Positions 1 to 64,000 of a stretch of DNA of 64,000 nt are shown piece by piece (positions within the stretch are counted from its first letter, which is position 1; each line of letters starts with the position of its first letter). The notes below the pieces were generated by a model. That model saw only the letters and a program-made list of their open reading frames with translations. It ran no database searches and was not told the origin of the DNA. The stretch covers positions 12,501 to 76,500 of the forward strand of contig JACPKR010000032.1 of NCBI GenBank assembly GCA_016186945.1, in the 5' to 3' direction. Source of the stretch: Deltaproteobacteria bacterium. GTDB lineage: Bacteria; Bdellovibrionota_B; Oligoflexia; Oligoflexales; Bog-1112. Both the position numbers and the translations under genes were made by a program.

Positions 1-485
1 AATGTGAAAGGGTCAGCGTGGAGGATGCCGTCCAGCATGTCAGAAACCTTACGTTTGCAGTTGAGAAAGTTCTGACGTGCCAAAGTCTCAGCTTTTTCTG
101 CTTCTGTCATTTCCTCATCGTCTTTCAACGTTACAGTCGGGAACGCCTTGCAGAAAGCCTGCGTTTTCATCTTTGACGGGAATAGCAGCTTCATGACTTC
201 CTCCCGGGAGCCTTTCTTTAACTCCTGATAGGAGAACGCGGAGACCGAAGCTTCCTGGCCTCCCTGGCTCACCCAATCTCCTTTCACTCGCTTGTAGGAC
301 GCTTCTTCTTTTCCGATGACGGCCTCGTCAACATTCATGACATCTGCGGCCGCGTCGGTCTTCACGACACTATCCCACCGATCTTTTAAATCCTGGAGGT
401 CTCGGGGACTTGCTTGCGCCTGTAAAGCGCAGAAGGCGAGGAGAGAGACCATTGAGATTCCTGTCATTCCGATTTTGTGTTGCAT
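1..485 (-). CDS. Secreted protein of unknown function, 3' end beyond window
   Basis: The reading frame is open from an ATG at 485 to the left edge, so the C-terminus lies outside the window. The start is set by AAGGAG about 7 bases upstream. The product begins with a Sec signal peptide (MQHKIGMTGISMVSLLAFCA, cleavage probably after AQA near residue 25). About 135 visible hydrophilic residues follow, rich in Lys, Glu and Asp and with two Cys (KTQAFCKAF and FLNCKRK). I recognise no family. It is an isolated minus-strand gene upstream of repeat A1. The signal peptide and RBS make a real exported protein likely. Confidence 0.7.
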   Translation of the reverse strand, partial: MQHKIGMTGISMVSLLAFCALQAQASPRDLQDLKDRWDSVVKTDAAADVMNVDEAVIGKEEASYKRVKGDWVSQGGQEASVSAFSYQELKKGSREEVMKLLFPSKMKTQAFCKAFPTVTLKDDEEMTEAEKAETLARQNFLNCKRKVSDMLDGILHADPFT

Positions 486-580
486 TGCAGTACTCCTTAA
501 AATGAGATGATTAAACACAAAATCATCATGCGAAACTTAGGCTCGACGAGCCAATGACATTTGAGGGATCTTCAGACAAG

Positions 581-726
581 TATTACGTAAGCCACTTGGG
601 GCAAGGAGGTGGTTTGGAGGAAACTGCGCAGCTGGTTCCTCCAAGAAAAATCTATGGGGGAGCGACGGTTCCCTCTCCCCCCCAAACCCCCCTCTCCCTA
701 TTTGCCCCAAGTGGCTTACGCATTAC
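581..726. repeat. Family A repeat, copy A1 (MITE-like) with 9-bp duplication
   Basis: About 146 bp bounded by inverted ends (GTAAGCCACTTGGGGCAA and TTGCCCCAAGTGGCTTACGC). Inside is a hairpin built on TTGGAGGAAAC/GGTTCCTCCAA and a G/C-run segment. The 9 bases TCAGACAAG occur at 572-580 and again at 727-735, a target-site duplication. The right copy contains the stop codon of the transketolase gene, so the element landed on the 3' end of that gene. Confidence 0.85.
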
Positions 727-2691
727 TCAGACAAGAAAATATTCTTTGATTTTCTTGACGACGGATTCCACCGTAAAACCGAATTCCCTTTCAAGATCAC
801 CGGCAGGTGCTGAAGCTCCAAAGTGGTCGATGCCCACCATAAGTCCTTCTTTTCCGACAAAGCGTTCCCAGCCCAGTGTTGCTCCTGCTTCCAAAGATAC
901 TCGTTTCCAAGATTCAAAGTGCAAAACCTTGCGTTGGTACTCAGCGCTTTGCTCGAAGAAAAGTTCCCAACAGGGGACTGACACGACTCGTACCTTGAAT
1001 TCCGACGAAACCTGCTCTGCCACCCGCAAGGCAAGATCCACTTCGCTACCTGTCGCGAAAAGGATGAGGTCGCAATGATCGTCTTCACCCTTCACGATAT
1101 ATGCACCTTTCGTAGCTTCTTCGATATTCCGTCGCTCTAAGGGCAGGTAGGGCACTTTCTGTCTTGTCAGGCAGATACAAGAGGGAGCTTGAAGTGAAAG
1201 TGCATGGCGGAACAGAATTTCCGTCTCGAACGGATCAGCAGGCCGCATGACATACAAGTCGGGAATCGCACGCAGGCTCATCAAATGTTCGATCGGCTGG
1301 TGCGTCGGACCATCTTCTCCCAGGTAAAACGAATCATGCGTGAATTCATGAATGACCCGCACCTTCTGAATGGCCCCGAGACGAATCGCAGGGCGTGCGT
1401 AGTCTGAAAACACAAGAAAGGTTGCCGCGAAGGGGATCAAACCATCATGAAGCGCAATCCCATTGCTGATGGCAGCCATCGGAAATTCACGGACACCGAA
1501 GACGAGGTTGCGTCCCATACGATTCTGTGCGCTAAAGTCTCCCACCTTCTCCTTAAACCACTCTGTCATATTGGACGGCTCTAAGTCTGCACTTCCTCCG
1601 ATAAGTTTCGGAAGCACACCGCACCAGCTTTCAAGAAGCTTTCCAAACGCATTGCGCGTCGCCATAGGTTTTGCCATGTCCCACGCAACGGGAGGAAGTT
1701 TTGCGATATCTTCTTCCCCAAAGTAACGGTCCCAGCTTTCGGCAAAGGAGCGATCGCTGCGTTTCTGAGCTAAGTGACTTGTCCATTTCTTGACTTCGGA
1801 ACGTCGGGTTGTGAAATTTCTTTGAAAATGACGCTTCGCCTCTTCTGGCCAATAGAACACCTGGTCTGCAGGAAGCCCCAACTTTTCTTTCGTCTTCTTT
1901 AATTCGTCCTTGGGCAAAGGCGCTCCATGCGTTTCATGCTGCCCTTCCATCGTCGCGACTCCATGAGCCATTGTGGTTCGACCGATTATGATTGTGGGCC
2001 TCTCCTGTTCAGATCGAGCAGCCTCGATCGCCTTACGTATTGCCGCATGATCGTGGCCGTCGATGGACAGGACGTTCCACCCAAAGCCTTCGAAAACTTT
2101 TTCTTCCTTGTCGGATGTTGTGCGAGATATGGAACCGGAAATTTGCTGCGCATTACGATCGTAGTACCAGACAAGATGGGAAAGCCTCAGGTGCCCCGCT
2201 AACGACGCTGAGGCCAAAGTCGGCCCCTCCTGCATACAACCATCGCCCATGATCACCCATGTTTTATGGGAGAAGAATTCCTTACCGAGCACCGCACGCA
2301 AATGAGTCCCGGCCAGGGCAAAGCCGACGGACATCGCACAGCCCTGACCTAGTGGACCTGTCGTGCATTCCACGCCCGGGGTGAGTACATTTTCCGGATG
2401 GCCTGGTGTTTGGGAATGGAGCTGGCGAAAACGTTTCAGTTCCTCCATACGCAAGTGCCCCATAGCGTGAAGGAGGGCATATTGCAGCATAGACTCATGC
2501 CCAGCACTGAGGATGAAACGATCTCGGCCCAACCATTTTACATTGTCGGGATCAAAGCGGAGGTATTCTGTGAATAAGATGTAGGCGAAATCTATGCTGG
2601 AGAGTGCGCCCCCAGGATGGCCTGACTGTGCTTTGTCTACGCCATCGAGGATAATGCCTTTGAGGATATTGATGGTTTCTTGGTCCTTCAT
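727..2691 (-). CDS. tkt: Transketolase
   Basis: Thiamine-diphosphate enzyme of the non-oxidative pentose phosphate pathway that moves two-carbon units between sugar phosphates in the cytosol. The product of 654 residues has the usual family length. Visible motifs are the N-terminal KAQSGHPGGA, the TPP/Mg segment GDGCMQEG followed by DRN, and the central pyrimidine-domain stretch SADLEPSN with GVREFPM. The C-terminal part contains FATGSEV and DHFGASAPAG. The frame extends 10 codons upstream, but the ATG at 2691 has GGAG five bases before it, while the ATG at 2721 has no RBS and borders repeat A2. Its stop codon lies in the target duplication of A1. It appears to be a single-gene transcription unit. 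Confidence 0.95.
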   Translation of the reverse strand: MKDQETINILKGIILDGVDKAQSGHPGGALSSIDFAYILFTEYLRFDPDNVKWLGRDRFILSAGHESMLQYALLHAMGHLRMEELKRFRQLHSQTPGHPENVLTPGVECTTGPLGQGCAMSVGFALAGTHLRAVLGKEFFSHKTWVIMGDGCMQEGPTLASASLAGHLRLSHLVWYYDRNAQQISGSISRTTSDKEEKVFEGFGWNVLSIDGHDHAAIRKAIEAARSEQERPTIIIGRTTMAHGVATMEGQHETHGAPLPKDELKKTKEKLGLPADQVFYWPEEAKRHFQRNFTTRRSEVKKWTSHLAQKRSDRSFAESWDRYFGEEDIAKLPPVAWDMAKPMATRNAFGKLLESWCGVLPKLIGGSADLEPSNMTEWFKEKVGDFSAQNRMGRNLVFGVREFPMAAISNGIALHDGLIPFAATFLVFSDYARPAIRLGAIQKVRVIHEFTHDSFYLGEDGPTHQPIEHLMSLRAIPDLYVMRPADPFETEILFRHALSLQAPSCICLTRQKVPYLPLERRNIEEATKGAYIVKGEDDHCDLILFATGSEVDLALRVAEQVSSEFKVRVVSVPCWELFFEQSAEYQRKVLHFESWKRVSLEAGATLGWERFVGKEGLMVGIDHFGASAPAGDLEREFGFTVESVVKKIKEYFLV

Positions 2692-2730
2692 TCTTGCTCC
2701 GTCAAATTCTCCGGGAAACATTACCTTGCG

Positions 2731-2863
2731 AAGCCGCTTGTGGCAAGGAGGTGGTTGGGAGGAAACTGCGCAGCTGGTTCCTCCCAGAAATCCGGGGGAG
2801 GCGACGCTTCCCTCGCCCCCCCAAACCCCCCTCTCCCTTTTTTGCTGCTCAAGGGGCTAAGCG
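2731..2863. repeat. Family A repeat, copy A2
   Basis: Diverged copy with ends AAGCCGCTTGTGGCAAGG and TGCTCAAGGGGCTAAGC, and the same internal hairpin and G/C-run core. It fills the gap between the lipoprotein gene and tkt. Its right end encodes the last codons and the stop (TGA read on the minus strand at 2849-2851) of the lipoprotein gene. No target duplication is recognisable. Confidence 0.75.
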
Positions 2864-4705
2864 AAGGAAGGTTTCGTAACGCTTGTTGAGTTTTTTCTTG
2901 AGGACTGCGGTTTTGCTTTCGCCGACAAGTCTGGCTCCTTGGGTGCTAGCTGCATGAGCGATGAGGGCACTCAATAGAATCAGGGAGCCAAAGGTCCCCG
3001 CAGTCGAGATCGCCCCACGGATATTCAACGTGCGGGCTTCCGGAACTTGGCCTCCAAATTTCGTTCGGATGTCTTCTACAGAAGCTCGCTTTGCCATCTC
3101 AGCATCGTAGACTCGCTGTTCTTCGGTAAACCTTGCCGTGTTATCTTGAATTGTCTGCTGCCTTTGCAGCACATCGGCGTCGTACTCTTGTCTTCTTAAC
3201 TGTAAGCCTTGCTGGGCAGTAACAATCTCTCGTCCTAAGCGTTCCAGTTCCGCTGCGGCCTGTCTCCTCGTTTCCTCCGGCAGTTGAAGGTGCGCATCTC
3301 GAAGAGTCGTGGCCTGGGCGCCCTCTGCTTGCATGCCGAGAATTTCGAAAGCTTCATAGGCTTTTCCCAGCTCATCGAGTTGCGGCTGCAATCGGGATAT
3401 TTCGTCTGCGGTTTTCCTCATAGTCCCATAAATCTCTCCTCGTTTCTCGTTTCTTTGCGCCGTTTCTTCTTGTGTCTCGCCACGGGGAACAAACCAGTAC
3501 GATAAGTGCCATTTTGGCGACTCCAAACGTACAGCTTCTGTCTCAAGCCGAAATTTCTCTTCTTTGAGTCGGTTAATAGCATTCATTCGCGTTGTATATT
3601 CGGTATGCATGTGTTCGAACGTCCACTCCATCGGTTCTTTATGTTGTAACGTTGGGGCTGCTTGAAGAAACTGTCTCAAGGCTGTTGTAGCTGCCTGCTT
3701 GTATTGAGCTTCCAACCGGGGCAGGTTCTCCGGGCGCTGTATAAGTTGCCGCTCTCCTTGGATCCGTTGGACTGCTGCTTCCGCTTGTTCGATAGGCTGC
3801 CTGGATACCTCGGGGGGGGCGGGTTGGAGAACTGGTTCCACTGACTGCGTAGGGAGTTCCGCTATAGTCTTATGGTACTTCGCTACCTGTGCTGCCTCCA
3901 TGAAGCTTTTCACTGATACCCCGGCGAGGACGAGTGCTGCGATGCCGAGGACTCCGAAGGCGAGAATCGTTGTAGCTCCGATGTTTTGCTTATCGTTTTG
4001 CTCGCCCTCTTCGCCAACGGTTTTAGCTACTTCTTTAGCTTCTCCTCTTTGCATAGCCTTGATGCAGACGATCTTACCCATTCCCACCTGGTTAGCGACG
4101 ACGGTGTCGGTAGCTTCGTCTCCCTCTTCAGGATTCTCCTGATAGTCTCTAAGGTCTTGCAGGACGCCGTCGCAGAGTTTGACGATTTGTTTCTGTCTTT
4201 CATAGTCTTCGACGAGTTGTTTTTCTCTTTCTGGGTCATTGTTTTCTTTTTGCAGGTAGGGGGCGCTTTCTTTCCAGGGGCCACAGTTGAAAAGTGGGTC
4301 TAGCGCGTGTTCTTCTTCGACGCAGGCCTGAACCGAGACTTGGATTTCACCTGACGGCGGGACGGGGTAGTCGAGCCAGTCCAGGTAACTTATGTCCGGA
4401 CTGTTTTTCTTGGGTTGGCAAGATTGAGGCTCGCCAAGAGTGCAGATGTAAAACTGAACGTACTCTGCTCTTTCGTTTATTTCCACGGCTATACGAAGGG
4501 CTGCATGACCTTCGATATTTGTTTCTGAGAGTTTAATCTTTTGAATTTTCAATTGGCTGGCATCAACAGCAGATATTTCGGGAAGTACCTGGTCAGTAGC
4601 TGCATCGACTGTCTTGGTTGTACTGCCCCTGTGCCTGGCATCCTTTCTTTGAATCGGTAGGCAGGATGTGAGGAGAATGAATAAGGCAATACCGTACGGT
4701 TTCAT
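2849..4705 (-). CDS. Large predicted lipoprotein with coiled coil
   Basis: 618 residues. The start ATG is preceded by AAAGGAG. The N-terminus is a lipoprotein signal (MKPYGIALFILLTSC, lipid Cys at about 15). A Cys-containing region of about 100 residues follows (YICTLGEPQSC, VQACVEEEH, FNCGPW). A hydrophobic segment lies near residues 240-265 (ILAFGVLGIAALVLAGV). A long Gln/Glu/Arg-rich stretch (about 290-530) looks coiled coil. A second hydrophobic segment lies near the C-terminus (LILLSALIAHA), then a basic tail. Function is unknown. The Cys-rich N-terminal part resembles the lipoprotein gene at the right edge of the window. The last few residues are encoded by repeat A2. Confidence 0.7.
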   Translation of the reverse strand: MKPYGIALFILLTSCLPIQRKDARHRGSTTKTVDAATDQVLPEISAVDASQLKIQKIKLSETNIEGHAALRIAVEINERAEYVQFYICTLGEPQSCQPKKNSPDISYLDWLDYPVPPSGEIQVSVQACVEEEHALDPLFNCGPWKESAPYLQKENNDPEREKQLVEDYERQKQIVKLCDGVLQDLRDYQENPEEGDEATDTVVANQVGMGKIVCIKAMQRGEAKEVAKTVGEEGEQNDKQNIGATTILAFGVLGIAALVLAGVSVKSFMEAAQVAKYHKTIAELPTQSVEPVLQPAPPEVSRQPIEQAEAAVQRIQGERQLIQRPENLPRLEAQYKQAATTALRQFLQAAPTLQHKEPMEWTFEHMHTEYTTRMNAINRLKEEKFRLETEAVRLESPKWHLSYWFVPRGETQEETAQRNEKRGEIYGTMRKTADEISRLQPQLDELGKAYEAFEILGMQAEGAQATTLRDAHLQLPEETRRQAAAELERLGREIVTAQQGLQLRRQEYDADVLQRQQTIQDNTARFTEEQRVYDAEMAKRASVEDIRTKFGGQVPEARTLNIRGAISTAGTFGSLILLSALIAHAASTQGARLVGESKTAVLKKKLNKRYETFLRLAP

Positions 4706-4749
4706 GGATGCTCCTTTGTAGTGTTTGTTTTACTTTATCAGGTAGGGCA

Positions 4750-4890
4750 ATAGCAAGGAAGGGAGTTTGAGGGAAAACTTCGCAGATGGTTTCCCTCAAG
4801 GTAATTCTTGGAGGAACCAGCTGCGCAGTTTCCTCCAAACCACCTCCTTGCTCCAAGTGGCTGCTTGTGGCCCGCTTGCCCCAAGCGGGT
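4750..4890. repeat. Family A repeat, copy A3, two hairpins
   Basis: Rearranged copy lacking the G/C-run core. It holds two adjacent hairpins: TTGAGGGAAAAC ... TTTCCCTCAA, then TTGGAGGAACC ... GTTTCCTCCAA, and ends in CCTTGCTCCAAGTGGCT plus a further short CCGCTTGCCCCAAGCGGG palindrome. The first hairpin matches the tandem units in copy A11. It lies between the divergent lipoprotein and MFS genes. Confidence 0.7.
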
Positions 4891-4925
4891 ATGTTATTAT
4901 GAACTGAAGGTCAACAGGAACAAAA

Positions 4926-6128
4926 ATGCTGAGCTTTATCCCCCCTCTAAGCAGCCTTTCTCTCATGGTTCTTGGAACCAGCTTTTTCATGACATTTATT
5001 ACCGTTCATTTGAAGCAGCAGATTGCTACTGACTTTGAAATCGGGGTGATCCACGCATCGTACTACGCTGGTATATTGGTCAGCTCGTTTTCTGTCACTC
5101 GCATGATCCAGACTGTGGGGCACATTCGAGTGATTGCTGCTTTTTGTGGAGTTACGGTAACGGCTACTCTGTTACAGTCTTACCATTATGACGTCATTCT
5201 TTGGTCAATATGTCGTTTTTTCGCAGGGTATAGTTTGGGGGCGTTTTATATTGGGACACAAAGTTGGATTACCGCAGCGACTGAGAACCACAACCGCGGC
5301 TTTGGTTTGGCTGTCTATACGCTTGTCATTTATTTGGCACAAGCCTTGAGTCAGGAGCTGCTGTTTATCCTGCCTGACGAATCACATGCGCCGTTTATTT
5401 TAAGTGCGCTCATCGTGGGGCTTGCGGGTGTTCCCGCGTTGTTGATTCCCAGGAATGCTCCCTCTGCTTCTTTTGCAACGCCAGGCAAGTTTCGACATTT
5501 CTTGAGAATTGAACCGTTTGGAACGAGCACGGCACTTGTTTCTGGGCTGGTATTGTCGGCGATTTACAGTTTCGGACCTGCCTATGCTTTCGTCAGCGGG
5601 GTCAGTGCTCCTCGTTTTATGGGAAGCTTGATCATCGGGGGTGCTGTTCTACAGTGGCCGATAGGAAAGTTGTCTGACAAGGTGCGCCGTCGTAAAGTTC
5701 TCTACGGGGTCATTTTGTTTTCACTGTTACCAGTCTTGTACCTGTTATTTGCGCCTTTAGCACATTGGTCGCTGTACCTTGCTGCTTTTTTTGCAGGAGG
5801 ATTTATCGTCAGTTTATATCCGATCGGTGTTTCCATGGTCTATGACTATGTGAAACGGGATGACATTGTACCCTCCACCAGCGCTTTACTTTTTGCATAC
5901 GGGATAGGTTCAGTTGTGGGGCCGGTGATAACCTCGCACTTTACGGAACGGTCGGTAAACTTGCTGTTTTTATATTTGGCACTTTCATTACTCCTTCTCT
6001 TTGGCATTGGGCTGATAACCAGGGAACCAAAGTACTTTATCAATGAAAAGCCGGTAGATTTTATACCCGTCCCCCGTTCCCCCGTCGCGGTCGAGTTAGA
6101 ATCACGTGTTTTTGAAGAAAAATTATGA
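4926..6128 (+). CDS. MFS transporter, YcaD-like
   Basis: 400 residues with about twelve hydrophobic segments and no signal peptide, typical of a major facilitator in the inner membrane. The pattern SYYAGILVSS early, then ICRFFAGYSLGAFYIGTQSW followed by NRG(F)GLAVYTLVIYLAQALSQ, resembles the YcaD subgroup. The usual loop motif between TM8 and TM9 is present as GKLSDKVRRRK. AGGA lies upstream of the ATG at 4926. The substrate cannot be deduced. It is followed 39 bp later by the M3 peptidase gene in the same direction, so the two may be co-transcribed. Confidence 0.8.
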   Translation: MLSFIPPLSSLSLMVLGTSFFMTFITVHLKQQIATDFEIGVIHASYYAGILVSSFSVTRMIQTVGHIRVIAAFCGVTVTATLLQSYHYDVILWSICRFFAGYSLGAFYIGTQSWITAATENHNRGFGLAVYTLVIYLAQALSQELLFILPDESHAPFILSALIVGLAGVPALLIPRNAPSASFATPGKFRHFLRIEPFGTSTALVSGLVLSAIYSFGPAYAFVSGVSAPRFMGSLIIGGAVLQWPIGKLSDKVRRRKVLYGVILFSLLPVLYLLFAPLAHWSLYLAAFFAGGFIVSLYPIGVSMVYDYVKRDDIVPSTSALLFAYGIGSVVGPVITSHFTERSVNLLFLYLALSLLLLFGIGLITREPKYFINEKPVDFIPVPRSPVAVELESRVFEEKL

Positions 6129-6167
6129 TACGAAGATAGAGTCTGTAAACTAACGGGGAACATTGAC

Positions 6168-8255
6168 ATGTCGCGATCATTTGTGTTTTGTACTTTTCTT
6201 TTCTCAATGCAAGCATGCACCCACCTATGGGCAGAAACGACAGAAAACCGTGGACGGGTTCTCAATTGGGAGCTTCGTGCGGATCAGATAACGGAAAGCT
6301 GCAAGGCTGCGCAGACCCATTTGACGGGGCAGGCAAACTCTCTTCTTGCAGGAGAAACGCCCTCAGTTTCTGTGACGCTCCTTGGGATGGACCGCGCTCT
6401 TACGGAATTTTCAAACGAGATAAGTCCTCTCGATTTTTACCGCCATGTTCTGAAAGATGCCAAACTTCAGGAAGCGGCCAAGCAGTGTTACGAGGAAAGT
6501 GAGAAACTTATCCTAGACATTTTCTCACGTCAGGACTTTTATGATGGGTTGAAGGCAATCAAGAATGAAAAAATGGTCAAAGATCTCGTGCAAGAACGCT
6601 TGTTGGAGAAGTTTCTCTACCAGCTGGAAGCAAACGGGATGGGTCTCAAGCTAGAAAAAAGACAAACGCTTTTGGCGTTGAAAGAAGAACTGATACAGAT
6701 CACGTCAAGCTTCGAGCAGGTCCTCAATAACTGGGAGGATAAACTCCATTTTTCCAAGTCAGAGTTGGAAGGTTTGCCAACAAGTGTTTTAGAGGGATTG
6801 GAAAAATCAGATCAGCCCGGCAAAGACTTCGTTGTGACCTTGCAGTACCCACATTATTTCCCCGTAATGAAGTATGTAAAAAATCCCAAAGTTCGTGAAG
6901 AGGTTTACCGACACTTCAACCTGAAAGGCGGGGTTGAAAATAGGGACCGACTGAAACAGGCGGTAAGCATCCGACTTCAAATCGCCAACTTGCTAGGCTA
7001 CAAGAACTTTGCTGAATTTAGCCTCAAGCAAAAGATGGTAAGGGACCCTGAGACAGTCCTCAGCTTCTTGGATGAACTGAAGGGTAAGCTGAAAAGCAGA
7101 ACGAAAAAAGAACTGGCAAAACTTGGAACCTATAAGAAGAAGGAACACGGCAAATCCGTCGAAGGCCAGAAACTAGACCCCTGGGATATAGCCTACTACG
7201 ACAACCAGCTTGTGGAAACTGAGTACAAGGTGAACGAGGAGGAAATCAAAACTTACTTCCCTGTCGAGGAAAGCATCGAGCGCATGCTCGACATTTACCA
7301 GACACTCATGGGTGTTGATTTTGTGGATGCAAAGGATGAGAAGACCTGGCACCCCGACGTCCGCTCGTTTCAAGTCGTCGATCGTGAAACAAAGAAGATT
7401 GTGGCAAAATTCCACATGGACCTTTTCCCCAGGGAAGGGAAATACGGTCACGCTGCTGCTTTCACCCTTATCTCTGGTTATAAGAAGGAAGACGGCAACT
7501 ACGAAATGCCAATATCGTCGATCGTTGCTAATTTCAACAAGCCTACCGCTGAGCAGCCCGCGCTTCTTACTCATGATCAGCTTGAGACGCTCTATCACGA
7601 GTTTGGCCACATCATGCATCAAGTTCTTACAACCGCACCCTATGGTTCCCTCTCTGGGACCAGCGTGAAGCGTGATTTTGTGGAAGCCCCTTCGCAAATG
7701 CTGGAAAATTGGGTATGGGAAAATGAAATTTTGGGAAAAATCAGCTCCCACTATAAAACCGGTAAGCCGATGCCCTCAGATTTGATGGATCGTCTCATCA
7801 AAACCAGATATGTGAATAGGGGCATTTTCTACTCAAAGCAGATTTTCTATGGGTCGATTGATATGGCCTATCATACCTTGAAGGACACTGACAAACTTGA
7901 CACCACGAAATTATATAGGGACCTCTACGAGCAAATCAATTTCACTAAGCTTCCGAAAGATATTTACCCAGAGGCGTCCTTCGGTCACATAATGGGGGGA
8001 TACGAGGCAGGTTATTACGGTTACCTGTGGTCAGAAGTTTACGCCCAAGACATGTTCACACGGTTCGCAAAGGAAGGACTTTTAAACCCGCAGACCGGCA
8101 AGGACTATCGCAGAATTATTGTTGAGCTGGGAGATACGAAGGACCCTATGGACCTCATCGTGAGTTTTCTGGGTAGAAAACCGAACAACGAAGCGTTTCT
8201 CAGGCAGTTAGGTCAGTGGAAAAAGATTGGATACAAAGCAGGGAAGGGTTCGTAA
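6168..8255 (+). CDS. M3 family zinc oligopeptidase, exported
   Basis: 695 residues, the size of thimet/oligopeptidase F-like M3 enzymes that cleave short peptides. The zinc motif is HEFGH at residues 477-481 (LYHEFGHIMH), with the downstream family pattern YPEASFGHIMGGYEAGYYGYLWSEVYAQDMF that carries the third ligand side. Unlike cytosolic M3 enzymes it starts with a cleavable signal (MSRSFVFCTFLFSMQACTHL ending WAE), so it probably works in the periplasm or outside the cell. The DUF167 gene overlaps its 3' end by 40 bp. Confidence 0.9.
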   Translation: MSRSFVFCTFLFSMQACTHLWAETTENRGRVLNWELRADQITESCKAAQTHLTGQANSLLAGETPSVSVTLLGMDRALTEFSNEISPLDFYRHVLKDAKLQEAAKQCYEESEKLILDIFSRQDFYDGLKAIKNEKMVKDLVQERLLEKFLYQLEANGMGLKLEKRQTLLALKEELIQITSSFEQVLNNWEDKLHFSKSELEGLPTSVLEGLEKSDQPGKDFVVTLQYPHYFPVMKYVKNPKVREEVYRHFNLKGGVENRDRLKQAVSIRLQIANLLGYKNFAEFSLKQKMVRDPETVLSFLDELKGKLKSRTKKELAKLGTYKKKEHGKSVEGQKLDPWDIAYYDNQLVETEYKVNEEEIKTYFPVEESIERMLDIYQTLMGVDFVDAKDEKTWHPDVRSFQVVDRETKKIVAKFHMDLFPREGKYGHAAAFTLISGYKKEDGNYEMPISSIVANFNKPTAEQPALLTHDQLETLYHEFGHIMHQVLTTAPYGSLSGTSVKRDFVEAPSQMLENWVWENEILGKISSHYKTGKPMPSDLMDRLIKTRYVNRGIFYSKQIFYGSIDMAYHTLKDTDKLDTTKLYRDLYEQINFTKLPKDIYPEASFGHIMGGYEAGYYGYLWSEVYAQDMFTRFAKEGLLNPQTGKDYRRIIVELGDTKDPMDLIVSFLGRKPNNEAFLRQLGQWKKIGYKAGKGS

Positions 8256-8515
8256 TCCTGGAACTCTATGTTCAACCAGCGGCCAAACGAACGGAGTGGG
8301 CTGGTGAACATGGAGGACGTTTACGTGTTCGTGTCGCCAGCCCCCCTGTCGATGGTGCTGCGAATGAGGCACTGATCGCGTTTGTGGCAAAGACCTTCGG
8401 GATCAAAAAGCGGGAGGTGACGATTCGCAAAGGCGAGTCGGCTCGACAAAAGACTCTCGCGTTGGCATCTGTGACTATCGAAGAAGCATGGGAGTGCCTT
8501 CCACACCTTAAATAG
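8216..8515 (+). CDS. DUF167 (YggU) family protein
   Basis: Up to 99 residues with the DUF167 pattern: LELYVQPAAKRTEW, LRVRVASPPVDGAANEALI and KREVTIRKGESARQKTL. The family is a small conserved fold of unknown function. The only convenient start is GTG at 8216, inside the end of the peptidase gene (40-bp overlap), which suggests translational coupling. A start a few codons later at a non-ATG codon is possible. It converges on the SulP gene, overlapping its 3' end by 8 bp. Confidence 0.85.
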   Translation: MEKDWIQSREGFVILELYVQPAAKRTEWAGEHGGRLRVRVASPPVDGAANEALIAFVAKTFGIKKREVTIRKGESARQKTLALASVTIEEAWECLPHLK

Positions 8516-10223
8516 GTATGGATACAGCTTCCCTCTTCAAGATCTGACTGATAGGACCCATGGAAACAGTGATATTTGAGGCTGCTGTCAAATGGAGGAA
8601 GCGTTTGACATGCCTTTCCAGCTCATGACTGCTGACGACAATGGTGATTTGAATCCCATGTTCCGAAAGTTGCAGCACCCCGCTTCGTAACGCTGTTAAT
8701 CCCGTGATGTCGAGCATGGCAACGTCCGTCAAGTCGAGGATGAGCACTTCCAGATCTTTCGACACTTGCCCCAGGGACGACATAGCTTTGTGTGCGGCTC
8801 CGAAAAACATCGGCCCGCTGACGTGATAAATCTGGTAACGCGGGGGGAGTGTTGGGTAACTTCGCTTGCCACCTTTTTCGAGAGCAATCCCACCGGAAGT
8901 TAAACTAACCATTCTTTTCATGAAGAGAAGTGTTGCAAGGCCAAAACCTGTCAGCACCCCGGCTGTCATATCAATGAATATGGTTAGAAGGAAACAACAA
9001 AGAAAGACCAACTTGTCGTCTGCGGAACCAAGCTGCAATATGCTTTTGACGTGCTTAATCTCAGACATGTTGTAAGCCACGATCATGAGTAAGGCAGCAA
9101 GGGAAGCCATGGGGACTAAGGAAATGAACGGTGCCATATACAGCATGGCTAATAGTATAAATAGCCCATGGACGACCGTGGATAAGGGACTCTTCGCCCC
9201 GAAGCGAATATTCGTTGCCGTACGAGCGATGGCCCCTGTTGCAGGAATTCCCCCGGCAAAGGGACAAAGCATGTTGCCAATTCCCTGCGCTAGAAGTTCA
9301 GCATTCGGTTCATGTCTGGTTCGTGTCATCCCGTCTGCCACGACCGCAGAGAGAAGCGATTCAATGGCCCCCAAAAGCGCGATCGTCAAGGCGGCGGGGA
9401 AAATATGAGTGATCAAATCCATCGACACAAATTGTCCCCCAGGAAAAAGCCAGTCCAAGCGGAGCAAAGGAGGGCCTGAGGGAATCCCTGCGATCAGGGT
9501 GTCGCCAACCTGAGTGGAAAACCGATTGGCAATCGTGGCGACCTGTAAGTTTGGATTCCACCACTTCAGCCCTTCCACCAGAAGGGTTGCCAACGTCAGC
9601 CCAATGATCGGCCCGGGCGTCTTCTTTAAGTAGCGGTTGCACAGAAAAATAACCACGAGCGTGAAGAAACCCACCAGAAATTCAGCTACGTTCAACAGTG
9701 GCGAATATTCCGCCAGTCGAATAACTCGCTCCCAATAATAGTGAGGCATTGAAGGAATCGGCAGTCCCATGAAGTCTTTGATTTGTAGAGTGAAAATAAC
9801 AACTGCAATTCCTGCGGTAAACCCCGTCACAACCGGGTGAGGGAGGAACTCGATCACCTTTCCGAGGCGGAAAATACTGAAGAGAATGAGCAGGAACCCC
9901 GACAAAAACCCCGCCAAAAACAAGCCTTCGATCCCAAAGCGTTGGACAATGGGCACAAGGATGACAACAAAAGCCGCAGTAGGCCCGGTCACCTGAAATT
10001 TCGAACCACCAAGCAGCGCACAAATAATCCCCCCGATGATGCATGTATAAAGTCCATGCTGCGGCGGTAAGTTGATCGCCACCGAAAGGGCCATGCCGAG
10101 CGGGATCGCTACTAGCCCAACAATAAGGCCAGATTTCAAATCGTGGAGGAAATGACTCGTCCCATACCCTTTACGCAGACTCTCACGAAGCGCCCAAAAC
10201 ACCAGACCACTCGTTTTTTTCAT
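8508..10223 (-). CDS. SulP (SLC26) family anion transporter with STAS domain
   Basis: About 571 residues. The membrane domain starts with DLKSGLIVGLVAIPLGMALS and contains the SLC26 signatures GLYTCIIGGIICALLGGSKFQVTGPTA. It continues through about 10-12 hydrophobic segments, and a cytosolic STAS domain occupies roughly the last 120 residues (EVLILDLTDVAMLDITGLTAL). Family members carry sulfate, bicarbonate or other anions across the inner membrane; the substrate is not evident. The ATG at 10223 is preferred over an in-frame TTG 10 codons upstream, because neither has a strong RBS and the ATG gives the more usual N-terminus. Confidence 0.9.
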   Translation of the reverse strand: MKKTSGLVFWALRESLRKGYGTSHFLHDLKSGLIVGLVAIPLGMALSVAINLPPQHGLYTCIIGGIICALLGGSKFQVTGPTAAFVVILVPIVQRFGIEGLFLAGFLSGFLLILFSIFRLGKVIEFLPHPVVTGFTAGIAVVIFTLQIKDFMGLPIPSMPHYYWERVIRLAEYSPLLNVAEFLVGFFTLVVIFLCNRYLKKTPGPIIGLTLATLLVEGLKWWNPNLQVATIANRFSTQVGDTLIAGIPSGPPLLRLDWLFPGGQFVSMDLITHIFPAALTIALLGAIESLLSAVVADGMTRTRHEPNAELLAQGIGNMLCPFAGGIPATGAIARTATNIRFGAKSPLSTVVHGLFILLAMLYMAPFISLVPMASLAALLMIVAYNMSEIKHVKSILQLGSADDKLVFLCCFLLTIFIDMTAGVLTGFGLATLLFMKRMVSLTSGGIALEKGGKRSYPTLPPRYQIYHVSGPMFFGAAHKAMSSLGQVSKDLEVLILDLTDVAMLDITGLTALRSGVLQLSEHGIQITIVVSSHELERHVKRFLHLTAASNITVSMGPISQILKREAVSIPI

Positions 10224-10332
10224 GGAAATTCCCGGGTAAGTTTTTCTACTCAAAAGGAAGTCAAACTTTTCATATCATACTCGCTGTATTTTTCTCTCCC
10301 CAAGGGTATTTTGGACGGCGAGGTTTAATTCC

Positions 10333-10360
10333 TTGCCACTAGTGTCTGGCGTGATAGATT
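10333..10360 (+). promoter_or_regulatory. Candidate sigma70-type promoter for the zinc-finger gene
   Basis: TTGCCA (10333-10338) and TAGATT (10355-10360) are separated by 16 bases and lie 38 bp before the ATG of the exported zinc-finger gene. The assignment rests on consensus similarity only. Confidence 0.35.
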
Positions 10361-10397
10361 GCCGGAAGAAATTTTCAAGTCATCTGCGGAGAAAGTC

Positions 10398-10934
10398 ATG
10401 CTTAGGTCATTGGTTATTTTCATTCTTTTTGTTTGTCCTGTTCAGGGTTTGGCGGTTCACGAACCCTGTAACACATGGGAAGATTGGCGAGCGTTACTAA
10501 TTGTTGGTGACTACGAGTTTGGAAGAGAAGCTGCAAGGCGTTTTTTGGACTCTCTTCCCGATCAACAACGGAGATGTGTCATTGAGTCAACGAGAGCAGC
10601 GTACGCCAGAGGCGCGGAGTCTGAGGAGACCGCGGAGGCTGATGAGGGTATTGCGGGACCTGTTGCTACGGAGGAGTTGAGGGAACAAATGCTCAAAGAG
10701 GGCTTTAAAGAAAAGACGTACAAGAGTCCTCAGGGAAGGATTTGCTCCTATTTCATGAAACTTGGGTTAAGACAATGGGTTTGCCCTTGCGGGAATAGCT
10801 ATGACAGAGTGAACTCTTTTGAGTATCATATTCTTCGCCACTTGGATGAGCGTCCCTATCGGTGTCAATGGTGTGAAGATGCCTTTTTTCAGGATTGTGA
10901 CCGCAGGCGACATGAAAAACGCCAGCATCCATGA
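10398..10934 (+). CDS. Exported protein with two C2H2 zinc fingers
   Basis: 178 residues from the ATG at 10398, chosen because GGAG lies six bases upstream; the frame also opens at a TTG at 10359. Residues 1-19 form a signal peptide (MLRSLVIFILFVCPVQGLA). The middle is acidic (residues 74-85). The C-terminus holds two finger-like units. The first has C129-x-C131 and H144-x3-H148, a shortened Cys spacing. The second is canonical, C156-x2-C159-x12-H172-x4-H177. They are joined by HLDERPY, close to the eukaryotic TGEKPY linker. Tandem C2H2 fingers are rare in bacteria, where the known Ros/MucR type has one and is cytosolic. Export plus a eukaryote-like domain suggests an effector-like role, which is inference. 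Confidence 0.8.
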   Translation: MLRSLVIFILFVCPVQGLAVHEPCNTWEDWRALLIVGDYEFGREAARRFLDSLPDQQRRCVIESTRAAYARGAESEETAEADEGIAGPVATEELREQMLKEGFKEKTYKSPQGRICSYFMKLGLRQWVCPCGNSYDRVNSFEYHILRHLDERPYRCQWCEDAFFQDCDRRRHEKRQHP

Positions 10935-10988
10935 CCTATTTGTCTTCGAGCAGGGCCTGTTCATATGAGAAAAGGTTAAGAGAATTTC

Positions 10989-11093
10989 CGTCATTGCGAG
11001 CGAATGCGAAGCAATCCAGGCTGAAATTTTCCCACCTTGTAAGCGGCAGACAACCTGGATGCTTCGTCGGGCTTCGCCCTTCTCGCAATGACG
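10989..11093. repeat. REP-like long imperfect palindrome
   Basis: About 105 bp with outer arms CGTCATTGCGAG and CTCGCAATGACG and inner arms GCGAAGCAATCCAGG and CCTGGATGCTTCG. Elements starting CGTCATTGCGAG are scattered widely in bacterial genomes. Here it sits between two convergent genes and is followed by a T-run (GTTTTTTCTC), so it could act as a bidirectional terminator. Only one copy is in this window. Confidence 0.75.
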
Positions 11094-11148
11094 TTGTTTT
11101 TTCTCATTCCATTCTCGCATGAACATACCCTGGTCTTCGAGGCCTCGC

Positions 11149-12114
11149 TTATCGTGGTCCGGCAGAATCTATCTTGCTTGTGAGCATCGTTTGGGCCTCT
11201 GATAGCAATGTTCCTAGGCTCTTGCATCGTCCTATGAGCGTATTGACGGGGACACGAAAGTGTTGAGCCGTTCTCGTTAAGTTGCCACATGTCTCCAGAA
11301 GTCCGGACGCGATGACGACAGCTTCAAACTCCCGAAGAAAATTACGCAGACCTTGCTGCTCAATTCGGTAACGAAAAGGGCTTCCCAGGAAGTGTTCCAG
11401 AAACCAGAAGTCTAATCCAGCGGCCTCGCCTCGCACGGCCAGAACATCGGTTTTGTCGATATAGGAGCGCCCGTGTTCTCTTGCACGCCATAAGCTTTGC
11501 ATGACACAGTCTGCCAGTTCGGAAAATTCACCTGGCCAGCGCACAGTTAGAAACACCTCCATTGCTTCGGATGTGCAGGTAAAGTGGCCCCGTTTCCATA
11601 GGAGTGTTGATATGATCAGCCGAATATCCTCAGGCCGATGCTCAAGCGGGGGGATAGATAGATGTTTCTGAAAGACTCCCAAATTTTCTCCAAGAGAGCG
11701 AAATGAACGTGTGGTGGCCAGCACCCGGACATCGGATGCATTGGCAATGAGTTGGGGAAATCGGACCCTGACTTTCTCGGGCAGTTTTTCCAGATTCCTT
11801 ATCAGCAGTCCACAGCCCTTAGCGCGACGGAGGTGAGCGATCAGTTCTTTCTCACTGTTCAGGTACTCACCGTAAAGCCCGAAGATGGGAAGCCTAGAGC
11901 CGGTCATCTTCTTCCATGCTTGGATGGCAAGCGTTGCTTTACCACACCCTTGAGGACCGCTCACCACAAGGTGTCGCGGCAAATACAGACTTGGTTCCCA
12001 TGTCAGCCTTCGTAGATGTCTACGGATCCCCTCATTGCAGGTCAAAAACTCTGCGCGAAGATCGAAAAAACGAGGGTGTAAGTGATTTATTCCTCTTGCA
12101 GCTCCTTTTTCCAT
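11149..12114 (-). CDS. Degenerate sigma54-activator-like AAA+ protein with Fis-type HTH
   Basis: About 321 residues. It has a Walker A at residues 53-61 (GPQGCGKAT), an AAA+ continuation ending in the R-finger-like region LATTRSFRSLGENLGVFQKHL and the PLEHRPEDI stretch typical of NtrC-family central domains, then a C-terminal Fis-like helix-turn-helix (GNLTRTAQHFRVPVNTLIGR). The GAFTGA loop that contacts sigma54 is absent and the Walker B acidic pair is replaced (GLLIRNLEKLP). It is therefore unlikely to be a normal sigma54 activator; a regulator or nucleotide-binding sensor is possible. The ATG at 12114 has AGGAG nine bases upstream, better than the TTG at 12141. Confidence 0.75.
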   Translation of the reverse strand: MEKGAARGINHLHPRFFDLRAEFLTCNEGIRRHLRRLTWEPSLYLPRHLVVSGPQGCGKATLAIQAWKKMTGSRLPIFGLYGEYLNSEKELIAHLRRAKGCGLLIRNLEKLPEKVRVRFPQLIANASDVRVLATTRSFRSLGENLGVFQKHLSIPPLEHRPEDIRLIISTLLWKRGHFTCTSEAMEVFLTVRWPGEFSELADCVMQSLWRAREHGRSYIDKTDVLAVRGEAAGLDFWFLEHFLGSPFRYRIEQQGLRNFLREFEAVVIASGLLETCGNLTRTAQHFRVPVNTLIGRCKSLGTLLSEAQTMLTSKIDSAGPR

Positions 12115-12205
12115 CCCTGCAAACTCCTTCCGAGGCCGCAAGGACTACGCTGAACCTGAAGCTGCGTGATTTGTTGAGCTTTGTCAAGGACTTACAGGCA
12201 CCTCC

Positions 12206-12361
12206 CACTTGGGGCAAGGAGGTGGTTTGGAGGAAACTGCGCAGCTGGTTCCTCCAAGAAATCCCTTGGGGGAGCGACCCTTCGCTTTGCTCAGGGCAGG
12301 CTTTTCCCTCGCCCCCCCAAACCCCCCTCTCACTTTTTGCCCCAAGTGGCTTACGCATTAC
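12206..12361. repeat. Family A repeat, copy A4 (long variant)
   Basis: Right end intact (TTGCCCCAAGTGGCTTACGCATTAC-type terminus), left end truncated at CACTTGGGGCAAGG. It carries an extra segment, TTCGCTTTGCTCAGGGCAGG, inside the core, shared with copy A14 and in variant form with A12. It supplies the stop codon (12358-12360) of the membrane protein gene that ends the O-antigen operon. Confidence 0.85.
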
Positions 12362-13644
12362 CCTTCACCTAAATCCTTCGGGACAAAGCTCAAATGCAAA
12401 GCTTTTGCCTGATCGAAGGCTTCCTTGAGAGAGGCGGGGTAGAGCGTTGGACAGAAACCGTCGCCTCCACCTGCGTAGTAGCTTTGCATGCACGATAAGC
12501 CTGCTTGTCTATGCAAGCCAATCTGTTTGTAGATGCGATAAGAGTTGAAATCATCCAAGAAGGGTAATGCCAATACCAAACCCAAACCCAATGCAACAAC
12601 CGTTTTTTGTATAGATCCGAACTTGATTTCCTTAACAAAGCCCCACAATAGAACCCAAAACGGCAGCATGAAAATGAAACCTATCTCACCGTACCGAGAA
12701 GATTTCAAACCCAAGCTTGCACGAGCCAACGAGATGGCCCCCAAACAGGCCGTGATTCCCAAAAGTAAGACCAAGCTTGCCACCCACTGCCTTTGCAATT
12801 CAGGTCTTCGCAAAATGCTCAGGAAGCGATGGAGAGTAAGGGGGATGGCCATGAGAAAGATGATGGCGCCTGGCAGCACATTTTGCTCGGTGTACCCAAA
12901 TCCAAGAGCTAAGGTGTTGAAGAAGTGTTCCCAAAAAGGCCACATCCAAGGCCATACGAAAGCAGGATGCCCGGGGTTTTTTTGAAATCCTTTGAACCAC
13001 AAAAGGGAAGCCGCAAAAATGCTCAGCGCAGTTAATGTAAAAAAAAGAAACTCCCTTACATTCCTCCTTGATTGCAGAGCCATAAGCACGGAAGCTCCGC
13101 CAACAGCCCAACTGCAAATGACTCCGGAGCTAAAACTATAGGCACTCAACACGGCAAAAGCTGGGGATAACCACCGCCACTTGTCTGTTCGCAGCAGAAA
13201 CACAGTGCTTAAAACGAAGAATAAGAGAAACAGGTGAAACTGACTCTGGAAACCCCAGAAATGATTTTCATGAGGGATTGTCGAAGCAAAGAGACAAAGA
13301 ATGATTCCGCAAGGCGCTCCCGTGAAGCGTTGCAGGGACAAGACACTCGTGCTTGCCAACAGTACGTAAAGGACGTAGTTCAAAGCAATTTGCAGGGAAA
13401 CATTCCAATCAAAGAATTTGAACATCATCCAAGTAATAAGTTTGGTCAAAGGAATCCGATGTTCATTGTGAAGTGCAAACAACCAGTCCAAACTTAGGGG
13501 AGATTGAAAAATTGTCGAGCGCAAGGGTTCCCATTCATCCCCAGCCGGCACATTCACACTGAAGGTGACGATATTAACAAACTGAATGGCCATGAGAAGC
13601 CAAGCAATACCGTAGAGACTTCGATTAACTAACGAACTGTGCAT
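12358..13644 (-). CDS. Polytopic membrane protein of O-antigen locus
   Basis: 428 residues with roughly ten hydrophobic segments. An extracytoplasmic loop early in the protein contains NVPAGDEWEPLR, an acidic motif of the sort seen in the first loop of GT-C glycosyltransferases, but I cannot assign a family. It overlaps the 3' end of the upstream glycosyltransferase gene by 20 bp and is the last gene of the O-antigen operon, so a role in sugar transfer or chain modification is likely. The final residue and stop come from repeat A4, which suggests that the native C-terminus was altered. Confidence 0.7.
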   Translation of the reverse strand: MHSSLVNRSLYGIAWLLMAIQFVNIVTFSVNVPAGDEWEPLRSTIFQSPLSLDWLFALHNEHRIPLTKLITWMMFKFFDWNVSLQIALNYVLYVLLASTSVLSLQRFTGAPCGIILCLFASTIPHENHFWGFQSQFHLFLLFFVLSTVFLLRTDKWRWLSPAFAVLSAYSFSSGVICSWAVGGASVLMALQSRRNVREFLFFTLTALSIFAASLLWFKGFQKNPGHPAFVWPWMWPFWEHFFNTLALGFGYTEQNVLPGAIIFLMAIPLTLHRFLSILRRPELQRQWVASLVLLLGITACLGAISLARASLGLKSSRYGEIGFIFMLPFWVLLWGFVKEIKFGSIQKTVVALGLGLVLALPFLDDFNSYRIYKQIGLHRQAGLSCMQSYYAGGGDGFCPTLYPASLKEAFDQAKALHLSFVPKDLGEG

Positions 13645-15652
13645 GTTGTTGCTGACTTTCGAATTGCCCCTGCTTGGACCTTTCCAGGCTCTCCTTACAT
13701 TTACAGGGGCTGCTTAAACTTTTGCTGACTGTTTCCTGTAGCTTACTTGCGAGGTAAGAACGGAAGAACTTGTTGTTCAAATCTAAGGTCCAAAATCTAT
13801 GGCGAATGCCTTTCGCTCCATATGTATCCAAACGAGGATTGTTATAGCTATCTCTTGCAAGCTGGGTTTTGTACTGATCTTGCAGATAGAAGCGCTCGAA
13901 TTCCTCGATGGAAGCCTTTCCTCTGCTTTTCGATTCATAATGCTTCAAAACAGCGAAGGGCGTGTAAAGGTTCGTCAATCCTCTTTGTCTCAGGCGCATA
14001 CAAAATTCAACATCGCCATACACATTCGGGAGAAAGACCTCATCAAGCCCGTTCAGCTTCTCAAATTTTTCCCTCGATACCATGAGGCAAGCAGCCGTCA
14101 CGGCTTCTACATCTCTTACAGTATTGAGCATGTCGCAATGGATGCGGCTGTCAGCTTTCTGGAAGACGCCCTCATGGTCTGCAATATTCTCTATGGAAAG
14201 CGCGATGCCCGCATGCTGAATACTCAAATCGTCGGGGTAAAGAAGCTTGCCCCCTACAGCACCCACTTCGTCGAACTGCGCTAACTGCAACATTTCCTCA
14301 ATCCAATCGGGAGTGATGACCTCGGTATCGTTATTGAGAAAGAGAAGATAATCACCTCTTGCACGTTTGGCTGCTGCATTGATTTGTCGGCAAAAATTGA
14401 AGGGAAAGCTATCCTTCACCAGCTGAAACTGTTCCTTATACAGAGAACGAAGCGTGTCATAGTATCCAAGGCACTCTGGTGATTCAGAACCGTTGTCGGA
14501 TATGATGATTTCAAAATTTTTATATGTTGAAGTCTTCCAGATCGAATCAAGACAGGTTTTTAATGTCTGGACGTATTCTTTGCTGGGAATGAGAATACTG
14601 ACTCTAGGCAGAAGTTTGGGCAATTCATAGCGGATACGGTAGTGAAAGGTTTTGGGATCATAACTAACTGTAGCGAGACGTCCTTTTCTTTCCAAGTGCT
14701 GTTTGACTGCCTTTTCTCCAGCAATGGCGGCGTAAGGCTTTGCAGAAATCGAACTGGCGGTACTCTGAGGGTGAGCGCGCCATTGGTAAAGGCAGAAAGG
14801 GATGTGAATCACATTCGCTGATGATGCCTCGACAGCCCTTAACATGAAATCATGGTCTTGTGAACCTTCCAAACCCTCGCGAAATCCACCAATCTCATTT
14901 GCCAGCGTTGTGCGGTAAATCGAGAGGTGGGTTGTGTAGTTTACGCTTAAATGAAAGAAGGGTGACCAGTTGGGTTTATAAAACGGCATACCAATTCGTT
15001 CACCGTCTTCTCGAATCACTCGCTCATCACTGTAAAACACATCGGCTTGCGGATACACATTATGGTAACGGACAAACTCGGCTAATGCGTTGGGATACAG
15101 TCTGTCATCGTGATCCAGAAGGGCGATAAACTGACCTTTCGCCATGCCGAGGCAAGAATTAAGAGTTCGTGAGATATGCTGGTTTGTTGAATGAGAAGAA
15201 AATTTTATCTTATTTGGAAACCGTTTTGCAAATGCTTCGACGACTTCAGCTATCCATGGCATACCTGAAGAATCATCGACTATGCAAAGTTCCCAATTTC
15301 CGTAGATCTGGGCGCAAGCACTTTCCAGGCATTCTTCCAGGTGATGTCGTTGGGGGCGAAACACAGGAATCAAAATACTCACCAACGGCTTCCGAGGCCA
15401 ATTGCCAACATATCCGGCGAGTGTCTGATAATAGGAATTTGCAAAACGGTTAGTTTCCCTTTCATTCACCGAGCGAATATAGGGCAGTACTCCGTAGAAT
15501 TGCGTCGTATACTTATGTGCATGTTCGAGAAACTTAATGATGAGATAGACGCTCTTTCGTAAAAGCCGACCTAGAAACTCTGTTTCCATAACACGAATTA
15601 ACGTACGTTTGCTACTCAGCTTGATTTTGTGCAAGATCTGTTTTCTCCGCAT
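13625..15652 (-). CDS. Two-domain family 2 glycosyltransferase
   Basis: 675 residues with two GT-A domains. The first (about 90-320) has VSILIPVF, ELCIVDDSSG and the metal-binding LDHDD. The second (about 350-590) has VSILIPSKEY, EIIISDNGS and LFLNNDTEV, plus the typical GAVGGKLLYPDD and HYESKSRG segments. Such dual GT2 proteins extend O-antigen or rhamnan chains on the cytosolic face of the inner membrane. The start ATG lies inside the end of the wzt-like gene (41-bp overlap); a second Met at residue 22 is an alternative start. The operon position between Wzt and the membrane protein supports a role in the same polysaccharide. Confidence 0.88.
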   Translation of the reverse strand: MRRKQILHKIKLSSKRTLIRVMETEFLGRLLRKSVYLIIKFLEHAHKYTTQFYGVLPYIRSVNERETNRFANSYYQTLAGYVGNWPRKPLVSILIPVFRPQRHHLEECLESACAQIYGNWELCIVDDSSGMPWIAEVVEAFAKRFPNKIKFSSHSTNQHISRTLNSCLGMAKGQFIALLDHDDRLYPNALAEFVRYHNVYPQADVFYSDERVIREDGERIGMPFYKPNWSPFFHLSVNYTTHLSIYRTTLANEIGGFREGLEGSQDHDFMLRAVEASSANVIHIPFCLYQWRAHPQSTASSISAKPYAAIAGEKAVKQHLERKGRLATVSYDPKTFHYRIRYELPKLLPRVSILIPSKEYVQTLKTCLDSIWKTSTYKNFEIIISDNGSESPECLGYYDTLRSLYKEQFQLVKDSFPFNFCRQINAAAKRARGDYLLFLNNDTEVITPDWIEEMLQLAQFDEVGAVGGKLLYPDDLSIQHAGIALSIENIADHEGVFQKADSRIHCDMLNTVRDVEAVTAACLMVSREKFEKLNGLDEVFLPNVYGDVEFCMRLRQRGLTNLYTPFAVLKHYESKSRGKASIEEFERFYLQDQYKTQLARDSYNNPRLDTYGAKGIRHRFWTLDLNNKFFRSYLASKLQETVSKSLSSPCKCKESLERSKQGQFESQQQHAQFVS

Positions 15653-16985
15653 TATTCTTCATAAGTGTAAATGTGTTATCCAGAACGTCTCTATGGCGAA
15701 ATTCAATTGAGCGAATGTAATGAGCAAGGGAAATCAAATCTCGATCTTCATTTATCCCAAGTCGTGAATTTACGAACTTTATGTCTCCGAAATTCTTAAT
15801 AAGAATGGAACGAGAAATCGACTGATCATGAACTCCCACATAAATTTTGTAAACACCTGCGCTAAGTTGCGGAACCCCATCGGGAAAATCAAATGACGCC
15901 ATGACAAGAATGGGTCTGTCAGAAAATTCCTTGACGGGAAAGGGAGTTTTTAACTGCACGTTATTGCATCCCCCTATGCGCCGACCATCTTCTGAATGAA
16001 TGCCGATGCCAATGCTCACTTCACCTTCAAACAGGTGTGCATCCTGAACTTTCAAAGTCACTTCAATCTTAAATCCGCTCGCTACATCCAGAACGGAGCT
16101 TGTGGCACCATGTTGAAGGAGGAGAAACTGGCTCTCAACGCAAGGTTTAGGCGCTTGACTTCCTTTGCTCTCCTCAGCTTTTAACTTCCTGACCCGGAGT
16201 ATTTCAGCTCGCTCTTCTTCAGGAAGTGAGTTGAGGTGCCTTTCGTCCATGATACGCGCATGGACATGCAAACCTTCTGCCACAGGACCGTCATATTGGA
16301 TCTGTCCCTTTGACAACACAATAGCTCGCTCGCAGAAACTGCGCACAGCGTTCTCGTCGTGCGACACCAGGAGAATGGTAGTCCCCAACTCCTGCAAAGC
16401 GTGAACCCGTGCAAGGCATTTTCTGCTGAAGTTAGAATCTCCAACGGCAAGAACCTCATCGACGAGCAAAACGTCAGGGTGTATAGCAGTTGCGCAAGCA
16501 AAACCCAGTCGAGCGTACATTCCGCTACTGTAGTTTTTCAATGGCAACTCTATGAAATCCTTTAGCTCGGAAAATTCAATGATCTGATCGAGGCAACGAT
16601 CAATTTCAGCCTTATCCAAGCCCATGAGCGTGCATGAAAGATAGATGTTCTCAATCCCACTCAGCTCTCCATCGAAGCCTGCCCCCAATTCGATCAAGGG
16701 AGCGACCCGCCCCTTAAGTTCTACACTTGCACCGTCTGCTATGATGATCCCTGCAATAGCTTTCAAAAGTGTCGACTTACCGCACCCGTTATGACCAAGT
16801 AGGGCTACTGCCTCACCTTTCCGAACATCGAAAGAGATATCTTTGAGCGCCTCGACAATTTGCACGGAGTTATCTCGACGATATTTCTGCAAAATCCATT
16901 CTTTAAAAGAAGTGTAGGCATACTTTGACACTCGATATCGAACGGAAAGATTCTTGATTTGAATTGAAAAAGGTTTTTTATCCAT
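15612..16985 (-). CDS. wzt: O-antigen ABC exporter ATP-binding protein, Wzt-like
   Basis: 457 residues. The nucleotide-binding domain (about 1-245) has Walker A GHNGCGKST, signature YSSGMYARLGFA, Walker B VLLVDEVLAVGD and switch His in LLVSHDE. After a linker, residues about 275-430 form a C-terminal beta-rich domain of the Wzt type, which in characterised systems recognises the finished O-antigen. With the permease encoded 22 bp upstream it would export the undecaprenyl-linked polymer across the inner membrane. Confidence 0.92.
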   Translation of the reverse strand: MDKKPFSIQIKNLSVRYRVSKYAYTSFKEWILQKYRRDNSVQIVEALKDISFDVRKGEAVALLGHNGCGKSTLLKAIAGIIIADGASVELKGRVAPLIELGAGFDGELSGIENIYLSCTLMGLDKAEIDRCLDQIIEFSELKDFIELPLKNYSSGMYARLGFACATAIHPDVLLVDEVLAVGDSNFSRKCLARVHALQELGTTILLVSHDENAVRSFCERAIVLSKGQIQYDGPVAEGLHVHARIMDERHLNSLPEEERAEILRVRKLKAEESKGSQAPKPCVESQFLLLQHGATSSVLDVASGFKIEVTLKVQDAHLFEGEVSIGIGIHSEDGRRIGGCNNVQLKTPFPVKEFSDRPILVMASFDFPDGVPQLSAGVYKIYVGVHDQSISRSILIKNFGDIKFVNSRLGINEDRDLISLAHYIRSIEFRHRDVLDNTFTLMKNNAEKTDLAQNQAE

Positions 16986-17007
16986 GCCTAACCAACGATG
17001 GTCTCTT

Positions 17008-17784
17008 TTAAAGTTTAAATGCGATCATTGCTCGTTTCTTTTGAAACACTGTCAAACCTAACGCCAGGCTTATTACAGCCAGCACACTGATGCTGATCAA
17101 AAAATGGTAATGAAAAGCATCAAAACGAAAGATCGTCTGTCGGAACATCTCGACGAACTGTGTGAAAGGGTTGAGACCAATGATCATCCGAATAGATTCG
17201 GGAATCATAGGATGCTGGCGATCATAAATGATCGGGGTGGCGTAGAATGCCAGCTGTATCAAAGGCTCCAGAACATGAGCGACATCCCTGAAGAAAACAT
17301 TCATGGTGGAAAGTACCAGTGAAAGGCCTGCCAAAAACAAAGCATAAAGAAATAAAACGACCGGTAGAAAAACCACAGTCCACGGGATCATCACACCCTT
17401 AAAAAGCACAAATATTGTGTAGGGGATGAGGGCTAGAACCAAATTAGTTAAGGCAGACCCCAAGGGGACCAGAGCAAAAACCCAAATGGGTGTTTTTACT
17501 TTCATAAGGAGACCAGCATTATTGACAAACGATGAGGTGCCCCCCGTTAAAGAATGCGCCGTCATATTCCAAAACAAAATCCCCGAAAGAACAAAAATGT
17601 CGTAATTTTCGATCCCTCTGATAAGGCGACTGAAGACAAGAGAAATGATAATCATGAAAAAAAGAGGGTTGAGCATGCTCCAAAGGTAACCAAGGACCGA
17701 GCCTCTGTACTTAAGCTTCAGTTCTCTATGAACGAGCAATTTGAGGAGTAGCCATGGTTTTTTTTCAAGTCTCATTTGTTTCAC
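17008..17784 (-). CDS. wzm: O-antigen ABC exporter permease, Wzm-like
   Basis: 258 residues of the ABC-2 polysaccharide export permease family with six hydrophobic segments. The N-terminal stretch RELKLKYRGSVLGYLWSMLN is characteristic. The start ATG overlaps the stop of rfbD by 4 bp (ATGA), indicating translational coupling. It works with the Wzt-like ATPase encoded just downstream. Confidence 0.92.
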   Translation of the reverse strand: MKQMRLEKKPWLLLKLLVHRELKLKYRGSVLGYLWSMLNPLFFMIIISLVFSRLIRGIENYDIFVLSGILFWNMTAHSLTGGTSSFVNNAGLLMKVKTPIWVFALVPLGSALTNLVLALIPYTIFVLFKGVMIPWTVVFLPVVLFLYALFLAGLSLVLSTMNVFFRDVAHVLEPLIQLAFYATPIIYDRQHPMIPESIRMIIGLNPFTQFVEMFRQTIFRFDAFHYHFLISISVLAVISLALGLTVFQKKRAMIAFKL

Positions 17785-18758
17785 CCGCCTTCAGAGTCCT
17801 TTAAAGCAGAACTCATGCCGCAAAGTTCGCTCATGACGGGCCACAAGGCGTCTTCCCAGGGAAGGAGCCTGACACCGAAATGCTCCTCCAGGCGATCACA
17901 GCACAGACGAGAATTCAAGGGTCGGCGTGCTGGTGTTGGGTATTGAGCGGTGGCAATAGGTTCGACGCGTTCTACCATGAGTTCAATTCCCAGTTCTTTG
18001 CAGTTTCTGAAAATCTTGTTTGCAAAATCTGCCCAACTTGTTTCCCCGCCACAGGCAGCGTGATAAACCCCGGAATGGAGTTGGGAGAAAGCTTCGCGAT
18101 CCGAAAGATAAACTGACACAACGGAATTGATAGCTTTGTTAAGCTCAGCAACCGAGGTCGGCGCACCTATCTGGTCCGACACGACGCGAAGTTCCCTCTT
18201 TGTTTTTCCCAAGCGTATCATAGTTTTTACGAAGTTGCCTCCCACCGGGCTGAAAACCCAGGAGGTGCGAAGGATCACATAACGTCCTCCGACGGTTTCG
18301 ACTTTTCTCTCACCGAGACGTTTGCTCACGCCATACTGGTTGAGCGGTTGTGGACTCTCGGTTTCTTTGCGTGGGGTTTCACCCGAGCCGTCAAACACAT
18401 AGTCTGTAGAGATATGAATGAGAAGGGCGTTCAGGACTGCCGCTTCTTCCGCAAGAACACTCGGAACTTCCGCATTCAATTCGTGACATAATTCCCTCTG
18501 CTCCTCGGCTGCATCAACAGCGGTAAAAGCTGCACAGTTGATGATGATTTCAGGCTTGATCTTTTGGATGAGTGATCGCAAGGAGCTTTTGTCCGTCAGG
18601 TCCAGTTGAAAGACAGGGGCACCTTCCACCTTCCAATCTTTTTCAATACATGTGCCAAACAGTTCAGCTTTTCCGACCCACGAGCGAAATACTTCCTGCC
18701 CCAACTGACCGCTTATTCCGGTTACGAAAATACGAGGGTTTAGAGAAGGCTTGGTCAT
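17781..18758 (-). CDS. rfbD: dTDP-4-dehydrorhamnose reductase
   Basis: 325 residues, extended SDR fold. It has the NAD(P)-binding VTGISGQLGQEV, the family segments NCAAFTAVDAAE and STDYVFDG, and the catalytic YGVSKRLGE (Tyr-x3-Lys). It performs the last step of dTDP-L-rhamnose synthesis. GGAG lies seven bases before the ATG. It is grouped with rfbB, rfbA and rfbC in one minus-strand operon, with the Wzm start overlapping its stop. Confidence 0.93.
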   Translation of the reverse strand: MTKPSLNPRIFVTGISGQLGQEVFRSWVGKAELFGTCIEKDWKVEGAPVFQLDLTDKSSLRSLIQKIKPEIIINCAAFTAVDAAEEQRELCHELNAEVPSVLAEEAAVLNALLIHISTDYVFDGSGETPRKETESPQPLNQYGVSKRLGERKVETVGGRYVILRTSWVFSPVGGNFVKTMIRLGKTKRELRVVSDQIGAPTSVAELNKAINSVVSVYLSDREAFSQLHSGVYHAACGGETSWADFANKIFRNCKELGIELMVERVEPIATAQYPTPARRPLNSRLCCDRLEEHFGVRLLPWEDALWPVMSELCGMSSALKDSEGG

Positions 18759-18780
18759 CCTTGGACTCCGTTGTTTTTCC

Positions 18781-19344
18781 TTAGCTTCCCACTTGATAAG
18801 CAGGCAATAACTGTGTCGACAATTCCTTCAGAGTTTTTCCTCGACGGTCTTTTTCTGCAAGTTGCGGATCAGAAATGGGCCATTCAATCCCCAATTCAGG
18901 GTCGCACCAAAGGAGGCTGTGTTCAAATTCCGGTCGGTAGTAGTCGGTGCATTTGTATGTAAAAAGGGCGGTTTCGCTTGTCACGCAAAAGCCATGAGCA
19001 AAGCCTGGGGGAACATACAATTGCCGTTTGTTATCTCCCGAAAGAATCACCGCCACGCTTTTACCAAAAGTCGGCGAGCCTCTTCTGATGTCGACTGTAA
19101 CGTCATGAACTTCACCCTGCAGGACACAGATGAATTTCCCCTGCCCGTGCGGTTCCTGAAAATGTAGTCCGCGCAAGACCCCTCGTCGGGAAAAAGAAAG
19201 GTTGTCCTGAACAAAATTTGTGGTAAATCCAGCCTCTCGGTAACGCTTCTCGTTCCAGGTTTCGAGAAAAAAACCGCGATTGTCGCCAAATATTTTTGGT
19301 TCGAATACCAGGAGTTCTGGCAATTCGAGTGTATAGCTTTTCAC
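18781..19344 (-). CDS. rfbC: dTDP-4-dehydrorhamnose 3,5-epimerase
   Basis: 187 residues, cupin-type epimerase. Recognisable segments are FGDNRGFFLETWN, the catalytic-His region RGLHFQEPHGQGK, VDIRRGSPTFGK and LYVPPGFAHGFCV, with the late Tyr of FTYKCTDYYRPE. The start is GTG at 19344, supported by GGAG seven bases upstream. The preceding gene, rfbA, is separated from it by repeat A5, which may interrupt the original rfbBACD operon. Confidence 0.93.
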   Translation of the reverse strand: MKSYTLELPELLVFEPKIFGDNRGFFLETWNEKRYREAGFTTNFVQDNLSFSRRGVLRGLHFQEPHGQGKFICVLQGEVHDVTVDIRRGSPTFGKSVAVILSGDNKRQLYVPPGFAHGFCVTSETALFTYKCTDYYRPEFEHSLLWCDPELGIEWPISDPQLAEKDRRGKTLKELSTQLLPAYQVGS

Positions 19345-19387
19345 CGATTGGCTCCATGTGTGAACTTATAGGATACCCGTTTCTTGG

Positions 19388-19531
19388 GTAATGCGTAAGC
19401 CACTTGGGGCAAGGAGGTGGTTTGGAGGAAACTGCGCAGCTGGTTCCTCCAAGAAATCCGGGGGAGGCGACGCTTCACTCGCCCCCCCAAACCCCCCTCT
19501 CCCTATTTGCCCCAAGTAGCTTACGCATTAC
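19388..19531. repeat. Family A repeat, copy A5, with perfect 9-bp duplication
   Basis: A 144-bp copy with both ends intact (GTAATGCGTAAGCCACTTGG at 19388 and its near-complement ending at 19531; one mismatch, AGTAGC for AGTGGC, in the right arm). The 9 bases GTTTCTTGG flank it at 19379-19387 and 19532-19540. It is inserted near the end of rfbA. Removing the element and one duplication restores a slightly longer reading frame ending ESQETGIL before a TAA. Confidence 0.92.
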
Positions 19532-20427
19532 GTTTCTTGGCTCTCTAAAAAGCAGGGTCCTGTTGTTAGCAAATCCTGCAGGTACTGCCCGTACTCGCTT
19601 TTAGATAAAGGATGCGCAAGTTCGAGCAATTGTTCGTTTGAAATATACCCTAAGCGCCAGGAGATTTCTTCGGGGCAGCCGATTTTCAACCCTTGCCGTT
19701 TTTCGACAGCATGGATGAAGTTGGTGGCATGGATCATGGATTCATGCGTTCCCGTGTCAAGCCAGGCGGAACCGCGCCCCAGTAGCTCAACGGTCAGCTT
19801 TTCCCGCCGGAGATACTCGTTATTCACAGCCGTGATTTCAAGCTCTCCACGCGCGGACGGTTTGACTTCTTTTGCGATCTCAACCACATCATTGTCGTAA
19901 AAATAAAGTCCCACCACAGCATAGTTGGACTTAGCTTTTCTCGGCTTCTCCTCGATCGACAGAACCTTGCCGGTCTTGTCGAACTCAACGACCCCATACC
20001 GCTCGGGGTCACTGACATAATATCCGAAAATCGTAGCTCCCTTACGCTGAGAGGTTCTCTTAAGTGACTTTTGCAGGCCATGTGAATAGAAAATGTTATC
20101 CCCCAGGATGAGGCAGACCGCATCATTTCCGATAAATGTTTCGCCAATTATCATCGCCTGAGCAAGCCCTTCCGGTCTTGGCTGAACGGCATAGGAAAAC
20201 TGGACACCCCATTTCTGGCCGTCCCCGAGCAGGCGTTGATAGAGGGCTAGATCGTCGGGTGTGCTGATAATCAAGATTTCCCTGATACCTGCCAGCATGA
20301 GAACAGACAAGGGGTAATAGATCATGGGCTTGTCCCCGATGGGAAGCATTTGCTTGCTCACGCCGAGCGTAAGCGGATAGAGGCGCGTTCCAGATCCTCC
20401 CGCCAACACTATGCCTTTACGGTTCAC
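19528..20427 (-). CDS. rfbA: Glucose-1-phosphate thymidylyltransferase
   Basis: 299 residues from a GTG at 20427, the usual length for RfbA/RmlA. The frame is open for 71 more codons upstream, but these lie inside rfbB and do not match the family. The N-terminal nucleotide-binding motif [16 protein letters not shown], then [26 protein letters not shown] and the sugar-binding [15 protein letters not shown] identify it. It makes dTDP-glucose for the rhamnose pathway. GGGAAG precedes the GTG, which overlaps the rfbB stop by 11 bp. The last codon and stop come from repeat A5, which removes about three native residues. Confidence 0.94.
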
Positions 20428-21499
20428 CGGACTTCCCTTCCCTGTGGATTCCCAATCGTTCGCGGCGGTATGATCCGTCCTGAACTCGTTGGCACCACCT
20501 ATCTTGTTGTTCGACATACCAGGCGACTGTTTTGAAAATACCTGACTCGAAATTCTCCTGTGGACTCCAACCCAGCTCATATTGCAGCCGAGTTGCATCA
20601 ATGGCATAGCGCCTGTCATGCCCCGGTCTGTCTTGCACAAACTCGATCAGTTTTCTTCTAGGACCGATTCTCTCATCGGGAACCAGCTTGTCAAGCACTT
20701 CGCAGATGCTGGTCACGACTTCCAAATTCGTCTTTTCGTTATTTCCGCCGACATTGTAGGTACGCCCTGATTGTCCTTTTTCAAAAACAGTCAACAAGGC
20801 CCGTGCATGATCGTCCACATAAAGCCAGTCGCGAACGTTTTGACCATCTCCGTATACAGGGAGTTTCTTTCCCTCAAGGGCGTTGAGTGTCACCAAGGGG
20901 ATGAGTTTTTCGGGAAACTGGAAGGGTCCGTAATTGTTCGAGCAGTTCGTGATCAGTGTCGAAATCTTGTAGGTATGGCCCCAGGCGCTGACGAGATGGT
21001 CGGAGGACGCTTTGCTTGCTGAGTAAGGCGAACGTGGATCGTAAGGCGTTGTTTCTGTAAAAAATCCATCCTCGGCAAGGGATCCGAATACCTCATCAGT
21101 CGAAACATGGTGGAAGCGAAACCGTTGCCTCTGGCTTGATTCAAGGGTGGCTAGGTAGGAACGGGCAGTTTCTAGTAGGCTAAACGTTCCGACGACGTTG
21201 GTCTGAAGGAAGTCGCCGGGGGCATCAATGGAGCGGTCCACGTGCGATTCTGCTGCCAAATGGATCACGCCGCTTGGCCTGTACGTGTCAAAAATCCTCT
21301 TCATCTCCTGGCGGTCGCAGATGTCCACATGCTCGAAATGGTAGAGAGGATGGGCTGACACCGCCTCCAAGGATTCCAGGTTCCCAGCGTAGGTAAGCTT
21401 GTCAACATTTACGACGGTGATGTCATCGCGTTCCCGAAGAATCAGGCGGATCAAGGCCGATCCTATGAATCCAGCTCCGCCAGTGATAATCAATGTCAT
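20417..21499 (-). CDS. rfbB: dTDP-glucose 4,6-dehydratase
   Basis: 360 residues, extended SDR. It has the NAD-binding [13 protein letters not shown], the catalytic region [23 protein letters not shown] (Tyr-x3-Lys), and the substrate-binding [15 protein letters not shown] and [16 protein letters not shown]. It is the second step of dTDP-rhamnose synthesis and the first gene of the operon. It is divergent from the glycosyltransferase gene, and repeat A6 occupies the 140-bp divergent region where promoters would be expected. Confidence 0.95.
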
Positions 21500-21510
21500 G
21501 AAGGAATCCT

Positions 21511-21641
21511 AGTTAGTGGCAAGGAGGTGGTTTGGAGGAAACTGCGCAGCTGGTTCCTCCAAGAAATCCCCTGGGGAGGCGACTCTTCCCTCGCGCCCCC
21601 AACAAACCCACCTCTCCCTTTTTGCCACAAACAGCTCACGT
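21511..21641. repeat. Family A repeat, copy A6 (short-ended variant)
   Basis: Variant ends GTGGCAAGG and TTGCCACAAACAGCTCACG instead of the long inverted ends, with the usual hairpin and core. It fills the divergent intergenic region between rfbB and the glycosyltransferase, and the first ATG of the latter follows directly. Copies A12 and A14 share these variant right-end sequences. Confidence 0.8.
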
Positions 21642-23621
21642 ATGACTACCCCAGAAATATTTCCGATGCAACCGCCACATCTTTATGCCATACTCACATA
21701 TCGCCGTCATCGCTGGGATCTTCAAGGAGACATGGAAATTTATTCGGATCTCTTTCGTAATCAAACGATCAACGAACTTTTTCATAAAGTCCCTTGGTGT
21801 CTGACTGGCACTTTGCAGCAGCCTGCCATGCTCCAGCGCACGCTGCTTGGTGAAAACGCACGTTTTTCATCGATGGAGCGGTCTCTCACCTTCTCGATCG
21901 TCACACCTACATGGAATACAAAAGTCATATTCATCCGCGACTTGATCGATTCTTGCCTCTTGCAAAGTTGGCCTTTTTGGGAGTTGGTCCTGATCGACAA
22001 TGGCAGTACAGAGACGGCGCATATTGAACATATCAAGCAACGTGCGTGCAAAGACTCACGGATAAGGCTGGTAGAGAATAAGGCAAATTTGGGAATCGGT
22101 GGCGGGCGCAACGCAGGCATTGCCCATTCGCGGGGCGACGTCGTGTGTTTCCTTGACCATGACGATGTGATTCATCCGCAGTCGCTTGGAATTTTTGCCC
22201 GTCAATTTCTGACGTGCGAAGAGACGAATTTCATCTATACAAACGAAGTCAAGTTGACTGAAGATGCGTCTGCGATTGCTGACTTTTTTTGTAAGCCAGA
22301 TTTTAGCCTCGCAGGGTTACGTCGAACCAATTACCTCTGCCATTTCGTGGGCATCCGTCGTTCCTTTCTTGACAACGTTAAAACGCCCGATGGAATGTGG
22401 TTCAAGCCAGAATTTGATGGGTGCGAAGATCATGACCTTTTTCTTCGTTTAGCGGTCAGTCAAGGATTCAGTCCGGTGCATGTTCCCGTTTTTGCCTATT
22501 TCTGGAGGATATGCCGGGGCAGTACCGCATCAGCTGTCAGTGAGAAGCCTTACGTTTATGATCGCGCGTTCAAAATGCTCAAACACCATCTGGAGCAGCT
22601 TGGACTCGATGCAACGCAGATTGAAACCAAGCCCACATCCGCTTACCCAAGGCAGTTGTACAGTCTTCGCTTTCAACCCCGGAAAAAGGAAAAGGTGTCC
22701 GTAGTGATTCCTTTCCGAGACCGCTCGGATCTGACTGAACGCTGCTTGCGTGGACTGGCGAAACAGTCTTACCGTGCCCAATGCGATATTATACTCATCA
22801 ACAACCGCTCGGAGCAGGCCGCTACTGCCTCAGCAATGAAAAGGTTGATGGAGACGTACGCTCCTTCTTTCTCAACACTTCGCGTCGAATCATTTGACGG
22901 ACCCTTCAACTATGGAAAAATCCATAATTGGGCGATGGCGAACTTTGTCTCCAATCCTTACATACTGCTTCTGAATAACGATGTTGAATTGATCGACACG
23001 GATGCTGTAGGTGCCATGCTCGGTGAACTGGAAGCCCACAGCACAATTGGCTTCGTGGGTATTCGGCTCATGTATCCATCGCCTCCGAAAGTTCAACACG
23101 GTGGCATCAAAATCAGGTTGGAACACAAGAATCTCGGTATATTTCACCCCACTCACGTCAAGGATGACAACGACGAACTTCCTTATGACGAACGCACCGC
23201 GCCTGCGGTAAGCTTTGCATGTGTGATGACAAGGAGACAGGTTCTAAGCGAATTGGGAGAACTCGACGAACTCTCCTTTCCTAACGGATTTGGAGATGTC
23301 GACATGTGTCTGCGAGCGCATCAGAAAGGTTTCGAGTGCTTTTATCTCGGCACCGTTGCCGGGTATCATTATGAATCAGCGACGCGCGAGTGTTGCGATG
23401 AATCCTTGGAGCAAGTTTATCTTTCCGACGCTTACGCAGCAAGCTTGTCGAACCTGAGCGTGCGAACCTTCTCTCACGATCACAACAAGACGATTGATGA
23501 TGCATTAGGGGACGGACGATTTTACCTTCCCCTTCGCTACAGGGTGGCGGATAACGTCAATAGCATTGCTAAAAAATTACTGGGGCCCGTTCATAGATTT
23601 GCAAAAATTTTGCTAACATGA
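21642..23621 (+). CDS. Two-domain family 2 glycosyltransferase
   Basis: About 659 residues from the ATG at 21642. The frame continues upstream through repeat A6, but that part is repeat-encoded and was excluded. A second Met 8 codons later (21666) is an alternative. The first GT-A domain (about 65-290) has FSIVTPTWNT, ELVLIDNGS and FLDHDD. The second (about 350-600) has VSVVIPFRDR, DIILINNRS and LLLNNDVEL, then GFVGIRLMYPSP and GYHYESATRE. It resembles the GT2 protein across the locus in layout. The ATGA overlap (23618-23621) couples it to the DUF2142 gene. Confidence 0.88.
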   Translation: MTTPEIFPMQPPHLYAILTYRRHRWDLQGDMEIYSDLFRNQTINELFHKVPWCLTGTLQQPAMLQRTLLGENARFSSMERSLTFSIVTPTWNTKVIFIRDLIDSCLLQSWPFWELVLIDNGSTETAHIEHIKQRACKDSRIRLVENKANLGIGGGRNAGIAHSRGDVVCFLDHDDVIHPQSLGIFARQFLTCEETNFIYTNEVKLTEDASAIADFFCKPDFSLAGLRRTNYLCHFVGIRRSFLDNVKTPDGMWFKPEFDGCEDHDLFLRLAVSQGFSPVHVPVFAYFWRICRGSTASAVSEKPYVYDRAFKMLKHHLEQLGLDATQIETKPTSAYPRQLYSLRFQPRKKEKVSVVIPFRDRSDLTERCLRGLAKQSYRAQCDIILINNRSEQAATASAMKRLMETYAPSFSTLRVESFDGPFNYGKIHNWAMANFVSNPYILLLNNDVELIDTDAVGAMLGELEAHSTIGFVGIRLMYPSPPKVQHGGIKIRLEHKNLGIFHPTHVKDDNDELPYDERTAPAVSFACVMTRRQVLSELGELDELSFPNGFGDVDMCLRAHQKGFECFYLGTVAGYHYESATRECCDESLEQVYLSDAYAASLSNLSVRTFSHDHNKTIDDALGDGRFYLPLRYRVADNVNSIAKKLLGPVHRFAKILLT

Positions 23622-25903
23622 TGTCCAAGTTCAATCGGTTTTTAAGTTTTGTGTTCCTTGCCAGTGCCTGCATACCGCCAGGAGTTATTTTCTATACTCT
23701 TCGTCAGCCAGGCATTAACGAGAATGTTGAAAGGTTACCCTTAGACCATCCTCAGCAGCTCTATGCAGTGGGATTTGAACCTAAGCAGGATGGGAAAGCT
23801 GAGTACTACAGTTTAGCTCTTAAGTCGGATCACCCTTTCGATACGAGTAAGCTGGGCAAGATCTCCTTTCAAGTCGGCACCTTTCATTCAACTCCAAGAA
23901 TTGAACATTCGCAGCTTGTGATGAACTCAGGTCTTTGTGTTTTCGAGGGACCAAGTAAAGATGACCTTGAAGATAACGCCTGGGTGAGCTTTGTGAAAAG
24001 CGAGGCGTGTGAGCAAACGGACTCTTCTCCCGCATCGCTTGAAATCCGGTTTTACACCAAACAGCCGACTTCGTTAGCCCTTTGGAGCGTTGTGGACCCC
24101 TTGCCAGAAGTGCCCCGATGGCAGTTCGAGCACGTTGACACAAAGCAAGCAGTGTGGCCCATGTTAGCGTTGTCCTTTGCGACTGGACATGAGGAAAGAT
24201 CGAAGTGGCAGCTTTTGAACGTCATGTGGGGGTTTCCTCATGGCTCCCCTATTCTGTCCTGGCTTGCTATTTTGTCGTTTTGTTTCTACCTGGTCTTCGT
24301 CAGTGGCTTTGGCTTTTTGGTGTGGACAGGCCGAAACCTTTTCCCTCTGCCGATCGCTGTTTCTGGCTTTTTCTTAAGTATAGGATTGCTTTATTGTTTC
24401 GTTTTTCCTCCCTTTCAGGCGCCCGACGAGCCTGATCACTTTCTGGGATTTCTAAGAGACCAGGGTATTTCTGATGCCGAGCCGCAATCGCTTGCCCTGG
24501 CTTCCAAGGGGCATTTTGCGAGGATCAGGCAAAATCCAGAGCAACGTTTTGCGGTAGGCGATGCGTTCACCCCAGGCCAAATGGAGTGGGGCAACAGAGA
24601 TGTCACTGAGATTGCAGAAACTGCTATGCACGATCGAGCGCCAGTAACGCAGGCGTATTGGAGTCTATGGGGCTACGTGAGCAGCTCCTTCAAGGACAAT
24701 GTGAGCGTCCAGTTAATGAGCTTGCGACTCTTGAACATATTCCTGGTTACCCTCTCATTCTTTTTATTTCTATTTGCATCAGCAAAATATCTGGGATCTT
24801 CGAATGTTTTGGCTCTTGTTTTTCTCAACTTCATGTCATCCTTGAGTGTTCCGTTTTTCGCGATGGGAGTTTCCAATTACCCTTCGATGATCGCGACTTT
24901 TTTTCTTTGTCTGGCCTCGATTTTTTGTGAAGCTCGGAAGTCGCTAAGTAGAGTTCTCTTGTCTTTTGTTTTCGGGATTAACATAGCCTTACACTTGGGA
25001 TGCGGTCGAACGGCAGTTTTTACGGTTCCTTTCCTGCTTGGCGCGTTTGTATGGGTGAGGGCGAAACAGATCCAGAAGCTTGTTCAACTCAACGAACTGA
25101 TTGTCCAGATTATCTTTCTGCTTGCTAGTGTCTATTCCACCCTCCATCTTGTAGGTTTCCCATCAGGTCCACTCTTCCATTCATTTTTGTCATCTTTCTT
25201 CCCTTCCTTGTTTCCGTCCGGCGCGGATCCCATCGGATGGTTTTCGTTCGCAGCAAGTGTTTTCTTGTTGCTCGTTGGCGCTTCATCGTACGGATTGAGA
25301 CGGCTTGTATTCTCCGGCGGGCAGAGCTTTGCAAAGTATGCCTTGCTGGGTTTGGGAGCCTCCGTTTTCCTTTTGCCTTTTTTTTCGTTGAATTTTGCAA
25401 TGCCAAACATTGAACTTGGTCGCTCGCTGACTATGTTTGAATATGCGTGGCGTGCTGTGATGGTATTTTTTCTTGGACCGTCACCGTGGGCGAGTGACTT
25501 CTATGTGCTAAGGACATTCTGGGTTGGCTTCGGTTGGTTGGATGTTCCTGTTGCCGAACATGTATTTCGTCTGATGAAGTTTCTTCCTTTTGGGGGACTG
25601 TTTGCGTTGGCCTTCTGTGGCAAGGATCGTGTGGAGGCTCTTAGCGGAGTTCTATTTTTTGCTTTTTTAATTGCTGTTGGACTCATGGTGCTTAGTCTAG
25701 CCAATCATTTTGTAGCGATCAACCTTCACGGACGCTATCTACTGACGACCTACCTAGCTGCGCTCAGTATACCCTTCTTTTTCAACTACACCCGGGCCAA
25801 ACCCCGGGGAACTTTGATAATTTCCTCGACTGTTCAAGCTGTACTGATCTTGTATATGTTGAAGGTCACAGCTCTCGCTATTATAGAACGCTATCTGGGA
25901 TAA
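23618..25903 (+). CDS. DUF2142-type polytopic membrane protein
   Basis: 761 residues. A short N-terminal membrane anchor is followed by a soluble periplasmic-like part (about 40-210), then about twelve hydrophobic segments. The motif FPPFQAPDEPDHF after the second membrane span is the hallmark of DUF2142, a family frequent in polysaccharide loci and thought to be GT-C-like. It overlaps the upstream glycosyltransferase by 4 bp. Likely role: transfer or modification of a sugar on the outer face of the inner membrane (inference from family and context). Confidence 0.8.
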   Translation: MMSKFNRFLSFVFLASACIPPGVIFYTLRQPGINENVERLPLDHPQQLYAVGFEPKQDGKAEYYSLALKSDHPFDTSKLGKISFQVGTFHSTPRIEHSQLVMNSGLCVFEGPSKDDLEDNAWVSFVKSEACEQTDSSPASLEIRFYTKQPTSLALWSVVDPLPEVPRWQFEHVDTKQAVWPMLALSFATGHEERSKWQLLNVMWGFPHGSPILSWLAILSFCFYLVFVSGFGFLVWTGRNLFPLPIAVSGFFLSIGLLYCFVFPPFQAPDEPDHFLGFLRDQGISDAEPQSLALASKGHFARIRQNPEQRFAVGDAFTPGQMEWGNRDVTEIAETAMHDRAPVTQAYWSLWGYVSSSFKDNVSVQLMSLRLLNIFLVTLSFFLFLFASAKYLGSSNVLALVFLNFMSSLSVPFFAMGVSNYPSMIATFFLCLASIFCEARKSLSRVLLSFVFGINIALHLGCGRTAVFTVPFLLGAFVWVRAKQIQKLVQLNELIVQIIFLLASVYSTLHLVGFPSGPLFHSFLSSFFPSLFPSGADPIGWFSFAASVFLLLVGASSYGLRRLVFSGGQSFAKYALLGLGASVFLLPFFSLNFAMPNIELGRSLTMFEYAWRAVMVFFLGPSPWASDFYVLRTFWVGFGWLDVPVAEHVFRLMKFLPFGGLFALAFCGKDRVEALSGVLFFAFLIAVGLMVLSLANHFVAINLHGRYLLTTYLAALSIPFFFNYTRAKPRGTLIISSTVQAVLILYMLKVTALAIIERYLG

Positions 25904-25936
25904 TTTGATGAATATCCAGTTCTGTTAAAAAAACCG

Positions 25937-26917
25937 TCATTTATTGGCACGAAGGTGAGGGCATTCCTGAACAACGCCAGCCTCAATGTTTGCCAACACT
26001 TGGTACGTATGCCGCGCAATGGTATCAAGCATGTTCTGGACGGAAAAAGAGGAGTCTAGCCCATACCGTTTGATGAGGTGCGCATCTGCTGCCATGTCGA
26101 ATTCCTGGTCTTTCAAAATAGACTTAATGATCTCCTCTTGGAGAAGGCTAAAGGGTTGGCTGGAGATGAATAAAAGGGGTCTGTTCTTCAGCAGACTCGC
26201 ATGTTTCTGAAGGAGGTCTCGAATTGTATCTTCCGTTCTCGCTCTTGCCTGCCCTGCTGGGGCGAGGGTATTGAGGATCAAAGGTTTCGGCCATTGAGGG
26301 GGAAGAGCGGCATGTTTGAAAAGGTAAGCCCAGGCTTCCGCTTCCGTTTTGGGAAGGCTCTCGTCTGCGTTCCGTTGTGTCGTCAGCAGCGGGGGCAGGA
26401 GAAAATTTGTCAGAGTTTCTTTTGATTCAAATTTCGGATCAAGAGGTCTATCGCTTCCGAGTGCAAGCAAAGCATCGAACGACAAGCCGGAATTATGAAG
26501 AGTAAGCAGATTTGCTAATCTGTCCGCATTGTTTGTAAAGGTTGAACCTAGAAGAACTACCGTCCCATACTTTCTGCTTGGCGGAACCACAGGATCGAGG
26601 TAACTTGAGTAGGTTTTTAGCAGCTCAGAAACTTTCTTATAATTTCGCCCGTCCTCTTTTATGTGAAGCCTTTCGCTTTTCCGCAGAAGGTGCGTTTGAA
26701 AGCAAGCATTTAATTCGCGAAGATTGTCTCCACATGAGATTTCCAAGTGTTCACGAAGCTCGTCAATTTCACTCCGAAACGCTTGGCAAGACGGACTGGA
26801 CAGTATCTTCCCTATCTGTTCGCCAATTACACTTTTTCCTGCCGAAAAAGCTTTTGTGCCAGACAGAAACAGTACCGCAATAATTAGTTTATTCAGTGGT
26901 TTCAAAGACTTACCCAA
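25937..26917 (-). CDS. Secreted protein of unknown function, YdcF-like pattern
   Basis: 326 residues from a TTG at 26917 without a clear RBS, so the exact start is uncertain. A signal peptide ends near FSAGKS. The body has GTVVLLGSTFTNNADRLANL, DALLALGSDRPLD, a Thr/Asp pair in RARTEDTIRDLL and LLFISSQPFSLLQEEI. This order recalls uncharacterised YdcF/DUF218-like proteins, but I cannot confirm it. It is convergent with the DUF2142 gene and divergent from the microcin-like operon. Confidence 0.65.
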   Translation of the reverse strand: MGKSLKPLNKLIIAVLFLSGTKAFSAGKSVIGEQIGKILSSPSCQAFRSEIDELREHLEISCGDNLRELNACFQTHLLRKSERLHIKEDGRNYKKVSELLKTYSSYLDPVVPPSRKYGTVVLLGSTFTNNADRLANLLTLHNSGLSFDALLALGSDRPLDPKFESKETLTNFLLPPLLTTQRNADESLPKTEAEAWAYLFKHAALPPQWPKPLILNTLAPAGQARARTEDTIRDLLQKHASLLKNRPLLFISSQPFSLLQEEIIKSILKDQEFDMAADAHLIKRYGLDSSFSVQNMLDTIARHTYQVLANIEAGVVQECPHLRANK

Positions 26918-27079
26918 TGATGATAAAGGTGATGAAGCAAATGGGGAAATGAATAGCAGAAAAGGGAAAAGGAGGCCACTGCAATAGTCTTCTTGAAAAA
27001 TAGATTTTTCTTGTTAGTTCCCCATCGATCAGATAAAGAGGTCAGAATCGAAAACCTACAGCTTGGAAAGGAGTCTAAA

Positions 27080-27103
27080 ATGGGCGACTCAATGGCAAAT
27101 TAA
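27080..27103 (+). CDS. mccA: Candidate microcin C-type precursor heptapeptide (MGDSMAN)
   Basis: A seven-codon gene, MGDSMAN followed by TAA, preceded by a strong RBS (AAAGGAG with six bases before the ATG). The E. coli microcin C precursor MccA is also a heptapeptide (MRTGNAN), and known or predicted MccA peptides end in Asn, the residue that MccB converts and joins to AMP. Here the last residue is Asn, the next gene is MccB-like, then an exporter and an acetyltransferase follow, all on the same strand. The match of length, C-terminal Asn, RBS and gene order is what supports the call. The mature compound would be a peptide-adenylate that blocks aspartyl-tRNA synthetase after uptake and processing (known for E. 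coli, inferred here). Confidence 0.85.
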   Translation: MGDSMAN

Positions 27104-27109
27104 AAACAA

Positions 27110-27149
27110 TGGCGGAACCATGGGTTTTTGGAGACCTTTAGCTCCGCCA
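27110..27149 (+). promoter_or_regulatory. Hairpin between precursor gene and mccB
   Basis: TGGCGGA (27110-27116) pairs with TCCGCCA (27143-27149), with a 26-base loop that can form a smaller AACC/GGTT stem. No U-run follows directly. In the E. coli mcc operon a hairpin at the same place limits read-through, so the short mccA mRNA is in excess over mccBCDE. A similar role is inferred here. Confidence 0.6.
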
Positions 27150-27193
27150 ACCTCTTATTACTAAAAAAAACCAATTTTAACGGCCTACACTAC

Positions 27194-28216
27194 ATGAAAT
27201 TCAAGTTAGCACCTTATGTGCGAATAGGGTTCCAAAAAGAAGAACTTCATTTTGGATTCGGTTCGATTCAAAAAATTGTAAAAGAAAAAGAGCTGCAAGA
27301 AGCTTTGATCTCGTCTGCAAAATTCTTGAATTCTTATGAATCTTTGCAGAGTTTGGAATCCCATTTGAAGAATGAAGGATTCCAAGATGAGATTATTAAA
27401 AAGAACGTCCATATTATGGAAAAAAACAGGCTACTGATTTCTGAAAATATTTGGCAAAAAAATGATCGCCATAGTCGAACAAAGCTATTTCTTAATATGT
27501 ATACAGACCAAGTTGATAAAACTCTAAAAGCGATACAATTTAGACATATTGGTATTGTTGGGTGTGGAGGAATCGGTAATATTGTAAGCGTAAATTTGGC
27601 GACCATTGGGGTAACTAAATTCACACTCGTCGACGACGACTCTATTGAAGAAAGCAATCTTTCAAGACAATTTTTATTTAAAGAATCTGATTGTCAAAAA
27701 TCAAAGGCCAAAACTCTTGCGAATGCATTAAAAGAAAGATCTCACAACGTAGACATAGATATTGTTGATTGTGCGATAACTGAAAAAAACGTAAATTTGC
27801 TATCTAATTGCGACTTTATTGTTCTTTCTGGTGACAGCAAAAATTTACCTTTTATCATTAACAAATTTGCAGTTGAGAGGAAGATACCCTTCATCAATGT
27901 TGGATATATTCAAGATATCGCGGTATGGGGCCCTCTTGTGGTGCCAGGAGAAACAGGTTGCCTCGAATGTGGAAAGGGTAATTTTACTGAACAAAGTGAT
28001 CTGCGAATTACAAAGATCAATGGTAACTATCAGGCTCCATCGATTGGTCCGGTTAACATGATTGCCGCCTCCCACGCGTCATTAGATATTATCAAATTCA
28101 TCGGAGGCTTTGGCGAAGTAAAAAGCTTAAATAAACGGGTTGGAATTTGGACTCATAACCTGACAATACAGGAACAGATTTTTTCTAAAAACAGTGAATG
28201 CAGAGTATGCCATTAA
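27194..28216 (+). CDS. mccB: MccB-like adenylating enzyme (ThiF/E1 fold)
   Basis: 340 residues from the ATG at 27194, close to E. coli MccB. The frame also opens at a TTG inside the hairpin loop, which is unlikely. Residues 1-85 look like the small N-terminal peptide-clamp/RRE-like domain of MccB. The ThiF domain has the nucleotide motif G123-C-G-G-I-G128, DDD at 147-149, and SNLSRQ at 154-159, equivalent to the E1 NLxRQ motif. Two Cys pairs, C256/C259 (CLEC) and C336/C339 (CRVC), fit the structural zinc site. The expected reaction uses ATP to activate the C-terminal Asn of MGDSMAN and form an N-P linked adenylate. No obvious RBS. The region is AT-richer than its neighbours. Confidence 0.87.
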   Translation: MKFKLAPYVRIGFQKEELHFGFGSIQKIVKEKELQEALISSAKFLNSYESLQSLESHLKNEGFQDEIIKKNVHIMEKNRLLISENIWQKNDRHSRTKLFLNMYTDQVDKTLKAIQFRHIGIVGCGGIGNIVSVNLATIGVTKFTLVDDDSIEESNLSRQFLFKESDCQKSKAKTLANALKERSHNVDIDIVDCAITEKNVNLLSNCDFIVLSGDSKNLPFIINKFAVERKIPFINVGYIQDIAVWGPLVVPGETGCLECGKGNFTEQSDLRITKINGNYQAPSIGPVNMIAASHASLDIIKFIGGFGEVKSLNKRVGIWTHNLTIQEQIFSKNSECRVCH

Positions 28217-29409
28217 ACTTAAAATTATTACTCATTGGCAATAGCTTGTTTGAAGGAGGCAGATTGTCCGTAGGGGCTATTAGTGTACTGTTTTTGCTTG
28301 ATAAGGGTTTGAGCCTATCTGATTGCGCTTCGTTAAAGTTAGTTCAAGTTGCTACATTCCTAACCTGTGACATCCCCTTGGGACTATTTTTAAACAAGAT
28401 AGGTCCATTAAAATCAATGAAATGGGCCTTAGTCCTAGCAATTACAGGGTGTTTAGGCTATCTGTTATCTCAATCGTTTCTGGGGTTTCTTATTGCCGAG
28501 TTTTTTACTGCCCTATCCATTTCTATTTGGCCTGCCGCATCATCTGCTTATGGCATGGACGCACTGGAAGGTGGAAGCTATTCCAAAAATACATTCTTTC
28601 ACCAAGCCAGTTCAGCCGCCTCTCTTTCTACCTTTCTATTTGGTGTAGCTGGTGGTCTTATTTATATCGTTCAGATACAACTACCTTATTTTCTCATTCT
28701 TATTGCGATGTCTGTCGGTCTCCTGATAACGCTTAAGTTAAAATCAGAGGTAAAATCCGATGTAAAATCAGTTGTTATAAGCCCCAGAAATTTTCATATT
28801 AAACATATAACGAAATATTTCAAATTATGGCCCGTTGTAAGCGTCTTGATTATCATTCAGTTTTTTTCACAAATGCAATTACATTACTGGCAACCTTTAT
28901 TAAGAGATCTCAACTTGAATGGACCTCAATGGATATTTTCAGCAGCGTTTGGATGTATCACGCTTATAATGGCATTTTCATCTTACCTCTATTCCAGGGT
29001 CTGTGAAAAAGAAGCCATGAAGAATATGAGAACAAATCTATTTCTGTTGCTAATTTTGGGGATATCGGCGTCTTTGTTGTTTTACACGTATACGTACGTC
29101 TCGGCTTTTTTACTTATAGGGCTTCTTTATTCAGTGTCGAAGATAGCAAGCACGTCAGTGTCCGTTCAGATCCAAGAAAGCATCGATTCAAATGAGAGAT
29201 TGGCCGTTATTAAAACAGTATCTTGGGCAGCACGATTAGGAATGGTCCTCTCCCTCAGTATTATCTCTATTTTATTAGACAAGTTTTCAGTTAAAGAAAT
29301 ATTCGTCATATTTGGCCTAATAATGATCGTCTTTTCGATGATTTATTTGTTGACAATTAGCCTTGATGTTGGCATCAACCACAAAGAAAATGTAAGGATC
29401 TTTAAATGA
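28198..29409 (+). CDS. mccC: MFS exporter, MccC-like
   Basis: 403 residues with about twelve hydrophobic segments, a 12-TM major facilitator of the size of E. coli MccC, which pumps out microcin C and gives partial self-protection. It overlaps the 3' end of the mccB-like gene by 19 bp and the following gene by 4 bp, so the operon is tightly coupled. Two Met codons (28198, 28207) are possible starts. Function as the microcin exporter is inferred from operon position and size; MFS sequence alone would not show it. Confidence 0.8.
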   Translation: MQSMPLNLKLLLIGNSLFEGGRLSVGAISVLFLLDKGLSLSDCASLKLVQVATFLTCDIPLGLFLNKIGPLKSMKWALVLAITGCLGYLLSQSFLGFLIAEFFTALSISIWPAASSAYGMDALEGGSYSKNTFFHQASSAASLSTFLFGVAGGLIYIVQIQLPYFLILIAMSVGLLITLKLKSEVKSDVKSVVISPRNFHIKHITKYFKLWPVVSVLIIIQFFSQMQLHYWQPLLRDLNLNGPQWIFSAAFGCITLIMAFSSYLYSRVCEKEAMKNMRTNLFLLLILGISASLLFYTYTYVSAFLLIGLLYSVSKIASTSVSVQIQESIDSNERLAVIKTVSWAARLGMVLSLSIISILLDKFSVKEIFVIFGLIMIVFSMIYLLTISLDVGINHKENVRIFK

Positions 29410-29960
29410 AAGTTGTCATTTTATGTATATTGCAGTCTCTATTTTTAACTTCAATAGGTTTTGGATCTGAAATGTATATTGAACTCAGAAACTTCGAGGA
29501 ACGCGACTTGCCGGATTTTTATGAATGGGCGTCTGATCCCGATGTGACCCAGTTTTTAATGTGGGATAATTATAAAAACAAAGAAAGCGCCAGGGAATTT
29601 TTGGTTAGGGTAGCGATACCTCATCCATGGTTGAAGGCAATCGTTTGTGACGGAAAAGTGGTTGGTTCTATCTCCTTAGAACCAGGAAAAGGTTCTAAAC
29701 AAAAAGTAGCTGAAGTCGGTTATGTTATTGCGAAGAAATATTGGAGTCGGGGTATTGGGACAGCTGCTCTCAAGGCAGCATTAAAAACTGGTTTTGACGA
29801 TTTAGATCTTGTCAGAATCGAAGCGTACGTGGATCCATGCAATCTGGCATCCATCAAAGTTATTGAAAAAAGTGGTATGACGCGGGAAGGATACCTTAGA
29901 AAGTGCATTCTGCAAAAAGGAGTTATAAAAGACAGATTGCTCTACGCTTTGACCCGTTAG
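29406..29960 (+). CDS. GNAT acetyltransferase, probable microcin self-immunity (MccE-CTD-like)
   Basis: 184 residues. The GNAT core includes LRNFEERDLPDFYEWASDPD, the acetyl-CoA loop KYWSRGIGTAAL and the C-terminal VIEKSGMTREGYLRK, typical of RimJ/RimL-type enzymes. Segments such as FLMWDNY, IPHPWLKAI and GYVIAKKYWSRGI look close to plant GNAT proteins. In E. coli the acetyltransferase half of MccE inactivates processed microcin C by acetylating the aminoacyl part, so immunity is the likely role. The ATGA overlap with mccC favours the start at 29406, yet that adds a hydrophobic leader ending GFGSE. An internal ATG at 29472 gives a leaderless cytosolic enzyme, which is what immunity needs. Confidence 0.8.
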   Translation: MKVVILCILQSLFLTSIGFGSEMYIELRNFEERDLPDFYEWASDPDVTQFLMWDNYKNKESAREFLVRVAIPHPWLKAIVCDGKVVGSISLEPGKGSKQKVAEVGYVIAKKYWSRGIGTAALKAALKTGFDDLDLVRIEAYVDPCNLASIKVIEKSGMTREGYLRKCILQKGVIKDRLLYALTR

Positions 29961-29986
29961 GGTTGGTGTCGCGAGTTCTGCTAAGA

Positions 29987-31312
29987 TTATCCAGTTTTTT
30001 GCAAGTTCTGAATGAGACCGAGAGTGGTACGGACTTCATGGTATGAGACGGTCTTTTCTTTGAAGTGAGCGAGAAGGATTTCCTGCTCTTCTTTGCCCAC
30101 CTGAAGCTGTTCGAAGATGTTGCGAATATGAAGTTTCATGTGTCCTTTTTGAATTCCGGATGTGATGAGCGAATTGACTGCGGAAAAATTCTGCGACAAT
30201 CCCACTGACGCTACGATCGCCATCAATTCCTTGGCGGAAGGGTTCCGTAAAAGTTCCATAGATATCTGCACAAGTGGATGGTTGCGGGTTAGGCCGCCGA
30301 TTGTTCCAAGAGCGAGTGGTATTTCAAGTTCGTAATGAAACTCACGATTTTCCACAAAAACCGTTGTTAATGCTTGGTAGCTCCCTTTCCTGCAGGCGTA
30401 TGCATGGCCACAGGCTTCCACACTGCGGAAGTCATTCCCCGTTGCCAGGATGACGGCATCAATGCCGTTAAAGATACCTTTGTTATGAGTTACGGCACGG
30501 TCTGGGGTGATATTGGCAATCTTGACAGCGAAATTAAATTTCTCGCAGTACTCGTGCTCAGTAAGGGTAGGGTCGAATCTGAGTTCTTCGATGGGACAGC
30601 TGATTTTCGCTTTCACGAGACACTCGGGGGTATAGTTTGACAAAATCGCCATGACGATTTGGATATCGTGCCCCCCTTGGTCAAATTTGGGCCAAGTGCT
30701 TGCTTTTTCCTTAAATTTGAGCGCATAGGTTTCCAAGAGTGAGTTTATAAAATTGGCGCCCATTGCATCACACGTGTCGACCTCGAATCGAATTTGGTAG
30801 TAATGCTCGATCTTAGCCGATGTGTCGACCAGATGAATCCGACGGATACCTCCCCCTCGACGTTCCATCTTTTCTGTGAGGGGGCTCATCTCCCCAACAA
30901 TAGCATTTCTGCTTGTCTCAAAAAATTCAGACAACATTGCGAATGGTGCTGAGGACTTCAAATGCACGTGGCCTACTTTCAATGTGTTGACAATCTCAGC
31001 TTGGAAGCCCCCTCGCTCGGCCCATAGCTTCGCACCCTTTGAAGCTGCCGCGACGACGGAACTTTCCTCGGTGACCATCGGTACGTGATAAACCTGTCCG
31101 TTGATTAGAAAGTTAGGTGCAATACTGTACGGAAGATAAAAACTCGATAGAACATTCTCGCTTATACGATCAATCGACGATTGGATCGTGTCATCCTCAT
31201 GTCTGAACTTCCGGAGACGCTCCTTGAGTTCATCCGAAAGGCTAGTGTCGCGTGACAGGGTTTCGACTTTTTCCTGCCAACTAAGCTTCGAAAAATTTCT
31301 AAGAATGTTCAT
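29987..31312 (-). CDS. mvaA: Hydroxymethylglutaryl-CoA reductase, class II
   Basis: 441 residues, the length of class II (bacterial) HMG-CoA reductases. Visible family segments are ENVLSSFYLPYSIAPNFL with the Glu-containing TEESSVVAAASKGAKLW, MGANFIN after DTCDA, the Lys-containing AVTHNKGIFNGIDAV, GTIGGLTRNHP and the C-terminal His in GHMKLH. It makes mevalonate from HMG-CoA (or the reverse in catabolic forms). It is divergent from a terpene synthase gene across a 173-bp region, which suggests linked isoprenoid supply. It converges on the GNAT gene with a 26-bp gap. Confidence 0.93.
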   Translation of the reverse strand: MNILRNFSKLSWQEKVETLSRDTSLSDELKERLRKFRHEDDTIQSSIDRISENVLSSFYLPYSIAPNFLINGQVYHVPMVTEESSVVAAASKGAKLWAERGGFQAEIVNTLKVGHVHLKSSAPFAMLSEFFETSRNAIVGEMSPLTEKMERRGGGIRRIHLVDTSAKIEHYYQIRFEVDTCDAMGANFINSLLETYALKFKEKASTWPKFDQGGHDIQIVMAILSNYTPECLVKAKISCPIEELRFDPTLTEHEYCEKFNFAVKIANITPDRAVTHNKGIFNGIDAVILATGNDFRSVEACGHAYACRKGSYQALTTVFVENREFHYELEIPLALGTIGGLTRNHPLVQISMELLRNPSAKELMAIVASVGLSQNFSAVNSLITSGIQKGHMKLHIRNIFEQLQVGKEEQEILLAHFKEKTVSYHEVRTTLGLIQNLQKTG

Positions 31313-31485
31313 TTTTCAAAAAACTCATCCTTCCCGACATATTTATAACGTCGGTTGTCTCAAGAGAAAAATTTAATACTCCATATTTAACGTTTAAATT
31401 CAATATGTTGTAAAAAACAACTCAACCCACATTGCCTTCCTCCGAACATGGCTCCGATCAACCAATTCACTAGCAGGAGTCAAAA

Positions 31486-32454
31486 ATGGCAGCACCCGCT
31501 TTGAAATTCCAAAAACTGCCGGAAGGTCTCATTGATTGGAAAGAACTCATCGACCGTTTTAACTTTGCCCGTTCGAAACTTTTCGGCCAGATAGGAAGAA
31601 GAAAGGACTATCTTTGGAACTGGGTATTCACAGCTGCCAAAACAACACAAATGAGATCCCCCAAAAAGTCTCTTGACCCTAGCCTGGACGAAATAGCAAA
31701 CACGGCTAAAACTATCGGGGTTATGTGGGATGTCTTCATGGATGACATCGCGGACGAGTATCTTCCGACCGAACGAGCGGAGCTGATGCTTGATGTCGCT
31801 TTCAACAAGGCTAGCAATAAAAGACTGTCTGCAAACGAGCAGGCGTACCTGCGTGAATGTGAAAATTGCCATAAACTGGTCTTTGAGCTTGCACGAAAAC
31901 TTCCCGGCTACAAAAGACACGCTTTGGCTCTCCGACGCGAATATATGCAGATTAGAAAGTGCTTTTCTTATTCGTTGGAGACAAGGCAGAATTTTCAGGC
32001 AATAGACTTTACCAAGTACGTTCAAATCATGTCAAACAATATGCATATGATTGCAAATGGTGTTATTGACTTGATGAAGCTCGACTATAAGGAAACGTTT
32101 TTCGACAATCCTCTGTTACGAAAAATGTTCGTCTTTGGACAAAGGATGGGCCGCATTGGAAATGCTACGACAACATATGAGTACGAAATAGAGAGGGGTG
32201 ACTACACAAGTGAAATATTTGCCCTGGCCATAAGTCTGGGTCTATTGGATAGCGATTCTTTTGAAGATCCTAAGCGCGTTTTAGCCTCAGTTTATAATGC
32301 TGATCTGGAAGCAGTTCTTTGGACTTTCTGGAAGGGCTACCGTTTTCAATTAATGGAACTGGCTCCGTCCCTCCCTTCCCTGGACATCAAGTCATATGTC
32401 GCGGGGTTGGAAAAACTTCGCTTGCTTCATCTTGGAAGTCGAGGAAAAAAATAG
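31486..32454 (+). CDS. Class I terpene synthase
   Basis: 322 residues, almost all helical in character and of single-domain bacterial terpene cyclase length. The Asp-rich metal motif is D86-D87-I-A-D90 within WDVFMDDIADEY. The second metal motif is N226-x3-T230-x3-E234 (NATTTYEYE), followed by RGD. These two motifs together define class I cyclases that ionise a prenyl diphosphate. Chain length of the substrate (GPP, FPP or other) cannot be told. A clear AGGAG lies six bases before the ATG. Divergent neighbour: HMG-CoA reductase. Confidence 0.85.
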   Translation: MAAPALKFQKLPEGLIDWKELIDRFNFARSKLFGQIGRRKDYLWNWVFTAAKTTQMRSPKKSLDPSLDEIANTAKTIGVMWDVFMDDIADEYLPTERAELMLDVAFNKASNKRLSANEQAYLRECENCHKLVFELARKLPGYKRHALALRREYMQIRKCFSYSLETRQNFQAIDFTKYVQIMSNNMHMIANGVIDLMKLDYKETFFDNPLLRKMFVFGQRMGRIGNATTTYEYEIERGDYTSEIFALAISLGLLDSDSFEDPKRVLASVYNADLEAVLWTFWKGYRFQLMELAPSLPSLDIKSYVAGLEKLRLLHLGSRGKK

Positions 32455-32465
32455 GCCCGTCATTT

Positions 32466-33728
32466 TTACGAAAAAGCGGAAGGGAGTTGGATGGTGATTT
32501 CAGTCCCGTGGTCGGTCGTTTCAGGGGTCTGCTGCTTAGACTGAATGATTAGGTTACCCCCGTAGAGCGTGACGAAATTGCGAGCGAGTGTCATACCGAA
32601 GCCAAGGCCCTCTTCTCCGTCAGTCCCGACTCGGACGTAATTGCCGTGTCCTTCTCTTATTTGTTTCATGATTTCATCTGGCATACCTATTCCTGTGTCT
32701 TTGACCTTGATCGTAACGCCACTATCTGATCGGCAGGCTTCGATATTAATGCAGCCTTGTTTTGTGAATTTAATCGCGTTGAATACAAGGTTAGCGATGA
32801 CTTGATTTTTTAAGGTTTTTTCTTCCGCAATGCAGAAAAGTTCGGTCTCCTTGTTGAGAAGAAGCTTCAGTTGCAGCCCTTTGCGTTCTGCTTCGTCGTG
32901 AAATCTGTCGTGTATTTTTTCGAGTACTTCGACGACGCTTACAGGTTTGAGTTCTACTTGAAGATTATTGAGGCCATAGCGTTCAAGGAGGCGAACGCTG
33001 ACAAGCATTTCATTGATCGAGTCCGCACCTTCTCGAACTCTTCTCAAAAAGACGTCAGCACCCTCTCCTTGCAAGCGGGAGACGAGTTTATCAGCCGAAA
33101 TCATGATAACCATGAGTGGGTTGACTATGTCATGGCACAGGACTTTGACAAGAAGTTTGCGTTCCTGGAATAACTCATCTGTTCGATCCAGGTTTGCTTG
33201 AAGTTTCGTTTCATACCGGATCAGCGCTGCTTTGAAAAGAATCATGCTACCTATGAGGGCGCATGCCGCGATGAATATGCTTATGAAGCTGAGGACATGT
33301 AATAAGCCTGTGTCTAATGCTGTGTAGAGGGGTGTTGCTTTATCGAAGTTAATGGCAATGGTGCTATATGCCCCCCAAATCGCGAGACCCAACAAAATGT
33401 GTTTTCTCTCGTACAACTCAAAGATCAGCAGGGGTAAAGTCGATAGGCAGACGTGGAGGATGAGGATGTTTGATTCCAGCCCGAACGTAAGAATGTTGAA
33501 AGTGGTTGCACTATATATGATGAAGAGCAGAGCGTACTTAGCCGTAGTTGTAAATCCAAATTCGCTGATGGGGATGGGTAGAATGAAGATCGTAGCGAAG
33601 ATTGCAGGTTGATACCATGCCCAGTGGATGTCGAATAGATAGAAGCAAAGACTCACGACATAGCCGAGTAAGCTGAGGTAGATCGTGATGATCTTAAGGA
33701 GTTCCTTCGTATCTAGTTTCTTCTCCAC
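32466..33728 (-). CDS. Membrane sensor histidine kinase, orphan
   Basis: 420 residues. Five or six hydrophobic segments (about 8-165) form the membrane part without an evident periplasmic domain. The dimerisation H-box has His199 in VLCHDIVNPLMV. The ATPase domain shows the N-box (NLVFNAIKFT), G1 (DTGIGMP) and G2 (GLGFGMTLARNF). No response regulator gene is adjacent, so its partner is elsewhere. It converges on the terpene synthase gene with an 11-bp gap. Confidence 0.88.
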   Translation of the reverse strand: MEKKLDTKELLKIITIYLSLLGYVVSLCFYLFDIHWAWYQPAIFATIFILPIPISEFGFTTTAKYALLFIIYSATTFNILTFGLESNILILHVCLSTLPLLIFELYERKHILLGLAIWGAYSTIAINFDKATPLYTALDTGLLHVLSFISIFIAACALIGSMILFKAALIRYETKLQANLDRTDELFQERKLLVKVLCHDIVNPLMVIMISADKLVSRLQGEGADVFLRRVREGADSINEMLVSVRLLERYGLNNLQVELKPVSVVEVLEKIHDRFHDEAERKGLQLKLLLNKETELFCIAEEKTLKNQVIANLVFNAIKFTKQGCINIEACRSDSGVTIKVKDTGIGMPDEIMKQIREGHGNYVRVGTDGEEGLGFGMTLARNFVTLYGGNLIIQSKQQTPETTDHGTEITIQLPSAFS

Positions 33729-33795
33729 AGACCTCCCACAAGTGTTCAGACCCCCTTTTTTAAGATTCGGAAAATTGTGGGAAAAAGATTAGCTA

Positions 33796-33926
33796 TTCTT
33801 GGAGGAACCAGCTGCGCAGTTTCCTCCAAACCACCTCCTTGCTGGGGGGGCGCAGTTTCCTCCAAACCACCTCCTTGCTGGGGGCGCAGTTTCCTCCAAA
33901 CCACCTCCTTGCCACGAGCGGCTTAC
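33796..33926. repeat. Family A repeat, copy A7, tandemly expanded fragment
   Basis: Starts with the hairpin TTGGAGGAACC...GTTTCCTCCAA, then the segment CGCAGTTTCCTCCAAACCAC with CTCCTTGC appears three times in tandem with a unit of about 34-36 bp. Only one outer end remains (TTGCCACGAGCGGCTTAC). The rest of the 33729-34088 gap shows no gene; I see no convincing promoter. Confidence 0.8.
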
Positions 33927-34088
33927 TGAGGCAGAGCTTTTTCCAGTCAAGCCTGGGGCTTGGAGATTTTTTGAAAAATGGTTAAAGTCTGGAGGGAGAA
34001 TTGACGTTTAGAAAATTAAGACATCAGAGGAAACTCGCTTCTTGGTTTCAGGGACATTAGAGAGCATTTGAGACAACAAGGGGGGCGT

Positions 34089-34637
34089 ATGAAAACAATA
34101 AATACGGTGCTGGCGGTCCTGCTAGCGTTTTTTGTCCATCAGGATTTGCTAGGCAAAAAAAATACAATGTACGTCAGTTTCGAGAATGCGAGTTGCTTCA
34201 ATGCAGACTTTTCTCAATACCCTGCTCAGATAAGGTATTTCGGTAGCGACGAAGTTCGACTTGTCCCCTTTGGCCCCGCAGTGATCAACTGGACAGTGAC
34301 GTTAGCATTCACACCGATCGGGATTCAATTTGTTGAGGGTGCATTCGTTTATACGTTCAGGAGTGGCAACCAAATAAGCGGGAACTACACAGGAGCGACC
34401 GTAAATCCGTTCACCGGGGAGTACACTTTGGAATGGACCTTTACTGAAGGGTCCGGTGGTGTTTTTGAGATAGTCGATGAGGGTGTGGGAGAGACTGCTG
34501 GGATCGTCGACTTATTCAGTTTTTGTGCGGAGTATCGGTTCTCAGGGACGCTTGACAAGGATCCCAAGGATGGTGGAGAGTTTGCCCAAGCTGCCAGACG
34601 AGCAGCAAAGGCAGTTGCTGCATCGCTGAAAAAGTAG
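34089..34637 (+). CDS. Small secreted protein of unknown function
   Basis: 182 residues from the ATG at 34089, supported by AAGGGGG just upstream; the frame also opens at a TTG at 34068. A signal-like N-terminus (MKTINTVLAVLLAFFV, then HQDLLG) precedes a beta-rich, low-Cys body with repeated Thr/Gly/Phe stretches. The C-terminal tail is Ala/Lys-rich. No family recognised. It is convergent with the phospholipase D gene (10-bp gap). Confidence 0.6.
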   Translation: MKTINTVLAVLLAFFVHQDLLGKKNTMYVSFENASCFNADFSQYPAQIRYFGSDEVRLVPFGPAVINWTVTLAFTPIGIQFVEGAFVYTFRSGNQISGNYTGATVNPFTGEYTLEWTFTEGSGGVFEIVDEGVGETAGIVDLFSFCAEYRFSGTLDKDPKDGGEFAQAARRAAKAVAASLKK

Positions 34638-34647
34638 CTGTGGTCGA

Positions 34648-36792
34648 TTACCAAGTGTTTTCATCGTAAAGCGAGATGCGGTAAAAGAAGGACTCTTTCC
34701 CAAGTTGACCAACGCTTTTTTCCATCTGATAGCCTTCGATCTTTAGTAGGAGAGCCTGAAGCACGTCCACCGGTTTTCGGTAGGCTACCATTTCCCGATA
34801 GCTTACTCTTCGGGCAAATTTTAGGTCGACATTGTAAAACTCCTCAACCATTTGATTTGCCAACGAGGTGTCCAGTCCTTCAAAGACGATTCCTGATTCA
34901 CTGTTAATATTTCTGCTACGAGGGTCAAGATTATAGGAACCGATCAAGGCGAGTTTACGATCCACGAGCATGAATTTTGAATGATTTGTACCTTGTTCCA
35001 GGATCCCGTCCTGGTCGATGTCGCCGGTCCATTCGTAAATTTCGATCTGCTTTGTTTGCTTCTTTTGTCCCGCTCGCTGGTAAGTATAGTCGGCAAACTC
35101 TTTGAAGCGATGACGCGAAAGCAAGGCAACGGGAGGAACGTCGTTTGTTTCAAAGGCGTTTGTTATTATTTTGACCTCAACGCCTCTCTTCGCTGCCCGC
35201 CGGAGGCTTTTCATTACAGGCTCGGAGGGGATGAAGTAGGCATTTTCGATCAAAATCTCACTCGTTGCGTTGTTGATAAGGTTCAAATAGGCGTCTTCTA
35301 TGTGCAATTCACCCAGTTTGGGCCGATTATGAACAATGCGAGCACTGTGCAATGGATAAAATTCGGGAGTCAAATGTTCAGCCTGGTCCCGCAGATCTCT
35401 CTCTATCTGCTGGATAGCGGCGCGAGCATAGGCGGTGAAATCCTGTTTGCTTTCCCTTATCCTGCGAATCTTGTATTGCTCGAAATGGGCGAGGAAAAAC
35501 TTCTGATATTCTATAGCTTGCTTGATGGGGTCATAGGGATTGAAGCAGGAATCTTTGCGTGGGTTGAGGAAATTAGCGTTGTATGAGGCTACGTTACTTT
35601 CAAAGACATTCACAAGATCTTGAACGATTTCCTTTCCCTCGACAATGATGTCCTGGTCCCGCCAATAGTGGAACCCGGGCCTGTTGACACGAAAATACTC
35701 GTTACCGATATTCATCCCCCCCAGGACGGCTTTTTGACCATTTACGATCCAAAGTTTTTCATGGGGGCGCTGATCCAGTAGATTCTTGTCGATATTCTGG
35801 CCTTGATGCCACTGTTCCAAGAGATGATGAGATTCACACCGGTAGCCATGCACGGGGATGCCGGCTGCCATGAGGTTTCCGTACATTTTCTTCGTGTTTT
35901 CTCGTCTAGCTCCCTCTCGAATATCTGCAAAGGGCGTCAGAGCGTCGATCACGACTTCTACACGCACTCCATCCTGGGCTTTCCGAATCAGCGTGTCGGC
36001 AAGTCGCAAGCCGGCTTCATCCCCGGCAAAAGACAGACTCTGAATCAGAATGCTGTCACCTGGTTTGCTTGTGTCCTCTGAAGTCCTTAGCCGCATGGCT
36101 AGCGACTGATTTCCATCAAGAAGAGCAGCCTTCATAGTTGGGTCATCGTCGTAATACCTGACCAGACGGCCCCCAGGTTTGCTGGCTTCCGGCACCCTTA
36201 GCACCTCTATAGCTACTTCCTCTTCTTTCTCTAACTCTCGAAAAGCGGAGTATCGTTGGTGGCAAAGGGGGATGAGACGGTTGAGGAGAAGAAACGCCTG
36301 ATCACGTTCCTTCTCGTCCTTGAAATACAGCTCAGGAAGGTGACCATCTGCCCTGCCTAACTCAAGCTGCCAGGCTAAACTTTGTCCCTCGACAAAGGGA
36401 GATCGTTTCACGGTGGTCGTTTTGCGCAGGTCGATGGGGCCTTCTTCAACCTTCACCAAGGTTTCATGTTCGTCGTAAACCTCGTTAGCGGCACTTACAA
36501 AGCAGTTTTCGGCCAACATGAACTTGTTGATTGAGTAGTGTAGTTCCCCTTGTAACACCTGTGGGGAATCCGACCCGCTGGATTTGAACCTAACCTTGTA
36601 CGCTTTGTGACCCTTGAGTGTCTCGCGATCCCCAAGTTTGCTATAAGCATCCTCAAATTTGCGAATCTGTTTTTCCAGGTATTCCATCTTTTGCTGAAGG
36701 TAAATCTTTCGCCCGTCACTGGTTTGGGCGTGGGAGTTGTGAGATACGAGAACCAGAAGGGAAACGAACCATTTTTTTCGAAAAAAAATCAT
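34648..36792 (-). CDS. Exported phospholipase D / cardiolipin-synthase-like protein
   Basis: 714 residues from the ATG at 36792 (GGAAG eight bases upstream; an in-frame TTG lies 5 codons before). The signal peptide ends at SHAQ. Two PLD half-sites are visible. The first is HEKLWIVNGQKAVLGGMN, in which the usual Asp after the HxK spacing is Asn. The second, canonical site is HSKFMLVDRKLALIGSYN. The family hydrolyses or transfers phosphatidyl groups. With export, it may act on periplasmic or external lipids. The first HKD variant may lower activity. Confidence 0.88.
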   Translation of the reverse strand: MIFFRKKWFVSLLVLVSHNSHAQTSDGRKIYLQQKMEYLEKQIRKFEDAYSKLGDRETLKGHKAYKVRFKSSGSDSPQVLQGELHYSINKFMLAENCFVSAANEVYDEHETLVKVEEGPIDLRKTTTVKRSPFVEGQSLAWQLELGRADGHLPELYFKDEKERDQAFLLLNRLIPLCHQRYSAFRELEKEEEVAIEVLRVPEASKPGGRLVRYYDDDPTMKAALLDGNQSLAMRLRTSEDTSKPGDSILIQSLSFAGDEAGLRLADTLIRKAQDGVRVEVVIDALTPFADIREGARRENTKKMYGNLMAAGIPVHGYRCESHHLLEQWHQGQNIDKNLLDQRPHEKLWIVNGQKAVLGGMNIGNEYFRVNRPGFHYWRDQDIIVEGKEIVQDLVNVFESNVASYNANFLNPRKDSCFNPYDPIKQAIEYQKFFLAHFEQYKIRRIRESKQDFTAYARAAIQQIERDLRDQAEHLTPEFYPLHSARIVHNRPKLGELHIEDAYLNLINNATSEILIENAYFIPSEPVMKSLRRAAKRGVEVKIITNAFETNDVPPVALLSRHRFKEFADYTYQRAGQKKQTKQIEIYEWTGDIDQDGILEQGTNHSKFMLVDRKLALIGSYNLDPRSRNINSESGIVFEGLDTSLANQMVEEFYNVDLKFARRVSYREMVAYRKPVDVLQALLLKIEGYQMEKSVGQLGKESFFYRISLYDENTW

Positions 36793-36951
36793 GAGTTTTT
36801 CTTCCAAAAATCAGTTTTTGCCTCATCACAAATATCGAAAATCTGCATTTTTATCAATACAATAAGTGAGTTATAAAAAAACACATGCTTTTCCTAAAAT
36901 TCAGTAAAGATAGGCCGGTATTCTACCGATCAGTATTGTGATTTTGAGTTT

Positions 36952-37275
36952 ATGAGGGCCGAAATGGAAGAGCGGAGACAATTCGATCGTTTGGAGCTGG
37001 AAAGCCTTTCGGCAAGATTGATCCTTGTGAAAGAAGATAGGGAGGTGGATTACTTTCCCATCAACGTTTCCCGCCGCGGCATCAACGTCTTCACATCATC
37101 GCCGCTTCCTGTGGATGAGAAACTGCTTCTGGAATTGGACACCGGAGCGGTAGAATTAACCGTTCGCTGGTGCAAGGCTAAGCCCGACGATCCGGCCTTC
37201 TACCGTTGTGGTCTTGAGGTCGTCAACGATGAGCATCTGGACGAGTTGGTCCAGGATCACCTGAGAGCTGCCTAA
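36952..37275 (+). CDS. PilZ-domain protein
   Basis: 107 residues comprising a single PilZ domain. The c-di-GMP motifs are RRQFDR near the start and NVSRRG in place of D/NxSxxG. PilZ proteins bind cyclic di-GMP and act as adaptors for motility, secretion or polysaccharide functions. An ATG at 36964 with GAGGG upstream is an equally good start. The PAP2 gene begins 6 bp after the stop. Confidence 0.85.
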   Translation: MRAEMEERRQFDRLELESLSARLILVKEDREVDYFPINVSRRGINVFTSSPLPVDEKLLLELDTGAVELTVRWCKAKPDDPAFYRCGLEVVNDEHLDELVQDHLRAA

Positions 37276-37281
37276 TTTTTC

Positions 37282-38175
37282 ATGACACAAACCTGTACGA
37301 ATTTATCCGTGCCCTACGCCGAAGAATGGCTGCTTGCCTTTGTTAACACCGTACGAGTTGACTGGCTAAGTCCCATCGTTCACGGAATTACATTTATCGG
37401 CGATGCCGAATTTTATGTACTCTTCTTTGCGATTGGGTTCGCGACAGGGAAACGCTTCAATTTTTACCACCTGGGATTTCTTCTACTGACCTCCGCATTG
37501 ATCAATCAATGGGCGAAAGACCTCGTGCTGGCATGCCGTCCTTTGTCTGTGACCCCTCTGATAACAATCGAAACGGGGGATCTGTCGTTCCCCAGTGGTC
37601 ATGCCCAGATTTCGGCAGCCTTCTGGGGCTATTTGGCACTTGTGTCCAAGAAAACGCGGTGGAGACTGGCTGCTATTTCAACTCTTCTCCTCATAGCGCT
37701 GTCTCGACCGTATTTGGGTGTGCATTATTTTCATGACATAGCCGCAGGGCTTGTTTTAGGCGGGCTTTTGGCCTTTGTTTTTTACTATTGGAACCGGGCA
37801 ATTGATAGATGGCTGACATCATGGATCCATGCCATCATCGTGTTTGGCGGCAGCCTTTTTGTCTGTCTGCTCATCCCGACTCAATCTTTTAGCGCATATC
37901 AGTATTGGGGAGCCTTGCTTGGCCTAGGTCTTGGATACATCTATAACGACAGACTTCTGAAGCTCCCTCAGGATTCTCCGCCCAGGCGCAAATGGCCTAT
38001 GCTCATATATTCCTTGGCAGGCGTCCTTTGTTTCTACTTCGGCCTTGAGAAGCTTTTTAATTTATGGGGAGTTCACCCAGCAGTTTCTTACTCTCTTCGC
38101 TTTTTTCTTTTAACAGTTTGGGTCACCGTGGGTGTACGCTGGATTCGTTCTTTTCACTCGAGAATAGCAAATTGA
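37282..38175 (+). CDS. PAP2-family membrane phosphatase
   Basis: 297 residues with about seven to eight hydrophobic segments. All three PAP2 signatures are present: KDLVLACRP, FPSGHAQ and SRPYLGVHYFHDIAAG. Typical substrates are undecaprenyl pyrophosphate, phosphatidate or phosphatidylglycerol phosphate at the outer face of the inner membrane. It probably shares a transcript with the PilZ gene. Confidence 0.9.
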   Translation: MTQTCTNLSVPYAEEWLLAFVNTVRVDWLSPIVHGITFIGDAEFYVLFFAIGFATGKRFNFYHLGFLLLTSALINQWAKDLVLACRPLSVTPLITIETGDLSFPSGHAQISAAFWGYLALVSKKTRWRLAAISTLLLIALSRPYLGVHYFHDIAAGLVLGGLLAFVFYYWNRAIDRWLTSWIHAIIVFGGSLFVCLLIPTQSFSAYQYWGALLGLGLGYIYNDRLLKLPQDSPPRRKWPMLIYSLAGVLCFYFGLEKLFNLWGVHPAVSYSLRFFLLTVWVTVGVRWIRSFHSRIAN

Positions 38176-38184
38176 GGCCAGAGA

Positions 38185-38358
38185 TTAGGTTCTGATTTTC
38201 ACTTTATGTTTGTATAAATAATGATGGACCCAATAGAAATCCCTAAATGGAGTAGCGCCTACAAACTTTCCGTGGTTGAAAAACTTATAGAGGGCCAGAT
38301 ACTTCTTGTACATCTCGACGATCTTATTAAACTCTTCTCGTCGAGATTCCATCATCAT
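38185..38358 (-). CDS. Small hypothetical protein, 57 residues
   Basis: An open frame of 57 codons starting ATGATGATG at 38358, with AGAGGTG four bases upstream, ends at TAA 38185-38187. The product is basic and aromatic (MMMESRREEFNKIVEMYKKY, then FNHGKFVG and FRDFYWVHHYLYKHKVK), with no signal peptide. I prefer it to the 78-codon frame on the opposite strand, which has no RBS and an unusual composition. It converges on the PAP2 gene. Function unknown. Confidence 0.5.
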   Translation of the reverse strand: MMMESRREEFNKIVEMYKKYLALYKFFNHGKFVGATPFRDFYWVHHYLYKHKVKIRT

Positions 38359-38473
38359 AAATCACCTCTTCAAATGTTAAATAACGGTATAATGAGGGAT
38401 AAACTTGAAAATAGAATGAATTCTCTCTTTTTTCTCAGGGCTTATAACGGTTATTAAATAGGAAGGAGCGCCC

Positions 38474-38872
38474 ATGTTCAGACATTTTCTTGCCCTAGCC
38501 TTTTTCCTCAGTTCCTTTGCTGCCTTTGCTGAAAACGTTACTTTAGAGGTTAAAGAATCATGGGAAAACAACAGGTTAACCTTGCGTTTTACGGTTCACC
38601 ACAAGCAAGGAACCAAGCTTAACCTCGACGCCCCATGGAAGCTTCTGATCGAGGGAGAAGCCGCTGGATGTTTTCCAGAAAGGCAACTTGGCCGCCAGCA
38701 ATTCTCAAGTGACTTGCCAGGTTTTGTTTTGACGTCTGGTCCTTTGTCAGGACCGTCTCTTAAAGTACCATACAAACTGATGGCTTATTCGTGCCTCTTA
38801 GATGGATCTTCGTGTTTCCGCGATGTCGTTGCGGGGGAATTTATCGCCACAAAGCCATCATTAAATAGGTAG
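38474..38872 (+). CDS. Small periplasmic protein, DsbD N-domain-like pattern
   Basis: 132 residues with a clear signal peptide (MFRHFLALAFFLSSFAAFAE) and GGAAGGAG before the ATG. The body is beta-rich. The segment LMAYSCLLDGSSCFRDV recalls the Cys pair region of DsbD N-terminal-type or related thiol domains, and GTKLNLDAPWKL fits the start of such folds. The similarity is weak. A periplasmic redox or binding role is possible. Confidence 0.6.
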   Translation: MFRHFLALAFFLSSFAAFAENVTLEVKESWENNRLTLRFTVHHKQGTKLNLDAPWKLLIEGEAAGCFPERQLGRQQFSSDLPGFVLTSGPLSGPSLKVPYKLMAYSCLLDGSSCFRDVVAGEFIATKPSLNR

Positions 38873-38885
38873 TTCTTCATGGTAA

Positions 38886-38940
38886 CGAATTGTCTGTGGG
38901 AAGTTTCAAATGTTTACTGATTCACAGATCCACAATTCGA
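38886..38940. terminator. Inverted repeat between convergent genes
   Basis: CGAATTGTCTGTGG (38886-38899) pairs with CCACAATTCG (38930-38939) with a two-base bulge and a loop of about 30 bases, followed by TTTTC. It lies between two genes that end facing each other, so it may act as a weak bidirectional terminator. Confidence 0.35.
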
Positions 38941-39046
38941 TTTTCATCAGAGAAAACAAGGGCTTCAGATTTTGGAACGGCGCTTGCATCTAAGTTATTA
39001 GAAAAAAAGAAAAACTTGCAGCTTACAGACACGGCCAGGAGGCACC

Positions 39047-39721
39047 CTAGTTCTCGAAAAGACTAGCAAGGCGGTGACCCAGTTGGGTGTATTTCGTCTT
39101 CAGATAGTCTTGGTTGTGGGGTGTTAAGGTTCCTAGGGAGGGGACTATTTCGCAGACTTCAATCCCACGGCGTATCAGCTCTTCCACCTTCCTTGGGTTG
39201 TTGGTATTGAGGCGGATTTTTTTAATGCCCAGGGTTTTCAGAATTTCAGCTGCGGTTGAGAATTGGCGCATATCGTCGGGAAAACCAAGGGCGTGATTTG
39301 CGGACAGGGTGTCATGCCCCTCATTTTGTAAATTGTACGCTCGGATTTTATTTCCGAGTCCTATTCCCCGTCCTTCGTGATTGCGCAGGTAGATGATCAT
39401 CCCCCGCCCTTTTTCAGCGATTTTCGCCAAAGCCATGTCAAGTTGCGTTTTGCAATCGCATTTAAGGGAGGAAAAAACCTCGCCAGTCATGCATTCCGAA
39501 TGCACTCTGAGAAAGACTGGCTCGTTATTTTCCACATCACCTTTTTTGACGACGACATGCTCTGTCGCGTCGAGGGATGTACGGAATACAAGCAAATCAA
39601 AGTCGCCAAAGATCAGGGGAATTTTCGATTCGGCATATTTCCAAACCTTCACAACAGGTTCACTAGATTGGCTTGAGGATCGGTTCATGGGGGTAAATGT
39701 CTCACAACTGAAATTTTTCAT
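39047..39721 (-). CDS. ribA: GTP cyclohydrolase II
   Basis: 224 residues, stand-alone GCH II without a fused DHBP synthase domain. The zinc ligands are in CMTGEVFSSLKCDC, preceded by RVHSE. Catalytic segments RNHEGRGIGLGNKIRAYNLQ and NTNNPRKVEEL are typical. It opens the GTP ring as the first step of riboflavin synthesis. The Met at residue 12 is an alternative start; neither has a strong RBS. No other rib gene is nearby. Confidence 0.93.
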   Translation of the reverse strand: MKNFSCETFTPMNRSSSQSSEPVVKVWKYAESKIPLIFGDFDLLVFRTSLDATEHVVVKKGDVENNEPVFLRVHSECMTGEVFSSLKCDCKTQLDMALAKIAEKGRGMIIYLRNHEGRGIGLGNKIRAYNLQNEGHDTLSANHALGFPDDMRQFSTAAEILKTLGIKKIRLNTNNPRKVEELIRRGIEVCEIVPSLGTLTPHNQDYLKTKYTQLGHRLASLFEN

Positions 39722-39757
39722 TATTTATCACATCTGGAAATGGCGGCAACCGATAAG

Positions 39758-40153
39758 CTATGAAAATGAGTTTTGTTTCCAATCTCGAATGTTCAATATA
39801 ATTGAGAGGATCACCGCCGCAATCAGAATGGCCACAGAGAGGACGTTGATCTGTAAATCGGAGAGTACAACTCCGAAGAGATGCTGAACAAAATAGGCAA
39901 TGTAACTGTTGGGCAGTTCCGTTTCGCCAAGCTGATGTTTAATCGCCCAGTGCAGGTCAGTGACGAAGCAATAGCCAATACCGTACCATATGCCAAGCAC
40001 CACCCAAGAAAACACAACTAAAGCTACAGATAATAAATGGATCTTTCGGGTCTTTCTGAAAGCCCATCCTATCGTCACGAATATCATGAAACAGGCGTGA
40101 AAGGCATCGAGGAAGAAATCACTGAGCTGAAGGACAAGGTGCGAGGTTTCCAA
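39758..40153 (-). CDS. Small integral membrane protein, DUF2784-like
   Basis: 131 residues with four hydrophobic segments. The layout (LVLQLSDFFLDAFHACFMIF, then RKTRKIHLLSV and GIGYCFVTDLHW) fits DUF2784 membrane proteins of unknown function. The start is TTG at 40153 with no evident RBS. It lies directly upstream of ribA on the same strand, although a joint function is not indicated. Confidence 0.6.
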   Translation of the reverse strand: METSHLVLQLSDFFLDAFHACFMIFVTIGWAFRKTRKIHLLSVALVVFSWVVLGIWYGIGYCFVTDLHWAIKHQLGETELPNSYIAYFVQHLFGVVLSDLQINVLSVAILIAAVILSIILNIRDWKQNSFS

Positions 40154-40170
40154 TGCTTACCTTTCAATTT

Positions 40171-40315
40171 GGGGACAAACTTTTTGAAAAAAGTTATTTC
40201 CCCAACCCCCTTTTCAAAAACTTCAGTATCTAAAGTTTTTTGGGGGGAGGTGTGGAGGGGAACTTTTTTTCAAAAAAGGTCCTCTCCACAAATTCTTTTT
40301 CCCAAAAAACTATAG
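40171..40315. repeat. Family B repeat, copy B1, triple-hairpin element
   Basis: About 145 bp read on the minus strand as TATAG, A-rich spacer, then a long stem (GTGGAGAGGACCTTTTTT with AAAAAAAGTTCCCCTCCAC), a CCCCCCAAAAAACTTT stem with AAGTTTTTGAAAAGGGGG, and a GGGGAAATAACTTTTT stem with AAAAAGTTTGTCCCC. It begins 2 bp after the stop of the DUF255-like gene in the sense of transcription. Copies B2 and B3 have the same placement. Confidence 0.85.
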
Positions 40316-40317
40316 TT

Positions 40318-40797
40318 TCACGACGACTCTCGCGCTAGCTCTGCCTTCACATGCTGGCTTAAGTGCCGGCTCTGTAAGGTAAGAATTTCCTCGTCTTGCG
40401 CCCAAAGGCTTGCAACCGTCCTTAGCACCTTTAAAAACCCTGCTATGTCTCCCCGATCCTCTTTTGGAAATTCGATTCCCCCGTAAAAAGGATCGCCGTT
40501 TGGGGTGAGGAAGAGGTTAAGCGGCCATCCGTGCGCTCCTGTCATGGCGAAGAGAGCAGCCGTATAGAACTGTTCGACTTCGGGCTTCTGATTGTGATCG
40601 AGCCTGATCGGGACAAAATGTTCATTTACGAAGGAAACGATGTCCGCATCTTCGAAGCACTCACGCTCCCACCCTTCACACGCGTCGTGATGGGGCATGC
40701 GGATGTACAAATAAACTGGCTTATTGCCCTCCCGGGCCTTCCCTAAGGTCAGGTTTCCCCAGGGAAGCCAGCGAATCGCTTCTTGCTCCTGCTTCAT
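40318..40797 (-). CDS. Stand-alone DUF255/thioredoxin-like domain lacking the CxxC
   Basis: 159 residues from the ATG at 40797 (AAGGA five bases upstream). It matches only the N-terminal thioredoxin-like domain of the YyaL/SSP411 family: IRWLPWGNLTLGKAREGNKP, ECFEDADIVSFVNEHFVPIRLD, FAMTGAHGWPLNLFLTPNGDPF. In the family the segment after the first strand is CHWCH; here it is PHHDACEGW, so the redox Cys pair is missing. The long helical second domain is also absent. It may be a trimmed non-catalytic relative. Confidence 0.8.
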   Translation of the reverse strand: MKQEQEAIRWLPWGNLTLGKAREGNKPVYLYIRMPHHDACEGWERECFEDADIVSFVNEHFVPIRLDHNQKPEVEQFYTAALFAMTGAHGWPLNLFLTPNGDPFYGGIEFPKEDRGDIAGFLKVLRTVASLWAQDEEILTLQSRHLSQHVKAELARESS

Positions 40798-40881
40798 GGT
40801 TATCCTTGTCAAAGCTCGCGAGGCACGTTAAGTTCCCGTCTTTTACATGAGTTTTCTGGAGTCAACCAGTAGGAAATCTAC
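40795..40881 (-). repeat. Family C duplicated upstream segment, copy C1
   Basis: 87 bp almost identical (about four differences) to 43413-43499, same orientation. It ends exactly at the ATG of the DUF255-like gene and carries its RBS. On the minus strand it includes TTGACT followed 14 bases later by TAAAAG, a possible promoter. It abuts repeat A8. Confidence 0.85.
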
Positions 40882-40887
40882 GTTCGG

Positions 40888-41033
40888 GTAATGCGTAAGC
40901 CACTTGGGGCAAATAGGGAGAGGGGGGTTTGGGGGGGCGAGGGAACCGTCGCTCCCCCAAGGGATTTCTTGGAGGAACCAGCTGCGCAGTTTCCTCCGAA
41001 CCACCTCCTTGCCCCAAGTGGCTTACGCATTAC
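40888..41033. repeat. Family A repeat, copy A8, full length
   Basis: 146 bp with perfect inverted ends of about 25 bp (GTAATGCGTAAGCCACTTGG... at the left, the complement at the right). The flanks are ACGTTCGG on the left and ACGTTCAGG on the right, an imperfect target duplication. It is a good reference copy for the family. Confidence 0.92.
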
Positions 41034-41051
41034 ACGTTCAGGCTAGCAGAG

Positions 41052-41912
41052 CTACATTAGTTCTTCAGTAGAAACGAGTTGAGGGTCCTCTATATAGAAA
41101 TCTGCGGCGAGTTTATTTCCAGGTTCGCATGCATAATGCGAAAAATTGTCAACTCCTTGCGTGCGTAGAAAATCTTCATCCACAAGAGTTTGACCTGTGA
41201 CCTTGCCCTGGGTGTTGGTGAAGAGCGCGTAAGCTGCATCTGCCACAATTTCAGGTGTGCGGCAATGACGCCGAGCTTCTTTCCCTGCTATCCATTCTAT
41301 AGCCGCTGTATCAATGACTGTCTTGGGCCAGAGGGAGTTGACGGCAATCTTCTTTGCACGAAATTCGTCAGCCATTCCCAAAGTGCAAAGGCTCATTCCG
41401 TATTTTGAAATTGTGTAGGCCAGTCGTCCCTTCAACCATTTGGGATCCCACGACAAGGGCGGGGAAAGGTTCAGGATATGAGCCTGAGAGGACTTTTCCA
41501 GATAGGGAAGACAAGCCCGGGCGCAGAGAAACGCAGATCTGACGTTGATGCCGTTGACAAGATCGAAGATTTTCGGACTCGTCTCTGCGACGGGCACCAT
41601 TTTCAAGGCGCCTGCATTATTGACGAGGATGTCAATGCCCCCAAAGGTTTTTACAGCCTGTGCTACCATCGCATCAATCTGCTCGTAGTCTCGCACGTCA
41701 ACCCCGAGGGGAAGCGCACGACCTCCCGCCTTTTCCACTTCCTTAGCAACGGAAGTCACCGTGCCCTGAAGTTTGGGGTGAGGCTGCACCGATTTTGCAG
41801 CAAGCACAAGGTTCGCACCCCCTTTCGCACAACGCAACGCAATCGCACGACCAATCCCGCGACTCGCACCTGTCACAAGAACTGTTTTTCCCTTGAGAGC
41901 TTGATCTGCCAT
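41052..41912 (-). CDS. SDR oxidoreductase, HSDL2-like
   Basis: 286 residues, classical short-chain dehydrogenase. It has the cofactor motif VTGASRGIGRAIA, NNAG (VNNAGAL), and the catalytic YTISKYG; the catalytic-Ser position falls in ILNLSPPLS. The LSPPLSWDPKWLKG stretch and the late KVTGQTLVDED region resemble hydroxysteroid dehydrogenase-like 2 proteins linked to fatty acid metabolism. Substrate unknown. Confidence 0.9.
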   Translation of the reverse strand: MADQALKGKTVLVTGASRGIGRAIALRCAKGGANLVLAAKSVQPHPKLQGTVTSVAKEVEKAGGRALPLGVDVRDYEQIDAMVAQAVKTFGGIDILVNNAGALKMVPVAETSPKIFDLVNGINVRSAFLCARACLPYLEKSSQAHILNLSPPLSWDPKWLKGRLAYTISKYGMSLCTLGMADEFRAKKIAVNSLWPKTVIDTAAIEWIAGKEARRHCRTPEIVADAAYALFTNTQGKVTGQTLVDEDFLRTQGVDNFSHYACEPGNKLAADFYIEDPQLVSTEELM

Positions 41913-41922
41913 AGATTCTTCC

Positions 41923-42300
41923 CTAGTTGGTCACCGTTTCGTAAATCAGTGTACCACCCCAGGCGAGGCCCAACAAAGCAGCAAGTGCCCCCGCACCGAT
42001 GAACACCCCCATTCCCACACTTCTGCAAGTGTTTTTGAGATCTTCATGGTTGCGATCGTAACTGCTATGCCCGTAACAGAAGCTACCAAGACCGACGCAA
42101 CTGAGAGTCAGACTTCCGAGTGCTCCTATTCCAAAGTAATGGTAATGACCCAGCCACCAGTCCCCTACTTGGGAAGCTGTCAAGATTTCACCAGGTTCTG
42201 CTGAGTCGCTCACTGTCGTATTGTTAGCAAAGGTACTTGAAGAGAGCGTTCCGAAACTTAGAGATAGCGTCAGGACAATTTGCATACATTTTTTCACCAT
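41923..42300 (-). CDS. Small secreted/membrane protein of unknown function
   Basis: 125 residues. A signal peptide (MVKKCMQIVLTLSLSFGTLS) is followed by about 35 polar residues, then two Gly/Ala-rich hydrophobic segments (GIGALGSLTLSCVGLGSF and GVFIGAGALAALLGLAWGG) joined by a polar loop with Cys and His. No family recognised. It lies between hemH and the SDR gene, all on the minus strand with 2-bp and 10-bp gaps, so it is probably co-transcribed. Confidence 0.65.
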   Translation of the reverse strand: MVKKCMQIVLTLSLSFGTLSSSTFANNTTVSDSAEPGEILTASQVGDWWLGHYHYFGIGALGSLTLSCVGLGSFCYGHSSYDRNHEDLKNTCRSVGMGVFIGAGALAALLGLAWGGTLIYETVTN

Positions 42301-42302
42301 AA

Positions 42303-43331
42303 TTAACTCCTAGCTAGGCTTAGATCACGAACCATTCGTCCTGCTGCTCTAACCCAAAGCGGATCATCATTCAAGCTGGGAAGAAGTGAGAGGCTCTCTC
42401 CTCCCCATTGTTTCCATGACTCCGTTGCTCGGATCCCAATCTCTTCCAAGGTCTCCAGACAGTCGGCAACAAATGAAGGACAAACGATACCAAGTTTGCG
42501 AATATGGCGAGCAGCAAGTTCCTCAATCACTTTATCCGTAAAGGGTTGTATCCAGGGCGTTCGCCCCAATCTGGATTGGAAGGAGATCGAGACATTTCTC
42601 TGAATCCCCACTTTTTCCGTCAACAGCCTTACGGACTCATAACATTGCGCACGGTAGCAGTAGTCCGGTTCAGAAAGGCATTTACTACTCTGCTCCTTCG
42701 TTAACTCAGGATGACGAAGCTGGCACCCACTTTTTGTAAGATGTCTTAGCGGCAGGCCATGAAAGCTGAAGAGTACGTGATCAAATTCTTTATCGAGGAA
42801 TTCCCTAACTCTGTCCGCCATAACTTCCAGGTAGGCATCGGCATTGTAAAATGGCGGAACTAAGTGAATAGGAGGGATGTTCCATCGGCCACTTAATTCT
42901 CTCAGGACCTTAGCCACGGCACTGCCCCAAGATGAAGCGGCATAGTGGGGGAACAAGGGAAAGACAATCAGAGGTGAACAATGTTCGAGTGTTTGCATTG
43001 CTTGCTTTATGGAAGGACTGCCATACTGCATACCGACACTTACGCAATAAGTGTCACCAAGCTCCTCGTGTAAGGAGTGGGCGAATTTCAAACTATGGTT
43101 CATCAGTGGAGAACCATGTTCTGTCCAAACCTTCGCATACGCCTTCGCAGACGCTCGCGATCGAAAGGGGACGATGACTCCGTTGACAAGAATAAACCTC
43201 GCCCAGACAGGAATATCGACCACTCGTGGGTCAGACAAAAACTCGCGAAGATAGCTCCCTACAGCCCGTACCGTTGGTGCATCTGGTGTTCCTGTGTTCA
43301 TAAGAAGAACACCTGTCTGTTTGGGCGGCAT
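42303..43331 (-). CDS. hemH: Ferrochelatase
   Basis: 342 residues. The N-terminus GVLLMNTGTPDAPTVRAV, YGSPSIKQAM, the metal-site His in LFSFHGLPLRHL, and the late SFVADCLETLEEI segment identify HemH, which inserts Fe(II) into protoporphyrin IX as the last step of heme synthesis. The region upstream contains the family C duplicate (43413-43499), 82 bp before the start, a possible promoter. The downstream small membrane protein gene starts 2 bp after the stop. Confidence 0.95.
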   Translation of the reverse strand: MPPKQTGVLLMNTGTPDAPTVRAVGSYLREFLSDPRVVDIPVWARFILVNGVIVPFRSRASAKAYAKVWTEHGSPLMNHSLKFAHSLHEELGDTYCVSVGMQYGSPSIKQAMQTLEHCSPLIVFPLFPHYAASSWGSAVAKVLRELSGRWNIPPIHLVPPFYNADAYLEVMADRVREFLDKEFDHVLFSFHGLPLRHLTKSGCQLRHPELTKEQSSKCLSEPDYCYRAQCYESVRLLTEKVGIQRNVSISFQSRLGRTPWIQPFTDKVIEELAARHIRKLGIVCPSFVADCLETLEEIGIRATESWKQWGGESLSLLPSLNDDPLWVRAAGRMVRDLSLARS

Positions 43332-43412
43332 ACGTCTCCTTTTCGCCAGGCTTGGTGACCACGAATTTCCCCAGTACGCCCGCCAGACGCCTTCGTCTCG
43401 ACTTCATTCGAG

Positions 43413-43499
43413 CATGGTTATCCTTGTCAAAACCCGCGAGGCACGTTAAGTTCCCGTCTTTTACGTGAATTTTCTGGAGTCAACCAGTAGGAAATCTAC
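43413..43499 (-). repeat. Family C duplicated upstream segment, copy C2
   Basis: Second copy of the 87-bp segment at 40795-40881, same orientation. Here its terminal ATG opens only a three-codon frame (ATG CTC GAA TGA), so it does not lead a gene directly; hemH starts 82 bp further on. It also borders the decayed toxin gene. Confidence 0.85.
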
Positions 43500-43523
43500 C
43501 TTGAGCGTCCCTCGCTGCGAAAA

Positions 43524-59063: not shown

Positions 59064-60461
59064 ATGAAAAACCGGGGTGGGGCGCTCCTTCAAGCCATGT
59101 TCGTTGTCGGTGTCGCGTCTGGCTTAGTAGCTGTAGTTGTGCAGCTGACAACGATTTCCGTGAAGGAGCAGAAGCTTATCGAACGAAAAATAGCGCGTGA
59201 CCGCATAGGGCGTAACCTTGCGTCTGCTCTTGTGAATCCTGCTGTGCTTTTTGCAAGTAGCGACCCGGCGATCACATTAAGCGGCAATGCAAAACTGGGC
59301 GCCTGCCTGGGCAGAGGCGTTCCCGAGCTTGTCGAAGCGGAGTTGGTCGGCCCAGCAGCATCGGGGGAAGCTTGTGATACGACCGTGATCGACATGGAGA
59401 GAGGTGAGGAGTTTCTCTTAGTTCCGGAGGCGTCCTATGTATTTCCTTTCAGAAGAGGAGGGAGTCCGCAGAACGCAAACTGCCCTAACCCAGGGAGTCC
59501 ACTGTCAACAAGGCATATTTCCTGTTTCTTAGGGGGGCAAAGGGATCAAGAAGTCGTCGCCTATAATTTCGAGGGTGAAACCGGGGACTTGAGCCAGGCG
59601 TTTCCCCTTGAAGCACGAGTCTTTTTCAAGCCCCTATGTAACAAGACTGAAGCCGTGGAAAAATGCGCGTTTGCAGAAGCAATGCAATTCCGATACGAGC
59701 TGACACAGCAAAAATTCCCTGGTGAAATTCGGCCCATATACCTGGGAACTTACCCCTCCAGGACAGAATGGCTGACCGTAGATTCGAGTCAGATCTTAGG
59801 ACAGCAATGCAATCCGGGTGCAATCGTGTTTGCAAGTGAAGAAACCGGAAAATTGGAATGCCGCTGCCAGAGACCTTTTCGCCCCCTCCTTCGCAACGAA
59901 GCGCCCGTTGTCAATGCACGAGGTCCGCTCTGCGAAGCAATGGAACGCTACTGCCCCCCAGGTTTTATCCAGACGGGGCAGGATCAAGACGGCAACCCGG
60001 TCTGCGAGGAATTGGCGAACAAAGTCAGACCCACAAAAACTATCAACTTCAACACGAATACTCCTTATCCAGAATCTTTTTATTCGTGCAACCAGGGTGA
60101 CAGCGGTTGGATTTCCAACGTCACAAGAAAATGCAGAAGCGCTATCGAATACAGATATATTGACTGTTTTGCTGACTGTACAGGCATCGCTCCCGTTCTT
60201 ATCGGATTAGCTGTAGGGGCTGCTGTTTTTTTCATATTTTGGCTCATCATTGCCGTCTTGCTCATTCTAGGCGTTATTACGATGCCTGCCGGTGTGGCCA
60301 TGCTCTTAGTCTTGTTTACCATTCTAGGCATCGCAGCGGGTGGGGTCGGGGGTTATATCCTTGGCCAGAATTGGGACTGGTTTTATATTGATCAGACCCG
60401 AGGAATGTATCCTGAAATATCCTGTGATATAACAGTGGAATGCAGCGCTATGCAGGAGTAA
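59064..60461 (+). CDS. Pilin-like/secreted protein with C-terminal double membrane segment
   Basis: 465 residues from the ATG at 59064; earlier codons are in repeat A14. The N-terminus (MKNRGGALLQAMFVVGVASG, then LVAVVVQL) is like a type IV prepilin: short basic leader, Gly, then a long hydrophobic helix, but the usual Glu at +5 is absent. The body is Cys-rich (more than 15 Cys) and Pro/Gly-rich, so disulfides are likely. Two hydrophobic segments lie near the C-terminus (VLIGLAVGAAVFFIFWLII and AMLLVLFTILGIAAGGVGG). No named family. Confidence 0.65.
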   Translation: MKNRGGALLQAMFVVGVASGLVAVVVQLTTISVKEQKLIERKIARDRIGRNLASALVNPAVLFASSDPAITLSGNAKLGACLGRGVPELVEAELVGPAASGEACDTTVIDMERGEEFLLVPEASYVFPFRRGGSPQNANCPNPGSPLSTRHISCFLGGQRDQEVVAYNFEGETGDLSQAFPLEARVFFKPLCNKTEAVEKCAFAEAMQFRYELTQQKFPGEIRPIYLGTYPSRTEWLTVDSSQILGQQCNPGAIVFASEETGKLECRCQRPFRPLLRNEAPVVNARGPLCEAMERYCPPGFIQTGQDQDGNPVCEELANKVRPTKTINFNTNTPYPESFYSCNQGDSGWISNVTRKCRSAIEYRYIDCFADCTGIAPVLIGLAVGAAVFFIFWLIIAVLLILGVITMPAGVAMLLVLFTILGIAAGGVGGYILGQNWDWFYIDQTRGMYPEISCDITVECSAMQE

Positions 60462-60464
60462 ATT

Positions 60465-61385
60465 TTGGCTGAATCTCATGCACATCATCACCTCCGAACG
60501 ATGGTCGGAAAAAAACTGACCCTTGCCATCATCCTCAATATTCTAATCAGTGTCAGCCAGACGATCGCTGGATTCATGGCAGGCAGCCTTGCTCTGCTTT
60601 CTGATGCACTTCATAACATCAGCGATGTCATTGCCCTCTGCGTGAGTTACGTAGCTAACAGATTGAGCGGTCGTAAAAGCACTCTTACGGAAACATACGG
60701 CTACCATCGGGCTGAGATAATCGCCGCATTCATCAACGCAGGCATGCTCCTGGGTGTGGCCGTTCTTCTGGTGAAGGAAGCGTTGGAGCGTCTTTTCCAT
60801 CCGCTCGTTGTGGATTCTGAGCTGGTCATCATATTTGCTGCACTCGGTTTGTGTTTCAACGGACTCAGTGCTGCCTTATTGAGGAAGGAAGCCGCCGGAA
60901 ATATCAATGTACGCTCAGCGTTCCTCCATCTTTTTGCAGACATGATGACTTCCTTGTTTGTTTTTATGGGCGGCTTGCTGATTCGGGTCTGGGAAGTGTA
61001 CTGGGTGGATAGTGTTCTCTGTATCGTTGTTGCTTTTTATCTCGTTCTTTCATCCTGGCGAGTTTTGGTTGAGACGATGAGGGTTATCATGCACTTTACG
61101 CCCGAGTCGATTGACTTAAGGGACATCGAGCAGGAAGTTCTTCACCATTCTGGAGTTGAGAATATCCACCATGTCCATGTATGGCAGATGAACGATAGGG
61201 ATATTCACTTCGAGGCTCATGTGGACTTTAAGGAAGACCTATCTTTAAGCAAGGTGTCCGAGACAATCGACAAAATCAACGATGACTTGCGGCAAAAATT
61301 TGGTATTAATCATAGTATCCTTCAGCCGGAAATTGGGGTGGCTGATTCGAAACAGTTTGTGGTGACTGACTGTCCCCATGTCTAG
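60465..61385 (+). CDS. Cation diffusion facilitator (zinc efflux)
   Basis: 306 residues from a TTG at 60465, supported by AGGAG. Six helices with CDF metal motifs: LLSDALHNISD in TM2 and HLFADMMTS in TM5, with YGYHRAEI between. A C-terminal cytosolic domain (HHVHVWQMNDRDIHFEAHV) is typical. The His-rich N-terminus (AESHAHHHLR) fits zinc. Family members export Zn or similar ions. The TerC gene follows 11 bp later. Confidence 0.92.
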   Translation: MAESHAHHHLRTMVGKKLTLAIILNILISVSQTIAGFMAGSLALLSDALHNISDVIALCVSYVANRLSGRKSTLTETYGYHRAEIIAAFINAGMLLGVAVLLVKEALERLFHPLVVDSELVIIFAALGLCFNGLSAALLRKEAAGNINVRSAFLHLFADMMTSLFVFMGGLLIRVWEVYWVDSVLCIVVAFYLVLSSWRVLVETMRVIMHFTPESIDLRDIEQEVLHHSGVENIHHVHVWQMNDRDIHFEAHVDFKEDLSLSKVSETIDKINDDLRQKFGINHSILQPEIGVADSKQFVVTDCPHV

Positions 61386-61396
61386 AGCGTTTTTAT

Positions 61397-62131
61397 ATGG
61401 TAGATTTGTTTAGCTTTGAAAGTCTCATTGCGTTTCTAACTCTAGTCGGTTTGGAAATCGTGCTGGGTATTGACAACATTGTCTTTATTGCCATCACGAC
61501 GGATAAACTTCCGCAGCATCAGAAACCTTTTGCCAGGCGTCTGGGATTAGCTCTGGCAATGGTTGAAAGGATACTTCTTTTATTTCTGATCAGCTGGCTT
61601 ACCCACTTGACAGAACCCCTCTTTGCGGTGCTGGACCATTCCGTATCGGGGCGTGACTTGATTCTCTTGGTGGGTGGGGTGTTTCTGATTGGCAAAGCGA
61701 CCTTGGAAATTCACGCTCAGGCGGAGCCGGAAGTCATCAAGAACGACTCGGATTTCCCTGCTAAAAGCTTGTCCATGTGGTTTGCTCTTGCTCAAATCGT
61801 CGTTTTGGACACTGTTTTTTCTCTCGATTCTGTTCTCACTGCGGTGGGGATGGTGGACCATGTATCTGTCATGGTCTTAGCGATCATCATTGCGGTCATC
61901 ATCATGATGGTTTTTGCAAATCCGGTCAGCAATTTCATCCTTCGTCACCCTACTCTCAAGACCTTGGCTCTTGCGTTTCTTCTCCTTGTCGGGGTCTTCC
62001 TGGTTGCGGAAGGGTTGGGCAGTCACATTGAAAAGGGGTACATTTACTTTGCCATCGGCTTCTCGGTGTTGGTGGAAGCTTTGAACTTCCGTGTGAGGCA
62101 CAAAGCGGCTCCTCCTCCGTCTCAACGATAG
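61397..62131 (+). CDS. TerC-family membrane protein
   Basis: 244 residues with about seven helices. TerC signatures are EIVLGIDNIVFI near the start and VVLDTVFSLDSVLTAVGM in the middle, both with conserved Asp for metal binding. Recent work links the family to manganese or other metal export to extracytoplasmic enzymes. It is probably co-transcribed with the CDF gene. Repeat B3 follows its stop. Confidence 0.92.
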   Translation: MVDLFSFESLIAFLTLVGLEIVLGIDNIVFIAITTDKLPQHQKPFARRLGLALAMVERILLLFLISWLTHLTEPLFAVLDHSVSGRDLILLVGGVFLIGKATLEIHAQAEPEVIKNDSDFPAKSLSMWFALAQIVVLDTVFSLDSVLTAVGMVDHVSVMVLAIIIAVIIMMVFANPVSNFILRHPTLKTLALAFLLLVGVFLVAEGLGSHIEKGYIYFAIGFSVLVEALNFRVRHKAAPPPSQR

Positions 62132-62156
62132 CATTGTTGTGAACTTCCACCTCACT

Positions 62157-62305
62157 TGTTATAGTCTTTGAGAAAAAGAATTTGTGGAGAGGACCTTTTT
62201 TGAAAAAAAGTTCCCCTCCACGCCTCCCCCCAAAAAACTTTAAATATTGAAGTTTTTAAAAAGGGGTTTGGGGAAATAACTTTTTTCAAAAAGTTTGTCC
62301 CCTGT
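62157..62305. repeat. Family B repeat, copy B3, full length
   Basis: Full triple-hairpin element (TATAG, GTGGAGAGG stem, CCCCCCAAAAAACTTT stem, GGGGAAATAACTTTTT stem), 26 bp after the TerC stop, in transcription sense. The next gene starts at its far end. Confidence 0.88.
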
Positions 62306-62307
62306 CA

Positions 62308-62832
62308 GTGCCCCAAACTTGGCGACTCACCTTTTGTCTCTGTGTTCTATTATGGAGCAGTGTCTTATCCGCTTTAGACATACAGGCGGGTTTTGCTGCG
62401 ATGGAAGAGGGGGACGATCGCTTTCGTGGTGGGCTAAACTTGCATCTCGGGTTCAATTCTTACTCGGCACGCTATTATTACTTCATGCGCAGTTTTGGGC
62501 CGGTCAAGGAGAGCACGCATGTTCTGGCTCTTTCTCGTTCTTTTCCTATTCCCGGAATGAAATTCTTATGGGGGCGTCTAGGTTTCGCACCTCTTTTGGA
62601 AACGACAAAGCTAAGTTATTCAAAACAAGAAGACCAAGCCTTCGACACGAAAGAGGCACAGACTAACCTTGGATTCTTGTTGGGGGTGTTCATGCAAGTG
62701 ACGAATAGCGGCCCATTGTCCTTTCAAATCGCCTGGGAGTCAGCACTTTACCCAGCAGGACTGACGGGGGGGATACTTCTAGCCACCGGTCGCAAGCAGC
62801 TCTTCACCCTGAGTGCGGGGATGCAACTGTGA
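62308..62832 (+). CDS. Outer-membrane-like secreted protein of unknown function
   Basis: 174 residues from a GTG at 62308, without a clear RBS. A signal peptide (RLTFCLCVLLWSSVLSALD) is followed by beta-rich alternating stretches (LNLHLGFNSYSARYYYFMRS, FLLGVFMQVT), suggesting a small barrel. The last codon overlaps the start of the next gene, so they are coupled. Confidence 0.6.
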   Translation: MPQTWRLTFCLCVLLWSSVLSALDIQAGFAAMEEGDDRFRGGLNLHLGFNSYSARYYYFMRSFGPVKESTHVLALSRSFPIPGMKFLWGRLGFAPLLETTKLSYSKQEDQAFDTKEAQTNLGFLLGVFMQVTNSGPLSFQIAWESALYPAGLTGGILLATGRKQLFTLSAGMQL

Positions 62833-63266
62833 TGGGAAGAGCAATTGGCAGCCTTATCCTTCTCATTTTCACTCTCCCGGCCTTTGCAGACTTCACCCTC
62901 CACGTCGGCCCTGCCTCCAGCGGTGGAGGTGGCCCTAACCCTGTCAGTATTCCCCCTATTCAGGTTATCGACTATGAGTTCATTTGGGTCACCGAAGAAA
63001 AGCGGGAGTGGTCGCTAAGTATTGTGCCGGGCCTATTTTATGGCCAACGTTTTATGTTGAGTGAGGGGGCTTATGTTTCTTTGGGAGGGGGACTCGTGAT
63101 CGACTTGAATGGTGTCGGGCCAGGTTTATACTCTGCTTTTGGTTACGATGCCTGTGGATCTTCGCTTTGTTTCAATGTCGAATTTCGTAAGGCTTTAGGT
63201 GCCAACTTTCGTCACCTCATGTCTCCCTATGCTCTGCGTGTAGGGGTCACTTGGCGTACGGGGTGA
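62829..63266 (+). CDS. Second outer-membrane-like secreted protein
   Basis: 145 residues from GTG 62829 or ATG 62832. A signal peptide (AIGSLILLIFTLPAFAD) is followed by a Gly-rich linker (PASSGGGGPNP) and beta-rich segments ending in an aromatic-containing strand (LRVGVTWRTG), as in short outer-membrane proteins. It overlaps the previous gene by 4 bp. Function unknown. Confidence 0.6.
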   Translation: MMGRAIGSLILLIFTLPAFADFTLHVGPASSGGGGPNPVSIPPIQVIDYEFIWVTEEKREWSLSIVPGLFYGQRFMLSEGAYVSLGGGLVIDLNGVGPGLYSAFGYDACGSSLCFNVEFRKALGANFRHLMSPYALRVGVTWRTG

Positions 63267-63433
63267 TGAAGCTCGCTTTTTTCACCTCTTTCTATTATTT
63301 GGTCTCAAAAAAGAGTCCTTGATAACCGCAGTCACATTGTAAAATGCCCGGCTCTGTCTTGAGGAATCGGTGAAAAATTCCGATTCATAAGAGTGGAGGC
63401 TCTGTGTGTACTGCTTTAAAAGAGGGGAATTAT

Positions 63434-64000
63434 TTGGTAAAGGGTGTGATTTGGTGGTTATTACTTACTGTAGTGGTTGCTTGTTTGCAGACCAAAAAAA
63501 AGAACGTTCCTTCTGCGACATCCCCCAAAAAAGAGTCTGCGGAATCTATTGAATCGCAGCAAGCCTACCACATCGCTATGCCTCAGCCTTTACAGGAAAT
63601 TGGCATTATTTTCAGCGTATCCGACGATACGGAGGTCGAATATAAATTCTGTCAACGCCAGGATGAATGCCCGATATTTCGCAGCAAAGCAAAAACGTTA
63701 ATGCATATGGTGCTTGCTGCCCCCTCCGTCTACAGTGTTCGCTTATGTCGTGCTCTTAGCACCGACTGTCAACCGTGGCAGCTCCTCCTTATGCATCCAG
63801 TGAAAGAATACAATCTTACTGATACGACACCTCAGCAGGCACAAAGCCTTTCCTTTGCTGAAGATGAATTGAAAGGCTTTACTCTTAGCTGGCTGGGCAA
63901 CGGCAACACTATCCTGTCTTACTATATGTTTATTGCTGACTTACAGGCCACACCTGAGGGTGACGGGTTTCATCTGACCACTCGAGGTCTGCCTAATTTA
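63434..64000 (+). CDS. Lipoprotein, 3' end beyond window
   Basis: The frame is open from a TTG at 63434 (GAGGGG six bases upstream) to the right edge; a GTG at 63404 with GGAGG is an alternative. The TTG start gives a compact lipoprotein signal (MVKGVIWWLLLTVVVAC, lipid Cys at residue 17). The visible part has Cys pairs (KFCQRQDEC, RLCRALSTDC, QPW) in an order similar to the N-terminal part of the large lipoprotein at 2849-4705, so the two may be paralogs. Confidence 0.65.
   Translation, partial: MVKGVIWWLLLTVVVACLQTKKKNVPSATSPKKESAESIESQQAYHIAMPQPLQEIGIIFSVSDDTEVEYKFCQRQDECPIFRSKAKTLMHMVLAAPSVYSVRLCRALSTDCQPWQLLLMHPVKEYNLTDTTPQQAQSLSFAEDELKGFTLSWLGNGNTILSYYMFIADLQATPEGDGFHLTTRGLPNL

Follow-up and report, generated by a model that had tools for sequence, protein, structure and literature searches.

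The window, that is, the whole stretch of 64 kb analyzed here, carries a compact block of four genes on its forward strand: a seven-codon minigene, a gene for a ThiF-family enzyme, a gene for an MFS exporter and a gene for a GNAT acetyltransferase. The gene anatomy was observed directly and, together with the two flanking genes, is as follows.

25937-26917, reverse strand: unknown gene, upstream neighbor of the operon
27067..27073, forward strand: Shine-Dalgarno sequence AAAGGAG of mccA, read from the sequence, with a spacer of 6 nt to the ATG
27080..27103, forward strand: mccA minigene, MGDSMAN plus TAA, identified from the sequence and from its equal position and form in related loci
27110..27149, forward strand: hairpin between mccA and mccB, TGGCGGA...TCCGCCA (-18 kcal/mol, z -1.8)
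27194..28216, forward strand: mccB, peptide-AMP ligase with an N-terminal recognition domain, a ThiF-like adenylation domain and four Cys (Pfam ThiF 2e-43, PDB MccB 3e-51, alignment, tree, model)
28198..29409, forward strand: mccC, MFS exporter of 403 aa (Pfam MFS_1 5e-12, homology to the MFS proteins of other mcc loci)
29406..29960, forward strand: GNAT acetyltransferase with a hydrophobic stretch at residues 1-22 and a probable role in immunity (Pfam Acetyltransf_3 5e-28, mcc-linked relatives, structural match)
29987-31312, reverse strand: HMG-CoA reductase of the degradative type, downstream neighbor of the operon

The original prediction had confined the block to 27080-29960; the genes do lie there, but the start has to be moved, as the ribosome site begins at 27067. 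Its other statements on the layout agree with our observations. The genes are tightly packed, with overlaps of 19 bp between mccB and the MFS gene and of 4 bp between the MFS and GNAT genes, and a scan of the neighboring genes found no mccD, MccE decarboxylase domain or mccF beside the operon. With the ATG that corresponds to the E. coli MccB start, mccB encodes 340 aa; a TTG farther upstream would give a frame of 362 aa. Moreover, two other mcc loci are arranged in this way (mccA-mccB-MFS-GNAT), one from a Chlamydiales MAG (L010) and one from a Fimbriimonadia MAG (L025).

The codons of mccA read ATG GGC GAC TCA ATG GCA AAT TAA. In a search of both strands of the 64 kb for ATG-start mini-ORFs of 5-11 codons that end in Asn and have a Shine-Dalgarno match of at least 5 bases, mccA was the sole hit. 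Asn-ending heptapeptide genes also stand directly before mccB in related loci from many phyla, including most loci of the heptapeptide-MccB clade described below, and a clear ribosome site precedes most of them. These peptides are MNTITTN (L010), MNTVPGN (L011), MNTTPRN (L017), MNSTARN (L018), METEIGN (L019), MNSVVRN (L023), MDDLIRN (L025), MLKLGGN (L027) and MISVSSN (L031), and the known peptides of E. coli (MRTGNAN) and H. pylori (MKLSYRN) were recovered in the equal position. In the Nocardiopsis loci, an Asn-ending mini-ORF was absent under the mini-ORF filter used. In the mccA family, length and the terminal Asn are kept while the remaining sequence is free (PMC6495379), and the predicted heptapeptides of the window and its relatives match this rule. 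Collectively, the seven-codon gene with a strong ribosome site and a final Asn, as originally predicted, is read directly from the DNA, and its frame, on whose conservation the prediction had been staked, recurs in related loci.

A distance of 90 bp separates mccA from mccB, and a hairpin lies between the two genes in the window as well as in 15 of the 16 other mcc loci folded. In E. coli, this hairpin is a terminator that keeps the mccA transcript in excess (PMC6495379). The window hairpin is weakly above shuffled sequences and has no T run, and the ribosome site of mccB is poor. Promoter and terminator scans of the operon block gave matches at or below chance level.

The best solved-structure match of the window enzyme is E. 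coli MccB (3e-51), followed by ubiquitin E1 enzymes (1e-13), and none of the NCBIfam ThiF/MoeB models comes near its curated cut-off. The identity to E. coli MccB is 34%, and the four Cys (C256, C259, C336 and C339) are kept. The predicted model, built from 25 relatives, has a mean pLDDT of 94 and TM scores of 0.90 to E. coli MccB (MccA-bound structures included), 0.69 to PaaA and about 0.6 to MoeB/ThiF. Since the MccB match covers the whole chain, it includes the N-terminal peptide-recognition domain, which MoeB and ThiF lack. Furthermore, in a tree of 75 proteins with outgroups and SH-aLRT support, the window enzyme lies within a 46-row clade (SH-aLRT 99) together with E. coli MccB and the heptapeptide loci, away from all outgroups; its nearest rows are the Chlamydiales MAG (93) and then the Fimbriimonadia MAG (95). 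Collectively, the ThiF protein of the window is MccB by sequence, predicted fold and phylogeny. The MccB-like enzyme with two Cys pairs put forward originally is thereby confirmed, and the grouping with MoeB, ThiF or UBA enzymes that was to count against it was not seen.

The MFS protein is nearly equal in length to E. coli MccC (404 aa), in line with the transporter of MccC size described at the outset, and shares 22% identity with it. It is more similar to the exporter of the Chlamydiales mcc locus (33% identity, 2e-53) and to the one from a locus of the same order (29%). Exporters of this family diverge fast, and the position in the operon is better evidence for mccC than similarity. The predicted MFS exporter (28198-29409) thus supplies the dedicated exporter gene of an mcc operon.

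Taken together, these genes very probably make up a complete microcin C-type operon in compact form, mccABC plus a GNAT gene, whose predicted product is formyl-MGDSMAN-AMP. The chemistry, export and target proposed here are modeled on the E. coli family, and the role of the GNAT is proposed more cautiously. The ribosome would translate the minigene to formyl-MGDSMAN, which MccB would bind and activate at the C-terminal Asn with one ATP, via a succinimide; AMP from a second ATP would then be joined to the peptide by MccB through a stable P-N bond. Export of the peptide-adenylate would fall to the MFS protein. After uptake by a sensitive neighbor, peptidases would shorten the compound to an aspartamide-adenylate, which would block aspartyl-tRNA synthetase, and the GNAT may acetylate the free amino group of the trimmed product inside the producer and so confer immunity. 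A two-ATP adenylation via a succinimide, export, uptake, trimming and the block of AspRS are the known mechanism of the McC family (PMC6495379, PMC7157772, PMC12250964). Because no decoration genes lie nearby, the product is expected to be undecorated, with a computed [M+H]+ of 1082.31; the same computation for the E. coli compound gives 1120.40, which fits the name McC1120.

Could the enzyme instead be a MoeB/ThiF/E1-like protein that serves sulfur or cofactor metabolism, with the heptapeptide a chance frame? The match to the ThiF family is generic, and the window genome encodes a second ThiF-family protein (L002). However, sequence, fold and tree all place the enzyme closest to MccB, and the minigene is unique in the 64 kb and recurs in relatives. 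A MoeB/ThiF identity was rejected on these three lines of comparison, and we regard this explanation as having a negligible chance of being right. It is also improbable that MccB attaches a nucleotide other than AMP (e.g., CMP), or that the compound serves as a signal or as a weapon against a different target. Cytidylate versions of the family do exist (PMC9239234, PMC12250964), but the known cytidylating MccBs bear an extra carboxymethyltransferase domain (PMC9239234), whereas the window MccB, at 340 aa, is without that domain and sits in the short-peptide clade.

The function of the GNAT has to be weighed separately. In the GNAT tree, the window protein forms a group (87/78) with its counterparts from the Chlamydiales MAG and a Bdellovibrionaceae MAG. 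The MccE clade (99/96) is separate from this group and holds the E. coli, Pantoea, Brenneria and Fimbriimonadia GNATs; the window protein is 19% identical to E. coli MccE. Two GNAT lineages thus seem to have been recruited to mcc clusters. W53, F65 and S149 of the window GNAT align with W453, F466 and S553 of MccE, although the W/F pair is perhaps general to RimL-like GNATs, and the position of E572, the proposed general base of MccE, is Ile. In MccE, W453 and F466 stack on the adenine (PMC4964394); this review prints residue 453 as T453, whereas the E. coli sequence has W453. Structural comparison gave a Z of 22.7 for 3fbu, an uncharacterized GNAT and the best match, 20.1 for MccE and 20.0 for RimL, and with such similar values the fold alone does not decide the role.

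Alternatively, the GNAT could be a tailoring enzyme or an unrelated RimL-like enzyme that acetylates, for example, the peptide or a ribosomal protein. The operon would still make the peptide-adenylate, and the producer would be protected by genes outside the block, for instance one for an S66 peptidase or a HIT hydrolase. The genome carries one S66 peptidase and one HIT protein, families that include the known McC immunity enzymes MccF and MccH/HinT (PMC7157772), and the position outside the MccE clade and the uncharacterized nearest structure point the same way. Against this explanation, which we consider unlikely, the close relatives of the window GNAT (46% identity) were found only beside MccB genes, namely, in the Chlamydiales and Bdellovibrionaceae (L059) MAGs. 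This linkage was observed directly; it spans two phyla other than that of the window and both MccB classes and brings the lineage to three mcc-like clusters, whereas the nearest other GNATs in the searched relatives of the window's phylum are 39% identical or less. GNAT-based McC immunity is known for MccE and RimL (PMC7157772, PMC4964394), and RimL also shows MccE activity (PMC4964394). Given that activity and the mcc linkage, with the fold indecisive, immunity is the likeliest role and a probable one. The original proposal that the GNAT could replace the C-terminal domain of MccE stays plausible, but it would do so as a member of another lineage.

Residues 1-22 of the GNAT (29406-29471) are hydrophobic, signal-like and unmodeled in the predicted structure, and the candidate starts are the ATG at 29406 and an inner ATG at 29472. 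If translated, such an N-terminus is ill-suited to a cytosolic enzyme. A GNAT in the periplasm would be cut off from acetyl-CoA. The hydrophobic stretch may reflect a wrongly assigned start codon, or it may tether the protein to the membrane. The Bdellovibrionaceae GNAT (3127-3220) has a similar hydrophobic extension that can be aligned with that of the window, and the Chlamydiales GNAT has none. A broader proposal, which we hold only tentatively and consider somewhat doubtful, is that the window GNAT represents a second, independent lineage of McC immunity acetyltransferases, common to the heptapeptide clusters of the window and the Chlamydiales MAG and to the repeat-precursor cluster of the Bdellovibrionaceae MAG, with the hydrophobic N-terminus possibly serving as a membrane anchor.

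The operon differs in composition from its surroundings, as the original prediction had noted in calling the block AT-richer. The GC3 values of its three long genes are 0.32, 0.38 and 0.37, compared with 0.44-0.59 in 21 other window genes, which makes horizontal transfer likely as judged from base composition. Among 58 genomes of the phylum, a full-length MccB at comparable similarity is present only in the window genome and in one other of its order, and this patchiness fits transfer. A scan of flanking genes brought up no mobile-element gene, the nearest tRNA is distant, at 47987, and the other neighbors are sugar, ABC-transporter and lipid genes. A search of 40 other genomes from the order found no relatives of the upstream gene (25937-26917). 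The window HMG-CoA reductase is 35-42% identical to the copies of relatives, and the genome has a second copy at G000:C53:24062-25093. With one flank lacking relatives and the other divergent, an empty site could not be defined. The bacterium is uncultured and known only from an incomplete assembly of 76 contigs (91% complete).

A second class of clusters emerged from the comparison. In the Bdellovibrionaceae MAG (CANEZP010000003.1), an ORF at 392-580 encodes MKIQVLKKQMTKKVIQASAKPSAVRN(AGPVRN)x6, in which six-residue repeats follow in tandem and Asn is last. Similarly, on a 3.8-Mb contig from the same phylum (L122; G179:C1), an ORF at 3584-3709 encodes MLIKVKATATKKTTKRNAIKVRNAIKVRNAIRVRNAIRVRN, with the repeats AIKVRN/AIRVRN and again a final Asn. 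The repeat units of both precursors end in V-R-N. In both genomes, the precursor is followed by an MFS gene, MccB and a TldD-like protease (assigned by weak Pfam matches); the layout is conserved, and the two MccB proteins are 50% identical. A TldD/E protease processes the long Yersinia precursor, according to the title of a paper cited in PMC12250964. From their sequences, the repeat ORFs may be multi-core microcin C precursors, for which a literature search found no report, and these clusters are possibly a more novel lead than the window operon. The same phylum also has a heptapeptide mcc operon (L018/L120; JACTMU010000079.1) with the peptide MNSTARN, an MccB of 40% identity and an MFS of 30%, so both classes of mcc cluster are present there.

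Minimal mccABC operons have been published from diverse bacteria, and a precursor, an adenylating enzyme and a pump suffice (PMC6495379, PMC9239234). The window operon shows the features that published rules name, namely, a C-terminal Asn, seven residues, a strong Shine-Dalgarno sequence, a recognition domain and a nearby exporter. A partial literature search found no microcin C operon reported from Bdellovibrio-like bacteria. The window operon would add a Trojan-horse antibiotic sequence, ready for synthesis, from a lineage for which none was found reported; it also shows that an identical four-gene arrangement occurs in distant phyla and points to acetyltransferases of a lineage separate from MccE as the likely means of self-protection.

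Among the closest counterparts is the locus of the Chlamydiales MAG (JAJACO010000197.1), which shares the four-gene order, with identities of 45% for MccB, 33% for the MFS and 46% for the GNAT, and differs in its peptide (MNTITTN) and in the GNAT N-terminus, which is not hydrophobic. A Candidatus Anoxychlamydiales MAG (JAAKFW010000147.1; METEIGN, MccB 39%) holds a second mcc locus of the Chlamydiota. A MAG of the window's own order from Lake Pavin (JAPLFY010000094.1; L003/L023) likewise has a heptapeptide (MNSVVRN), MccB (39%) and MFS (29%), but no GNAT was found in the cluster, and its MccB is nearer the Nocardiopsis/Nocardioides branch. The Helicobacter and Borrelia plasmid operons consist of a heptapeptide (MKLSYRN and MRGKTLN), MccB and MFS only; they have no GNAT, and their MccB proteins, about 30% identical to that of the window, belong to another branch. 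With the E. coli mccABCDE/mccF system (MRTGNAN), the window shares the Asn-ending heptapeptide, the strong Shine-Dalgarno sequence, the hairpin before mccB, MccB, the MFS and a likely GNAT-based immunity. In contrast, it has no mccD, MccE decarboxylase domain or mccF, its peptide is MGDSMAN, its MccB and exporter are 34% and 22% identical to their counterparts, and its GNAT stands alone and is of another lineage. Collectively, the window operon has a new peptide, MGDSMAN, and a GNAT from a lineage outside the MccE clade, while the operon type itself is known.
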